DNA from: Candidatus Equicola stercoris
GTDB taxonomy: Bacteria; Bacteroidota; Bacteroidia; Bacteroidales; Bacteroidaceae
Length of the DNA: 55,693 bases
Direction: 5' to 3'
Assembly (NCBI GenBank): GCA_018065415.1
Contig: JAGHTI010000023.1
Location: forward strand, 1-55,693
Below the pieces are notes generated by a model that saw nothing but the letters and a program-made list of their open reading frames with translations, did no database searches and was not told where the DNA came from. Positions within the stretch are counted from its first letter, which is position 1, and every line of letters starts with the position of its first letter. The position numbers were made by a program, and so were the translations under genes. Of this stretch, positions 1 through 55,693 are shown in pieces.

Positions 1-3000
1 ATCATAATATTACTTTCGCTTGGAGTACAGGCAAAGGATATCTATGTGTCAACATCGTTTCATGAACCAGCAAATGAAGGTTTGAGATTTATATACAGCA
101 AAGATGGTATCCACTGGGATAGTATCCAAGGTACATTTCTTGCTCCTATGGTGGGAAAAGAAAAGGTGATGCGTGACCCATCAATAGTCAAAGGTCCTGA
201 CGGAACTTTTCATCTTGTGTGGACATGCAGTTGGCGAGGTGACAGAGGTTTTGGGTATTCTTCATCGAAAGACCTAATACATTGGACAAAGCCTCGGCAC
301 ATTGATGCTATGAGTGATGTGACTACGGTTAACGTGTGGGCACCAGAATTGTTTTATGATGATGTAAAAAAACGATATTTGATAATATGGGCATCGTGCG
401 TGCCAGGGAAGTTCCCTGACTATCAGGAACCGCATCTGAACAATCATCGCCTGTATTACAAGACAACAAAAGATTTCAAGACATTCAGTAAAGAAAAGTT
501 GTTCTATGACCCAGGTTTTAGTGCTATTGATGCAACGCTGGTGAAACGTGGAAAAGGTGATTATGTTATGGTTGTCAAAGATAATAGCCGTCCGAAGCGA
601 AACATAAAAGTTGCCTTTGCTTCATCACCAGAAGGACCATGGTCGGCAGCATCACCAGAGTTTACGGAAATGTTTACAGAAGGACCTACAACGGCAAAAG
701 TAGGAGACTACTACTATATATATTATGATACGTATAGAAAGGGAATATACAGTGCTCATCGTACGAAAGACTTTATAAAGTTTGAAAACAGAACAGATGA
801 AGTGCGTTTCCCTAAAGGACATAAGCATGGTACTGTGTTTATGGCTTCGGAAGAAATCGTTGAGCAACTGAAAAAATACAACCGTGACGTGGTGCATTAT
901 ACTGGTACTGAAATGGCAAGACCGGAACGTCACGACGGAGGACTGAAACCCGTTGTAGGAGTTCATAACATTCAAATTATGCGTGGTGCTAAACCATGGA
1001 CTTACAACCATCAGCCAATGATGGCATACTGGCATGGGAAATTCTATGTGCATTATATTGCAAATCCTCGTAATGAACACGAGGCCCCAGGAAAGACAAT
1101 GCTTGTCACTAGTAAGGATGGATATGCGTGGAGTGAACAAGTGACGTTGTTCCCTGAATATAATGTTCCTGACGGTGTTACAAAGGAGACGTTACCTGGT
1201 GTGGTTAGCAAGAATCTCAAGGCGGTGATGCATCAACGTGTGGGATTCTACGTGAGTAAAAACGGAAAGTTGATTGCTACAGGAAATTATGGCATAGTAT
1301 TGGTGCCAAAAGACGATCCTAATGATGGAAATGGTATAGGGCGTGTTGTTCGTGAGATAAAGGCAGATGGTACATTCGGAAAGATATACTTTATATATTA
1401 TAATCACGGTTTCAACGAAAAGAATACATCTTATCCAAATTACAAAAAATGTAAAGACAAGGCTTTTGTGAAAGCTGTGGATGAGATGATTGCCGACCCT
1501 ATGCAGAGAATGCAGTGGGTGGAAGAAGCAGATAGAAATGATGCTATTATCCCTCTGGCAGCACCATTGAAGGCTTTTTGTGGTTATACGCTTGATGATG
1601 GAAGAAAGGTAGCTCTATGGAAACATGCTGTAACAAGTATTTCCATTGACGGAGGTAATACATGGCGTTATCCTTGCGACAGAGCACCAGGATTTGTAAA
1701 CAGTAATGCGAAGATATGGGGACAGAGACTGTCCGATGGCTCTTTTGCGACAGTATATAACCCTGCCGAGTATCGCTGGCCATTGGCTATTTCATTAAGC
1801 AAAGACGGATTAGAATATACAACACTTAATCTTGTCAACGGAGAGGTTACTCCAGAACGCCATTATGGTTTATATAAAAGTTATGGTCCTCAATATACAC
1901 GAGGCATACAAGAAGACAATGGGAAACCTGATGATGGGAATTTGTGGGTGACATATTCAAATAATAAAGAAGATATATGGGTAGGGCGTATTCCAGTGCC
2001 TGTGCAGAAAGATGCCGTTGCCCATGCTGCACGTTCATTTGCATCCTATTCATCCCTCCGCGATATGACAGATTGGAATGTATATTCTCCTTTATGGGCA
2101 CCAGTGTCACTTGACGGGGAATGGATGGTTCTCAAGGACAAGGATCCTTATGATTATGCGAAACTGGAAAAGGTGATACCTGCAACGAAAGAGTTGGAGG
2201 TAGAGTTTGATATAAAGGCAAAGCAGAATTGTGGTGGTGTGCTACATGTTGAATTTGTGGATGCTCATGGCAATGTCGCATCACGTATGGTGGTCGATTC
2301 TACAGCTGCTATCTTGGCAAAGGGTGGAGCACGATATGGTACGGTGCTAAGGCATTATGAGGGAGACAAAACATACCATATCAAGGTGTATCTGTCAACA
2401 GCATTGCACCGTGCATTCTATTATGTAAATGGAAAACTGACATGCAAACGTCAGTTCGATACTCCGGTAGAAGAAATATGCAGGGTGGTGTTCCGTACAG
2501 GTGGCTTGTTTGATAAACCAGACATTGAAACACCAGCAGATCAATATGTGGATATGCCATTGGCTGATAGTGAGGAACCATTGGCAGAGTTCGCCATTGC
2601 AAATGTAAAGACATCTGCAGTAGCAGAAAATGAAAAGACATCAGTGCTTGATTATGATGACTTGAATCATTATGTTGATTACTTCAATACTATGGAGCCG
2701 GAAAATATAAAAACGGACATTCCTAACTCAGAAGCAGCAGAATGGATGAGTAAGAATATTCCACTCTTCGACTGTCCTCAGGAAAACTTCAAGCAGATAT
2801 ACTATTTCCGTTGGTGGTCATGGCGTAAACATATTGTAAGGACTCCTTACGGATATGGTATAACAGAATTTATTGTGAAACGCTCTTACTCAGATAAATT
2901 CAACCTAATATCCTGTGCGTTGGGACATCATATAATGGAAGGTCGTTGGATGCATGATGAGAGTTATATGAAAGGTCTTTTGAATACATGGTACCATGGT

Positions 3001-4107
3001 AATAATGGTAATCGTCTTAACAAGATGGAGAAATTTTCATCATGGAACCCTGCAGCTATCTATGAGATGTGGAAAGTGACAGGAGACACACTATGTGTTT
3101 CTACTTTGTTGCCGTCATTAGAACAGGAATATAAATACTGGCAAGATACCCATGTCCTTGCGAATGGTCTTTATTGGCAGGAAGACGTGAGAGACGGTAT
3201 GGAAGAAAGTATCTCTGGAGGTAGAAAGAAACAGTATTCCCGTCCAACAATAAATAGTTACATGTTTGGAAATGCAAAAGCCTTAGCAAAGATGAATGCT
3301 CTTGTTGGGGATAATGAAAAGAAGAATATGTATGATAAGGAGGCAAAAGAACAGAAGTCAAAGGTGGAAAACCGCTTGTGGAATGAATCTCATCAGTTCT
3401 TTGAAACCTTACGTGGTGATTCTTCTGCTAATGTACGAGAGGCAATAGGGTATATACCTTGGTATTTCAATCTGCCCAAAGCAGGTAAATATGATGCAGC
3501 ATGGCAACAGATTACTGATGAAAAGGGATTTTCTGCACCATTTGGTCTTACAACGGCAGAACGTAGGCATCCGGGATTCCGCACACATGGTATCCGCACT
3601 TGTGAATGGGATGGAGCAATATGGCCTTTTGCAACATCACAAACACTTACTGCATTAGCAAATTATATAAATAACTACCCTTCTCCTATTATAACAGATT
3701 CAACATATTTCCATCAATTGGAATTATATGTTGAGAGCCAATACAAACGTGGTCGTCCTTATGTTGGCGAATATCTAGACGAGGTAACAGGTGCATGGAT
3801 TATGGGTGACAGGGAAAGAAGTACATATTACAATCACTCTACTTTTGCGGATTTAATTATTACAGGATTGGTGGGACTTCGTCCTCAATCAGACAATAGT
3901 GTAGTGATAAACCCTCTTGTACCGAAAGATAAGTGGGATTACTTCTGTCTTGATGCAGTGAAATATAAAGGGCATTTGCTTACAATTGTGTACGACAAAG
4001 ACGGTCAACATTATCATCATGGAAAAGGATTGATGTTGTTTGTTGACGGACATATTGTCGCTCAGCGAGATGATATTGGACGACTGTCTATAAAGTTGGG
4101 TACGTAG
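1..4107 (+). CDS. Multi-domain secreted glycoside hydrolase: GH43-like five-bladed N-terminal domain, BNR/sialidase-like middle region, concanavalin-like insert, C-terminal MGH1/trehalase-like (alpha/alpha)6 domain; 5' end outside window
   Basis: Frame is open from base 1 (IIILLSLGVQAKDIYVSTSFHEP, end of a signal peptide), so the ORF-track start at 46 (GTG) is not the true start. GH43-type acidic triad candidates RDPSI, AIDATLV, TEGPTT. C-terminal WRKHIVRTPYG...QEDVRDGMEES...EWDGAIWPFATSQTL typical of six-hairpin glycosidases. Confidence 0.8.
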   Translation: MIILLSLGVQAKDIYVSTSFHEPANEGLRFIYSKDGIHWDSIQGTFLAPMVGKEKVMRDPSIVKGPDGTFHLVWTCSWRGDRGFGYSSSKDLIHWTKPRHIDAMSDVTTVNVWAPELFYDDVKKRYLIIWASCVPGKFPDYQEPHLNNHRLYYKTTKDFKTFSKEKLFYDPGFSAIDATLVKRGKGDYVMVVKDNSRPKRNIKVAFASSPEGPWSAASPEFTEMFTEGPTTAKVGDYYYIYYDTYRKGIYSAHRTKDFIKFENRTDEVRFPKGHKHGTVFMASEEIVEQLKKYNRDVVHYTGTEMARPERHDGGLKPVVGVHNIQIMRGAKPWTYNHQPMMAYWHGKFYVHYIANPRNEHEAPGKTMLVTSKDGYAWSEQVTLFPEYNVPDGVTKETLPGVVSKNLKAVMHQRVGFYVSKNGKLIATGNYGIVLVPKDDPNDGNGIGRVVREIKADGTFGKIYFIYYNHGFNEKNTSYPNYKKCKDKAFVKAVDEMIADPMQRMQWVEEADRNDAIIPLAAPLKAFCGYTLDDGRKVALWKHAVTSISIDGGNTWRYPCDRAPGFVNSNAKIWGQRLSDGSFATVYNPAEYRWPLAISLSKDGLEYTTLNLVNGEVTPERHYGLYKSYGPQYTRGIQEDNGKPDDGNLWVTYSNNKEDIWVGRIPVPVQKDAVAHAARSFASYSSLRDMTDWNVYSPLWAPVSLDGEWMVLKDKDPYDYAKLEKVIPATKELEVEFDIKAKQNCGGVLHVEFVDAHGNVASRMVVDSTAAILAKGGARYGTVLRHYEGDKTYHIKVYLSTALHRAFYYVNGKLTCKRQFDTPVEEICRVVFRTGGLFDKPDIETPADQYVDMPLADSEEPLAEFAIANVKTSAVAENEKTSVLDYDDLNHYVDYFNTMEPENIKTDIPNSEAAEWMSKNIPLFDCPQENFKQIYYFRWWSWRKHIVRTPYGYGITEFIVKRSYSDKFNLISCALGHHIMEGRWMHDESYMKGLLNTWYHGNNGNRLNKMEKFSSWNPAAIYEMWKVTGDTLCVSTLLPSLEQEYKYWQDTHVLANGLYWQEDVRDGMEESISGGRKKQYSRPTINSYMFGNAKALAKMNALVGDNEKKNMYDKEAKEQKSKVENRLWNESHQFFETLRGDSSANVREAIGYIPWYFNLPKAGKYDAAWQQITDEKGFSAPFGLTTAERRHPGFRTHGIRTCEWDGAIWPFATSQTLTALANYINNYPSPIITDSTYFHQLELYVESQYKRGRPYVGEYLDEVTGAWIMGDRERSTYYNHSTFADLIITGLVGLRPQSDNSVVINPLVPKDKWDYFCLDAVKYKGHLLTIVYDKDGQHYHHGKGLMLFVDGHIVAQRDDIGRLSIKLGT

Positions 4108-4109
4108 GA

Positions 4110-4733
4110 TTATTTCCCTTCGGCAAAGTTGGTGTATATCCTTTGCTCCGCGGTTGGCAGACCGTATTGCTCTTTTGCCAGTTTTATACCTTTAACTAAA
4201 AAGGCTATGTTTCTAGCCAATACGCGCATTGTCTGCAGTCCTTCAGTATCCTTCTTTACATCTTCAGGTGTGCCACCATGTACTTGGTTCCAGTATTGTG
4301 ATGTGACAACAGGCATTTGGGTCATGGTGAAATATTTGTTTATGATGTCAAAGGTGGCACTGTTTCCGCCACGTCTAGCAGAGACTACTGCTGCGCCTAC
4401 TTTCATACGCTTGTCAAACGATGTGGACATGAAGAGACGGTCGAGAAATGATTTTAATGTGCCAGCAATGCCGGCGAAATATACTGGTGAACCAATGACG
4501 ATACCGTCGGCGGATTCGAATGTTTTTGCAACGTCGTTGACACTATCGTCAAATATGCAATGCCCGTTTTTCTTACATGAATAACAGGCTGTGCAGCCCC
4601 TTATGTCCTTGTGACCGATATGAATCATTTCTGTTTCAATACTTTCTGTTTCCAATGTTTTACGAACTTCCTCTAACGCAGTAAAGGTACATCCGTTTGC
4701 ATGAGGACTCCCGTTTATTAATAATATTTTCAT
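4110..4733 (-). CDS. NADPH-dependent FMN reductase / flavodoxin-like iron-sulfur flavoprotein family
   Basis: MKILLINGSPHANGCTFTALEEV...CTACYSCKKNGHCIFDD...GSPVYFAG; start placed at MKILL inside the longer track ORF. Confidence 0.85.
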   Translation of the reverse strand: MKILLINGSPHANGCTFTALEEVRKTLETESIETEMIHIGHKDIRGCTACYSCKKNGHCIFDDSVNDVAKTFESADGIVIGSPVYFAGIAGTLKSFLDRLFMSTSFDKRMKVGAAVVSARRGGNSATFDIINKYFTMTQMPVVTSQYWNQVHGGTPEDVKKDTEGLQTMRVLARNIAFLVKGIKLAKEQYGLPTAEQRIYTNFAEGK

Positions 4734-4820
4734 ATTTCTTGTAGTTTGATGATTCAATGGCAAAAGTATTGAAAAAAACTGATTTCTTGAAATAAATTTG
4801 CATAATTCAAGTAATAATAG

Positions 4821-4828
4821 TAATTTTG
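4821..4828 (+). promoter_or_regulatory. Bacteroidetes-type -7 element (TAATTTTG) upstream of rpmH
   Basis: Matches TAnnTTTG about 50 nt before the rpmH start. Confidence 0.5.
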
Positions 4829-4878
4829 CACCCCGATTTTGATAAATAGGAATTAAATAAAAATAAAAATATTACATC

Positions 4879-5034
4879 ATGAAGAGAACATTTCAGCCTC
4901 ATAATAGAAGAAGGGCTAATAAACATGGTTTTCGTGAAAGAATGGCAACGAAAAATGGCCGTAGAGTATTAGCATCACGTCGTGCGAAGGGCCGCAAGAA
5001 GTTGACAGTATCTGACGAAAATCACGGAAAGTAA
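4879..5034 (+). CDS. rpmH: 50S ribosomal protein L34
   Basis: Short ORF missed by the track: [51 protein letters not shown]; canonical L34. Confidence 0.98.
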
Positions 5035-5047
5035 AAAATCGTTAGTC

Positions 5048-5674
5048 ATGCGGTTTAAGGGAGGAGCAATTGTGGTCAACATAATTTTTATGTTGGTCAT
5101 ATTGTTGTTGCTTTTTGTGGGCTTGAACTATGCTATGAATATTTATACAAAGCATGGCGAGGCTTTGTCTGTTCCGAACTTAAACGGAATGAATGCCAGT
5201 AAAGCACAAAAAATATTGGAAGAACAGGGACTGAAGTTTATAATTTCGGATTCTGTTTACAATAAAAAAATATCAGATGGTCAAATTGTAGGACAATCAC
5301 CTAAGGCTGGTTTGCTTGTGAAAAGCGGTCATGAGATTTTTGTTACTGTAAATTCACAAACTGTTGCATCTGTCCAGATACCAGATATAATAGACAATAG
5401 TTCTTGTCGTGATGCTGAGGCAGAATTGGCTACGTTGGGTTTCAAGATGGGCGAGCCTATTATGGTGCATGGAGAGAAAGATTGGGTGTATGGTATTGTG
5501 TGTGGAGGACATAATGTATATATTGGTGATTTTGTTCCTCTTGACTCAAAATTGCAACTTAAGGTGGGCGATGGTGTCGTGAATGAAAGCGTTGATGTGG
5601 TCTCATTAGAAGAAGGTGAAGTTGAACCAACCGAAGGTGAAGTAGAGTTTGATGACTTTGAGAAGGTGAAATGA
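5048..5674 (+). CDS. PASTA domain-containing membrane protein
   Basis: One N-terminal TM helix followed by PASTA repeats (VPNLNGMNASKAQKILEEQGLKF...VGQSPKAG). Confidence 0.85.
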   Translation: MRFKGGAIVVNIIFMLVILLLLFVGLNYAMNIYTKHGEALSVPNLNGMNASKAQKILEEQGLKFIISDSVYNKKISDGQIVGQSPKAGLLVKSGHEIFVTVNSQTVASVQIPDIIDNSSCRDAEAELATLGFKMGEPIMVHGEKDWVYGIVCGGHNVYIGDFVPLDSKLQLKVGDGVVNESVDVVSLEEGEVEPTEGEVEFDDFEKVK

Positions 5675-6813
5675 CATCAGATAGCGAAACATTAGGCAAA
5701 AATGGACAATTAGACGATTTTGAATTGTCTGATCTTTTTGAAGATGACAGTGACTCAGTAGAAAATTGTCTTCTTGAAGAAAAACAGTGCGAACAACAAC
5801 AACTTTATGAACATTTCCGATTGGTAGCCGATAAAGGGCAGGAACCAATGCGTATCGACCGTTATCTTTTTGATCATATGGTTTATACGTCGCGAAACAG
5901 AATACAAAAGGCAGCTGAAGCAGGTTGCATATTTGTAAATGACAAACCTGTTAAGAGTAATTATAAGATACGTCCTCTTGATGTGGTAACGTTGTTGTTA
6001 GATAAGCCTAAACATGATAATACCATTTATCCTGAAGATATACCTCTTGATATTGTTTATGAGGATGAGAGTATCATGGTAATCAATAAGCCTGCGGGGC
6101 TTGTGGTGCATCCTGGCGTGGGCAATTTCACTGGGACAATGATAAATGCCGTAGCGTGGCATTTGAAGGATAATTCGGATTTTGACCCGAATAATCCAAA
6201 GGTTGGTTTGGTACATCGTATTGATAAGGATACGAGTGGGCTTGTTGTGGTGTCAAAAACTCCAGAGGCTAAGACGGAGCTTGGAAAACAGTTTTATGAT
6301 AAGACAACGCGACGTACATACAATGCATTGGTTTGGGGTAATTTTACAGAAGATGATGGTAGGATAGAGGGCAATATAGCTAGAGATGTTCATGATAGGA
6401 TGAGAATGGGTGTTTACGATCCGCAGTCGGGTATAGGGAAAAATGCTGTGACACACTACAAGGTTTTGGAGCGTTTTGGATATACTACATTCGTGGAATG
6501 TCGTTTGGAAACTGGGCGCACCCATCAGATTCGTGCACACATGACACATCTTCAGCATCCACTATTTGCAGATGAGAGATATGGTGGCAACGAAATATTA
6601 CGTGGGCAAAGAAGTAGTAGCTACAGGGCTTTTGTAAATAATTGTTTTGCAACATGTCCTCGTCAAGCTCTTCATGCAAAAACCTTGGGGTTTCGACACC
6701 CGATAACAAAAGAACAAATGGACTTTACCTCAGAGTTGCCTGCTGATATGCAGATGCTTCTTGATAAGTGGAGACGATACATAAATGGAACGACAAAAGA
6801 TTTGGAATTATGA
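5671..6813 (+). CDS. rluD: RluA-family 23S rRNA pseudouridine synthase (RluD-like) with acidic N-terminal extension
   Basis: S4 domain (MRIDRYLFDHMVYTSRNRIQKAAEAG) plus VHRIDKDTSGLVVVSKT and GRTHQIRAHM motifs. Confidence 0.9.
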   Translation: MTSDSETLGKNGQLDDFELSDLFEDDSDSVENCLLEEKQCEQQQLYEHFRLVADKGQEPMRIDRYLFDHMVYTSRNRIQKAAEAGCIFVNDKPVKSNYKIRPLDVVTLLLDKPKHDNTIYPEDIPLDIVYEDESIMVINKPAGLVVHPGVGNFTGTMINAVAWHLKDNSDFDPNNPKVGLVHRIDKDTSGLVVVSKTPEAKTELGKQFYDKTTRRTYNALVWGNFTEDDGRIEGNIARDVHDRMRMGVYDPQSGIGKNAVTHYKVLERFGYTTFVECRLETGRTHQIRAHMTHLQHPLFADERYGGNEILRGQRSSSYRAFVNNCFATCPRQALHAKTLGFRHPITKEQMDFTSELPADMQMLLDKWRRYINGTTKDLEL

Positions 6814-7790
6814 AAAGACAAATAGCAATAGTTTGTGGTGGTGATTCTTCGGAACACGATGTGTCAATGCGTAGTGCTGCTGGATTATACGGCTTTTTTG
6901 ATAAAGAACGCTATGATATATATGTCGTGGAGATGCGTGGTTCGGTATGGTGTGTTCACGTGGATAATGAAAAGGCTCCGTTGAATTTTGCTGATTTTTC
7001 GTTTGATTATAATGGCAAGACTATTAAGTTCGATTATGCGTATATTACTATACATGGTACTCCTGGGGAAAATGGTATTTTACAAGGGTATCTAGAACTA
7101 ATGAAGGTTCCTTATTCCACAAGTGATGTACTTGTTGAAGCCCTTACTTTTGATAAATTTGTGTGCAATCAATATCTGCGTTCTTTTGGAGTGAGTGTGG
7201 CAGATTCAATACTTGTAAGAAAAGAAGATGTGGCAAATCTGAATGCAGAGGATGTGGAGAAACGTCTTGGGTTGCCTATGTTTGTAAAGCCAGTTGCTGA
7301 TGGCAGTAGCTTCGGTGTTACAAAAGTTAAAGACTTGGGGGAATTGTTGCCTGCAATAGGTGTGGCGATGGAACAATGTTCAAAAGTGATGGTTGAGGGA
7401 TTCCTTGAGGGAACGGAGATAACTTGCGGTTGTTATAAGACAAAAACAAAAACTGTTGTGTTCCCTATTACGGAGGTTGTAACAAGTAATGAATTCTTTG
7501 ACTATAATGCGAAGTATAATGGGCAAGTACAGGAGATAACTCCTGCTCGTATTAGTGCTGATATTGCTGATAGGGTTTCCTGTATTACAAGTATGATATA
7601 TGACATATTACACTGTAATGGGATTATCCGTGTGGACTATATAATTTCTCCTAATGGAAAAATAAATATGCTTGAGGTGAATACAACTCCAGGTATGACA
7701 GAAACTTCGTTTATTCCACAACAGGTACGTGCGGCAGGCTTAAATATAAAAGATGTGTTGACAGACATTGTAGAAAACCAGTTCGAATGA
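6810..7790 (+). CDS. ddl: D-alanine--D-alanine ligase
   Basis: MKRQIAIVCGGDSSEHDVSMRSA..., ATP-grasp, IRVDYI...MLEVNTTPGMTETS; start at 6810 gives an ATGA overlap with rluD. Confidence 0.93.
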   Translation: MKRQIAIVCGGDSSEHDVSMRSAAGLYGFFDKERYDIYVVEMRGSVWCVHVDNEKAPLNFADFSFDYNGKTIKFDYAYITIHGTPGENGILQGYLELMKVPYSTSDVLVEALTFDKFVCNQYLRSFGVSVADSILVRKEDVANLNAEDVEKRLGLPMFVKPVADGSSFGVTKVKDLGELLPAIGVAMEQCSKVMVEGFLEGTEITCGCYKTKTKTVVFPITEVVTSNEFFDYNAKYNGQVQEITPARISADIADRVSCITSMIYDILHCNGIIRVDYIISPNGKINMLEVNTTPGMTETSFIPQQVRAAGLNIKDVLTDIVENQFE

Positions 7791-8938
7791 ATAATTTTGA
7801 TGATATAAGACCATACAATCCTGATGAGCTACAGGATGTATATACTCGTTTACTGAATGCTGATGGTTTTAAGGATGTGCTTTCTGCTATTTATCCCGGT
7901 GTCCCGATAGACGATGTGGAGAAAAAGATGCGTTCGTGCAAAACAAGTTTGGAATTTCAAAAGAATTTCTGTGCGCCTTTTTTGCAAGATTTGGTTAACA
8001 AACTATCAACAGGTTTAGAGATAGACTTTTCTTCCGTTGATATAACAAAACGTTATACTTTTGTTAGTAATCATCGTGATATCATACTAGACTCTGCATT
8101 TCTTTCTCTTTGTCTTCTTTTGAGTGGTTGTGATACTACTGTTGAAATAGGAATAGGTGATAATCTTCTTATCTATCCGTGGATACGAGATTTTGTGAGA
8201 CTAAATAAGTCGTTCATCGTCCAGCGAGGACTTTCTCTACGCGAAACCTTACTTAGTAGTAAGCATATGTCTGAATACATGCATTATGCTATAAATGAGA
8301 AACATGAGAATTTGTGGATAGCACAACGAGAAGGACGTTCGAAAGATAGTAGTGATATGACGCAACCATCTGTGTTGAAGATGATGGCTATGGGTGGTGA
8401 AGGATCTATGAAAGAACGACTTATTGATATGCATATCTGTCCGTTGTGTATTTCATACGAATATGATCCATGTGATTATTTGAAAGCGAAAGAATTTCAA
8501 TTGAAACGAGATGATCCGAATTATAAGAAGAAGCCTCAGGATGATCTTGTCAACATGCAAACAGGATTGATGGGATACAAGGGACATATTCATTTTCAAT
8601 GTGCTCCTTGTATAGATGAGTATGTTCAAAGCCTTCCTGATGACATGCAAAAGACTGATTTTTTTGACAATGTGGCTACATATATAAGTAGAGAGATACA
8701 TAGGTCGTATAGTATATATCCTGTTAACCGTATTGCATGCGATCTTCTTGATGGAAAGATATCGTATGATGGATATACTGATGCAGAAATAGAGTCTTTT
8801 GAGGTGTATATTTCAAGGCAGATATCTAAAGTTGATCTTGTAGAGAAAGATGAAACTTTTCTTAGAGAATGTATTCTAAAAATGTATTCCAACCCTCTGA
8901 AGAATTTTCTGAAAGCAAATAGTTTTGAAAAAAAATAG
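7787..8938 (+). CDS. PlsC-like acyltransferase domain protein
   Basis: FVSNHRDIILDSAF (NHxxxxD-type motif) and IAQREGRSKD; ATGA overlap with ddl. Confidence 0.75.
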   Translation: MNNFDDIRPYNPDELQDVYTRLLNADGFKDVLSAIYPGVPIDDVEKKMRSCKTSLEFQKNFCAPFLQDLVNKLSTGLEIDFSSVDITKRYTFVSNHRDIILDSAFLSLCLLLSGCDTTVEIGIGDNLLIYPWIRDFVRLNKSFIVQRGLSLRETLLSSKHMSEYMHYAINEKHENLWIAQREGRSKDSSDMTQPSVLKMMAMGGEGSMKERLIDMHICPLCISYEYDPCDYLKAKEFQLKRDDPNYKKKPQDDLVNMQTGLMGYKGHIHFQCAPCIDEYVQSLPDDMQKTDFFDNVATYISREIHRSYSIYPVNRIACDLLDGKISYDGYTDAEIESFEVYISRQISKVDLVEKDETFLRECILKMYSNPLKNFLKANSFEKK

Positions 8939-8945
8939 ATAAAAT

Positions 8946-8976
8946 TTTGGTGATATAAAAAAAATGTTTACCTTTG
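8946..8976 (+). promoter_or_regulatory. Bacteroidetes promoter (TTTG-N19-TACCTTTG) for the tRNA/tuf cluster
   Basis: TTTG at 8946-8949 and TACCTTTG at 8969-8976. Confidence 0.7.
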
Positions 8977-9024
8977 CATCCGCTTTCGATGGACTTGTCC
9001 TAAATTGTAAAGCGTGTGAGCAAT

Positions 9025-9098
9025 GCCTCTTTAGCTCAGTTGGCCAGAGCACGTGATTTGTAATCTCGGGGTCGTTGGTTCGAATCCGACAAGAGGCT
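9025..9098 (+). tRNA. tRNA-Thr (TGT)
   Basis: Cloverleaf: acceptor GCCTCTT/AAGAGGC, anticodon loop TTTGTAA, T-arm GTTGG TTCGAAT CCGAC. Confidence 0.95.
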
Positions 9099-9129
9099 CA
9101 AGGGAAGCTGAAAAGCTTGAAAATCTTAT

Positions 9130-9212
9130 GGGTGGTTACCAGAGTGGCCAAATGGGGCAGACTGTAAATCTGCTGGTTTTTACCTTCGGTGGTTCGAATC
9201 CATCACCACCCA
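9130..9212 (+). tRNA. tRNA-Tyr (GTA)
   Basis: Class II tRNA with long variable arm; acceptor GGGTGGT/ACCACCC, anticodon GTA. Confidence 0.95.
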
Positions 9213-9275
9213 CTCTGCTGCAAGCAAAAGTTGGAGCTTGATTTACGTCTAGCGACGCCTTTTACGCAGTAATAA

Positions 9276-9348
9276 GCGGAAATAGCTCAGTTGATAGAGC
9301 ACTAGCCTTCCAAGCTGGGGGTCGCGGGTTTGAGCCCCGTTTTCCGCT
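9276..9348 (+). tRNA. tRNA-Gly (TCC)
   Basis: Acceptor GCGGAAA/TTTCCGC, anticodon TCC. Confidence 0.95.
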
Positions 9349-9353
9349 CTCTT

Positions 9354-9425
<72 letters not shown>

Positions 9426-9511
9426 CTGTCGTACGCGCAGGCTTGCAGAAAAGGGAGAAAATATGTAACTGAATATTAACTTTTTATAAATTTATAAATT
9501 TAGGTAAAGCT

Positions 9512-10696
9512 ATGGCTAAAGAAAAATTCGAACGTACCAAACCGCATGTAAATATTGGTACTATTGGTCACGTTGACCACGGTAAGACTACTCTTACAGC
9601 TGCTATTACTAAGGTTTTGGCAGAAAAGGGTCTTTCAGAAATCAAGTCTTTCGATCAGATTGACAATGCTCCAGAAGAAAAAGAGCGTGGTATTACTATC
9701 AACACTGCTCACGTTGAGTATGAAACTGCAAATCGTCACTATGCTCACGTTGACTGTCCGGGACATGCTGACTATGTGAAAAACATGGAAACAGGTGCTG
9801 CTCAGATGGATGGCGCAATCATTGTTGTGGCTGCAACTGATGGTCCTATGCCTCAGACTCGTGAACATATCCTTCTTGCTAAGCAGGTAAACGTACCTAA
9901 GTTGGTTGTGTTCCTGAATAAGTGTGATATGGTTGATGACGCTGAAATGCTTGAGCTCGTTGAAATGGAGATGCGTGAACTTCTCGACTTCTATGATTTC
10001 GATGGTGATAACACTCCTATTATTCGTGGTTCTGCTCTTGGTGCTCTGAATGGTGTTAAGGAATGGGAAGATAAGGTAATGGAGCTCATGGATGCTGTTG
10101 ATAATTGGATTCCACTGCCTCCACGTGATACAGATAAGCCATTCTTGATGCCTGTTGAAGACGTATTCTCAATCACAGGTCGTGGTACTGTTGCTACTGG
10201 TCGTATCGAAACAGGTGTTATCCATGTTGGTGACGATGTTCAGTTGCTCGGTCTTGGTGAAGATAAGAAATCTGTTGTAACAGGTGTTGAAATGTTCCGT
10301 AAACTCCTTGACGAAGGTCAGGCAGGTGATAACGTTGGTCTGCTTCTCCGTGGTATAGATAAGAATGAAGTTAAGCGTGGTATGGTAATCACTCACCCGG
10401 GTGTTATCAAACCTCACAAGAAGTTTAAGGCTTCTATCTATGTATTGAAGAAGGAAGAAGGTGGCCGTCATACTCCATTTGGAAATAAGTATCGTCCTCA
10501 GTTCTATCTTCGTACTATGGACTGTACAGGTGAAATCTCTCTGCCAGAAGGAGTGGAGATGGTAATGCCTGGTGATAATGTTGAAATTACTGTTGAACTG
10601 ATTTATGCAGTTCCTTTGAACGTAGGTTTACGTTTCGCTATCCGTGAAGGTGGTCGTACAGTAGGTGCTGGTCAGATTACAGAGCTCTACGATTGA
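9512..10696 (+). CDS. tuf: Translation elongation factor Tu
   Basis: [33 protein letters not shown]... full-length EF-Tu. Confidence 0.99.
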
Positions 10697-10725
10697 TCTC
10701 GTATATTCAAGGTTATAAAATTAAC

Positions 10726-10753
10726 AAGGTTCCTGCATACGTGTGGGGACCTT
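10726..10753 (+). terminator. Hairpin between tuf and tRNA-Trp
   Basis: AAGGTTCC...GGGACCTT, 8-bp stem with one G-U, short T run after it. Confidence 0.4.
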
Positions 10754-10758
10754 TTCAA

Positions 10759-10831
10759 ACGGGAATAGCTTAGTTGGTAGAGTGTCGGTCTCCAAAACCG
10801 AAGGTCGGGGGTTCGAGCCCCTCTTCCCGTG
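10759..10831 (+). tRNA. tRNA-Trp (CCA)
   Basis: Acceptor ACGGGAA/TTCCCGT, anticodon stem-loop TCGGT CTCCAAA ACCGA; followed by CCA. Confidence 0.95.
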
Positions 10832-10854
10832 CCAAAATGAATTTTTGAAATTCT

Positions 10855-11046
10855 ATGATTAAAAAAGTTGTAAATTATTGTAAAGCTTGTTTTGACGAAC
10901 TTGCGCATAAGACTTCTTGGCCTACTCGTAAAGAGCTTACAAACAGTGCAGTGCTTGTATTATCTGCTTCCCTTATCATTGCACTAATAGTGTTTGTAAT
11001 GGACCAATGTTTCGGTTTTATTATGGGCATGGTTTATCCGGGCTAA
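10855..11046 (+). CDS. secE: Preprotein translocase subunit SecE
   Basis: Small single-TM protein with ELAHKTSWPTRKEL, between tRNA-Trp and nusG. Confidence 0.93.
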   Translation: MIKKVVNYCKACFDELAHKTSWPTRKELTNSAVLVLSASLIIALIVFVMDQCFGFIMGMVYPG

Positions 11047-11058
11047 AAACATTGAGAT

Positions 11059-11598
11059 ATGGCTGATTTCAAATGGTATGTGCTTCGCGCAATAACAGGT
11101 CAGGAACTCAAGGTTAAAGAATACATAGAGGCTGAGATGAAACATGATGCAGACTTTGCTGCTCATGTGAATCAGATTCTTATTCCTATGGAAAAACGTG
11201 TATCGCTGAGAAACGGTAAACGTGTGGAATCTTCTAAGACCTATCTACCTGGTTATATGCTTGTGGAGGCCAAACTTGAGGGCGAAATAGCACATAGATT
11301 GCGCTTTATGCCTAATGTAATGGGCTTTCTCGGTGGACTGGATAATCCGTCTCCTGTAAAACAATCAGAACTAAACCGTATGCTTGGTAATCAGGAAGAG
11401 GCTGAAATCAGAGGTGAAGAGGTGAACCTTCCTTTCTGTGTCGGTGAAACTGTAAAAGTAACGGATGGTCCTTTCAATGGTTTCTTGGGCGTAATCGAAG
11501 AGGTTAATAACGAGAAACATAAATTGAAAGTAATGGTCAAGATCTTTGGACGTAAAACTCCATTGGAACTCGGTTTTATGCAAGTTGATAAGGAATGA
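11059..11598 (+). CDS. nusG: Transcription termination/antitermination protein NusG
   Basis: [23 protein letters not shown] domain [18 protein letters not shown]. Confidence 0.96.
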
Positions 11599-11655
11599 TG
11601 TTGCAGTGTTACGATGCACGCATTCTGATAAAGTAAATTTTAAAAACTAATAGAA

Positions 11656-12096
11656 ATGGCTAAAGAAGTTGCTGGACAAATCAAATTACAGATAAAAGGT
11701 GGTGCAGCTAATCCTTCTCCTCCAGTGGGCCCTGCCCTTGGTGCGAAAGGTATCAACATCATGGGATTCTGTAAGGAGTTTAATGCAAGAACGCAGGATA
11801 AGGCTGGTAAAGTTTTGCCTGTTGTCATTACTTATTATGCAGACAAGTCATTCTCATTCGAAATCAAGACACCTCCTGCAGCTGTACAATTGGTAGAGGC
11901 TGCCAAAATTAAGGGAGGCTCCGCAGAACCAAACCGTAAAAAAGTGGCTTCTGTCACTTGGGATCAGGTAAGAGCTATTGCAGAGGATAAGATGAAGGAT
12001 CTGAATTGCTTCACTGTAGAATCAGCAATGAAAATGGTAGCTGGAACAGCGAGAAGTATGGGTATTACCGTAAGTGGTGAGTTCCCTGGTAAATAA
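11656..12096 (+). CDS. rplK: 50S ribosomal protein L11
   Basis: [44 protein letters not shown]. Confidence 0.99.
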
Positions 12097-12117
12097 TTTA
12101 TTTAATCAATTGAAAAG

Positions 12118-12813
12118 ATGAGTAAACTGACAAAAAATCAGAAATCAGCAGTTGAGAAAATTGAAGCAGGGAAAGCATACTCTCTCAAAGAAGCATCATC
12201 TCTTGTAAAGGATATTACGTTTACAAAGTTTGAGGCCTCTTTGGATATTGATGTACGTTTGGGCGTAGATCCGCGTAAGGCAAACCAAATGGTTCGTGGC
12301 GTAGTAACACTACCTCATGGAACGGGTAAGACAACGCGTGTGCTCTGTATTTGTACACCAGATGCTGAAGCTGCTGCCAAAGAAGCAGGTGCTGATTATG
12401 TAGGTCTCGGTGAATATATCGAGAAGATCAAGGGAGGTTGGACTGATATTGATGTTATTATTACAATGCCATCATGTATGGGAAAACTTGGTCCTCTTGG
12501 TCGCGTGCTCGGTCCGCGTGGTTTAATGCCAAACCCAAAAAGCGGTACTGTAACTATGGATGTTGCTAAGGCAGTTAAGGAAGTAAAAGCTGGTAAGATT
12601 GACTTTAAGGTTGATAAGGGTGGTATAGTACACAGTTCAATCGGTAAGATAACTTTTACTCCAGAGCAGATATATGAAAATGCTAAGGAGTTTATACAAA
12701 CTCTTATCAAATTGAAACCTGCTGCTGCAAAAGGTACATATATGAAAAGTATCTTTATTTCAAGCACTATGAGTAAGGGTATCAAAGTTGATCCTAAGTC
12801 TGTTGTGGATTAA
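12118..12813 (+). CDS. rplA: 50S ribosomal protein L1
   Basis: L1 signature [25 protein letters not shown]. Confidence 0.99.
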
Positions 12814-12832
12814 TCCTCTAAACTGAAGAATT

Positions 12833-13351
12833 ATGAAAAAAGAAACTAAAGATACCATAATCGTAGAGATTGGCGAGAAGTTAAAAGAATATTCTCATTT
12901 TTACCTCGTTAACATAGAAGGTTTGAATGCTGAAAAGACTTCAGAACTTCGTCGCAAGTGCTTTAAGAATGATATAAAGTTACTGCTGGTTAAAAATACT
13001 CTTTTACAAAAAGCATTGGAGAAGTCTAAAACAGATTATTCTGAACTTTACACTGCTTTGAAGGGTAATACAGCAATAATGTTCTGTAACACGGCAAATG
13101 CTCCGGCTAAGTTGTTGAAGGAATATAAGAAGGAAGAAATTCCTGCTTTGAAAGCTGCTTATGCAGAAGAAATGACTTTCGTCGGTGCAGACCAGTTGGA
13201 TGCTCTCGCTGCTATTAAGAGTAAGAACGAAGTTATTGCGGAGATTGTTGCTTTGCTGCAATCACCTGTCAAGAATGTTGTTTCTGCTTTACAATCAGGA
13301 CAGAATACTATTCATGGTGTTCTAAAGACTTTAGGCGAGCGTCCAGAATAA
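12833..13351 (+). CDS. rplJ: 50S ribosomal protein L10
   Basis: L10-like sequence between L1 and L7/L12. Confidence 0.97.
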   Translation: MKKETKDTIIVEIGEKLKEYSHFYLVNIEGLNAEKTSELRRKCFKNDIKLLLVKNTLLQKALEKSKTDYSELYTALKGNTAIMFCNTANAPAKLLKEYKKEEIPALKAAYAEEMTFVGADQLDALAAIKSKNEVIAEIVALLQSPVKNVVSALQSGQNTIHGVLKTLGERPE

Positions 13352-13393
13352 TAATCAAATAAGATAAAACAAACAAATTAAATTTTTAATAAA

Positions 13394-13774
13394 ATGGCAG
13401 ATATTAAAGCTATTGCTGAAGAGTTGGTAAACTTGACAGTGAAGGAAGTAAATGAGTTGGCAACAGTCCTTAAGGATGAGTATGGAATTGAACCTGCTGC
13501 TGCAGCTGTTGCTGTTGCTGCTGGTCCTGCAACTGCTGGTGCAGCTGATGCTGCTGAAGAAAAGACATCTTTCGATGTTGTTCTTACAGAGGTAGGTGAT
13601 GCAAAACTTCAGGTCGTAAAGGCTGTTAAGGAAGCTTGTGGTCTTGGACTTAAGGAAGCTAAGGATCTTGTAGACGGTGCTCCTTCAACATTGAAGGAAG
13701 GCATGTCTAAGGATGAAGCTGAAAACCTCAAGAAGGCTATTGAGGAAGCTGGCGCAAAGGTAGAATTGAAGTAA
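13394..13774 (+). CDS. rplL: 50S ribosomal protein L7/L12
   Basis: [47 protein letters not shown]. Confidence 0.99.
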
Positions 13775-13800
13775 TTCATACATTTTCGCTTGATATAAAT

Positions 13801-13852
13801 AAAAAGGTGTTGAGGGTCTCCAAATAGGAGATTCTCCACCTTTTGTTTTTTT
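13801..13852 (+). terminator. Strong hairpin with U-tract between rplL and rpoB (terminator/attenuator)
   Basis: AAAAAGGTG..GAG..TCTCC-AAATA-GGAGA..CTC-CACCTTTT then GTTTTTTT. Confidence 0.75.
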
Positions 13853-13913
13853 GTGGTGATCAACAACCACATACATTAATGTTGAAACTGAAAATCTGAA
13901 AAAAGAAAAGATA

Positions 13914-16900
13914 ATGTCGAAGAAAGTTGATAATAGAATAAATTTTGCAACGATTCAAAGTCAGATGCCGTTTCCTGATTTTCTTGATGTGCAATTGAAG
14001 TCATTCCGGGATTTCCTGCAGTTGGATACTCCGCCTGAAAAACGCAAGAATGACGGTCTTTATAGGGTGTTTGCAGAGAACTTCCCTATTTCCGATACAA
14101 GAAATAATTTCGTTCTTGAGTTTTTGGATTACTATATTGATCCTCCACGTTACTCAATAGAAGAATGTTTGGAACGTGGTTTGACTTATAGTGTACCTTT
14201 GAAGGCAAAATTAAAACTTTATTGTACTGATCCTGACCATGAAGATTTCGGGACAGTGATTCAGGATGTTTTTTTGGGTCCAATCCCTTATATGACGGAT
14301 AATGGTACTTTTGTAATCAATGGTGCTGAACGTGTTGTTGTATCACAACTTCATCGTTCTCCAGGTGTCTTCTTCGGGCAGACTGTTCATGCCAATGGTG
14401 TCTTACTCTATTCTGCACGTATTATTCCTTTCAAGGGTAGTTGGATTGAGTTTGCAACAGACATCAATGATGTGATGTATGCTTATATTGATAGAAAAAA
14501 GAAATTGCCAGTTACAACTTTGCTTCGTGCAATAGGTTATGAAACCGATAAGGATATTTTACAGATTTTCGATTTGGCAGAAGAGATAAAAGTAAATAAA
14601 ACTACTCTTAAGAAGTATGTGGGTAAAAAACTTGCTGGACAAGTGCTTAGAACATGGACAGAAGATTTTGTCGATGAAGAAACGGGTGAGGTAAGTTCGA
14701 TTGAAAGAAATGAAATCCTCTTTGATCGTGAAACGATGATTACTGATGAAAATATAAATGAAATCATTGATAGCGGTGCTCATACGATACTTGTCCACAG
14801 GGATGATACTATTGCACAGGAGTATTCTATTATCTTTAATACACTGCATAAAGATCCAACAAGAACAAGTTTAGAAGCAGTTAAATATATATATCGGCTC
14901 TTAAGAAATACAGAGCCAGCAGATGATACTACAGCAAAAGAGGTCATCACAAATCTGTTCTTTTCAGATAAACGTTATGATTTGGGAGATGTTGGTCGTT
15001 ATCGTATTAACAAGAAGCTTCATCTAGATACGGATATAGATGTTCGTGTTCTTACAAATGAAGATATTGTTGAAATTATTAAATATCTAATCCAACTGGT
15101 TAATTCAAAGGCTACTGTCGATGATATTGATCATTTGAGCAATCGCCGTGTGCGTACCGTTGGAGAGCAGTTGAGTAATCAATTCGCGATAGGTCTTGTA
15201 AGGATGAGTCGTACTATTAGAGAACGTATGAATGTGCGCGACAATGAAGTATTCACTCCTACAGATTTGATTAATGCAAAGACAATCTCTGGCGTGATAA
15301 ATACATTTTTTGGAACGAATCCTTTGTCTCAGTTTATGGATCAAACGAATCCATTGGCGGAGATTACTCATAAACGTCGTTTGTCTGCACTTGGACCGGG
15401 CGGTCTGTCTCGTGAACGTGCAGGTTTTGAGGTTCGTGACGTACATTATACACATTATGGACGTTTGTGCCCTATTGAGTCTCCAGAAGGTCCTAATATT
15501 GGTTTGATATCCTCTCTTTGTGTCTATGCAAAGATTAATAGTCTTGGATTTATTGAAACCCCTTATCGTCCTGTGTCAAATGCAAAAGTAGATTTGGATA
15601 ACTCAAAGGTTGAATATCTTACAGCAGAGCAGGAGGAAGGAAAGATTATTGGTCAGGGAAATGCTCCACTTAAGCCATCAGGTGATTTTATTCGAACTTT
15701 TGTTAAATGTCGTCAGGACGCGGATTATCCAGTAGTATCTCCAGATAAGGTGGAATATATGGATGTTGCTCCACAACAGATTGCTTCTATTGCAGCAGCA
15801 TTGATTCCATTCTTGGAGCACGATGATGCTCATCGTTCTCTCATGGGGTCTAATATGATGCGTCAGGCGGTGCCATTGCTTCATAATGATAGCCCGATTG
15901 TGGGTACGGGAATTGAAAAACAAGTATGTGAGGATTCTCGTACAATGATTACCGCAGAGGCGGATGGTGTTGTAGAATATGTTGATGCAACAACAATAAG
16001 AATTTTATATGATCGTACCGAGGAAGAAGACTTCGTTAGTTTTGAACCTGCATTGAAAGAATATAGAATTCAGAAGTTCCGCAGAACAAATCAAAATATG
16101 ACAATTGACCTTCGTCCACTTTGTAAAAAAGGAGAAAAGGTTCATAAGGGACAAATTCTGACAGAAGGTTATGCAACAGAAAATGGTGAACTCGCACTTG
16201 GACGTAACCTGCTTGTTGCATACATGCCTTGGAAGGGGTATAACTATGAGGATGCTATCGTGCTGAATGAACGAATGGTTCGTGAAGATGTGCTGACTTC
16301 TGTACACGTGGATGAATATGCATTGGAAGTGCGTGAGACAAAGCGTGGTATGGAAGAGTTGACTGCAGATATTCCTAATGTCAGTGAAGAGGCAACTAAG
16401 GATTTGGACGAAAATGGAATTATCCGTATTGGTGCAAATGTTGTACCAGGAGATATTCTTATTGGTAAAATATCTCCTAAAGGAGAAAGTGATCCTTCTC
16501 CAGAGGAAAAACTTCTTCGTGCTATCTTCGGAGACAAGGCTGGTGATGTAAAAGATTCTTCTCTCAAGGCAAATCCTTCATTGTCCGGAACTATCATAGA
16601 TAAGAAGTTGTTCTCAAGGGCTGTCAAAACCCGTGCTTCTAAACAGCAGGATAAGATAGCAATGAAAAAGATAGACGAGGAATACGATGCAAAGGTTGAA
16701 GATCTTAAATCTCTTCTCGTAGAGAAATTGCTTGTCCTTACCAAGGGTAAAACATCAAAGGGTGTAAAAGATTATGCTGGTGCAGAAATGATAGCAAAAG
16801 GCAGTAAGTTTACAACGACCAATTTAAAGAATCTGGAATACTCTGATGTCCAAATTAGCGAATGGACAAATGATGGACGCACTAATGAATTAATATCTCA

Positions 16901-17723
16901 GCTAATTACTAACTTCATGAAGAAGTACAAACTTCTTGATGCTGAGGTTAAACGTCGTAAATATGCTATCACTATAGGTGATGAACTTCCTGTAGGTATT
17001 ATGCAAATGGCAAAAGTTTATGTTGCCAAAAAACGTAAGATTAGTGTAGGTGATAAACTTGCAGGGCGTCATGGTAATAAAGGTATCGTATCCAAGATAG
17101 TACGTCAAGAAGATATGCCATTCTTGGAAGACGGAACTCCTGTTGATTTGGTACTTAACCCATTGGGTGTGCCATCTCGAATGAATCTTGGACAAATCTT
17201 TGAGGCTATTCTTGGTGCTGCAGGTCAAAAGATGGGTGTTAAATTCGCAACACCAATCTTTGATGGTGCACATATAGATGATCTTTGTGAATGGACAGAC
17301 AAGGCGGGATTACCTCGACTTTGTTCTACATATCTGTATGATGGTGAGACAGGTGAGCGTTTTGATCAACCAGCAACGGTAGGTATTACTTACTTCTTAA
17401 AGTTGGGTCATATGGTAGAGGATAAAATGCATGCCCGTTCAATAGGTCCTTATTCTCTTATTACTCAGCAACCACTTGGTGGTAAGGCACAGTTTGGTGG
17501 TCAGCGATTCGGTGAGATGGAAGTTTGGGCATTGGAAGCATTTGGCGCTTCGCATATCCTTCAAGAGATCCTAACGATAAAATCGGATGATGTTGTAGGC
17601 CGTTCAAAGGCTTATGAGGCAATAGTGAAGGGAGAACAAATGCCAACTCCAGGAATCCCAGAATCATTGAATGTATTGCTACATGAACTGAAAGGTCTTG
17701 GTCTAAGTGTAACATTGGATTAA
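13914..17723 (+). CDS. rpoB: DNA-directed RNA polymerase subunit beta
   Basis: Full-length RpoB with characteristic motifs ([41 protein letters not shown]). Confidence 0.99.
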
Positions 17724-17761
17724 AATAACTGTAAATGTAAATTGTCAAAATTGTTACTATT

Positions 17762-20700
17762 ATGGCATTCAAAAAAGAATCAAAGGTAAAGAGTAATTTT
17801 ACAAAGATAACAATCGGTTTGGCTTCTCCTGAAGATATATTGAAGGAGTCTTTCGGTGAAGTTACAAAACCAGAAACAATAAACTACCGGACATATAAAC
17901 CTGAGCGTGACGGTTTGTTTTGTGAGCGAATCTTTGGCCCGACCAAAGATTATGAGTGTGCTTGTGGCAAGTATAAGCGCATAAAATATAAAGGGATTGT
18001 CTGTGATCGTTGTGGTGTTGAAGTTACTGAAAAGAAAGTGCGCCGTGAGAGATCGGGACATATTGAATTAGTTGTTCCAGTTGCGCATATATGGTATTTT
18101 CGTTCATTGCCGAATAAGATTGGATATCTTCTAGGACTTCCTACGAAAAAATTGGATTCTGTGATATACTATGAGCGTTATATCGTTATTAATCCAGGTC
18201 CAATGGCAAATAAGGAAGATGCAGATGGCAATCCTTATAATGGTTCACAGAAATTAGATCTTTTGACAGAAGAGGAATATAACGATATTTTGGATAAGTT
18301 CTGTTCCGAAGAGAATGAATATCTGGATGATAAAGATCCAAATAAGTTTGTAGCTAAGATGGGTGCCGAAGCAATCGGAGAATTATTAGCAGAATTGGAT
18401 TTGGATACATTATCATACGAATTACGTAACAGTGCGAATAGTGATGCATCTGCCCAGCGTAAGAATGAAGCACTGAAACGTCTTCAGGTTGTAGAAGCAT
18501 TCCGACAGAGTGCTGAAATAAATCGTCCGGAATGGATGATATTGAAGATTCTTCCTGTTATACCGCCAGAATTACGTCCTCTCGTACCACTTGATGGCGG
18601 ACGTTTTGCAACTTCTGATCTCAATGATTTGTATCGTCGTGTGATTATACGTAATAATCGCTTGAAGAGATTGGTAGATATAAAGGCACCTGAAGTCATT
18701 TTGCGAAATGAGAAGCGCATGCTTCAGGAAGCAGTAGATTCATTACTGGATAATTCGCGTAAGGCTAATGCTGTTAAGACAGATTCTAATCGTGCTTTAA
18801 AGTCTCTTAGTGATTCTCTCAAAGGAAAACAAGGTCGTTTCCGTCAGAATTTGTTGGGTAAACGTGTTGACTATTCTGCACGTTCAGTCATCGTTGTCGG
18901 TCCTGAACTGAAGATGGGAGAATGTGGTTTACCAAAACTGATGGCAGCGGAATTGTATAAACCGTTTATCATTCGAAAGCTCATAGAGCGTGGTGTTGTT
19001 AAGACAGTCAAAAGTGCAAAACGAATTGTTGACCGTCGCGAACCAATAATATGGGACATATTGGAAAATGTAATGAAGGGACATCCGGTATTGTTGAACC
19101 GTGCTCCAACTCTTCATCGTCTGGGTATTCAGGCATTCCAACCGAAGATGATTGAAGGTAAAGCAATACAGTTGCATCCATTAGCATGTACAGCATTTAA
19201 TGCCGATTTTGATGGTGACCAAATGGCTGTGCATCTTCCGTTGTCTAATGAAGCAATCCTCGAAGCACAAATATTGATGTTGCAAAGTCATAATATCCTC
19301 AATCCTGCAAATGGCGCACCTATTACGGTGCCATCACAGGATATGGTATTGGGACTTTATTATATTACAAAGATAAGACCAGGAGCAAAAGGAGAAGGAC
19401 TTACTTTTTATGGACCTGAAGAGGCGATAATAGCATATAACGAAAAGAAATGTGATGTCCATGCTCCTGTAAAAGTGTTGGTAAATGATATTGATAGCAA
19501 TGGAAAGCCGATAAAGCACATTGTTGATACATCCATAGGAAGAATTATTGTAAATGAAATGATTCCTAATGAGATGGGATATATAAATGAGATTATATCA
19601 AAGAAATCATTACGTGATATTATCAATAAGGTTATCAAGACGGTCGGAACTGCACGTGCATGTGAATTCCTTGACGGAATTAAGAACCTTGGATATAAGA
19701 TGGCTTATCTAGGAGGTCTTTCTTTCAATTTGGACGATATTATCATTCCAAAGGAAAAAGAAGAACTGGTAAACAAGGGAAATGCTGAAATTCAGCAGAT
19801 CACTGATAACTATAACATGGGTTTCATCACTGATAATGAACGATATAATCAGGTTATTGATACATGGACGCATGTTAACAATGAGTTGGGTAATGTGTTG
19901 ATGAATACGATGACAGAGGCTGACCAGGGCTTTAACTCTGTATTCATGATGCTTGACTCAGGTGCACGTGGTTCTAAGGAACAGATTAAACAGCTTTCAG
20001 GTATGCGTGGTTTGATGGCAAAACCTCAGAAGGCAGGTGCTGAAGGGCGTATGACAATCGAAAACCCTATTTTGTCTAACTTCAAAGAAGGTATGTCTGT
20101 ATTGGAATACTTTATCTCTACTCATGGTGCACGTAAGGGTCTTGCTGATACTGCTATGAAGACTGCCGATGCTGGTTATCTGACTCGTCGTCTTGTTGAT
20201 GTTTCACATGATGTCATCATTACAGAAGAAGATTGTGGTACTTTGCGTGGATTAGAGTGCACAGCAATCAAGAATGGTGATGAGGTAATCTCAACCCTTG
20301 GTGATAGAATCCTTGGGCGTGTATCCGTTCATGATGTAATCAATCCTAAAACAGGTGAAATTATTGTACACGCTGGTGAGGAAATAACAGAAGCAGCTGC
20401 AAAGACAATAGAAGAAAGTCCTATTGAGATGGTGGAGATACGTTCTGTTTTGACTTGTGAAAGTAAACATGGTGTCTGCCAAAAATGTTACGGACGAAAT
20501 CTTGCGACACAGAAAATGGTGCAGAAAGGTGAGGCTGTAGGAGTCATTGCTGCACAAGCCATTGGTGAACCAGGTACACAGTTGACACTTCGTACATTCC
20601 ACGCAGGTGGTATTGCCGGTGGTGCTGCTGCAAATGCGAGAGTTGTTGCAAAATACGATTCTATTGTAGAATTTGATGAATTGCGTACTGTTGATGCTGT

Positions 20701-22075
20701 AGATGAAAATAAAAATACAGTAAAGATTGTCGTAGGTCGTCTTGCCGAAGCTCGTTTTGTTGATGAGAAGACCGGTATTGTTCTTACTACTCAGCCTGTG
20801 CCTTATGGCGCAACATTGTTCGTTGATAACAAGTCAAATGTAAAACAAGGAGATATCATTGCTCAGTGGGACCCATTCAATGCAGTTATTATATCAGAAG
20901 TAACAGGTAAACTGAAGTTCTCTGATGTCATTGAAGGTGTAACTTATATGTCTGAGACAGATGATACAACCGGTTTGACGGAAAAGATTATCATTGAGTC
21001 ACGTGACCGTACGAAAGTCCCTACTTGTGATGTTCTTGATTCAAAAGGTGAAGTGTTGCGTACTTACAACTTCCCTGTTGGAGCACATGTTATGGTAGAG
21101 AATAATAAAAAGATAAAAACAGGTGATATCCTTGTTAAAATACCACGTGTTGTTGGTAAGGTGGGTGATATCACTGGTGGTCTTCCACGTGTTACCGAAC
21201 TCTTTGAGGCACGTAATCCATCTAACCCTGCCGTTGTTTCTGAAATAGACGGTGAGGTAACTATGGGTAAGTTAAAACGTGGAAACCGTGAGATAATTAT
21301 CACAAGTAAGTCTGGTGAACAGAGGAAGTATCTAGTTAATCTTAGTAAGCAGATTCTTGTTCAGGAGAATGATTATGTACGTGCTGGAACTCCTTTGTCA
21401 GATGGTAGCATAACTCCTGCGGATATTCTCGCCATCAAGGGGCCTACTGCTGTTCAAGAATATATCGTAAATGAGGTACAAGATGTATATCGTTTGCAGG
21501 GTGTGAAAATCAATGATAAGCACTTTGAGATTATCGTGCGACAAATGATGCGTAAGGTAATGATCAGTGATCCAGGTGATACGGGATTCCTTGAACAACA
21601 GATTGTTGATAAGTTGGACTTTATTGATGAGAATGATCATATCTGGGGTAAAAAAGTTGTCATAGATGAAGGTGATAGCGAAATTTTCCATAAGGGTCAG
21701 ATTGTCACTGCTCGTAAGTTACGTGACGAAAATTCTTCATTGAAACGTCGTGATTTGAAACCTGTTGAGGTGCGTGATACCATTCCTGCAACAGCAACTC
21801 AGATATTACAAGGTATTACTCGTGCTGCCCTTCAGACAAAGAGCTTCATGTCAGCGGCATCATTCCAGGAAACAACGAAGGTGCTCAACGAAGCTGCCAT
21901 CCGTGGAAAAGTTGACCGTTTGGAAGGAATGAAAGAAAATGTCATCTCAGGACATCTTATTCCTGCCGGAACAGGACTTCGTGAATTTGACAAGATTGTC
22001 GTAGGCTCACGTGAAGAGTATGAACGTATTATTGCAAACAAGAAAAATATACTTGATTTCCCTAGTGTAGATTAA
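17762..22075 (+). CDS. rpoC: DNA-directed RNA polymerase subunit beta'
   Basis: [23 protein letters not shown] and [18 protein letters not shown]. Confidence 0.99.
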
Positions 22076-22086
22076 TATATAAAAAA

Positions 22087-22404
22087 ATGTCAAAGGAAAA
22101 TATAGATCAAAATTATCAGCTAGAACTTGGCGAAAATGTGACTTTTGGTAACTATTCCAATATAGCACTAATCTCACATTCTTCGTCGGAGTTTGTGCTG
22201 GATTTTGCGAGGATGGCTCCAGGTTTAATGAAGCCATCAGTATGTGATCGCATAATCTTGGCACCGGAACATGCAAAACGTCTGTTGTTGGCTTTACAGG
22301 ACAACATTGCGAAATACGAGCATGTGTATGGGCAGATACAATTGGCAAAAAATCAATCTTCAAAACCGATTGCACCGTTTGATATAAATAAAGGTGAAGC
22401 CTAA
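22087..22404 (+). CDS. DUF3467 family protein
   Basis: Short protein with SEFVLDFARMAPG...RIILAPEHAKRLLLALQDNIAKYE, downstream of rpoC. Confidence 0.8.
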   Translation: MSKENIDQNYQLELGENVTFGNYSNIALISHSSSEFVLDFARMAPGLMKPSVCDRIILAPEHAKRLLLALQDNIAKYEHVYGQIQLAKNQSSKPIAPFDINKGEA

Positions 22405-23569
22405 GCTTTGGAATGCGAACTATATAAAGGTACTGGTAGCAAACTTTCTCATTTATATGTCGTTTATGCTACTAGTGCCTTTGTTACCATTGTATATGAG
22501 TGAGACGTTCGGTGCCGATAAGCATACTATTGGTATCGTGTTGGCGGGATATACTTTGGCCGCGCTTCTTATACGTCCTTTCAGTGGTTTTTTGGTTGAT
22601 ACCATGCCACGAAAGGTTGTTTTACTTGTAAGCCATTTTTTGTTTTTTGCGTTTTTTGCAGGTTACCTGATTGCAGGTAGCATCACATTATTTGCCATAG
22701 TGCGTACATTGCATGGGACCCCATTCGGGACACTTTCCGTCGCTCAGAATACAGCTGCCATAGATGTTCTTGACTCCTCGCGTAGGGCAGAAGGAATAGG
22801 ATATTTTGGATTGAGCAACAATTTGGGATTGGCTTTATCTCCGTCACTAGCTATCTTTATGATTCAACTCACAAATAGTTATGACGTTTTGTTTTGTTTG
22901 TCCCTATTGTTTTCGCTAATGTCATTGATAATAAATGCAAGTATAAAGATGCCTGTTCGTAATATAGTAAAAGAGAAACCTATTCTCTCTCTTGATCGTT
23001 TCATTCTTCTCAAAGGATGGAGCGAAGGCTTTTGTATAATATGCTTTTCCTTCGCTTATGGTGTGTTGTCCACCTATCTTGCGATATATGGTAAAGAGAA
23101 ATTAGGCATTACACAAGGCACAGGAGTGTTTTTCTCTCTTGTGGCTATAGGATTGATAATATCACGCCTTACTGGTGTTGCTAATTTAAGAAAGGGGAAG
23201 ATATTAAAAAATGCAGCCATTGGAGTCGTCACTTCAATGATTGCATATTTCCTTTTTGCCACAATACATCAGAGTTGGGCATATTATTGTTCTGCTTTCA
23301 TCATCGGTCTTGGGAATGGACACTTCTATCCTGCATTTCAAACGATGTTCATAAATTTGGCTGAACATTCACAACGAGGAACGGCTAATTCTACCATCCT
23401 TACATCTTGGGATTTGGGACTGGGATTAGGCATCCTATTAGGAGGAATAATAGCAGAAGCAACTACGTACAATACCGCTTTTTGGATGGGCGCAATTGTC
23501 AACTCTTTCGGGGTGCTGATGTTTTTCTTTTATGTACGCAGTCACTTTCTTCACAAGAGACTGAGATAG
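22394..23569 (+). CDS. MFS transporter
   Basis: 12-TM pattern, GTG start overlapping the DUF3467 gene; LLVPLLPLYMSETFGADKHTIGIVLAGYTLAALLIRPFSGFLVDTMPRKVVLL. Confidence 0.88.
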   Translation: MKPKLWNANYIKVLVANFLIYMSFMLLVPLLPLYMSETFGADKHTIGIVLAGYTLAALLIRPFSGFLVDTMPRKVVLLVSHFLFFAFFAGYLIAGSITLFAIVRTLHGTPFGTLSVAQNTAAIDVLDSSRRAEGIGYFGLSNNLGLALSPSLAIFMIQLTNSYDVLFCLSLLFSLMSLIINASIKMPVRNIVKEKPILSLDRFILLKGWSEGFCIICFSFAYGVLSTYLAIYGKEKLGITQGTGVFFSLVAIGLIISRLTGVANLRKGKILKNAAIGVVTSMIAYFLFATIHQSWAYYCSAFIIGLGNGHFYPAFQTMFINLAEHSQRGTANSTILTSWDLGLGLGILLGGIIAEATTYNTAFWMGAIVNSFGVLMFFFYVRSHFLHKRLR

Positions 23570-23573
23570 ATTC

Positions 23574-23876
23574 TCAAAGGATATTTATTATGGAAGAGAA
23601 ACCCGTAATGTCGAAAACTTCCTTAACCTGCGACTTCATGTTTTTCATCACCATCTTTCCTTTATGCTGATTAACGCTTTTTTGTAGCATTAGGAAAATT
23701 CTCAAACCTTGTGAGCTGGTATATTCCATATTTGTGCAATCGAATTCAATATCAGGATTTTCATCATTCAATAGTGACTGGATGTCAGCTTGAAATTGAT
23801 TGGCATTTGTTGTGTCGAGCCTTCCTGTGAGTTCTACAATGGTCTTAGTGCCATTTTTATTGATTTTTACTTCCAT
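23574..23876 (-). CDS. STAS-domain anti-sigma factor antagonist
   Basis: VELTGRLDTTNANQFQADI...DCTNMEYTSSQGLRIFL with conserved phospho-acceptor Ser. Confidence 0.88.
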   Translation of the reverse strand: MEVKINKNGTKTIVELTGRLDTTNANQFQADIQSLLNDENPDIEFDCTNMEYTSSQGLRIFLMLQKSVNQHKGKMVMKNMKSQVKEVFDITGFSSIINIL

Positions 23877-23882
23877 GATTAT

Positions 23883-24290
23883 TTATTTGTTTGGTAATTT
23901 CTTTTCCATTTGTAATACGTTGCAGTGGTTTTCATAGACATATGAAACCTTATCCATAAGTTGTTTACAGAGAAAGATTCCTAATCCACCGATTTCACGA
24001 TCTTCTGCAGATAAAGTTATGTCAGGATCTTCTTTTTTAAGAGGATCAAAAGGTACACCCTCATCACGAAGCGTAAGTATTAAAATATTGTTTTCTATTT
24101 CTGTTTTGACAATAATCCAGCCCATACCTTCTGTATAAGCATAACGAACGACATTTTCTACAGCCTCTTCCACAGCCAGACGAATCTTAAACTGAAAACT
24201 TTCGTCGTTGGGAATATCAGGAGACTGCATAATGGCTTCGATAATCTCTGCACTTTTGTTTTTTATAGGATCAAATCTTTTTTCCATCAT
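23883..24290 (-). CDS. RsbW/SpoIIAB-like anti-sigma regulatory kinase (HATPase_c)
   Basis: N-box EEAVENVVRYAY, G1 DEGVPFDP, GGLGIFLCKQLMD. Confidence 0.88.
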   Translation of the reverse strand: MMEKRFDPIKNKSAEIIEAIMQSPDIPNDESFQFKIRLAVEEAVENVVRYAYTEGMGWIIVKTEIENNILILTLRDEGVPFDPLKKEDPDITLSAEDREIGGLGIFLCKQLMDKVSYVYENHCNVLQMEKKLPNK

Positions 24291-24316
24291 AAATGCATGA
24301 TATTTATATCTAAAAG

Positions 24317-24324
24317 CAAAGTTA
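24317..24324 (-). promoter_or_regulatory. -7 element (TAACTTTG, minus strand) for the RsbW-like/STAS pair
   Basis: Plus-strand CAAAGTTA upstream of the ATG at 24290. Confidence 0.5.
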
Positions 24325-24362
24325 CGATTTTTTTTCTTATCAAATAATATTTTGTAAAAATC

Positions 24363-25163
24363 TTATTCCAAATACTTGTTTCGTAGAGCTGTCATGTCAT
24401 CATCGGATAGCAATAATTGGTTGTGTAGATAATCCTCCATGCTACCATATTCGCTATCTATGAGTTTCATTGCATTGATGAAGTTTTCCACGCTGACTCC
24501 TATAAAAGCTTGGATGACTTTCAATTCTTCTTCTCCGCCCCCAATAGCTGATATCCGTTCTTTAACTATGTCAATACGTTTCTGATAATAGTTATTTGAC
24601 TTGTCAAAGTCTTCTATAATAACATCCATATCAGCACCAAGTGCGGCGAGGAGAAAAGCGGCACCAAGCCCTGTTCTATCTTTTCCTTCAGAACAATGCC
24701 AATAACATGCTCCATCATTTGTATTTAGGACATTCATAATGAAGACAGAATATTGTAATTGAGTGTATTCGTTTACTACCATTGACGGATATAGAGTTCT
24801 TGCAGTTTCCTTGCCTTTTTCCGTAAATGCTGCAGTCATTAGATAGTCAGGCAGGTTACGATATGCTTCTGCGGGAAATTGTTCTATCTTCTGATCTGTA
24901 TGCATATCCAATGTGGGTAGCCATAAATTGTCAGCTCCTGGTATGTTGCAATCAGGTTTATATGACACTTCTCCTTCTGTACGAAAATCAAAGATGTGTC
25001 GTAAGTGTATCTTTTGAAAATATAGGATATCTTCTTCAGATGCGTCTTTTAGAAATCCTCCACGTAATAGTCGATTATACTTAATCGTCCTTCCGTCATG
25101 CATCTTATATCCACCTATGTCACGCACATTAGGTATGCTTTTAAATTCCCAGCTCATCGGCAA
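24363..25163 (-). CDS. Tyrosine/dual-specificity phosphatase (Y_phosphatase3-like)
   Basis: CX5R P-loop YWHCSEGKDRTGLGAAFLLAALGAD; N-terminal NVRDIGGYKMHDGRTIKYNRLLRGG. Confidence 0.88.
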   Translation of the reverse strand: MPMSWEFKSIPNVRDIGGYKMHDGRTIKYNRLLRGGFLKDASEEDILYFQKIHLRHIFDFRTEGEVSYKPDCNIPGADNLWLPTLDMHTDQKIEQFPAEAYRNLPDYLMTAAFTEKGKETARTLYPSMVVNEYTQLQYSVFIMNVLNTNDGACYWHCSEGKDRTGLGAAFLLAALGADMDVIIEDFDKSNNYYQKRIDIVKERISAIGGGEEELKVIQAFIGVSVENFINAMKLIDSEYGSMEDYLHNQLLLSDDDMTALRNKYLE

Positions 25164-26569
25164 ATATTTTCTTTAACGAAATCTTTCATAAATGGTTCTT
25201 CGATTCCTCTTTGAATAAAAAGTAGAAAATAAAACGAAGCATAAGGTTTTATAATCTTGTCTATTTCATGTATCTCAGCTTTATTGTGTGCCCCATAATA
25301 TTCCATGACAAATATTTCCCAAACTCTTAACATCTGTGCACATGAGATATGGTATAGTTTCTGCGTCAAATTTTCATCATCAACATGTGTGACAAACCAA
25401 AACATGCCGAGATCGAACTTAGGGTCTCCATATGCAAAGTCTGCCAAATCAATCCAGTAGTTTTTTTTCTCATCGGTAATGATATTGCCGATATGTATGT
25501 CACCATGACAGCATGTGATTGCGTCTGGCGTAGAATTGATAAAGTTGTGTGCCTTTGATTTCTCTTCTTTTGTCAGAAAAGTTGCGTCATTCACTAAATG
25601 ATGAAATTTCTTTTTTATACTTGGGAAATTCTGTTTTCTGCAAGGTGTGCTATGCAGTTTCTTACATTCCTTGGCAAATTCTTTGGCATAAAATTCCAAC
25701 TTCTCTGGATTGTTGCTTATTGCTCTTGCAAAAGACTGTTTTTGTGTAATGCGTTCAAATTCTACACCGATACGTATCCCATCTGTGACCAGGCTATATG
25801 CTTTAGGAATGTTAAGTCCCAAATCCATTATGTTCCATGATGTATATAACTCTGTGATAGGTGTTTCAAGTGGGATGTATTCTGCATATAGTTTAATCAT
25901 GGATTTGCCGTCCTTGTGATTGTAACTAATCGCAGTGAATCCGTCTCCACTTTGTTCGTAGTTGTCAAGGTTTATTTTCTCTGGTTTTGGCTCTCCGAAC
26001 ACTTGTGTAAGCAAGTGTGTGAACTCTGAGAAGGCAAAAGTACCTGCTAATTCGCATAGGGCTCTGGCAAGACCTCTATAATGCCATTCATGATCAGGCT
26101 TCCCTCCAGGTGCATGAAATCTATCCCATAACTTGTCACCGAGTTCCATATAGTCATGATAAATTGCTCGCATGTTAGACAGTTTGTCTCCCAAAGCAAT
26201 AATCTTTGCATCACGACTAGAATTCTCAAGTCTATTTATGGCTGCTAGTTTTCTCTCTCTCCAACTGTCAGTTTCACTTTTGTCAGTTACTGGTTTCTCA
26301 CTTTCAGAAGCGACGAGTGATGCGACTCTTTCTCCGAATTCTTTTTTTATGTCATCAATGCTAGTCCCGGTGTCTTCTACTACGTCATGAAGGGCAGCGG
26401 CTGCAAGCATCTCTTGATCGGAGGTGATAGTCGCAACAATTTCTATTGCTTCTAATGGATGCACAATATAAGGAAACCCTTTGCCTCTACGTTCTGTATT
26501 TGCATGAGCATTTACCGCAAAAATTATCGCTTTATCCAACAATGTGCTATCCATATACTTATTTGCCAT
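25154..26569 (-). CDS. SpoT/MESH1-like HD hydrolase domain fused to an APH-family phosphotransferase
   Basis: N-term IVHPLEAIEIVATITSDQEMLAAAALHDVVEDTG...ALGDKLSNMRAI; C-term CCHGDIHIGNIITDEKKNYWIDLADFAYGDPKFDLGMF. Confidence 0.85.
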   Translation of the reverse strand: MANKYMDSTLLDKAIIFAVNAHANTERRGKGFPYIVHPLEAIEIVATITSDQEMLAAAALHDVVEDTGTSIDDIKKEFGERVASLVASESEKPVTDKSETDSWRERKLAAINRLENSSRDAKIIALGDKLSNMRAIYHDYMELGDKLWDRFHAPGGKPDHEWHYRGLARALCELAGTFAFSEFTHLLTQVFGEPKPEKINLDNYEQSGDGFTAISYNHKDGKSMIKLYAEYIPLETPITELYTSWNIMDLGLNIPKAYSLVTDGIRIGVEFERITQKQSFARAISNNPEKLEFYAKEFAKECKKLHSTPCRKQNFPSIKKKFHHLVNDATFLTKEEKSKAHNFINSTPDAITCCHGDIHIGNIITDEKKNYWIDLADFAYGDPKFDLGMFWFVTHVDDENLTQKLYHISCAQMLRVWEIFVMEYYGAHNKAEIHEIDKIIKPYASFYFLLFIQRGIEEPFMKDFVKENICR

Positions 26570-26586
26570 AGTAAAATTCTATTTTA

Positions 26587-27687
26587 TTATTTTTTTAAGA
26601 ATGGTAAATCTTTTGTTGATTCTATGAGCCGTTTGGCTCTTTCTTGATTATATGGAGTTTCACCATTCAAGGTGTCAAAAAATTTTGTTAGTCCATGTAT
26701 GCTAACATTATTTTTTAATTGATAGACAATACATAAATTTTGTAGTCCTATTGTTGATGTAACAATATCAAGGTCAGTCCCGCCTATCTGGTGTAAAGCA
26801 AGCTGATATGCATCTTCCCAATAATTATTTTTCAGCGTTTCTATGTCTCCAAGAGTTTTGAATCCTAGTTTTTGAAGTATTTTGAGATAAGGTAGGGTCG
26901 TGGTTGGATGTATTTCTGCTTGGTTTATTGCTGCGATTTTATCTGTAAGACGTTTGAATGGATTCAGCTCAAGGTAGCGTGCAAAAGAGTCTCCATCAAG
27001 TTTTATTTCCGCAAACTTCCCATCGCGAAGTAGATTTTGAATCTTATAACGATATTCGTTCAATGCTGTCCTGATACGACTGAATTCATCATCAGCTAGT
27101 TCCAACATGCCTGCTAGTCGGTTGAGAGTTCTTATGTATTCCTGCGGAACTTCAACATCAGTTTTGTATCCATTGTCATGATATATGCTTGCCCATGCAT
27201 GCTGAAGAGTTGTTCGCATTTGTATTTCAAAACGATAGTCGTTGATTTCAGGCATCTGTTCATCATAATAGACAGATTTTGGAATTCTGCATATATAATG
27301 AAGTGACATATACCCAAAACTGTTCAATTCGTGCATCTTTCGCTTATCAACAGATTCATTCCAATCAATATCAAAATTGTTTTCTATCAATGCTGCAATT
27401 TTGTCAACTTCATCGGAATAAAAAGTTATTACACGTGCTCCGAATATGTCAGTTAGATCAGATAGGAAACGGTACTTTGCCCCTTTTAACTCAAGTTTCC
27501 CTGCTAAAGACTTTTCTGTTTTGACACGTCCGTCAACTGCGGTCACCAAGATATTGTTTTCTTTGAGCAAGGCTTTGAGTTTGTCTAATACTATCTCTTT
27601 CATTTTCTTGAAGACGGGAAGCATCTGTTCATATTCTTCAAGAATCATTGTACAATGCAGGTCAAGTCCGTATTCCTCTGGTTCCAT
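26587..27687 (-). CDS. RelA/SpoT-domain nucleotide pyrophosphokinase (single-domain alarmone synthetase-like)
   Basis: VDGRVKTEKSLAGKL...SDLTDIFGARVITFYSDEVD...SFGYMSLHYIC...RFEIQMRTTLQHAWASIYHDNGYK. Confidence 0.88.
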   Translation of the reverse strand: MEPEEYGLDLHCTMILEEYEQMLPVFKKMKEIVLDKLKALLKENNILVTAVDGRVKTEKSLAGKLELKGAKYRFLSDLTDIFGARVITFYSDEVDKIAALIENNFDIDWNESVDKRKMHELNSFGYMSLHYICRIPKSVYYDEQMPEINDYRFEIQMRTTLQHAWASIYHDNGYKTDVEVPQEYIRTLNRLAGMLELADDEFSRIRTALNEYRYKIQNLLRDGKFAEIKLDGDSFARYLELNPFKRLTDKIAAINQAEIHPTTTLPYLKILQKLGFKTLGDIETLKNNYWEDAYQLALHQIGGTDLDIVTSTIGLQNLCIVYQLKNNVSIHGLTKFFDTLNGETPYNQERAKRLIESTKDLPFLKK

Positions 27688-27696
27688 GGGATTTGA

Positions 27697-29445
27697 TTAA
27701 AAGTTAATGGAGAATGATGCACCAAATGTCCAAAGGTTTAATCTCTTGGATGTCTTAAACTCGTCATCTTCTGTTAAAACCTTTAATTCAGGATGTTCTT
27801 CTATTGGGTACTTCTCCTTCACTTCGTCTGATACATAATGATAATTTGCTGTGTAATTATTTTTCGCACTATCAAAATCAGCAAAAATCTTCCATGAGAA
27901 ATTATTTTTGTATTTGTATGTAAAACTTAATCCAAAAACATAGTTGAATACATTGTCCCCTTCGACTTTCATGATGTCATATTCGTCTGAAATGATTTTT
28001 TCCTCATCCAAGGCATAATTGTATTCTGTACTTACTCCGGGCATTGTCACCTCGTTAGCAGCAAATTGTGTCCCATCAGGGCGCTCAAACATATACATAG
28101 GTGTTTGAGTGGTTCCATCAAATGTATAGATTTGATTCCCTTTTTCATCGCGGAAAGCTTTGCGGAAGCCATTACGTGCTTGATATGAGATGCCACCTGA
28201 AAGTCGTGAACCAACAAGAAATTTTCCACCAACAGCAAGGCGTTTTGATAGTGGTAGGTTACCATATATACCCGCATCAAGTGATATATCCATAAAATTA
28301 TTGTTCTCGATGCTCAAATTGTAAACACCAGGAATGTTGAATTCTTCTAACGCCTCGTTAAGTTCATTCCATACACTTTTGTCGTTAGATGTTAATGAGG
28401 TGTTTTTTGTTGGTGTTGTTGTGACGCGTGCCATACCACCAAAACCGAGATATTTATTGATGAAATAAGCCCCTTCAACACCAACTACAGAACTTGTTCC
28501 TAAATCAATTACACTTTCTCCATAATCTTCACTAGAGAAGACGATGGAGTTACTATGTGAAGCAATACCCATTTGGATGTCGAAGAATGAAGGGTGATTA
28601 GGGTTAATAAGGAAATCTTGTTCAAGACGACAGATGCCCTTGTTTTTGTAAATGAGGTCGCCAAGCCAATATCCAAGTTCTGTTGACATGATACCGATAC
28701 CTGCACCAGCTATAACATCGCTTATCCAATGACGGTTGTTAAGAACACGCATAATACCTGTTCCTGTAGCTACTGCATAACCTCCAACAGAAAACCAAGG
28801 CGAACGAGTTAAACCATATTCTTTGTGTAATACTGTTGCTGCTACGAAGGCTGTTGCTGTGTGGCCAGATGGAAAAGAGTTCTCTGAAGAATTGTCTGGA
28901 CGCATCTCCTTTACAGAGTATTTTGTTGCATTCACCGCCAATGCCATAACAGCATTAGATGCTAATGTACTAACAAGGAATCTGTCCCAGCTAGAACGCC
29001 CCTGATATCCAAATGCTTTCAGCCCTAAGATAAGAGCGTATGGCGAGAATTGTGTGTAATTGTCAATTTCAGTCTTGAAATTTTCATCAAATGTGAAACG
29101 TGCAGAACGGAATGCCTTTTTTTTGCTTTTAATTAGGAAGGAACTAAGAAAAATTGGAATGCCAGCATAGGTAAGATCACGTTTCCATGTGTAGTATGGA
29201 TGTGCCTTTGTGTTCCCTGGTTGCTCAGCGATACAGATTTCATGCGCCCAGTTGGTGTATGTCTTTAACTGTTGTGGATCACTGAGTGTAGGTGCTTCTA
29301 GTGGCGAAATACCTAATGCCTCTGCCGATTCGGCATCCGTTAGGGGCTCATCTGCCTGTGCGAGCAATAATGAGTCTGTATCTATGCTTGCAGATGCAAC
29401 AGAAGATATAAATATTGATAGAATGAAAATAATGATATTTTTCAT
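27697..29445 (-). CDS. PAP2 phosphatase with C-terminal outer-membrane beta-barrel-like region
   Basis: Signal peptide; PAP2 motifs KYSVKEMRP, FPSGHT, RVLNNRHWISD; C-terminal amphipathic strands ending in aromatic F (WTFGASFSINF). Confidence 0.8.
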   Translation of the reverse strand: MKNIIIFILSIFISSVASASIDTDSLLLAQADEPLTDAESAEALGISPLEAPTLSDPQQLKTYTNWAHEICIAEQPGNTKAHPYYTWKRDLTYAGIPIFLSSFLIKSKKKAFRSARFTFDENFKTEIDNYTQFSPYALILGLKAFGYQGRSSWDRFLVSTLASNAVMALAVNATKYSVKEMRPDNSSENSFPSGHTATAFVAATVLHKEYGLTRSPWFSVGGYAVATGTGIMRVLNNRHWISDVIAGAGIGIMSTELGYWLGDLIYKNKGICRLEQDFLINPNHPSFFDIQMGIASHSNSIVFSSEDYGESVIDLGTSSVVGVEGAYFINKYLGFGGMARVTTTPTKNTSLTSNDKSVWNELNEALEEFNIPGVYNLSIENNNFMDISLDAGIYGNLPLSKRLAVGGKFLVGSRLSGGISYQARNGFRKAFRDEKGNQIYTFDGTTQTPMYMFERPDGTQFAANEVTMPGVSTEYNYALDEEKIISDEYDIMKVEGDNVFNYVFGLSFTYKYKNNFSWKIFADFDSAKNNYTANYHYVSDEVKEKYPIEEHPELKVLTEDDEFKTSKRLNLWTFGASFSINF

Positions 29446-29479
29446 TAGTGATAAAAATTGTGTTTATGGCGACAGCAAG

Positions 29480-29860
29480 TTATTCTTTTACATGTTCTGC
29501 ATATTCTTCTGCATTCATGAGTGAATCAAGTTCAGAGATATCGTTCATCTTGATTTTGATGATCCAATTAGTATATGCGTCTTGATTTATTAGTTCTGGT
29601 GCATTTTCTAGTTCTTCATTTGTCTCTGTGACGATTCCTGATACAGGCGCAAATAGGTCGCTGGAAGCTTTTACACTCTCTAGCGCACCGAATTCTTCGC
29701 CGACTTGGAATTCATCATCTACATCGGGAAGGTCAACATATGTGATGTCTCCCATTTCTGTTTGAGCATAATCCGAAACTCCGATAGTGGCAATGTCACC
29801 ATCAACCTTTACCCATTCATGTGACTCACTATATTTGAGTCCTTCTTTAATGTTTGCCAT
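29480..29860 (-). CDS. gcvH: Glycine cleavage system protein H
   Basis: KYSESHEWVKVDGDIATIGVSDYAQTEMGDITYVDLP...ALESVKASSDLFAPVSG. Confidence 0.97.
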   Translation of the reverse strand: MANIKEGLKYSESHEWVKVDGDIATIGVSDYAQTEMGDITYVDLPDVDDEFQVGEEFGALESVKASSDLFAPVSGIVTETNEELENAPELINQDAYTNWIIKIKMNDISELDSLMNAEEYAEHVKE

Positions 29861-29872
29861 AGTTTTGATATA

Positions 29873-30988
29873 TTATTTTTTATAATTTGTCTGATAAAAA
29901 CGTTTTTTTACAACTATTCCTTCAAAAGTCTTTTTGCGGATGCGTATCCATAGGGGCGTATCAAGTTTACTGTATTCTGTATTGACTAATGCGAAACAGA
30001 TACTTTTGTCAAGTGATATAGAATGGTAGCCTGTAGTGACCACTCCCACTTCGGTGCCGTCTTCTAACTCAACAGGATATCCTGCACGTGGTATTGCACG
30101 ATCGGTCAATTCTATTCCGATCAATTTTTGTTTTACTCCGTTGTTTTTCTGTTCTGTCAGAGCATCTTTTCCGATGAATTCTGGTTTGTCTAATTTGCAG
30201 AACATGCCTAATCCTGCCATTATTGGAGAGATGTCTTTTGATAATTCGTCACCATACAGCGGAAGCCCGGCTTCAAAGCGTAGTGTGTCGCGACAACCAA
30301 GTCCGCAAGGTGTAACTCCTGCGTGGACGAAAGAATTCCAAAGCAATTGTGTTTTTTCAGGTGTGGCATATATTTCAAAACCATCTTCGCCAGTGTATCC
30401 TGTTCTAGAAATAATCATTCCTTCGATTTCAGTAAATGTGTAGAATGACAATTTCTTTAAGGCGTCAACACTTTCGTTGCTGATATTAAGAGTGCTCAGA
30501 AAATCTTCTGATGCGGGACCTTGCAGCGCAATTTGCCCCCATTTGTTAGAGTCGTTGGTGATAACAACATCATGCTCTTCCACATTCTGTAGTATCCACG
30601 CATAATCTTTCTCAATGTTTGCTGCGTTGACGACTAATAGGAATTTGTCGGGATACCTATATACCAATAAATCGTCAACAACGCCACCATCTGGATAACA
30701 CATCATGCCATAAAGGATTTTTCCAGCTTCTAAGTCTTTTACATCATTTGTGAAAATGTGATTTATAAACTTGACCGCATCTTTGCCGGAGATAAATATT
30801 TCGCCCATATGCGACACATCAAACATTCCGACTTGTTGTCTAACTGCCAAATGTTCTTGTGTTATACCTTCATATTGTATTGGCATATCAAATCCAGCGA
30901 AAGGACTCATTTTTGCTCCAAGTTTTACATGGTCTTCCCAAAGACATGTTTTTTTGATATTATTTTCCATATTATATTTTTTTTGCAA
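29873..30988 (-). CDS. gcvT: Aminomethyltransferase (glycine cleavage T protein)
   Basis: GAKMSPFAGFDMPIQYEGITQEHLAVRQQVGMFDVSHMGEI; real start perhaps MENNIKK at about 30970. Confidence 0.96.
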   Translation of the reverse strand: MQKKYNMENNIKKTCLWEDHVKLGAKMSPFAGFDMPIQYEGITQEHLAVRQQVGMFDVSHMGEIFISGKDAVKFINHIFTNDVKDLEAGKILYGMMCYPDGGVVDDLLVYRYPDKFLLVVNAANIEKDYAWILQNVEEHDVVITNDSNKWGQIALQGPASEDFLSTLNISNESVDALKKLSFYTFTEIEGMIISRTGYTGEDGFEIYATPEKTQLLWNSFVHAGVTPCGLGCRDTLRFEAGLPLYGDELSKDISPIMAGLGMFCKLDKPEFIGKDALTEQKNNGVKQKLIGIELTDRAIPRAGYPVELEDGTEVGVVTTGYHSISLDKSICFALVNTEYSKLDTPLWIRIRKKTFEGIVVKKRFYQTNYKK

Positions 30989-30993
30989 AGATA
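30986..30993 (-). promoter_or_regulatory. -7 element (TATCTTTG, minus strand) for gcvT-gcvH
   Basis: Plus-strand CAAAGATA just upstream of gcvT. Confidence 0.55.
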
Positions 30994-31037
30994 GGAAAAT
31001 ATTTAGAAATCATAAATGCTAAATGCTAAATTATTTC

Positions 31038-31045
31038 TAACTTTG
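31038..31045 (+). promoter_or_regulatory. -7 element (TAACTTTG) abutting the deoxynucleoside kinase start codon
   Basis: TAACTTTG ends 4 nt before the ATG at 31050. Confidence 0.5.
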
Positions 31046-31049
31046 CACT

Positions 31050-31676
31050 ATGCATATAGTAATTGCAGGTAATATAGGCAGTGGTAAGACGACACTTACT
31101 AAGATGTTGGCAAAGCATTATGGATGGAAGCCAAAGTTTGAAAGTGTTACTTTTAACCCATATCTGGAAGATTATTATAAAGATATGAAACGTTGGAGTT
31201 TCTGTCTAGAGGTTTATTTTTTGAAAGAACGTTTTAAGGATTGCTTGGAGATAGCTGATAGTAACGATGTTATAGTGCAGGACAGAAGCATATTTGAAGG
31301 TGTGCATGTTTTTGCGGCTAATAATATGGCACAAGGTAATCTTTCTAAACAGGATTTTGAAACGTATATGAATCTTTTTAGTGCGATGATGTCTGTTACT
31401 CCAAAACCAAATTTGATGATATATCTAAAGTCTTCCTTACAGCATCTCGTTGCACAGATACAGAAACGTGGTCGTGAATATGAACAGAGCATGCCAATTG
31501 AATATTTGCAGGGGTTGAATCAGAGGTATGATGATTTTATATACAACAAGTATAAGGGTCGCGTGCTTATTGTTGAGACGGATGGAATAGATTTTAAAGA
31601 AAATCCGAAAGATTTTGCCACTATTACAGATAGGATAGACTCATTACTTTATGGTCTGTTCTCCGAACAAAAATAA
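31050..31676 (+). CDS. Deoxynucleoside kinase family protein (copy 1)
   Basis: MHIVIAGNIGSGKTTLTKMLAKHYGW, QDRSIFEG, IQKRGREYEQSM. Confidence 0.9.
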   Translation: MHIVIAGNIGSGKTTLTKMLAKHYGWKPKFESVTFNPYLEDYYKDMKRWSFCLEVYFLKERFKDCLEIADSNDVIVQDRSIFEGVHVFAANNMAQGNLSKQDFETYMNLFSAMMSVTPKPNLMIYLKSSLQHLVAQIQKRGREYEQSMPIEYLQGLNQRYDDFIYNKYKGRVLIVETDGIDFKENPKDFATITDRIDSLLYGLFSEQK

Positions 31677-31704
31677 TATTGAAATAACATAAATCTAAAA
31701 CATT

Positions 31705-32322
31705 ATGCATATAGCAATCGCAGGAAATATTGGTAGTGGTAAAACTACTTTGACAAAAATGTTGGCAAAGAGATATGGTTGGGAACCCCGTTTTGAATCT
31801 GTAGAGTATAATCCTTATCTTCAGGACTTCTATAATGATATGAAACGTTGGAGTTTTAACTTGCAGATATATTTTCTTAATACTAGATTCAAGGATGTTG
31901 TGGAGCTTTCAAAGACATCAAAGACAATAGTCCAGGATAGAACGATATATGAGGATGCAAAAATTTTCGCTCCAAATATTCATGCTATGGGGAATATGAC
32001 TGATAGGGATTTTCAGACTTACTCTGATTTGTTTGAGCTTATGATGTCGTTAGTGAAGAAGCCAGATTTGATGATATATCTTCGCTCATCTATTCCGAAT
32101 CTTGTGGCACAGATACAGAAGCGTGGTCGTGAATATGAGCAGAGTATGCAGCTAGATTATCTTAAGGGACTTAATGATCGCTATGAAGAGTGGATAGGTT
32201 CTTATGATGGTCGCCTACTTGTTCTTGATGTGGATACATTGAAGTTTGAAGAGAATCCAAAGGACTTTGAGACGATAACGGAAAAGATTGATTCGCTACT
32301 CTTTGGTCTTTTCCCTATGTAG
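31705..32322 (+). CDS. Deoxynucleoside kinase family protein (copy 2, tandem paralog)
   Basis: MHIAIAGNIGSGKTTLTKMLAKRYGW; QDRTIYEDAKIFA; IQKRGREYEQSM. Confidence 0.9.
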   Translation: MHIAIAGNIGSGKTTLTKMLAKRYGWEPRFESVEYNPYLQDFYNDMKRWSFNLQIYFLNTRFKDVVELSKTSKTIVQDRTIYEDAKIFAPNIHAMGNMTDRDFQTYSDLFELMMSLVKKPDLMIYLRSSIPNLVAQIQKRGREYEQSMQLDYLKGLNDRYEEWIGSYDGRLLVLDVDTLKFEENPKDFETITEKIDSLLFGLFPM

Positions 32323-32361
32323 AGGTGTTTTGTCTTTTGTAGTACTATATTGGCAAAAAAT

Positions 32362-32393
32362 GAAAAGCGACTGATTCACATCGGCCGCTTTTC
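32362..32393. terminator. Hairpin between convergent genes (possibly bidirectional terminator)
   Basis: GAAAAGCG ... CGCTTTTC 8-bp stem, A/T flanks. Confidence 0.5.
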
Positions 32394-32437
32394 TCGTAAT
32401 AACTTAAAAACTAAAACTTATACTATGAAAACAATTA

Positions 32438-32785
32438 TTATCTTACCAACTTTTTGTTAACTAATGTTGCGTTTAAAACCCTAAGGTATTTCTTGTATTG
32501 ATCTTTCTCAAGATACATTTTCATGTATTTGATGTTTCTTTTTATCGCAATATCCATCTTTTCATCACGTTTGTCATTTGTTGTCCCAATTTCTTTTACT
32601 TCTGCACAAAATGTTTCGTGAGTATTTGAAACTCCTTGCAACTGCTCGTTAGATAGATTGAGATACTTGCTAAGACTATTCATGTTTGTACTCATGTCAA
32701 ATGTATCAACATTATTGACATTTTCAACTGCCTGTGTTGTTGTGCCTGCCAAGGCCATTGCAACGATAATAAAAATCTTTTTCAT
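32438..32785 (-). CDS. Small secreted protein, Spy/LTXXQ-like
   Basis: Signal peptide MKKIFIIVAMALAGTTTQA; YLNLSNEQLQGVSNTHETF and YLEKDQYKKYLRVLNATL resemble Bacteroidetes LTXXQ-like small proteins. Confidence 0.55.
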   Translation of the reverse strand: MKKIFIIVAMALAGTTTQAVENVNNVDTFDMSTNMNSLSKYLNLSNEQLQGVSNTHETFCAEVKEIGTTNDKRDEKMDIAIKRNIKYMKMYLEKDQYKKYLRVLNATLVNKKLVR

Positions 32786-32869
32786 AAATCCTCCATTTTT
32801 TATTATTAAATTTCTTTTTTCTTCAAGTCATCTGTTCTTTATGTTTGAGATGCCTCTCTGATTCAGATG

Positions 32870-32877
32870 CAAATGTA
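32870..32877 (-). promoter_or_regulatory. -7 element (TACATTTG, minus strand) upstream of the small secreted protein
   Basis: Plus-strand CAAATGTA; no good TTTG -33 element at the expected spacing. Confidence 0.5.
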
Positions 32878-32886
32878 GGGGTGAAA

Positions 32887-32974
32887 TTGATAATTATCAG
32901 TGTTACTGTGGCTGTTTTCGCACACAACATAACTTTTATTGATATAAATCAAACCAAGTGATGATTTGTATCAA
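32887..32974. promoter_or_regulatory. Three FNR/CRP-type palindromic boxes (TTGAT-N4-ATCAA)
   Basis: TTGATAATTATCAG (32887-32900), TTGATATAAATCAA (32939-32952, perfect), ATGATTTGTATCAA (32961-32974). Confidence 0.6.
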
Positions 32975-32998
32975 TGATAAGTCTTTTAAAATGTATTT

Positions 32999-33895
32999 TT
33001 ATACTTTATGTGCAAGTAGCATAAAGTCAAGGATAGTAAGTGCGGCCATGGCCTCTACTATTGGTAGTGCACGGGGTACTGCACATACGTCATGTCTCCC
33101 TTCATGTTCTTTTCCTAATGTGGGTATTGGCTTAAATGCTATCCTAAAATTGATATCCTCTCCGTTGCTTATTCCTCCAAGAATGCCCCCTTGTTTTGCT
33201 TCATTATGTTCACTTCCTTTCATTGTTGCTGCAGCGAAGCCTTCTCCATATTCAAATCCTTTTACAGCATTGATACTAAGCATTGCCATTCCAAGGGTTG
33301 CGTGTAGTTTGTTGTATATTGGTTCTCCGAGACCTATGGGGCATCCTTTTATTGTGCAAGAAATTATACCGCCACATGTATCACCTTGAAGCCATGCCTC
33401 ATGGATCCTTTCATATAAATCCTTTTCGTTTTCTATTTCGGCTTTAATAGTTATCCCCTTGCTGTTGAGAATTATCTTTGCAAAGGCTCCAGCCGCGACA
33501 CGTACTACAGTTTCACGCGCTGAAGCACGTCCGCCACCGCGATAATCGCGAATGCCATATTTTTTTTGGTACGTTAAATCAGCATGTCCTTTGCGAAACA
33601 CATCGCACAGATTATCATAATCCTGTGGGTGCTGGTCGTTGTTGTGTATTATAAATGCAATAGGGGCACCTGTGCTTCTTCCTTCGAAGACTCCGCTGAG
33701 AATCTCCACCTTGTCATCCTCCCTGCGTGCAGAGTCAAAAGGATTTTTTGCAGATTTTCTTTTATCTACTTCCTGTTGTATGAAATCGATGTCAATGAGT
33801 ATGTTTGAAGGAAAACCATCAATAACTCCACCGACACATATTCCGTGACTCTCACCGAAAGTGGTAAGTCTTAATATGTTTCCAAAGGTATTCAT
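32999..33895 (-). CDS. aroC: Chorismate synthase, unusually short (298 aa)
   Basis: [85 protein letters not shown]. Confidence 0.9.
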
Positions 33896-33898
33896 CTG

Positions 33899-34483
33899 TT
33901 AATGGTTTTTGCAACCACAATGATGGTCGTGTCCTCCACAGCCTCCGTGCTCGCATCCGTCATGGTGACAGTGTCCACAACTACATCCTTCCTCATTACC
34001 ACCTGATAAGAATGCGATAAATTTGTTTATTTCTTCTGTAGTAGCATCGCGATTTTCTACAACCTTACCTTTGTATTCAATTATCTCGCCAGCCAACGGA
34101 TGGTTGAAATCCATGATTACTTTTTCTTCTGTGATGTCAACGACATGTCCAAAAAGTTTCATCCCGTCTTCGTTCTGCATAGGTACGTCAGCACCTTTGT
34201 AAATGTGATCATAATCGAAATGGCCGTTGATGGAAAAGATACTATGATCAAGTTCAAGTATTCGCTTTTCATCTACTTGTCCGTATGCTTCGTCGGCAGT
34301 TAACGTAAAATCAAAATCTTCTCCTTGTGGTACATCTATGATGTGTTTTTCAAAGGCTTCAAGGGTGTATCCCATGCCACTGATGAAAGTAAATGGTTGA
34401 TTTTCTCGTGTACGTTCTCTCAAATGTTTTCCGTTCTCGTCTTCTGTGTAGAGATTATACTCAACTGCAATGTATCTATTCAT
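33899..34483 (-). CDS. FKBP-type peptidyl-prolyl isomerase (SlyD-like) with His/Cys-rich metal-binding tail
   Basis: MNRYIAVEYNLYTEDENGKHLRER...GMGYTLEAFEKHI...; tail GCSCGHCHHDGCEHGGCGGHDHHCGCKNH. Start at MNRY because the upstream track extension overlaps the SRP RNA. Confidence 0.88.
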   Translation of the reverse strand: MNRYIAVEYNLYTEDENGKHLRERTRENQPFTFISGMGYTLEAFEKHIIDVPQGEDFDFTLTADEAYGQVDEKRILELDHSIFSINGHFDYDHIYKGADVPMQNEDGMKLFGHVVDITEEKVIMDFNHPLAGEIIEYKGKVVENRDATTEEINKFIAFLSGGNEEGCSCGHCHHDGCEHGGCGGHDHHCGCKNH

Positions 34484-34510
34484 AATTGTTATGGTTGTTT
34501 TAGAAAAGAA

Positions 34511-34606
34511 GGGTAAGCTACTCACATCGCACCGCTACAACCTAATACCCTTGCTCCGGTCAAGGCCTGGGGGATTCAAAGGGAGCTGGTCGTATAAGAC
34601 TTACCC
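34511..34606 (-). ncRNA. ffs: Bacterial small SRP RNA (4.5S-like)
   Basis: Minus strand GGGUAAGUCUUAUACGACCAGCUCCCUUUGAAUCCCCCAGGCCUUGACCGGAGCAAGGGUAUUAGGUUGUAGCGG...GUAGCUUACCC; ends pair (GGGUAAG/CUUACCC); SRP-like apical CAGG...CCGGAGCAAGG. Confidence 0.75.
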
Positions 34607-34694
34607 AACGTGCAAAGGTACGATAATTTTCTGTTTTGTCAAAATTTTTCTCTCAAAGATTACTTATTAGTTAATATAGTTATTACTTTTTTTG

Positions 34695-34702
34695 TACCTT
34701 TG
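34695..34702 (+). promoter_or_regulatory. -7 element (TACCTTTG) for the glycosyltransferase operon
   Basis: TACCTTTG 22 nt upstream of the ATG at 34724. Confidence 0.55.
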
Positions 34703-34723
34703 TCGCAAATATAATGAAATAAT

Positions 34724-35680
34724 ATGGATATATCGGTTGTTATCCCTTTGTTTAATGAAGCAGAATCTCTTCCAGAGCTTTATGCGTGGATAGAGAGGGT
34801 AATGAGAGAAAATAGCTTTTCCTATGAAGTGGTATTCGTTAATGACGGAAGTACTGATAATTCGTGGGAGGTAATTCGTGACTTGAGTGTTCACCCAGAA
34901 GTTCATGGTATTAAATTCCGCAGAAATTATGGTAAGAGTCCTGCTTTGTATTGCGGTTTTAAAGTGGCACAAGGGGATGTGGTCATTACTATGGACGCCG
35001 ATTTGCAGGATTCTCCAGACGAGATACCAGAATTATTCCGTATGATAAAAGAAGAAGGTTACGATCTTGTATCTGGTTTTAAGATGAATCGCAAGAAAGG
35101 TGACCCGCTATCAAAGACGATTCCTACGAAATTATTTAACGCAACTGCTCGCAAAGTCAGTGGTATTCATAACCTTCATGATTTCAATTGTGGCTTGAAA
35201 GCTTATCGTAAGGAGGTGATAAAGAATATAGAGGTCTATGGCGAGATGCATCGTTATATACCATATCTTGCAAAAAATGCTGGTTTTGACAAGATAGGCG
35301 AAAAACCTGTTCATCATCAGGCTCGTCAGTATGGAAAGTCGAAATTTATGGGATGGAATCGTTTTGTCAATGGCTATCTTGATTTGATTACGCTGTGGTT
35401 CTTGAGTACATTCGGTAAAAAGCCGATGCATGTCTTCGGTTTTTTAGGCTCTTTAATGTTTCTCATTGGTTTCATCGCAGTTATTGTCATAGGTTCTGTA
35501 AAAATATGTGCTCTGATGAATGGCACACCGGCTCGTCTTATTACGGATATGCCTTATTTCTATATTGCTTTGACTATGATGTTGCTCGGTACACAGTTCT
35601 TTCTTGCTGGTTTTGTTGCCGATTTGGTGAGTCGCAGTTCGTCAAATAGGAACGACTATCAGATAGAAGATACATTGTAA
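34724..35680 (+). CDS. Family 2 glycosyltransferase, polyprenyl-phosphate sugar transferase type (DPM1/GtrB-like)
   Basis: MDISVVIPLFNEAESLPELYAWIERV...VFVNDGSTDNSWEVI...MDADLQDSPDEIPE, two C-terminal TM helices. Confidence 0.9.
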   Translation: MDISVVIPLFNEAESLPELYAWIERVMRENSFSYEVVFVNDGSTDNSWEVIRDLSVHPEVHGIKFRRNYGKSPALYCGFKVAQGDVVITMDADLQDSPDEIPELFRMIKEEGYDLVSGFKMNRKKGDPLSKTIPTKLFNATARKVSGIHNLHDFNCGLKAYRKEVIKNIEVYGEMHRYIPYLAKNAGFDKIGEKPVHHQARQYGKSKFMGWNRFVNGYLDLITLWFLSTFGKKPMHVFGFLGSLMFLIGFIAVIVIGSVKICALMNGTPARLITDMPYFYIALTMMLLGTQFFLAGFVADLVSRSSSNRNDYQIEDTL

Positions 35681-36196
35681 GTGGTAATGAACAAGCGTAA
35701 ATTTCTTCCTCTTGGGTTGTTCGCATTTATCCTGATGCAGATGGTAGCATGTTCTTCCATCGACTGCCCTTTTATGAATACGGTATATACTACCTATCAA
35801 CTGAAACAGGGAGAAGAAAAGACGGATACTCTCAGAGATACTCTTTCTGTTTGGATTCATCGTTTTGATAAAACGGATTCCGTTGTGCTTAATAAAGCTG
35901 TCAATGTGACTTCTTTCAATTTGCCTATGAGTTACACTAATCTAGAAGACTCGTTGTTTTTCTGTATTGTCCACGAAGTATCAAAAGAACCAAAAGTTTG
36001 TTCATCTGTTTTGGATACTGTTGTGGTAAAAAAAACAAATACACCGCATTTTGAATCCGTTGACTGTAGCCCGAAGTATTTTCATGAGATAACAGATGTC
36101 AATCACACCAACAACGGTATTAACTTCATAGAAATAAAGAATACATCGGTAACGTATGAACCGAAGAATCATTTTTATATTTATTTTAAGCATTAG
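35681..36196 (+). CDS. DUF6452-like lipoprotein
   Basis: Lipobox-like MQMVACSSIDCPF; Bacteroidetes family in front of a DUF6048-like gene. Confidence 0.65.
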   Translation: MVMNKRKFLPLGLFAFILMQMVACSSIDCPFMNTVYTTYQLKQGEEKTDTLRDTLSVWIHRFDKTDSVVLNKAVNVTSFNLPMSYTNLEDSLFFCIVHEVSKEPKVCSSVLDTVVVKKTNTPHFESVDCSPKYFHEITDVNHTNNGINFIEIKNTSVTYEPKNHFYIYFKH

Positions 36197-36812
36197 CGTT
36201 CTGCCATTGTCAGCACAGACGCCAAAGCAGACAGAGCAACGAGATACCATTTTTCGTTCTGTGGCTGTATGGGCAAATCTCGTTGGAATTGGAAAACTTG
36301 CCTTTTCTGATTATGGAGAGTATGAGGCAGGTGTAAGGGTAAGCATAAAAGATGTATTTTATCCTACTGTTGAAGTCGGTATTGGTAAGGCTGACCATGA
36401 TGATGATGTTACTGGCATACACTACGATTGTTCTTCACCATATTTTAAGCTGGGTTGTGATTATAATATGTTGAAGAATAAACATGATAATTATAAGGTC
36501 TTTGCTGGCATACGTTATGCTTTTACCTCTTTCAAGGCAAATATCTCGCGACCAGGGCTCATTGACCCTGCCTGGGGAGGTGCTTGTGATTATAAGATTG
36601 AAGGTGCTAAGTGTACTCAACATTGGGCAGAGGTCGTAGGAGGATTGGATGCTAAGGTGTGGGGGCCATTGCATCTTGGCTGGACGGTACGTTATCTACA
36701 GCGACTTGCTTTTAATGTAGATGATATCGGCAATGTATGGTATGTACCAGGATTTGGCAAAAGCGACACCACGGGTTGGGATGCCACGTTTAATATAACA
36801 TTACAATTGTGA
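36156..36812 (+). CDS. DUF6048-like outer-membrane protein
   Basis: Signal peptide, beta-barrel-like; overlaps the upstream gene. Confidence 0.65.
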   Translation: MNRRIIFIFILSISVLPLSAQTPKQTEQRDTIFRSVAVWANLVGIGKLAFSDYGEYEAGVRVSIKDVFYPTVEVGIGKADHDDDVTGIHYDCSSPYFKLGCDYNMLKNKHDNYKVFAGIRYAFTSFKANISRPGLIDPAWGGACDYKIEGAKCTQHWAEVVGGLDAKVWGPLHLGWTVRYLQRLAFNVDDIGNVWYVPGFGKSDTTGWDATFNITLQL

Positions 36813-37822
36813 GGAAGGCTTGGAAAATAACTTTCTTGTTGTTGCTGATAATAGGCTCAGTATGGGCAATAATCAGGCATAATAACATGCCTTATCAGCA
36901 TGGAAATGGTTTTATCTTTGGTACTGTTTATTCTGTTGTATATCAGTATGATGATAATCTTGATAGCCTTATCATTGACCGACTTAATACTATTGATGCG
37001 TCATTATCAGTCTTTAATGACACATCAGTAATAACTAAAGTTAACAATAATAACCCAGTTAGTCTGTCTAATGATTTTATTCAGGTGTTCAAGAAGGCAG
37101 AATATGTGTCGGAAGTAACAAATGGTGCTTTCGATATTACTGTTGCTCCGTTGGTAAATTTGTGGGGGTTTGGTTTTAAAGGTAATCGTCAGCAAAATGT
37201 TGATACACATAGCTTGGATTCCATACGTCAATTTGTAGGGTATGAAAAAGTACGTATCTCATATAATCGTATTTTGAAATCTGATTCTCGTGCTATCCTT
37301 GATTGCAGTGGCATTGCTAAAGGTTATGGTGCAGATGCTGTTGCCTCTTTGTTTGATGAAAAGGGGATAAACAATTATATGATTGAGATTGGCGGTGAGA
37401 TAGTGTCAAAGGGCCTCAATGACAAGCATCAACCTTGGAAGATTGGGATTACAAAGCCTGTTGATGACAGTCTTTCTGTTACGGGAGAACTTCAGACAAT
37501 GCTTGCTGTTAATAATGTGTGCATGGCCACAAGTGGTAACTATCGCAGGTTCTACTATAAGAATGGGAACAAATATGCCCATACCATCGACCCTATAACT
37601 GGTTGTCCTGTGCAACATAGCATGTTGTCAGCAACAGTTATTGCTCCCTCTTGTGCAACTGCAGATGCCTTCGCAACAGCCTTTATGGTGATGGGGTTAA
37701 AAAGAGCAAAGAAACTCTTGGATGAGCATGCCGAACTTATGGCATATATTATCTATGCAGGCAAAAATGGTAAGAATGACGTTTGGATGTCTCCAAAAAT
37801 GAAGACATTGATTTGTCAATGA
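36809..37822 (+). CDS. apbE: FAD:protein FMN transferase
   Basis: DCSGIAKGYGADAVASLFDEKGINNYMIEIGGEIVSKG; HTIDPITGCPV. Confidence 0.92.
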   Translation: MRKAWKITFLLLLIIGSVWAIIRHNNMPYQHGNGFIFGTVYSVVYQYDDNLDSLIIDRLNTIDASLSVFNDTSVITKVNNNNPVSLSNDFIQVFKKAEYVSEVTNGAFDITVAPLVNLWGFGFKGNRQQNVDTHSLDSIRQFVGYEKVRISYNRILKSDSRAILDCSGIAKGYGADAVASLFDEKGINNYMIEIGGEIVSKGLNDKHQPWKIGITKPVDDSLSVTGELQTMLAVNNVCMATSGNYRRFYYKNGNKYAHTIDPITGCPVQHSMLSATVIAPSCATADAFATAFMVMGLKRAKKLLDEHAELMAYIIYAGKNGKNDVWMSPKMKTLICQ

Positions 37823-38520
37823 TAATATCGATGGAAGACCTTTCTATCTTTTCAACATTGCTTAATTATCCTATCTTTAATGGATTGGGTAAGATAGACC
37901 TTGAGGGTATCGTCAGCCAGACAAGATTTGACTTTAGGAAGGTGGGTGCTGGAAAAACTATAGCTGTTGTGGATTCTCTTTGTGATAGGTTGTTCTTACT
38001 TCTCAGCGGAACCGTTGAAGTTATACGCAATGCAGCTGACCATGGATATGTTATTACGGAAAAATTGTCAGCACCAATGCTGTTTCAAACAGAGTGCCTT
38101 TTTGGGTATCAGCGACGTTTTACACATACTTTCATTGCGAACACCTCTGTCAGTGTTATGACTATTGATAGAGATGAGGTGATGAGGTTTATGGAAACCT
38201 ATCCTGTAGTGCGTATGAATGTCATCAATCAACTTGCAGAATCTCTCTTGAAAGAACGCTCAGTTGTATGGAAACATCAAAATTCATCTCTTACAGACAG
38301 GTTGATTGCATTTATATCAAATCATCTTATCTATAAGGCAGGGGAGAAGCATATAAAGATAAAGATGGCACGTCTTGCCTATGAACTCAATGCATCACGA
38401 TTGGAGATATCAAAAGTCCTTAATGCTCTTGACGACTTACATATGATAAAACTTGGTAGGGGTGGCTTTGTTGTGCCGAAAATGGAACTGTTACTGAACT
38501 ATAAATCGGTTATTGCCTGA
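37819..38520 (+). CDS. Crp/Fnr-family transcriptional regulator
   Basis: cNMP-binding fold followed by C-terminal HTH (MARLAYELNASRLEISKVLNALDD). Confidence 0.83.
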   Translation: MIISMEDLSIFSTLLNYPIFNGLGKIDLEGIVSQTRFDFRKVGAGKTIAVVDSLCDRLFLLLSGTVEVIRNAADHGYVITEKLSAPMLFQTECLFGYQRRFTHTFIANTSVSVMTIDRDEVMRFMETYPVVRMNVINQLAESLLKERSVVWKHQNSSLTDRLIAFISNHLIYKAGEKHIKIKMARLAYELNASRLEISKVLNALDDLHMIKLGRGGFVVPKMELLLNYKSVIA

Positions 38521-39101
38521 CTTTCTTTTGTTGTCGTGGCAACAGAATAAATGTATCTTTTTTCATTATGACTTATAGTCTCTATTTTGGCGTTTCTATC
38601 GAGAGTATTTGTTATGTTGTCATTTATTCCAGTCCCATACATTTTTAATACTGCTTCTTTTTTTGTCCATATTTTTATGAAGGCCTCTTCTCTGTTATCA
38701 GATCTCTCAATAATTTTTTGTTCATCATTGTTCATTGTCTTTTTTATAAGTCCTTCACTGATATGTCTCATACTTTCAATGTCAATGCCTATTGGTGTAT
38801 TACTGACAGCAACTGCTATTGCTTCTTTACAATGTGAAATGCTAAAATGAGGACCATCAATTATATATGGTTTACCATATTCCCCATAATTGAAATGTAT
38901 GTGATCCTTCTCGTTGAAATCAAAGAAATTAGTTAAAATCTCTTTCAGTATTAGATATGATTTAAGACAAGCGAACTGACCGAATATGTGCTTGAACTGC
39001 ATTGCTTGTTGTCGCCGCTGTTCAGATACGAGAGTCAACATTTTTTGTACTGTTTCTTTGGTACATTGTGACATGTCGTCAAAGATAATGACTTTCTGCA
39101 T
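38499..39101 (-). CDS. 4'-phosphopantetheinyl transferase superfamily protein
   Basis: ISHCKEAIAVAVSNTPIGIDIES...FIKIWTKKEAVLKMYGTGI. Confidence 0.9.
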   Translation of the reverse strand: MQKVIIFDDMSQCTKETVQKMLTLVSEQRRQQAMQFKHIFGQFACLKSYLILKEILTNFFDFNEKDHIHFNYGEYGKPYIIDGPHFSISHCKEAIAVAVSNTPIGIDIESMRHISEGLIKKTMNNDEQKIIERSDNREEAFIKIWTKKEAVLKMYGTGINDNITNTLDRNAKIETISHNEKRYIYSVATTTKESQAITDL

Positions 39102-39554
39102 TTATCTTAGTCTTTTTAAGGCAATACCTATCTCACTCATACCTGGTAAGCTGTCCTTTTTGTGATTGTGCCAAATTGATATAAGAAGAGAATCATCATT
39201 AGCGATATTTATCGTGTCGATGTTGTATTCGTATTCCAAATAATCAACTCCCTTCGCAGTATAGTCTCCGTTCTTATTTGTGAGGTGGCAAGTAACGACC
39301 TTCTTTTTTGATTCCCCACCAGTTTTATTGTTTACTATGATTTGAATGTTTTGGTAAGGATATGTCTTTACAAACCTTAAATGCAGGGATTGTGCATAAG
39401 TCCCTTTGATGTCTTTTGCGTAAGGAAGAAATATTGTGTCCTTTTTCAGCCACCCTGATGTGTCTGTGTGCGCATATTCCAAATATTCGATTCCATTAAA
39501 GGTACATGCACATAATGTGAGTGTCGTTATAAGGAAGGCTAGCAGGCGTTTCAT
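39102..39554 (-). CDS. gldH: Gliding motility lipoprotein GldH
   Basis: Lipoprotein signal (LTLCACTFNG), DTSGWLKKDTIFLPY, C-terminal GMSEIGIALKR. Confidence 0.83.
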   Translation of the reverse strand: MKRLLAFLITTLTLCACTFNGIEYLEYAHTDTSGWLKKDTIFLPYAKDIKGTYAQSLHLRFVKTYPYQNIQIIVNNKTGGESKKKVVTCHLTNKNGDYTAKGVDYLEYEYNIDTINIANDDSLLISIWHNHKKDSLPGMSEIGIALKRLR

Positions 39555-40675
39555 TGCTTGTCTTTATTCTGTTCCCTGTTTCGATTCTTGTTTTTCTTTT
39601 TCTTCTTTTTTGTCTTATCGAAACGTGTTAAATCGCCTCCTTCAAGCAAGTCTATGCTGCGCGGTTTTTCTGTCTTCTTGGAATCATGCTGGAGACTAAG
39701 AGGTTTCTCACCATTCTTGTTCATCTCGATTATTTCCTTTGCGCGCTCTTTGGATATTGTCTCAAGGTTTATTCCCATCTTCTTATCGGTAGAATATGTT
39801 ATCATACCTGAAAGAATATCCTGTTTGAATGTGAAGTACTCTGCATCCTGTGTTTGAAGACTTGCATGGCGTGGTGGCAGTTCTCTGCTTGCTTCTAGAT
39901 ATGTATCTACTTCATAGTTTATGCAACATTTTAGTTTTGCACACTGCCCCGCCAGTTTCTGTGGATTAGTGCTGATGTCCTGAATACGTGCAGCATTCGT
40001 TGAAACAGAACTGAAATTGCGCATCCATGTAGCACAGCATAATTCTCTTCCGCAAGGTCCAGTTCCTCCTATGCGGCCAGCCTCCTGACGTGCACCAATC
40101 TGTTTCATCTCGATTCTTACATGGAATTCGTTTGCGAGGTCTTTTATCAGTTGGCGGAAATCTACACGCTTGTCAGCGATGTAGTAGAAGATAGCTTTAT
40201 TTCCGTCGCCTTGATATTCAACGTCACCAATCTTCATGTCTAGTCCTAATCCTTTTGCTATCTCGCGACTCTTTATCATGGTATCATGTTCGCGTGCTTT
40301 AGCTTCGCGGTATTTTTCCATGTCTGGTTCTCTGGCGATGCGGTAGATACGTTTTATGTCATCATCACTCTTTAGGTTCGCCTTCTTCAATTGTAGTCTC
40401 ACCAGTCGCCCTGTCAAAGTGACTACTCCTATATCATGTCCAGGAGATGCTTCCACGGCAACTATATCCCCTTTCTTCAAAGAGATGTTGTTAACATTGT
40501 GGTAATAACCTTTTCGTGTGTTCTTAAACTGTACCTCAACGAGGTCGGTTTCATTACTGTTTCCCGGCACGTCAGCCAGCCAGTCGTAGGTGTTCAGTTG
40601 TTTGTCCTGTCTTCCTATTCCTTTTGCTGACAGCCCTCTATCGGTTTCATTTGTTATGTTAAAACTATCTTTCAT
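39551..40675 (-). CDS. PSP1-domain protein (RicT/YaaT-like)
   Basis: GRIGGTGPCGRELCCATWMRNFSSVSTNAARIQDISTNPQKLAGQCAKLKCCINYE; Lys-rich C-terminal tail. Confidence 0.9.
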   Translation of the reverse strand: MKDSFNITNETDRGLSAKGIGRQDKQLNTYDWLADVPGNSNETDLVEVQFKNTRKGYYHNVNNISLKKGDIVAVEASPGHDIGVVTLTGRLVRLQLKKANLKSDDDIKRIYRIAREPDMEKYREAKAREHDTMIKSREIAKGLGLDMKIGDVEYQGDGNKAIFYYIADKRVDFRQLIKDLANEFHVRIEMKQIGARQEAGRIGGTGPCGRELCCATWMRNFSSVSTNAARIQDISTNPQKLAGQCAKLKCCINYEVDTYLEASRELPPRHASLQTQDAEYFTFKQDILSGMITYSTDKKMGINLETISKERAKEIIEMNKNGEKPLSLQHDSKKTEKPRSIDLLEGGDLTRFDKTKKKKKKNKNRNREQNKDKQ

Positions 40676-41745
40676 TTCTTTAATAATAATATTGTCATCT
40701 TCAGGACAAAGTCAAAGAACAGTACTTTTATGTTAGCGTTCCTTGCTACATCCCTCTGACAATCTTCCAACAAATTATTTATCTCCACCACGTTGTTTTC
40801 GTTGATGAACCGTGCGAAGTTCACTGCAAAGTTCTCCTCCGCCTGTGTCATGTAGATCATCTCCTCGTTGTGGAAATTATATATGAAGTTTTCACGAACA
40901 AGTCTTTGTATATAGTTCAGCAGACGTTTCTGTTTCTCACGTCCCATTTTTGCTGCTTCTTCACTCCAAATCTTCAACCCCCTAATGTCACGTTTGTAAC
41001 ACATCCTCATCAGCGAGATGAATAGTTCAAGGAACTCAGTATTTTCATTTTCTGTTTCCAATAGTTCCATCACCTTCAACCATGAACCGTTGGCGATGTG
41101 TGTCAGCTTCTTTGCGTCAGTTTCATTCACGCCACATCGTTCCTGCAAGGCTTGCATAATGTCTTTATCAGCAATCTTCTTAACGTCTATGCGTTGTGTC
41201 CTGCTACGTATTGTCTCAAGCAGAGATTCAGGTTCTTCGCTCACCAGAATGAATATGGTGTTTACTGGTGGTTCTTCCAACATCTTCAGCAGTTTGTTGG
41301 CACATTCTCCGTTCATCTTTTCTGGTAGCCACATGACACATGCTTTGTAACTCTTTGCTGCTGTACTTAGTGACAGTTTGTGTAGTATAGCTACGCTTTC
41401 ACCTGTAAATATGCTTGCCTGTTGGTTTTCAGCCTTCAATTCCTTCAACCATGAGTTCAATGAGAAATAATATCCATCTTTTGTCATCTCCACCCATTCC
41501 TTAGCAAAGTCAAGTGAAGAAGGGGAGTAATTTGACGACATTTCTGATGTTCTGATTATTGGATAAGTGAAATGAATATTTACCCTTGTATCACACAACA
41601 TCTCTGCAAATGCCACCGCTAGAGCCAGTTTTCCACAACCTTGAGGACCGCACAGCATTATGGCGTGAGGCACATGCCCCTCGTCAATCATCTGTGTCAG
41701 CAGATTCTTTACATCATGTTGTCCTATGACATCCTCAAATCTCAT
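40672..41745 (-). CDS. holB: DNA polymerase III subunit delta'
   Basis: MRFEDVIGQHDVKNLLTQMIDEGHVPHAIMLCGPQGCGKLALA...CANKLLKMLEEPPVNTIFILVSEEPESLLETIRSRTQ. Confidence 0.9.
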   Translation of the reverse strand: MRFEDVIGQHDVKNLLTQMIDEGHVPHAIMLCGPQGCGKLALAVAFAEMLCDTRVNIHFTYPIIRTSEMSSNYSPSSLDFAKEWVEMTKDGYYFSLNSWLKELKAENQQASIFTGESVAILHKLSLSTAAKSYKACVMWLPEKMNGECANKLLKMLEEPPVNTIFILVSEEPESLLETIRSRTQRIDVKKIADKDIMQALQERCGVNETDAKKLTHIANGSWLKVMELLETENENTEFLELFISLMRMCYKRDIRGLKIWSEEAAKMGREKQKRLLNYIQRLVRENFIYNFHNEEMIYMTQAEENFAVNFARFINENNVVEINNLLEDCQRDVARNANIKVLFFDFVLKMTILLLKK

Positions 41746-42931
41746 ATAGTGATTCTGGTATCTTTTTTGTTGTTGTCAAACCTTTGTTTTTCATCTCTTC
41801 TAGACGATGAATGATGTTTCCTTTGCCCTCGCGCAGTTGGCCCATTCCTTGTTCATAAGTCTTCTGAGCAGTCTGCAAGTTGTTCCCCATTTTCTGAAAG
41901 GTGTCTGCAAAGGTAACAAATTTATCATATAGAGCAGCTGATGTGTTCAGTATTTCCTGCACATTTCTGTCTCGGTCTTCATTTTTCCACATCTGATTGA
42001 CAAGATGGATGGTAAGCATTAGATTGGTAGGATTTATAAGAACGATGCCCTTGTTGTAAGCCAATTGTCCTATGTTTGGCTCCTTGTCGAAAGCCAAAAT
42101 ATAACTACCCTCATTAGGTATGAACATCAGCACCGTAGGAACACTACCTTTAATGAGCTTATCATAATTCTTGTTTGCCAACTCTGTGATATGCTTCTTT
42201 ATGGAATCCACATTTGCTTTTGCTGCTCTCTCTGCTTCTTCTTCTGTCGTAGCATTCACATAGTCGAAATATGCTGTCAGCGACACCTTGGAGTCGATGA
42301 TGATATTTTTCCCGTCAGGACAATGCACCACCACGTCTGGTCGTAGATTGTTACCTTCTTCATCTTTCACGTTTCCCTGAATCTCGAAGTCTGTGCCTTC
42401 GCGCATATTAGAACTCTCTAAAATCTGCTCTAGCACCTGCTCTCCCCAGTCTCCTTGCACTTTTCCTTTATTCTTTAGGGCATTAGTTAGGTTGCGTGCA
42501 TCTTCTGACAATTTGTCGCTCTGCTTGACAATCATCTCAATATGCTCTTCTATTGATGTGCGGGTCTTTGTTGAATGTTCTCGTGTAGAGTCAAGAGCCT
42601 TCTTCATGTTTTCCAATTGTTCGCTGATAGGTTTTACAACCTCATCCATCTGCTCTCTGTTTTTCTTCTTCAGGGATTCGGCTTGTTCCTCTAATATCAC
42701 CATTGCTGTTTCCTTTACGCGATTACGTTCATCTTTTAGGCGCTCTTCGTATTCTTCCTTTGCTGTTTTTCGCATTTCCTTTTCCTCAAGGATGCGTCTT
42801 TCGTATTCAGTCTTGGTGTTCTCCAACTGATTCTTCAGCATCTGTGCCTCCTTGCGTTTGCTGATAGCAAAGACAACAACTCCAATGAAAGCCACTACTA
42901 CGATAACGAGAAGAATAATGATACCTATCAT
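41735..42931 (-). CDS. rmuC: DNA recombination protein RmuC
   Basis: N-terminal TM, coiled coil, KNKGKVQGDWGEQVLEQILESSNMREG...DVVVHCPDGKNIIIDSKVSLTAYFDY. Confidence 0.95.
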   Translation of the reverse strand: MIGIIILLVIVVVAFIGVVVFAISKRKEAQMLKNQLENTKTEYERRILEEKEMRKTAKEEYEERLKDERNRVKETAMVILEEQAESLKKKNREQMDEVVKPISEQLENMKKALDSTREHSTKTRTSIEEHIEMIVKQSDKLSEDARNLTNALKNKGKVQGDWGEQVLEQILESSNMREGTDFEIQGNVKDEEGNNLRPDVVVHCPDGKNIIIDSKVSLTAYFDYVNATTEEEAERAAKANVDSIKKHITELANKNYDKLIKGSVPTVLMFIPNEGSYILAFDKEPNIGQLAYNKGIVLINPTNLMLTIHLVNQMWKNEDRDRNVQEILNTSAALYDKFVTFADTFQKMGNNLQTAQKTYEQGMGQLREGKGNIIHRLEEMKNKGLTTTKKIPESLYEI

Positions 42932-43470
42932 AATGTGCGTTTTTTACGTGAAACAAATGCTATTAAAGGACTGAATATCATTCCAACAAAGATGTTTGTT
43001 GTCAACATGTTCATTGCCCAGTCAATAGGACGCATGATAGCAATCTGTTGAAGAATCATATCGCTTAGTTTACTTCCTTCATCAAGCTCTGTCAATATCT
43101 TCTTCATCTCTGGTTGCTCAAGAAATTTTGTATATTCCTCAGATACAAATCCATGGTCTAGGAATGCAAAGTAGGCGTAAGCTGCTACTGCTGTCAGTAG
43201 AGATGCAAATATCACCATCAATATTGTGTATAGCCATGCTTGTCCGAAGGTAAAACCATTGTCTTCACGAATCTCACGTGCAAATCGTTTTTCTCGTTTT
43301 ATCATGAAGATAAATGAACCAATCATCAGCAACATAGATACCATGCTCAACGACTCATATTTGAACTGTCCCAAAGTGCAAGCCATGGCAGCAATCCATA
43401 TAAGTCCAAGCAGCCCACCATCCATAGCCGCAAAAGCCTTTAACTGTTTATATTCTATAGGATTCATCAT
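42928..43470 (-). CDS. DUF4199-like membrane protein
   Basis: Four TM helices, FTFGQAWLYTILMVIFASLLTAVAAYAYF. Confidence 0.75.
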   Translation of the reverse strand: MMNPIEYKQLKAFAAMDGGLLGLIWIAAMACTLGQFKYESLSMVSMLLMIGSFIFMIKREKRFAREIREDNGFTFGQAWLYTILMVIFASLLTAVAAYAYFAFLDHGFVSEEYTKFLEQPEMKKILTELDEGSKLSDMILQQIAIMRPIDWAMNMLTTNIFVGMIFSPLIAFVSRKKRTL

Positions 43471-43602
43471 CTTGTGATACGTTGTAAATTTTTACCTAAA
43501 AAACAATACAAAAATACAAATAATTTCCGAAAATAAAAAGACTCCGAAACTTTTTCGCCTGAGCACCTACTGGAGCGCAAGAATGCAATTATTTTTGAAT
43601 CG

Positions 43603-44769
43603 TCAAAGCCTATGTTTGAAGTCCTCATAACCGAAACTTTTCCACAAAGTGGTGTTTGATGGAGACTCCTTGACGTAGATGTCCGGAAGTGGCATACCAT
43701 TGAAGGTGTTTGTTTTTACCATGGAATAGATAGCCATATCTTCAAACACCAGTTCTTCACCTTCTTGAAGTGGATGGTCGAACTCGTATAATCCTATTAT
43801 ATCACCAGACAAGCATGTTGGACCACCTAAGCGATAAACATTCCTTTTATCATTAAGACCATTGTAATCATCTGATAAGAATGGTTTTGCATGTTGTAAC
43901 GGTGGGGTGTAAGGCATTTCTATTACGTCAGGCATGTGGCATGCAGCAGATGTGTCAAGAATGATGTTGCAGATGCCATGTTCGTCTTGTGGTTGTATTT
44001 CTTGTACGGTTGCATGCAGTTCTCCGGCGTTTAATGCCACAGCTTCGCCCGGTTCCAGATAGACCTGCAAATGGTAATCGTCTCTCATGCGTATGATGCA
44101 ATGCTCAAGCAGGTCGATGTTGTAACCCTCACGAGTTATGTGATGACCACCTCCGAAATTTATCCATTTCATCGATGTGAGGTATTTCCCGAATTTGGCA
44201 ACAACGACATCCAAAGTCGTCTTCAGGTCATCGGAGTCCTGTTCGCAGAGTGTGTGAAAATGCAAACCGTCAATGAGTGACAGTAATGAAGGGTTGCATC
44301 TAATGGCATTTTCAAAGTCGCCCAAACGCGTACCTAGACGACTTCCCGGAGCGCATGGGTCATAGATGGCATGCCCTTCCTGAGTGGAACATTCTGGATT
44401 TATCCTTAGCCCTATCTGCAATCCAGCATCTTTTGCTTTACTTCCGAATCGTTCCAGTTGAGCAGGGGTGTTAAAGACGATATGATCACAGATCTGACAT
44501 ATTTCATCTATCTGATCTTCTCGAAAGAATGGGGAAAAAATATGGTTTTCACTTCCTTGCATTTCCTCATGACAGAGACGAGCCTCAAACAATCCCGAGG
44601 CAGTAGCACCAGAAAGATATTGACCGATAAGCGGATAAAGTGCGTAACAGCTGAAACATTTCTGTGCCAGTAAAATTTTGCACCCCGTGTCATCCATGAC
44701 ATGGCGTAGGAGTTTCAGATTCTTCTCTATCTGTTCCTTGTCAATGAGAAAATATGGCGTCTGCATCAA
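43603..44769 (-). CDS. nspC: Carboxynorspermidine/carboxyspermidine decarboxylase family
   Basis: TPYFLIDKEQIEKNLKLL..AQKCFSCYALYPLI...FGGGHHITREGYN...CLSGDIIG. Confidence 0.9.
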   Translation of the reverse strand: MMQTPYFLIDKEQIEKNLKLLRHVMDDTGCKILLAQKCFSCYALYPLIGQYLSGATASGLFEARLCHEEMQGSENHIFSPFFREDQIDEICQICDHIVFNTPAQLERFGSKAKDAGLQIGLRINPECSTQEGHAIYDPCAPGSRLGTRLGDFENAIRCNPSLLSLIDGLHFHTLCEQDSDDLKTTLDVVVAKFGKYLTSMKWINFGGGHHITREGYNIDLLEHCIIRMRDDYHLQVYLEPGEAVALNAGELHATVQEIQPQDEHGICNIILDTSAACHMPDVIEMPYTPPLQHAKPFLSDDYNGLNDKRNVYRLGGPTCLSGDIIGLYEFDHPLQEGEELVFEDMAIYSMVKTNTFNGMPLPDIYVKESPSNTTLWKSFGYEDFKHRL

Positions 44770-44772
44770 TTG

Positions 44773-46032
44773 CTAATCTACGAGCGTTGGATTCTCATCT
44801 ACTTTCCATGGCAATCCCCATTTGTTGAGGGCTTCCATATATGGGTCTGGGTCAAACTCTTCAACTGTGAATACACCTGGTTTTTGCCATAGACCATTCA
44901 TAACGAGTGATGCTCCAATCATGGCAGGAACGCCTGTGGTGTATGATATTGCCTGAGACCCTACTTCTTTGTAACACTCTTGATGGTCGCATACGTTATA
45001 GATGTATATTTTTCGCTGCACACCATCCTTTATACCCGTAAAGATACATCCGATATTTGTTTTTCCTACGGTACGAGGACCGAGCGATGCAGGGTCTGGG
45101 AGTAATGTACGCAGGAACTGTATCGGTACAATTTGTTGTCCATTGTATTCTACAGGTTCTGTTCCTAACATTCCCACGTTCTCAAGGCATTTCATGTGTG
45201 TGAGATAGCTTTGACCGAATGTCATGAAGAAACGTATGCGTTTGACACCCGGTATGTTTTTTGCGAGCGATTCTATCTCTTCATGATGGAGCAGATACAT
45301 GTCTTTTTCTCCCACTCCGTCAAAGTTGTAAGTGCGGTGTATTGCCATAGGTTCTGTTTCTACCCAGTGACCATCTTCCCAATATGAACCGTTGGCACTC
45401 ACCTCACGCAAGTTAATTTCTGGGTTAAAGTTTGTGGCAAACGGGTAACCATGGTCTCCTCCGTTGCAGTCGAGGATGTCTATTGTATGGATTTCATCGA
45501 AATAATGTTTTAGAGCGTATGCGGTAAATACACTTGTAACTCCAGGGTCGAAACCCGTACCAAGCAATCCCGTGATGCCTGCTTCTTCAAAACGCTTATT
45601 GTATGCCCATTGCCATGAGTAATCAAAATATGCGGTAAAGCCCTTTTCCTTGCAGCGTTTCTCATAGATGGCACGCCATTCAGGATTGTTTGTGTCCTCA
45701 CATTCGTAGTTTGCTGTATCTACATAATGAACCTTTGTCTTCAGACAGGCATCCATTATTGTAAGGTCTTGGTACGGTAGGGCTAGATTAAGCACTACGT
45801 CAGGTTTTACCTCTTGAATCAACGACACTAATTCATCCACGTTATCGGCATTTACCTTGAAGGTGGTAATCACAGAATCAGTTTTTCCTTCCAGCTTTTT
45901 CTTTATTGCCTCACACTTGCTTACTGTACGACTGGCAATACATATCTCATTGAACACATCCGAATTCTGTGCACATTTTTGAATGGCAACTCCAGCAACA
46001 CCACCACAACCGATAATCAATACTTTTCCCAT
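44773..46032 (-). CDS. Saccharopine-dehydrogenase-like carboxy(nor)spermidine dehydrogenase family
   Basis: MGKVLIIGCGGVAGVAIQKCAQN...LALPYQDLTIMDACL...GTGFDPGVTSVFTAYALKHY. Confidence 0.9.
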   Translation of the reverse strand: MGKVLIIGCGGVAGVAIQKCAQNSDVFNEICIASRTVSKCEAIKKKLEGKTDSVITTFKVNADNVDELVSLIQEVKPDVVLNLALPYQDLTIMDACLKTKVHYVDTANYECEDTNNPEWRAIYEKRCKEKGFTAYFDYSWQWAYNKRFEEAGITGLLGTGFDPGVTSVFTAYALKHYFDEIHTIDILDCNGGDHGYPFATNFNPEINLREVSANGSYWEDGHWVETEPMAIHRTYNFDGVGEKDMYLLHHEEIESLAKNIPGVKRIRFFMTFGQSYLTHMKCLENVGMLGTEPVEYNGQQIVPIQFLRTLLPDPASLGPRTVGKTNIGCIFTGIKDGVQRKIYIYNVCDHQECYKEVGSQAISYTTGVPAMIGASLVMNGLWQKPGVFTVEEFDPDPYMEALNKWGLPWKVDENPTLVD

Positions 46033-46063
46033 ATTATTATTTGTATTTTGTCATTTTAATATT

Positions 46064-46921
46064 TTAACTGTTCAAGGCAAGAAGGATTTCCCTAATTATT
46101 TTGCATGCTACTGCTGTCGATGCACCACTGGCATCAAGCATAGGAGCAAGTTCGGTAACATCACATCCCACCACATTAAGTTCTCTGCACACATACATCA
46201 ATGCCTTCCTCAACTCTTCAAAGGTTACCCCTCCTGCTTCTGGTGTCCCCGTGCCGGGAAACACAGATGGGTCAAGTACATCAAGGTCAACAGTGAGATA
46301 TACTGGTGTGCCTGGTGTAATGCTCTTAATGGCACTGTTCACATCATCAAGTGTAAACGGATGCAGGTCAGTATGTCCTTCATGTGCAAAAGTCCATTCT
46401 GCTCTTTCTCCAGAACGAATCCCGAACTGATGTATCTTCCCATCGCCCACGATGTCATGACAACGACGGATGACACAGGCATGTGACAACCCCACCCCAA
46501 GATACTCGTCACGCAAGTCGGTATGTGCATCAAAATGAATGATTTGTACTTCAGGGTATTTCTTGTAAACCTCACGGAATGTTCCCAAGGTCACAAGGTG
46601 TTCGCCTCCAATCATGAGGGGCAATTTTCCATCCTCCAATATCTCTGCAGTACGCTCCGAGATAGCAACCAATGCCATCTCTGACGACCCCATAGGGAGT
46701 TCAATATCGCCAGAGTCGAACACTGAAATGTCTTCAAGGTCGCGGTCAAGGTACGGGGAATACGTCTCAAGTCCGTATGATTCGTGCCTTATGGCAGCAC
46801 TGCCGAATCTGGCTCCGGGGCGGTAACTGGCTGTGGAGTCAAAAGGTGCTCCGAATATCACGATTCGGGAGTCATCATAATTAGCATCACAACCGATGAA
46901 AGTCTCTATGTTTTTTTTCAT
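46064..46921 (-). CDS. speB: Agmatinase/ureohydrolase family
   Basis: GGEHLVTLGTFREV, HFDAHTDLRDEYLG, SHACVIRR, TVDLDVLDPSVFPGTGTPEAGG. Confidence 0.92.
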   Translation of the reverse strand: MKKNIETFIGCDANYDDSRIVIFGAPFDSTASYRPGARFGSAAIRHESYGLETYSPYLDRDLEDISVFDSGDIELPMGSSEMALVAISERTAEILEDGKLPLMIGGEHLVTLGTFREVYKKYPEVQIIHFDAHTDLRDEYLGVGLSHACVIRRCHDIVGDGKIHQFGIRSGERAEWTFAHEGHTDLHPFTLDDVNSAIKSITPGTPVYLTVDLDVLDPSVFPGTGTPEAGGVTFEELRKALMYVCRELNVVGCDVTELAPMLDASGASTAVACKIIREILLALNS

Positions 46922-46923
46922 TC

Positions 46924-47787
46924 TTATTGATCTTCCAGTTCAACTTTTTCCAACATCTTCTCTACGTATGCAGGGAGTGCAAAACATCCGCAATGGAGAT
47001 TTGTAGTGTAATAGCGAGTTTCTATTTTCTTTGCAGTCCACCGTGCAACATCAATGTCATCTACAGGATGATACTTCTTTGAAGCAAAACCGAATAGCCA
47101 ATACCCAGAAGGGTATGTTGGAATATGTGCCTGATAGACACGGCTTATTGGAAAACTTTCCACTATACGCTTATGGGCTTTCTGCGTCTCAAGACGGTCG
47201 TCATCATAGAATGGCGACTGATGCTGATTGACCATTATGCCATCGTCTTTCAATGCCTTGTAACAAGAACCATAGAATTCACGGGAGAAGAGGCTCTCAC
47301 CAGGACCGTAGAAACCTGCAGAGTCAACGATGATGACATCGTATTCGCCCACGATGTGCCTGACAAATCGCAATGCGTTTTGGGAATATATCGTGACGCG
47401 AGGGTCGTCAAGTCCGCTTGCTGAAAACGGAAGAAACTTTTTCGCAGCCTCAACAACTCCGACATTCACTTCTACCATGTCAATACGCTCCACTTCTGGA
47501 TATTTCAGTAATTCACGCACAACACCACCGTCACCAGCACCAAATACTAGTACCTTGCGAGGATTGGGATGCACCGCCATCGGAATGTGAGTCATCATCT
47601 CATGATAGATGAACTCATCCTTCTCGGTCATAATGATGTAGCCATCAGCTGTGAGCACGCGACCATATTCAGGAGATTCGAAAATGTCAATACGATTGTG
47701 GTCGTTCTCCTCCGAGAAGATGTGCTTATCCACCTTTATTGAAAATTTCACATTCTCGGTGTGTAATTCTGAAAACCAAAATTCCAT
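46924..47787 (-). CDS. Spermidine synthase-like aminopropyltransferase family protein with noncanonical substrate loop
   Basis: MEFWFSELHTENVKFSIKVDKHIFSEEND...VFGAGDGGVVRELLKYPEV...IIVDSAGFYGPGESLFSREFY. Confidence 0.85.
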   Translation of the reverse strand: MEFWFSELHTENVKFSIKVDKHIFSEENDHNRIDIFESPEYGRVLTADGYIIMTEKDEFIYHEMMTHIPMAVHPNPRKVLVFGAGDGGVVRELLKYPEVERIDMVEVNVGVVEAAKKFLPFSASGLDDPRVTIYSQNALRFVRHIVGEYDVIIVDSAGFYGPGESLFSREFYGSCYKALKDDGIMVNQHQSPFYDDDRLETQKAHKRIVESFPISRVYQAHIPTYPSGYWLFGFASKKYHPVDDIDVARWTAKKIETRYYTTNLHCGCFALPAYVEKMLEKVELEDQ

Positions 47788-47805
47788 TTTTCAGTATCTT
47801 TATTT

Positions 47806-49266
47806 TTAATAAACGGTTGCTTCCTTTATGACGTTCAGTCTTTCAATCTTAGGGTCCTCAGGACCTGTCATCGAACATCCTTTCTCCTTTGCGTACATGA
47901 TGTAGTCGATGATTTCCTGAGTGATACGCTCTCCTGGGGCAAGGATAGGAATGCCCGGAGGATAACTCATCACGAACTCAGTACAGATTCTTCCCTCTGC
48001 CTCACGCAAAGGTATCATCTCTTCTTTCAGTGCATAAAATGCCTCTTGCGGACTCATCACAACCGAAGGGTTGATGTATTCATGGTCAAACATACCAGTA
48101 CGGTCGCGTTTGAAACGTCTGCGTATGTCGTATAGAGCACTCACAAGTCGTTCTATCTCCCTCATGCGGTCACCGATGGAGATGTATGCAAGTGTGTTGC
48201 CTATGTCACCGAGTTCCATCTGGATGTCATATTCGTCTCTCAACAGGTCATACACCTCAATACCTGCAAGCCCCACGTCAAGTGTGAATACTGTCAGCTT
48301 TGTCTTGTCAAAGTCGTATATGGAATCTCCGTTGATAAGTTCCGAACCGTATGCATAGAAGTCGCCAATCTTGTTTATTTCCGTTCTGGCATATTCTGCC
48401 ATCTCCACCACATTACGGAAAGCCTCCTTGCCGTGGAGGGAGAGGTTGCGTCGTGAGATGTCGAGTGAAGCGAGAAGCAGATAAGAAGCACTAGTGGTTT
48501 GGGTGAGGTTTATCACCTGTCTAACATAGCCGGCACCCACCGTTGCGTTTGTCAGCAGAATGCTGCTTTGGGTGAGGCTACCTCCCGATTTGTGCATTGA
48601 CACACAAGCCATGTCTGCACCTGCTGCCATGGCAGAGATAGGCATGTCTTCACCGAAATAGAAATGCGTACCATGAGCTTCATCCACAAGCACCAGCATG
48701 CCATGGGAATGGGCAAGTTCTACAATTTTCTTGAGATTGGAACAGATTCCGTAATAAGTAGGATTGTTCACAAGGATAGCTACAGCATCAGGATTTTCCT
48801 CAATAGCTTTTTCAATCTGTGAAATCTTCATCCCGAGAGCAATACCCAACCGATTGTCAACATCAGGATTGACGTAAATTGGAGTCGCCCCATTTATTAC
48901 AAGTGCATTGATAACACTTCTGTGTACGTTTCTTGGGAGAATGATTTTCTCTCCTTTCTTGGAAGCAGCAAGCACCATTGACTGTACAGCAGACGTGGTA
49001 CCGCCCACCATCAAAAAGGCATGGTCGGCTCCAAATGCTTCTGCAGCCAGTTCTTCAGACTCCCTTATCACCGAAACAGGATGACAGAGGTTATCCAAAG
49101 GCTTCATTGAGTTCACATCTAACTCAACACACTGTTTTCCAAGTAACTTTACCAATTCTGAATTTCCACGACCACGTTTGTGTCCTGGAACGTCAAAAGG
49201 AACAATGCGGTTCCTTCTAAACTCAACAAGTGCCTCATAGATAGGCGCGAAAGACTGATTACCCAA
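47806..49266 (-). CDS. Fold-type I PLP Orn/Lys/Arg decarboxylase (probable biosynthetic arginine decarboxylase)
   Basis: VPGHKRGRGNSELVKLLG...DEAHGTHFYFGEDMP...VSMHKSGGSLTQSSILL...SYPPGIPILAPGERIT. Confidence 0.88.
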   Translation of the reverse strand: MGNQSFAPIYEALVEFRRNRIVPFDVPGHKRGRGNSELVKLLGKQCVELDVNSMKPLDNLCHPVSVIRESEELAAEAFGADHAFLMVGGTTSAVQSMVLAASKKGEKIILPRNVHRSVINALVINGATPIYVNPDVDNRLGIALGMKISQIEKAIEENPDAVAILVNNPTYYGICSNLKKIVELAHSHGMLVLVDEAHGTHFYFGEDMPISAMAAGADMACVSMHKSGGSLTQSSILLTNATVGAGYVRQVINLTQTTSASYLLLASLDISRRNLSLHGKEAFRNVVEMAEYARTEINKIGDFYAYGSELINGDSIYDFDKTKLTVFTLDVGLAGIEVYDLLRDEYDIQMELGDIGNTLAYISIGDRMREIERLVSALYDIRRRFKRDRTGMFDHEYINPSVVMSPQEAFYALKEEMIPLREAEGRICTEFVMSYPPGIPILAPGERITQEIIDYIMYAKEKGCSMTGPEDPKIERLNVIKEATVY

Positions 49267-49307
49267 TTCCGATATTACTTATATTTGTTAGAGATTTTTT
49301 AAAGTTG

Positions 49308-49340
49308 CAAAATTAGTGCAAATCAAGGACAATGCCAAAA
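49308..49340 (-). promoter_or_regulatory. Promoter of the polyamine operon (TTTG / N20 / TAATTTTG on the minus strand)
   Basis: Plus-strand CAAAATTA (49308-49315) and CAAA about 20 nt further out. Confidence 0.55.
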
Positions 49341-49440
49341 TAAATTTTTATTTATTTTCTTTTATTGCCATAACACGAGCAAAATTCATTCTGCTGAGAT
49401 GTTATGAAAATAAAAGTAAAAACATTGTTTTGTAGGCATT

Positions 49441-49740
49441 GTCTTGATGTAGCCTAATTTCGGCGCAGCCAAAGTTAGCGCAAACCGAGTGCAGACAGTT
49501 TTTGTTTCTGTCTTGATGTAGCCTAATTTAAGGATGTGCATCCTTTCCTTCCTCCTCAATTCGGCAAAGTATAAACGAGTTTATCTCTGCTCTCATTTTG
49601 TCGTCAGTTAAGAATTTCATTCTTTTCTTCCTCCTCGTCTCAGCAAATCAAATAAATTTGTTTGCACTCCTCATTACGGGGCAAGCCCTATTCGTCGCAA
49701 GCAGAGATAGGTTAACATCTCTGCCGTCGTCAGTTCGACG
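49441..49740. repeat. Intergenic hairpin-rich repeat island with 20-bp direct repeats and two degenerate modules
   Basis: GTCTTGATGTAGCCTAATTT at 49441-49460 and 49510-49529; inverted repeats at 49530-49545, 49571-49584, 49610-49624, 49643-49665, 49701-49724, 49725-49740. Confidence 0.75.
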
Positions 49741-49757
49741 CAGTCAAAATTAGTGCA

Positions 49758-50153
49758 TCAGTCATCTAAAGAATTACTTATATCATCCGCATCGAAGAAT
49801 GTGAATACATGCCCAAAGCAACCTACAGATACTGTCTTCGATTTTCCTTCGATACTTATTTCTCCAGTACTGAATACGAAATAGTTACGTACTCTCAATG
49901 TTGACTCCACCACTGTCGTGAGTAGTTTTGAGGCAATGGAGCCACCAAGCAATGACAGCCCAATCTCCAAATTAGAATCCCCAATATTTTCTGAAATCTC
50001 CTTGCTCATAGACGTGTTTATTTCGTCCATGATAGCATTTTGATGAGCCTCCTTATCTGGACAAGTAACAACCGCAACAAGTGCCACTGCCACAACAATC
50101 AGTAATAATGTTATCTTGCTGTTCATTTTGTTTGTTGTTTTTAACTTGAACAT
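49758..50153 (-). CDS. Small single-TM/secreted protein, possibly DUF4359-like
   Basis: Likely start MNSKITLLLIVVAVALVAVVTCPDKEAHQNAIMDEINTSMSKE; third gene of the helicase/ATPase operon. Confidence 0.6.
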   Translation of the reverse strand: MFKLKTTNKMNSKITLLLIVVAVALVAVVTCPDKEAHQNAIMDEINTSMSKEISENIGDSNLEIGLSLLGGSIASKLLTTVVESTLRVRNYFVFSTGEISIEGKSKTVSVGCFGHVFTFFDADDISNSLDD

Positions 50154-50166
50154 GCTACAATTAAAA

Positions 50167-51522
50167 TTATTTCAATGCATCCCAATCGTCAGCATAGTTA
50201 AATGTTGAACAGTGGTTTCCTGATTGTGAATGTTGTTCTTCTGTTCCTCTAATACTTTCAAAGATGTCCCTAAAAGGTTTCATCTTGATATCATCATGCT
50301 CTGTACTAATAGCTAAACCATAAGCAGTTGAAAGAATTGGGCAAAGTCCTCTATCTATTATCTCTGCAATTTGTTCCATAGACTTTGTGTTCCATTCCTT
50401 TTCTGATATTTGTTTAATATCTCTATATCCATCGTATGTTTCTCGAAGTATTGGGAAGGTACTACCACCACCACAATAAACAAGAGGACGATTCTTTAAT
50501 GCGTCAAGTAGTCTGTCTTGGCGCAAACTTGTCTGACGCTTGAACTCTTGAGTCAATTTGTTTCGGATATTAAAGCAGACATTATTTATCTCATTTGTAA
50601 ACGTACTTCGTCTCTGATTATCTATCTCTGACTGATCCTTTACATTGGAATCATTATCCTGTCTTATTTTCTCGTCAGCATAGGTCAGATAATTCAGCCC
50701 TTTGCTCAAGGAGAAAAAATCATATACCTGTGGCACGCCGTTTTCAATCGTGAAGAAAGAAATATCAGTTGTACCTCCACCAATATCTACCATAAGGCTC
50801 ATACCTGTAGCTATCTTCTTTTGACTAATAAGTGGTTTAAGACATGCGTACGCTTCTGGAAACACAAGCAAACCATACTCTTCTTTTATGTCATTACTGT
50901 ATGCAACTAACTCAGTCTTTTCAACCAGTTGCTCATAACTTGCATCCAGAAACTTTTGTTTGTCGTTAGCAAAAACTTCCTCGACCAACTTATAAGCAGA
51001 CGCAATGATTCGAGTAGCTATTTGTTTTGCAGTAAATACATGACTACTATCTGTAGGGGCTCCCATTTGTATGGTAAAGTCCTGTCCAAATACGTCTTCC
51101 AAATCAAACAGAATGTAAGCGATATACCATACAGAGTAGTACATAGCCTGTTCCTGTGTCATGGATCTGTCTGGTGACGAAGTCCTGAATGCATCTTGTT
51201 TGAAGTATCGTATTATTTGACCATCAAAGTTTGCTGGCAGGTAACCATAAGAGAGTTTTTTGTCCTTACCAACTCCAATAATTGATGGTAAGGTATAGAA
51301 AGATTGATTGGCATCAGCCATAAACTTGACAAAAGTATAAGTGAGCTCCACACCACCTTTGCTTTCTATGCATACCTTGGTTTGGTGTGTACCAAAGTCA
51401 AGACCGACCGTTAACATCATTCCGTCTTGCTTAACAGAAGTCAGTTCACTTTTGTCAATGCCTCGGTTGCTATATTTAGAGTCTTTAGAGAAAATAGACT
51501 TTATGTAATTCTTAGCTTTCAT
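50167..51522 (-). CDS. Actin/Hsp70-fold ATPase lacking an Hsp70 substrate-binding domain
   Basis: Phosphate-1 VGLDFGTHQTKVCIES, phosphate-2 LMVDIGGGTTDISFF, adenosine motif VYCGGGSTFPILRE; ends after the ATPase region. Confidence 0.85.
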   Translation of the reverse strand: MKAKNYIKSIFSKDSKYSNRGIDKSELTSVKQDGMMLTVGLDFGTHQTKVCIESKGGVELTYTFVKFMADANQSFYTLPSIIGVGKDKKLSYGYLPANFDGQIIRYFKQDAFRTSSPDRSMTQEQAMYYSVWYIAYILFDLEDVFGQDFTIQMGAPTDSSHVFTAKQIATRIIASAYKLVEEVFANDKQKFLDASYEQLVEKTELVAYSNDIKEEYGLLVFPEAYACLKPLISQKKIATGMSLMVDIGGGTTDISFFTIENGVPQVYDFFSLSKGLNYLTYADEKIRQDNDSNVKDQSEIDNQRRSTFTNEINNVCFNIRNKLTQEFKRQTSLRQDRLLDALKNRPLVYCGGGSTFPILRETYDGYRDIKQISEKEWNTKSMEQIAEIIDRGLCPILSTAYGLAISTEHDDIKMKPFRDIFESIRGTEEQHSQSGNHCSTFNYADDWDALK

Positions 51523-51526
51523 CGTT

Positions 51527-54500
51527 CTATATGATATTAATAAGGTTTAGAGAAATGATGTCTTCCTTTATGTCAATATGAGAGGCCTCATTGATCTGAT
51601 CAAGCCTATCCTGTTTCTCCTTCTCGTATTGCTGAACACGTGCTTTGGCAAGACGAATAACACCTTGTAATTGCCTTACGCGTTTGTCATCTGATTCAAC
51701 AACCCACTCAATTTCGTTTTCCCAATCGCGGATATAACGCTTCTGGTTCTCCATAACTGAGGTATAGTACTCGTTTGTCTGCTGAATATTACGCTGACGG
51801 TCGCTCTCAACTTGGAGTTTCAATTCAGACAGTCTTTTGCTCTTTTCTTCACTAAGAGTTTCAGCAAAATCATAACGCATATCTTGAAGCATTTCGTTGT
51901 CTATGTCATCATTGCTGGCATTATGTTCTTTGCCCTCTGTCTGTGAACGTGAAAAAACATGGTCAACCAATTCTTCATCAGCAATCACTTCCTGCTTATT
52001 TACATCGTAAAGTAGAGGCAAGAGAGTTTCCGTATGCTTCATTACACCGAGCACCTTCCTGCTGATACTAATTTGGTATAGAGCCATATAATATGACTCA
52101 CCATTATGAAGTAATTTATCTTCATTCAGAGCATAGCAGAACGATGTCTTTGATTTGTCATTCTTTTGATCAAAATAATTAAGACAAGCCTGTATAATCG
52201 GATGATAGATATTTACGAACATCAATTTATTGTTGTCGTATGCCTTCTGTTGGTTGAATGTCATTCGGATATTCATCTGATCTTCTATCTCACGTTTGAA
52301 CTGACGGAAGTTTGCTGCATTCTCGTCACCTTCAGGTTGATATGAAGTCAGGAAGTTTTGCAATACCCTCGGATTACTCAATGGCAACTGCAATTCCCAG
52401 ATGTCTTGTTCAACCTCGACAAGAGAACAAGTGCTGAGCTCTTGTCTGATGATTGACTCTAAGTAGTTACGAAGTTCGATTTCAGTAACATAGGCATTGT
52501 TGTTTTGTATTCGATTGATCTCATCCTTGAAATATGCATCATTGGTAAGAGCATTGTCCAAGCCCTCTTCCAAATGTTGGATGCTTTCCTTCTCATGTGC
52601 AACTGCCAGTTCAATCTCTTTCAGCTTCTGCTCTTTCTCCTCATTAGTCAGGCGACTTGTGTAGAGCTCTTTTTCCAATTTGTTGTAAACATCTTGAATC
52701 GTCACACGTTTGCCATCTCGTTCCAATGGAGCATCAAGTATGGCTTCCATATCTCCAATGGTTCCACGGAAAATTCCGATTCTGTCAAGTAGTCGAATAT
52801 AAATGTCTTCCTGAATAGAATCAGCAACGATTATATTATAGATGTTGACCGTTGGCGATTTCTGACCGAAACGATCAATACGACCGATACGTTGCTCCAC
52901 AATCATAGGATTCCATGGCAAATCATAGTTTACCATAGAGTTACAAAACTGCATATCAAGACCTTCACTACCTACTTCCGAAGACAAAAGAATATGAGCA
53001 TCAGGATTATTCTTGAACTCATCCAATACATCTGCACGATTTTCTACCATACCATGTATCATCAGTGTTCCGAAACCACGTTTTTTGAATCGTATCTGTA
53101 GGTATTTCAATGTTTTACGGAACAGAGCGAATATCACAATCTTCTTGGTACCATACTTAAAGACTTCATCAATTATGCGCAGGAGTTCTTCAAACTTGGC
53201 ATCAGTATAATCTTTGTATTCGTCAATACCGGCATCAAGATTTTCTTCATCATTTAGATAAGCATAAACGCTACTTGCCACCTGACGTTTCTTCTGCACA
53301 AGACCTAATGAACCTCCTTGTGTGAGAACTTCCTCGCCCCAGTCATCCGTATATGAGTTGTCATCAATATACTGCTCAATGACAGAATCAAACTCTTCAC
53401 GCTCATTTTCTGTCAATGTAACCTTTCGCATATGAGGCTTTCTTTCTGCCTGAGACAAGTCAGTAGTCACTTCACGTTTTCTTGTACGTGAGAATACGCT
53501 GTTCATCATGCTCATAGAAGAAATCAGATACTGAAGCCTTGCTCGATTCTTCATGTTATCTTCTCCATGGAGCATATTCTGAATCTCCTGATACATGGCA
53601 TTTTTACCAAAAGCTTCACCTACAGTTGTCTGGCTAGAGAAAATCTCTACCTCATCAGAGAAGAATCGAGTGATAATAGTAGCTTCGTCAAGTGTCTTAG
53701 CTATAGTTTCCAAAGGCATATGATGGTTCAAATCCGTAAGAGCCTCCACGAACGGACGGTTCTCTTGCAGACGGTTGTCAAATATTTGATAGTTATAATA
53801 CCTCGTGTTATCAAGAAGATGAAGCAGGTTGTACAGATTCTCCGTACTGATCATGATTGGTGTAGCTGTTAGGAATACAGCAGCATTTGCCTGGCTCATT
53901 ATGATTTCCGCACCCTTATAAGTCTGCGTATCTTCATTACGCATCTTGTGGGCTTCATCGCAAAGAACCAAACTGAACTTGAAATCATTCTCCGAAAGAT
54001 AATCAACAATATTAGCCAAAGCATCTTTCTTTTTCTTATCCTCTTCTTCCTTCTTCTTTGCCTTCTTCATGCGTATCTTTTCATAATTAACGATAGCATG
54101 GATTGGAGTACGTGCCTCTTGCATGTCGGCAAGTAGGTCTTTTTGTTTCTCATATATCTTGAATGTCAATCCAAACTTGAAAGATAGCTCGTTTTTCCAT
54201 TTCCTCTGTAGCGACTTTGGGCAGACGATAAGTACATGATGAAGCTCACGTCTTGCTTTAAGTTCAAGCATAATATGACCAGCCTCGATAGTTTTACCAA
54301 GCCCCACTTCATCTGCAACCAAAAGTCTGCGGTTCGGAGAGTTCAAAAATTTCAGCAATGGCTTGAACTGATAAGCACGGAACAATGTTTTGGAAGCCTT
54401 CAGAGAAGATATGGTACTATTGTTTGAACTTTTTATCTTGAAGGTTGTATTTATCTTCGAGTACTCTGAATAGGAACCAAAGATACCACTCATACACCTT

Positions 54501-54682
54501 GCGTATGGGTCAGATATATCACAGTCGGGCAATAGATTAACTTCCAATTCGTCAGTTGTTCCAATTTCCCAACTAACTTTGTAGAGTTGACGCCCTCTTC
54601 GAGCAGGCATGACTTCAATGATAGTGCCATGTCTTTTTGAGTTAACTTTTATTACTTTATTGCCTATGTTGTACTTAGCCAT
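51527..54682 (-). CDS. SNF2/RapA-type helicase with N-terminal tudor/KOW-like domain and C-terminal coiled coil
   Basis: Start MAKYNIGNKVIKVNSKRHGTIIEV (internal to the track ORF); motifs LLVADEVGLGKTIEAG, LCDEAHKMRN, FLTATPI, SSEVGSEGLDMQFCNSMVNYDLPWNPMIVEQRIGRIDRFGQ. Confidence 0.9.
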   Translation of the reverse strand: MAKYNIGNKVIKVNSKRHGTIIEVMPARRGRQLYKVSWEIGTTDELEVNLLPDCDISDPYARCMSGIFGSYSEYSKINTTFKIKSSNNSTISSLKASKTLFRAYQFKPLLKFLNSPNRRLLVADEVGLGKTIEAGHIMLELKARRELHHVLIVCPKSLQRKWKNELSFKFGLTFKIYEKQKDLLADMQEARTPIHAIVNYEKIRMKKAKKKEEEDKKKKDALANIVDYLSENDFKFSLVLCDEAHKMRNEDTQTYKGAEIIMSQANAAVFLTATPIMISTENLYNLLHLLDNTRYYNYQIFDNRLQENRPFVEALTDLNHHMPLETIAKTLDEATIITRFFSDEVEIFSSQTTVGEAFGKNAMYQEIQNMLHGEDNMKNRARLQYLISSMSMMNSVFSRTRKREVTTDLSQAERKPHMRKVTLTENEREEFDSVIEQYIDDNSYTDDWGEEVLTQGGSLGLVQKKRQVASSVYAYLNDEENLDAGIDEYKDYTDAKFEELLRIIDEVFKYGTKKIVIFALFRKTLKYLQIRFKKRGFGTLMIHGMVENRADVLDEFKNNPDAHILLSSEVGSEGLDMQFCNSMVNYDLPWNPMIVEQRIGRIDRFGQKSPTVNIYNIIVADSIQEDIYIRLLDRIGIFRGTIGDMEAILDAPLERDGKRVTIQDVYNKLEKELYTSRLTNEEKEQKLKEIELAVAHEKESIQHLEEGLDNALTNDAYFKDEINRIQNNNAYVTEIELRNYLESIIRQELSTCSLVEVEQDIWELQLPLSNPRVLQNFLTSYQPEGDENAANFRQFKREIEDQMNIRMTFNQQKAYDNNKLMFVNIYHPIIQACLNYFDQKNDKSKTSFCYALNEDKLLHNGESYYMALYQISISRKVLGVMKHTETLLPLLYDVNKQEVIADEELVDHVFSRSQTEGKEHNASNDDIDNEMLQDMRYDFAETLSEEKSKRLSELKLQVESDRQRNIQQTNEYYTSVMENQKRYIRDWENEIEWVVESDDKRVRQLQGVIRLAKARVQQYEKEKQDRLDQINEASHIDIKEDIISLNLINII

Positions 54683-54697
54683 AATCTTGATTTGTCG

Positions 54698-54705
54698 CAA
54701 AGTTA
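54698..54705 (-). promoter_or_regulatory. -7 element (TAACTTTG, minus strand) for the helicase operon
   Basis: Plus-strand CAAAGTTA 16 nt upstream of the ATG at 54682, supporting that start. Confidence 0.6.
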
Positions 54706-54876
54706 AATTCGCGGATTCAGCTAGCAAGTGCAAATTTACAACATCATTTCGTAAAAGCACTTCTCTTAGGGTTGAAATGTTACAAAAGTACAAATTATTT
54801 CCCAAAAACAAAAAACTCTCAAGAAAAATCAAATTTTAAACTGTGATACCATTATGGTTTTTTTCTCGTGGTTTTC

Positions 54877-54907
54877 TTGACAATTCCGAAAAACTTTCGT
54901 ATCTTTG
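54877..54907 (+). promoter_or_regulatory. Promoter (TTG / N20 / TATCTTTG) for the HU-like gene
   Basis: TTG at 54877-54879 and TATCTTTG at 54900-54907. Confidence 0.6.
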
Positions 54908-54962
54908 GAAAAGTTTTAGAGAACACAAAAAGGTATTAATTTTTAACTTATTTTTTTATACT

Positions 54963-55385
54963 ATGAACTATGTAAAAGTACTTACTAAAAACCCACGCGA
55001 CCCTGAGGACAAACGATATTTTGCAAAATTTCAGAGCAAGGGAACTCTAAAATTAGAGTCAGACAGCGACAGAAACGCTTTGCTGGGGGCAAAATTTGGA
55101 AGTGACCGCGGACATCTTATTGAGGTTGCGGATTATCTTGCCAACAGAGTAAAAGACTTGCTTGAACAAGGTCACGAAGTTGATTTGGGCTCATTGGGAA
55201 AATTCTCGCCTTCAATACATAGCGAAGGTCAGGATGTTAAAGAACCTTACCTTTTCGACCCTAACCGTCAGATAAAAAAGGTTACCGTAAGATGGACACC
55301 GAGCAGACTCCTCAGGACTCTTGACAAAAATCACATCCATTTTAAGGTTGTGAACAAACGCAGAATTGATGAACAAGAGGAATAA
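54963..55385 (+). CDS. HU-family DNA-binding protein (HU-HIG-like)
   Basis: MNYVKVLTKNPRDPEDKRYFAKFQSKGTLKLESDSDRNALLGAKFGSDRGHLIEVADYLANRVKDLLEQGHEVDLGSLGKFSPSI. Confidence 0.85.
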   Translation: MNYVKVLTKNPRDPEDKRYFAKFQSKGTLKLESDSDRNALLGAKFGSDRGHLIEVADYLANRVKDLLEQGHEVDLGSLGKFSPSIHSEGQDVKEPYLFDPNRQIKKVTVRWTPSRLLRTLDKNHIHFKVVNKRRIDEQEE

Positions 55386-55462
55386 CCGACAATCCTCTTG
55401 CCTGTTGCAATCGCTGAGGTCAGACAAAGCAATCTGACGAGGTAATAAAAACTATGTTAAAC

Positions 55463-55491
55463 GGTCGCAAATTCTATTTGAAGTTGCGACC
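55463..55491 (+). terminator. Rho-independent-like terminator after the HU-like gene
   Basis: GGTCGCAA ... TTGCGACC followed by ATTTATTT. Confidence 0.7.
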
Positions 55492-55536
55492 ATTTATTTA
55501 CCACGCATCGGCTTTGTTGACGTGAAGTTCGCTGTA

Positions 55537-55693
55537 TTTCTTTGTGATGAGCGTTGCCTTTCTTTCTGAGGGGCGCTACATTTCTTTATGATGGGCGCTG
55601 TGTAGGTGCGACGCACCGACGAGTGTAAGTGCGACGCACCGACAAGCGTAAGTGCGACGCACCGACGGCTGTAAGTGCAATGCACCGACATAG
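55537..55693. repeat. Two adjoining short tandem arrays (22-bp, then 23-bp period), truncated by the window end
   Basis: 3 x TTTCTTT.TGA.G.GCG.T... (55537-55602), then 4 x TARGTGCRAYGCACCGAC + 5 nt variable (55603-55693). Confidence 0.85.

Follow-up and report, generated by a model that had tools for sequence, protein, structure and literature searches.

A stretch of 55,693 nucleotides (the window), from a Bacteroidales metagenome-assembled genome (MAG) of 1.75 Mb and 82% completeness that lies near horse-gut Bacteroidaceae MAGs, encodes a small alarmone synthetase and a small alarmone hydrolase beside the kinase and the antagonist of a partner switch. We lean, by a slender balance of probability, towards the reading that this partner-switching phosphorelay controls a dedicated synthetase/hydrolase pair. 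Partner switches are known to act on sigma factors; in Pseudomonas, diguanylate cyclases are also among their targets. Here the genes are present with intact motifs, their linkage is conserved and the two switch components are single-copy; that the pairing is kept in relatives suggests an externally switched alarmone circuit rather than a toxin-antitoxin system. If the synthetase is controlled directly, gut Bacteroidales could couple external cues to (p)ppGpp without going through the ribosome-linked Rel, and a testable target would be at hand for RsbW and STAS proteins wherever a genome lacks a SigB/F-type partner for them. Our reading of the literature, partial in coverage and hence no proof of absence, found no alarmone synthetase under a partner switch.

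The genes form a run on the minus strand. The first-pass annotation had claimed three open reading frames, all of which were recovered, with families clear by profile. They are the synthetase SYN (26587..27687, 366 aa; PF04607, 7.6e-17), made up of a catalytic domain (about residues 1-213) and a helical C-terminal domain (about 225-366); HD-APH (25154..26569, 471 aa), in which a small alarmone hydrolase (SAH; residues 1-195; HD_4, 2.6e-19) is fused to a kinase of the TIGR02172/APH fold (residues 196-471; TIGR02172, 7.5e-73 and over the cut-off; APH, 9.3e-8); and PTP, a Y_phosphatase3-type CX5R phosphatase (24363..25157; PF13350, 2.4e-53; 8dhi, 4.6e-28). All three are far beyond chance, because 200 shuffled versions of the region yielded no stop-free frame longer than 176 codons. 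The 17-nt gap described between SYN and HD-APH is there, and so is the overlap of HD-APH with PTP, but the start proposed for PTP, a TTG at 25163, is less likely than the ATG at 25157, from which the protein has 264 aa and the overlap is 4 nt (ATGA). Every motif quoted for the synthetase, hydrolase, kinase and phosphatase is present, including the PTP signature CSEGKDR, and most motif residues of the synthetase, hydrolase and kinase are invariant across relatives.

The same-strand run extends past this trio, with genes that the first-pass annotation overlooked. After 72 nt it continues with an RsbW-type serine kinase/anti-sigma ATPase (23883..24290; PF13581, HATPase_c_2, 1.3e-21) and, 6 nt further on, with STAS, an RsbV-type antagonist (23574..23876; PF01740, 2.1e-17; TIGR00377 over the cut-off). 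A HATPase_c_2 kinase thus adjoins a STAS protein with a phosphorylatable serine, which is the make-up of a partner switch; STAS has the motif YTSSQGLR, and the N, G1 and G2 boxes of RsbW are visible in the alignment. Each is the sole match to its domain in the window genome, and therefore the only RsbW-STAS pair in this 82%-complete assembly is the one that adjoins the alarmone genes. At the other end of the run, a PAP2 phosphatase with a possible beta-barrel C-terminal part (27697..29445, minus strand; PF01569, 4.8e-17) lies 9 nt upstream of SYN; as it is directly upstream elsewhere only in the near-identical locus L004, it was dropped as an operon member and is probably a mere neighbour.

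Linkage was followed through 23 independent SYN loci, with about 8 kb read on each side. SYN occurs in 14 of the 36 genomes of the window's genus (a weak hit in G015 left out) and is patchy across the order; one contig scan using SYN gave two loci only. The most constant partner of SYN is STAS, usually with RsbW: in 16 of the 23 loci a co-oriented STAS gene is no more than 5 kb away, and in the other seven (7/23) STAS is absent from the roughly 8 kb on each side and is found elsewhere in those genomes. As to the further neighbours of SYN, 13 loci have RsbW (on its own or as a fusion with SpoIIE), 11 the hydrolase, eight the kinase and four PTP. Within the genus alone, STAS is near SYN in 9/15 loci, against the chance of about 1.7% that STAS falls within 5 kb of a random point (binomial 5e-13), and a SpoIIE PP2C is found in 14/14 genomes with SYN as against 9/22 without it (Fisher 2.5e-4), both probabilities being open to inflation by shared genome ancestry. 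The first-pass annotation had proposed the conserved linkage of its trio as a check, which went against it: SYN, hydrolase, kinase and PTP occur together in two of the 23 loci (the window and L051), so the trio is not the conserved unit. Its notion of a private alarmone circuit fits better, since the hydrolase is linked in all nine independent loci of the window's own SYN subclade, where STAS is linked in eight and the kinase and PTP are variable.

Many SYN loci also carry a PP2C, usually a membrane dCache-HAMP-PP2C sensor and in some cases one fused to RsbW. The order is RsbW-SpoIIE-STAS-SYN-HD-APH in L046-L048 and SpoIIE-RsbW-STAS-SYN-HD-APH in L049; L046 has a dCache-HAMP-SpoIIE protein, and L005 and L049 have similar sensors. 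None is adjacent in the window, in whose genome the sole SpoIIE PP2C found is a response-regulator-PP2C protein on contig C1, away from the locus contig.

From these parts we propose that a serine in the YTSS motif of STAS would be the target of RsbW and that a signal-driven PP2C phosphatase would strip the phosphate off again. In one of its two phosphorylation states STAS would dock onto SYN, with the helical C-terminal domain as the likeliest site, and would turn synthesis of (p)ppGpp, the presumed product of SYN, on or off, either direction being possible; resetting the signal would fall to the linked hydrolase. A second reversible phosphorylation layer might come from the fused kinase and PTP, with the hydrolase, STAS or a small molecule as candidate substrates. 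The joint proposal, namely that a STAS adaptor gates SYN directly, allowing a membrane or two-component signal to set (p)ppGpp without a long RSH, and that the APH-type kinase is an extra arm of the switch, is in our judgement tentative, its chances falling a little below even.

A different account of the same linkage is co-regulation: RsbW and STAS would target a sigma factor, a transporter or a LuxR regulator, and SYN and HD-APH would be output genes or neighbours that have no direct contact with the switch. Related STAS genes do lie by CitMHS, ABC transporter and LuxR genes in STAS-rich genomes, and the 72-nt gap before RsbW holds a Bacteroidetes-type promoter-like site (24317..24344, minus strand, 16-nt spacer), so that RsbW-STAS may have a promoter of its own in the window. 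The site, whose spacer is near the lower limit of the lengths searched, hints at this only faintly; -33/-7 promoter-like sites are over-represented across the window (11 versus 3.06 expected). Against co-regulation, the gene immediately upstream of SYN is STAS in 13/23 loci, and in five genomes (the window's, G115, G376, G281 and G254) the single stand-alone STAS is the one beside SYN. Likewise no SigB/F/G-type sigma factor scored over the cut-off in the eight genomes tested, where RpoD-like sigma factors are present. We consider mere co-regulation unlikely, though it deserves attention.

SYN has a RelA_SpoT synthetase domain with intact catalytic motifs, invariant in their key residues across 23 aligned rows, and it is without the hydrolase, TGS and ACT domains of the long RSH proteins, which places it among the small alarmone synthetases (SAS). 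Its AF2 model (pLDDT 87.7) has a RelQ/RelP-like catalytic domain followed by the helical C-terminal domain, and RelQ/RelP chains are its best structure matches by sequence and by fold. Also present in the window genome are a long Rel frame (778 aa, contig C45) and a second RelA/SpoT protein, cut by a contig end, that has the appearance of a long RSH of the RshB type; the combination of Rel and RshB has been reported for Bacteroidia (PMC3153485). Given these two proteins and the RelQ/RelP-like fold of SYN, SYN and the hydrolase could simply supplement them as an auxiliary (p)ppGpp homeostasis pair, set by expression only, with the partner switch irrelevant. We find this improbable, as the STAS linkage and the SpoIIE co-occurrence are far above chance and as SYN differs from the housekeeping enzymes: the RelQ allosteric motifs KXKXKXXR, EFVT and LAMNFWAT, as listed in PMC10434055, are absent, the RelQ model NF053588 scores 60 bits against a cut-off of 320, and there is an extra C-terminal domain of about 140 aa. 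SYN was accordingly rejected as a RelQ, and also as a DsRel (SAS-TPR), there being no TPR match in Pfam at E 0.01. The C-terminal domain, at which STAS would bind in the partner-switch reading, shares about 49% mean identity among relatives, compared with 65% for the catalytic domain, and against the PDB it gave no match that stood out among the hits.

The suggestion in the first-pass annotation that the locus is toxSAS-like is unsupported: we found none of the hallmarks that were tested. Systems such as FaRel/ATfaRel, FaRel2 and CapRel do resemble the window in setting a RelA-type synthetase beside a possible regulator or hydrolase (PMC11782079, PMC9712102), and the 9/9 linkage of SYN to HD in the window's subclade, together with a sister SAS clade that is largely virus- or plasmid-borne, is what one might hope to see if SYN were a toxin with HD or STAS as its antitoxin. 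Yet by published criteria (PMC11782079) no antitoxin module of the pZFD or YXXY type is recognised: YXXY is absent from SYN and from the C-termini of its relatives, and SYN has only three cysteines, of which one lies in the C-terminal domain, without a cluster; an antitoxin of a novel kind is conceivable. The SYN profile scores 23 bits against CapRel, versus about 58-66 against RelQ/RelP chains (66 for the best RelQ-type chain), so SYN was rejected as a CapRel. Nor does the hydrolase behave as an obligate antitoxin, since it is linked in fewer than half of the 23 loci and no close match was found in 8/14 SYN genomes of the genus, a count limited by gaps in the MAGs and by diverged hydrolases; the hydrolase of the long Rel could protect the cell instead. 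The setting is chromosomal, with gcvTH and an RNA polymerase subunit gene nearby, and partner-switch genes stand where a toxSAS locus would have others. A toxSAS module is, on this showing, very improbable.

In the tree of SYN, all 23 SYN rows form a single clade (96/93) far from RelQ; the named toxSAS families are not on this tree, and a Mycobacterium prophage row (L122) serves only as a distant stand-in for them. Adjoining the SYN clade is a clade (99/88) of SAS of similar length that are borne by viruses, plasmids and Bacteroidota, largely by the first two. The virus and plasmid loci that were fetched had no STAS, RsbW or SpoIIE match, and such relatives form a sister clade; a viral, prophage or plasmid origin of the window SYN was therefore rejected. 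The window SYN falls in a 10-row subclade (95/86) with a hydrolase in every locus, compared with 2/13 outside it (Fisher 2.2e-4).

The mobile sister clade raises the thought that SYN acts as an abortive-infection effector against phage, for which the switch would serve as sensor, and in the PADLOC library SYN does hit one candidate family, PDC-S33, at 4.8e-16. That match, the only one, covers the synthetase domain alone. A fold search against viral models gave mainly matches of catalytic-domain size. No defence genes were recognised beside the SYN loci examined. The sensors, moreover, are dCache domains, which are typical of small-molecule sensing. Of the explanations considered, an anti-phage role seems to us the most far-fetched.

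The window STAS belongs to a six-row clade (98/95) in which every row is linked to SYN and HD. Genus-wide, SYN-linked and free STAS proteins are mixed and the label is weakly clustered (10 changes versus 13.7 when shuffled), so that the idea of SYN-linked STAS as one dedicated class fails except for the six-row clade. Identities of SYN and of its linked STAS are correlated (Mantel r 0.77; 0/5000 permutations), which speaks for co-inheritance and not for contact.

The model of the hydrolase-kinase fusion (pLDDT 90.6) matches SAHs from Leptospira levettii and Corynebacterium glutamicum (7qoe, 7qod) as well as APH/choline kinase folds, and the metal-site residues H37, H61, D62 and D128 are invariant in six fusions, as is proper to an SAH. 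Two loci, L051 and L052, encode hydrolase and TIGR02172 kinase separately; the fusion occurs in L004, L046-L049 and the window. In L097 (5150-6343, G005:C10) a TIGR02172-like APH is itself fused to STAS, beside a SpoIIE-RsbW protein and a CitMHS permease, and a 400-aa frame in G025:C57 shares this order of STAS and TIGR02172 matches; these fusions tie the TIGR02172-type kinase family to the partner switch and suggest an unsuspected regulatory context for it.

Two systems of Pseudomonas aeruginosa come closest in architecture. SiaABCD likewise has, within a single operon, a HAMP membrane PP2C, a kinase, a small adaptor whose state is switched by phosphorylation and a nucleotide second-messenger synthase to which that adaptor binds (PMC7647112, PMC8457831), but its output is a diguanylate cyclase and its adaptor a DUF1987 protein, whereas the window has a synthetase of the RelA/SpoT type, STAS as the adaptor and a hydrolase linked to them. 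SiaC must be unphosphorylated to activate SiaD (PMC8457831), and it is phosphorylated HsbA that binds the cyclase HsbD (PMC6482189). In HsbR-HsbA-HsbD, the PP2C/kinase regulator HsbR switches HsbA, the binder of a second-messenger synthase (PMC6482189), and the only PP2C of the window genome resembles HsbR in being a response-regulator-PP2C protein; unlike the window, that system makes c-di-GMP and not an alarmone, unites the kinase and phosphatase domains in HsbR and also controls sigma factors. Among alarmone enzymes, Tde-SAS (DsRel, SAS-TPR) and Tde-SAH of Treponema denticola pair an SAS bearing a C-terminal regulatory domain with an SAH that degrades its product (PMC10434055), although that domain is a TPR, the genes TDE1711 and TDE1690 are not adjacent, and STAS is unmentioned in PMC10434055.

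Several further arrangements were seen along the way. The window genome has a second TIGR02172 kinase (L085 8071-8910, G000:C54), beside a DUF4254 protein and a family 9 glycosyltransferase. STAS genes in L042, L088, L097 and L155 share recurrent surroundings, a CitMHS permease with TrkA_C, a PF13189 cytidylate-kinase-like protein and/or a hydrolase, and SYN is missing from several of these sets. Another recurrent set, in L033, L034 and L173, comprises an ABC transporter of about 965 aa, an unknown protein of 267 aa, STAS and LuxR, in that order; in L033 and L034 SYN lies between STAS and the following gene, which in L034 is LuxR. In L031, from another Bacteroidales genome, a weak hydrolase-like ORF directly precedes a long protein with a SYN-like N-terminal domain. 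Finally, a stand-alone SAS related to SYN (L121 436-1572) sits on a 3.5-kb cryptic Klebsiella plasmid with little else annotated.

Follow-up and report, generated by a model that had tools for sequence, protein, structure and literature searches.

The window analysed here is the whole of positions 1–55,693 (55,693 nt) of contig JAGHTI010000023.1 in the Candidatus Equicola stercoris assembly GCA_018065415.1. It carries three co-directional minus-strand genes at 49758–54682 (Table 1), and the open reading frames are those described in the first-pass annotation: 4 nt separate the helicase gene from the ATPase gene, and 13 nt separate the ATPase gene from the third, or 40 nt if the latter starts at MNSK. 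The same annotation had placed one promoter for all three at 54698–54705. A TAnnTTTG motif is indeed present there, but its selection as the sole promoter is insecure, as it is one among three such matches within 93 nt, which start at 54698, 54731 and 54783 upstream of the helicase gene; the last of them (54783–54790) is accompanied by a TTTG at 54809–54812, 18 nt farther upstream.

The pair made up of the first two genes is bordered by a polyamine-type operon downstream and an HU-HIG gene upstream, and it lies outside any recognised defence island. With a G+C content of 0.38–0.40, against a mean of 0.40 for the window, the pair shows no compositional trace of recent transfer. None of 39 congeners has a match at E≤1e-100 to the decarboxylase of the polyamine-type operon, and this stretch may therefore be accessory within the genus.

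Table 1. Positions of the genes and other features discussed, in window coordinates.
Feature	Coordinates	Strand	Description
SNF2/RapA-type helicase gene	51527..54682	-	1051 aa from ATG; first of the conserved pair
Hsp70-type NBD ATPase gene	50167..51522	-	451 aa, without substrate-binding domain (SBD); second of the conserved pair
Small DUF4359 protein gene	49758..50153	-	131 aa (122 aa from MNSK at 50126); PF14271, 3.9e-9
Upstream region	54698..54790	-	Three TAnnTTTG (-7-like) motif matches
Polyamine-type operon	44773..49266		

The product of the third gene, which has one hydrophobic N-terminal segment and matches PF14271 above the Pfam cut-off, had been regarded as the membrane partner in a three-gene composition. 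The co-directional arrangement and the 13 nt gap would suit an operon that functions as a single unit with DUF4359 at the membrane. However, BLASTP finds no DUF4359 relative downstream of the pair in any of the other 47 loci described below, while 27 of 60 related genomes, almost all from the same genus as the window, encode DUF4359 at unrelated sites, and the gene occurs alone, without the pair, in about three quarters of congeners. A working unit of three genes is thus hardly credible; DUF4359 is a common stand-alone gene of the genus that lies outside the conserved module, and neither the proposed composition of three genes nor a membrane partner is retained. Among the congener DUF4359 genes (L059–L078 in our numbering of loci), which are found at varied sites, some are fused behind an N-terminal domain whose start resembles M.YFI..N.QQ.GP. 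The third-gene slot of other pair loci is occupied by different proteins, and one subclade (L020, L021, L022, L023, L024 and L035) has a leucine-rich-repeat (BspA-type) protein in this place.

Distribution and coevolution of the helicase and the ATPase

Queried plainly with the window ATPase, the genome, viral, plasmid and phage collections yield no relative. Nor does any of 200 further genomes from its family, and distant relatives are present in two of the 394 other genomes of the phylum sample, each with the same helicase directly upstream. The family was opened by a profile built from three ATPases, that of the window and these two phylum relatives. With this profile, a collection of 84,980 species genomes gives 46 loci, and a viral contig adds one more. 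The resulting 47 include the two phylum-sample genomes (as L044 and L048); a few of the 47 are near-identical, so the independent lineages are fewer. The helicase gene is immediately upstream of the ATPase gene in all 47, with gaps ranging from -14 to +15 nt.

When the 395 genomes of the phylum sample are searched with a helicase profile (E≤1e-100), three are picked out, and these are precisely the three that carry the ATPase. A 295-genome sample of the class contains two weaker helicases (471 and 150 bits), neither of which has the ATPase alongside. The distance matrices of the two proteins are correlated with a Mantel r of 0.91, against 0.29 for the best of 5,000 permutations, and the two trees have 19 well-supported splits in common and three in conflict. 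The helicase and ATPase are a rare, strictly conserved and coevolving pair with a sporadic distribution. A crude-motif search for tyrosine recombinases identified them at one locus only.

A distant version of the pair exists in Pseudomonadota and a cyanobacterium. Full-length distant relatives of the helicase are found on four plasmid records (Shinella, Aminobacter, Sphingobium and Leptolyngbya), each with an Hsp70-type protein beside it, and a 249-genome Pseudomonadota sample around a Moraxellaceae bin contains two more distant pairs, with the helicase adjacent in both. The Sphingobium Hsp70-type protein reaches only E 0.01 against the Bacteroidota ATPase profile; comparison of the profiles of the two ATPase groups, Bacteroidota and distant, gives a probability of 98.9 and an E value of 2e-17. 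At six further loci (L081, L084–L087 and L167), RapA-like SNF2 helicases are directly followed by sacsin/Hsp90-type (GHKL, PF25794) ATPases, with Pfam SACS matches of 9e-11 to 7e-19. In the helicase tree, the Hsp70-paired, distant and sacsin-paired rows form one 57-row clade apart from other SNF2 helicases; this clade contains some long branches, and its finer branching order is insecure. Another Hsp70-type protein adjoins an SNF2 helicase on a viral contig (L142, 8403–12814); that helicase falls outside the clade, on a branch that is long and unsure.

Motifs and predicted folds

Pfam recognises SNF2 and Helicase_C in the helicase, and the Walker A (DEVGLGKT, residue 124), DEAH (residue 242) and arginine-finger (QRIGRIDR, residue 597) motifs that were noted from the sequence are all found, and are near-invariant across 45 relatives. 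In the predicted model (pLDDT 81.9), a small N-terminal beta module (residues 9–52) precedes the SNF2 core, an alpha+beta C-terminal region and a long helix (929–994), in agreement with the N-terminal tudor/KOW-like module and C-terminal coiled coil that had been proposed. Most of the model has the fold of RapA: 763 residues, lying between model residues 58 and 1051, align with E. coli RapA (8t0l_F, Z 21.4).

This near whole-length match is what would be expected of a housekeeping RapA, one that serves in RNA polymerase recycling, the Hsp70-type protein acting as a remodeller that aids release. Housekeeping is nevertheless improbable: the helicase scores 163.8 bits with the NCBIfam RapA equivalog, for which the cut-off is 576, and is found in 3 of 395 phylum genomes, the ATPase is missing from the 200 other family genomes and from 392 of the 394 others in the phylum sample, and the neighbours are often defence genes.

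The first-pass annotation had recognised all three actin-fold nucleotide motifs in the ATPase; they are present, and across 46 relatives the actin-fold motifs (the phosphate and connect motifs and the GGG loop) are near-invariant. With catalytic motifs so strongly conserved in both proteins, the helicase and the ATPase are probably both active ATPases. Pfam matches of the ATPase to actin and Hsp70 families are all sub-threshold. Its structure, predicted from a 25-row alignment (pLDDT 84.8), matches Hsp70/DnaK NBDs at residues 35–415, with Z scores of 22–24 over 281–304 residues, and stops after the NBD in a low-confidence tail. The ATPase thus has the NBD fold and catalytic residues of an Hsp70/DnaK chaperone but no substrate-binding domain, and its earlier description as not DnaK-like holds for the missing domain and fails for the fold, which is closest to the DnaK/Hsp70 NBD. 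Most of its close relatives begin at the equivalent of M35 (M-ITVGLDFGT, about 51420), and the first 34 residues may therefore not be translated.

A different reading of the actin fold is that the ATPase is a partition-type, ParM-like actin, which together with a DNA motor maintains mobile elements. PHROG 691 ("partition protein") matches it at 1.5e-8, the BeeR filament is the top Foldseek match, and some copies of the pair are on plasmids. However, structural re-ranking prefers the Hsp70 NBDs, the constant partner is an SNF2 motor and not a ParR-type adaptor, and the copies lie mostly on ordinary bacterial contigs. We consider a role in mobile-element maintenance very improbable.

Defence neighbours and comparison with known systems

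Restriction and other defence genes recur around the pair. It is flanked by Type I restriction genes at L020, L031, L036, L038, L051, L052 and L053, by Type IIG genes at L016, L030 and L035, by GmrSD at L032 and L050, and by methylases at L019, L040 (a C5 methylase) and L047. WYL regulators are also among the flanks, and a mad8-like protein with a PP2C phosphatase is near the pair at L008. Operon-like partners are HsdM/HsdS at L020, HsdR at L036 and L051, Type IIG at L016 and the C5 methylase at L040. At L038, McrC and an McrB with an EVE domain are directly upstream of the pair, and HsdR is in the same operon-like set. A BrxL fused to a PLD domain lies 35 nt upstream of the pair at L026, again as an operon-like partner, and brxA/brxB/brxC adjoin it at L006 (the same place as L048). 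Several of the assignments in this list were made via a sequence cluster with a scanned member. At L043 (3404–6951), a natural fusion joins the ATPase with an ATPase of the PtuA type (1.9e-79), and an HNH gene comes next, as in the Septu (PtuA–PtuB) layout, but this fusion was seen at none of the other loci.

PADLOC matched 220 families in a set of 56 flanking proteins and 252 in a set of 53, versus 4 in 56 control genes from the window and DUF4359 loci, where related profiles overlap so that one protein can match several families, and where the control is rough, obvious housekeeping flankers having been partly omitted from both flanking sets. Many pair loci have no recognisable defence neighbour, and there is no recognised nuclease within the pair itself. 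The defence-linked partners vary by locus, and to judge from these gene arrangements none appears to be required.

Neighbours of this kind raise the question of whether the two proteins are accessory subunits of known restriction, BREX or DISARM systems, the helicase replacing BrxHII or DrmD. BrxHII is the RapA-like helicase of Type-3 BREX and BREX-related systems (PMC12839542). BrxHII and the DrmD of class 1 DISARM resemble our helicase in the SNF2 core, the N-terminal Tudor-like module, the RapA-like C-terminal alpha+beta domains and the company of defence genes. DrmD is also the best PADLOC match of the helicase (4e-121), and the pair adjoins brxA-brxB-brxC and sits inside Type I and McrBC operons, as listed above. 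The differences lie in the obligate Hsp70-type partner and in the lack of any fixed methylase, PglZ, DrmA or DrmB. The helicase scores 340.8 bits with the NCBIfam DrmD equivalog, well short of the cut-off of 610, and no more than 7 of the 43 module genomes have DUF1998 (PF09369), which represents DrmA/DrmB; the window genome has one weak match (5.3e-5), in a 2146-codon frame on another contig. The pair is thus not class 1 DISARM, as the first-pass annotation had held. As for BREX, PglZ frames of the appropriate size (~830 aa) occur in 3 of the 43 genomes, the others being shorter, mostly about 520 aa, and in one genome only (G423) is such a PglZ on the contig of the module, with brxA/B/C adjacent only there. 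As the partners also change between loci, an accessory role in these systems is unlikely.

Another Hsp70-type ATPase with a defence context is CnuD of the CoCoNuT systems (PMC11090510), which has an NBD/SBD unit and degenerate Walker-A-like motifs and works with McrB GTPases. The window ATPase differs in having no SBD, intact motifs and an SNF2 partner, and McrBC is beside few loci (L038 and probably L173). Compared with DISARM, BREX, RapA and Hsp70 in turn, the pair departs from each in at least one defining feature. In the excerpts of the CoCoNuT, HEPN, YprA/ARMADA, BREX-diversity, Dnd and NTP-conflict literature used here, we found no description of it.

Proposed role of the pair

The observed pairing and coevolution of the two genes, their sporadic distribution, their restriction and defence neighbours and the single fusion to the ATPase of an effector system, together with intact catalytic motifs, make it quite likely that the pair is a defence module. 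We favour the more specific reading that the first two genes form a portable two-gene module directed against invaders, most probably phages, and composed of an Hsp70-type switch and a RapA-like motor. The pair, moving between bacterial defence islands, would then most likely belong to the antiviral machinery as a component not described before. The original proposal of a helicase combined with an actin-fold switch, probably for defence, thus gains support across loci, with its membrane partner removed.

In such a module, the helicase would act as an SNF2 motor of the RapA/BrxHII/DrmD class and move along double-stranded DNA, perhaps DNA to which RNA polymerase, stalled or foreign, is bound. 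Its partner, an Hsp70 NBD without a peptide-binding domain, would bind the helicase directly and be seated on it as a clamp or switch driven by ATP/ADP, setting the motor to an idle or an engaged state. On the basis of fold, pairing and analogy, we tentatively suggest, as the mechanism that comes most naturally, that the ATPase domain gates the helicase motor. In some genomes, the ATPase may pass the engaged state to adjacent nucleases, be they Type I/IIG, McrBC, BREX/BrxL-PLD or Septu PtuA-HNH; the window pair, which has no such neighbour, would act alone or with effectors encoded elsewhere.

Eukaryotic SNF2 remodellers, such as SWI/SNF and INO80, have actin/Arp modules. Their likeness to the pair is that an SNF2 motor has an actin-superfamily ATPase as a dedicated partner; here, however, the partner is an Hsp70-type domain, and nothing indicates common descent. 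The sacsin/Hsp90-paired RapA-like helicases are sisters of ours and also have a chaperone-family ATPase directly adjacent, but theirs is of the GHKL type, not Hsp70. A general design of prokaryotic immunity is conceivable, although speculative, in which RapA-class SNF2 motors are gated by dedicated chaperone-family ATPases and serve as a portable DNA-scanning unit for many restriction systems. The gate would be of the Hsp70 type in some lineages and of the Hsp90/sacsin type in a sister lineage, in what may be a functional parallel to the eukaryotic actin/Arp modules.

If our interpretation is correct, the pair would be a new two-gene defence module, which catalogues now score as a "DrmD-like helicase" plus an unnamed protein. 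It would also provide a bacterial example of an SNF2 motor whose partner, of the Hsp70 type, is obligate. Whether immunity employs ATP switches of the chaperone type to regulate DNA motors would thereby become testable, with a pair that is small enough to clone and assay.
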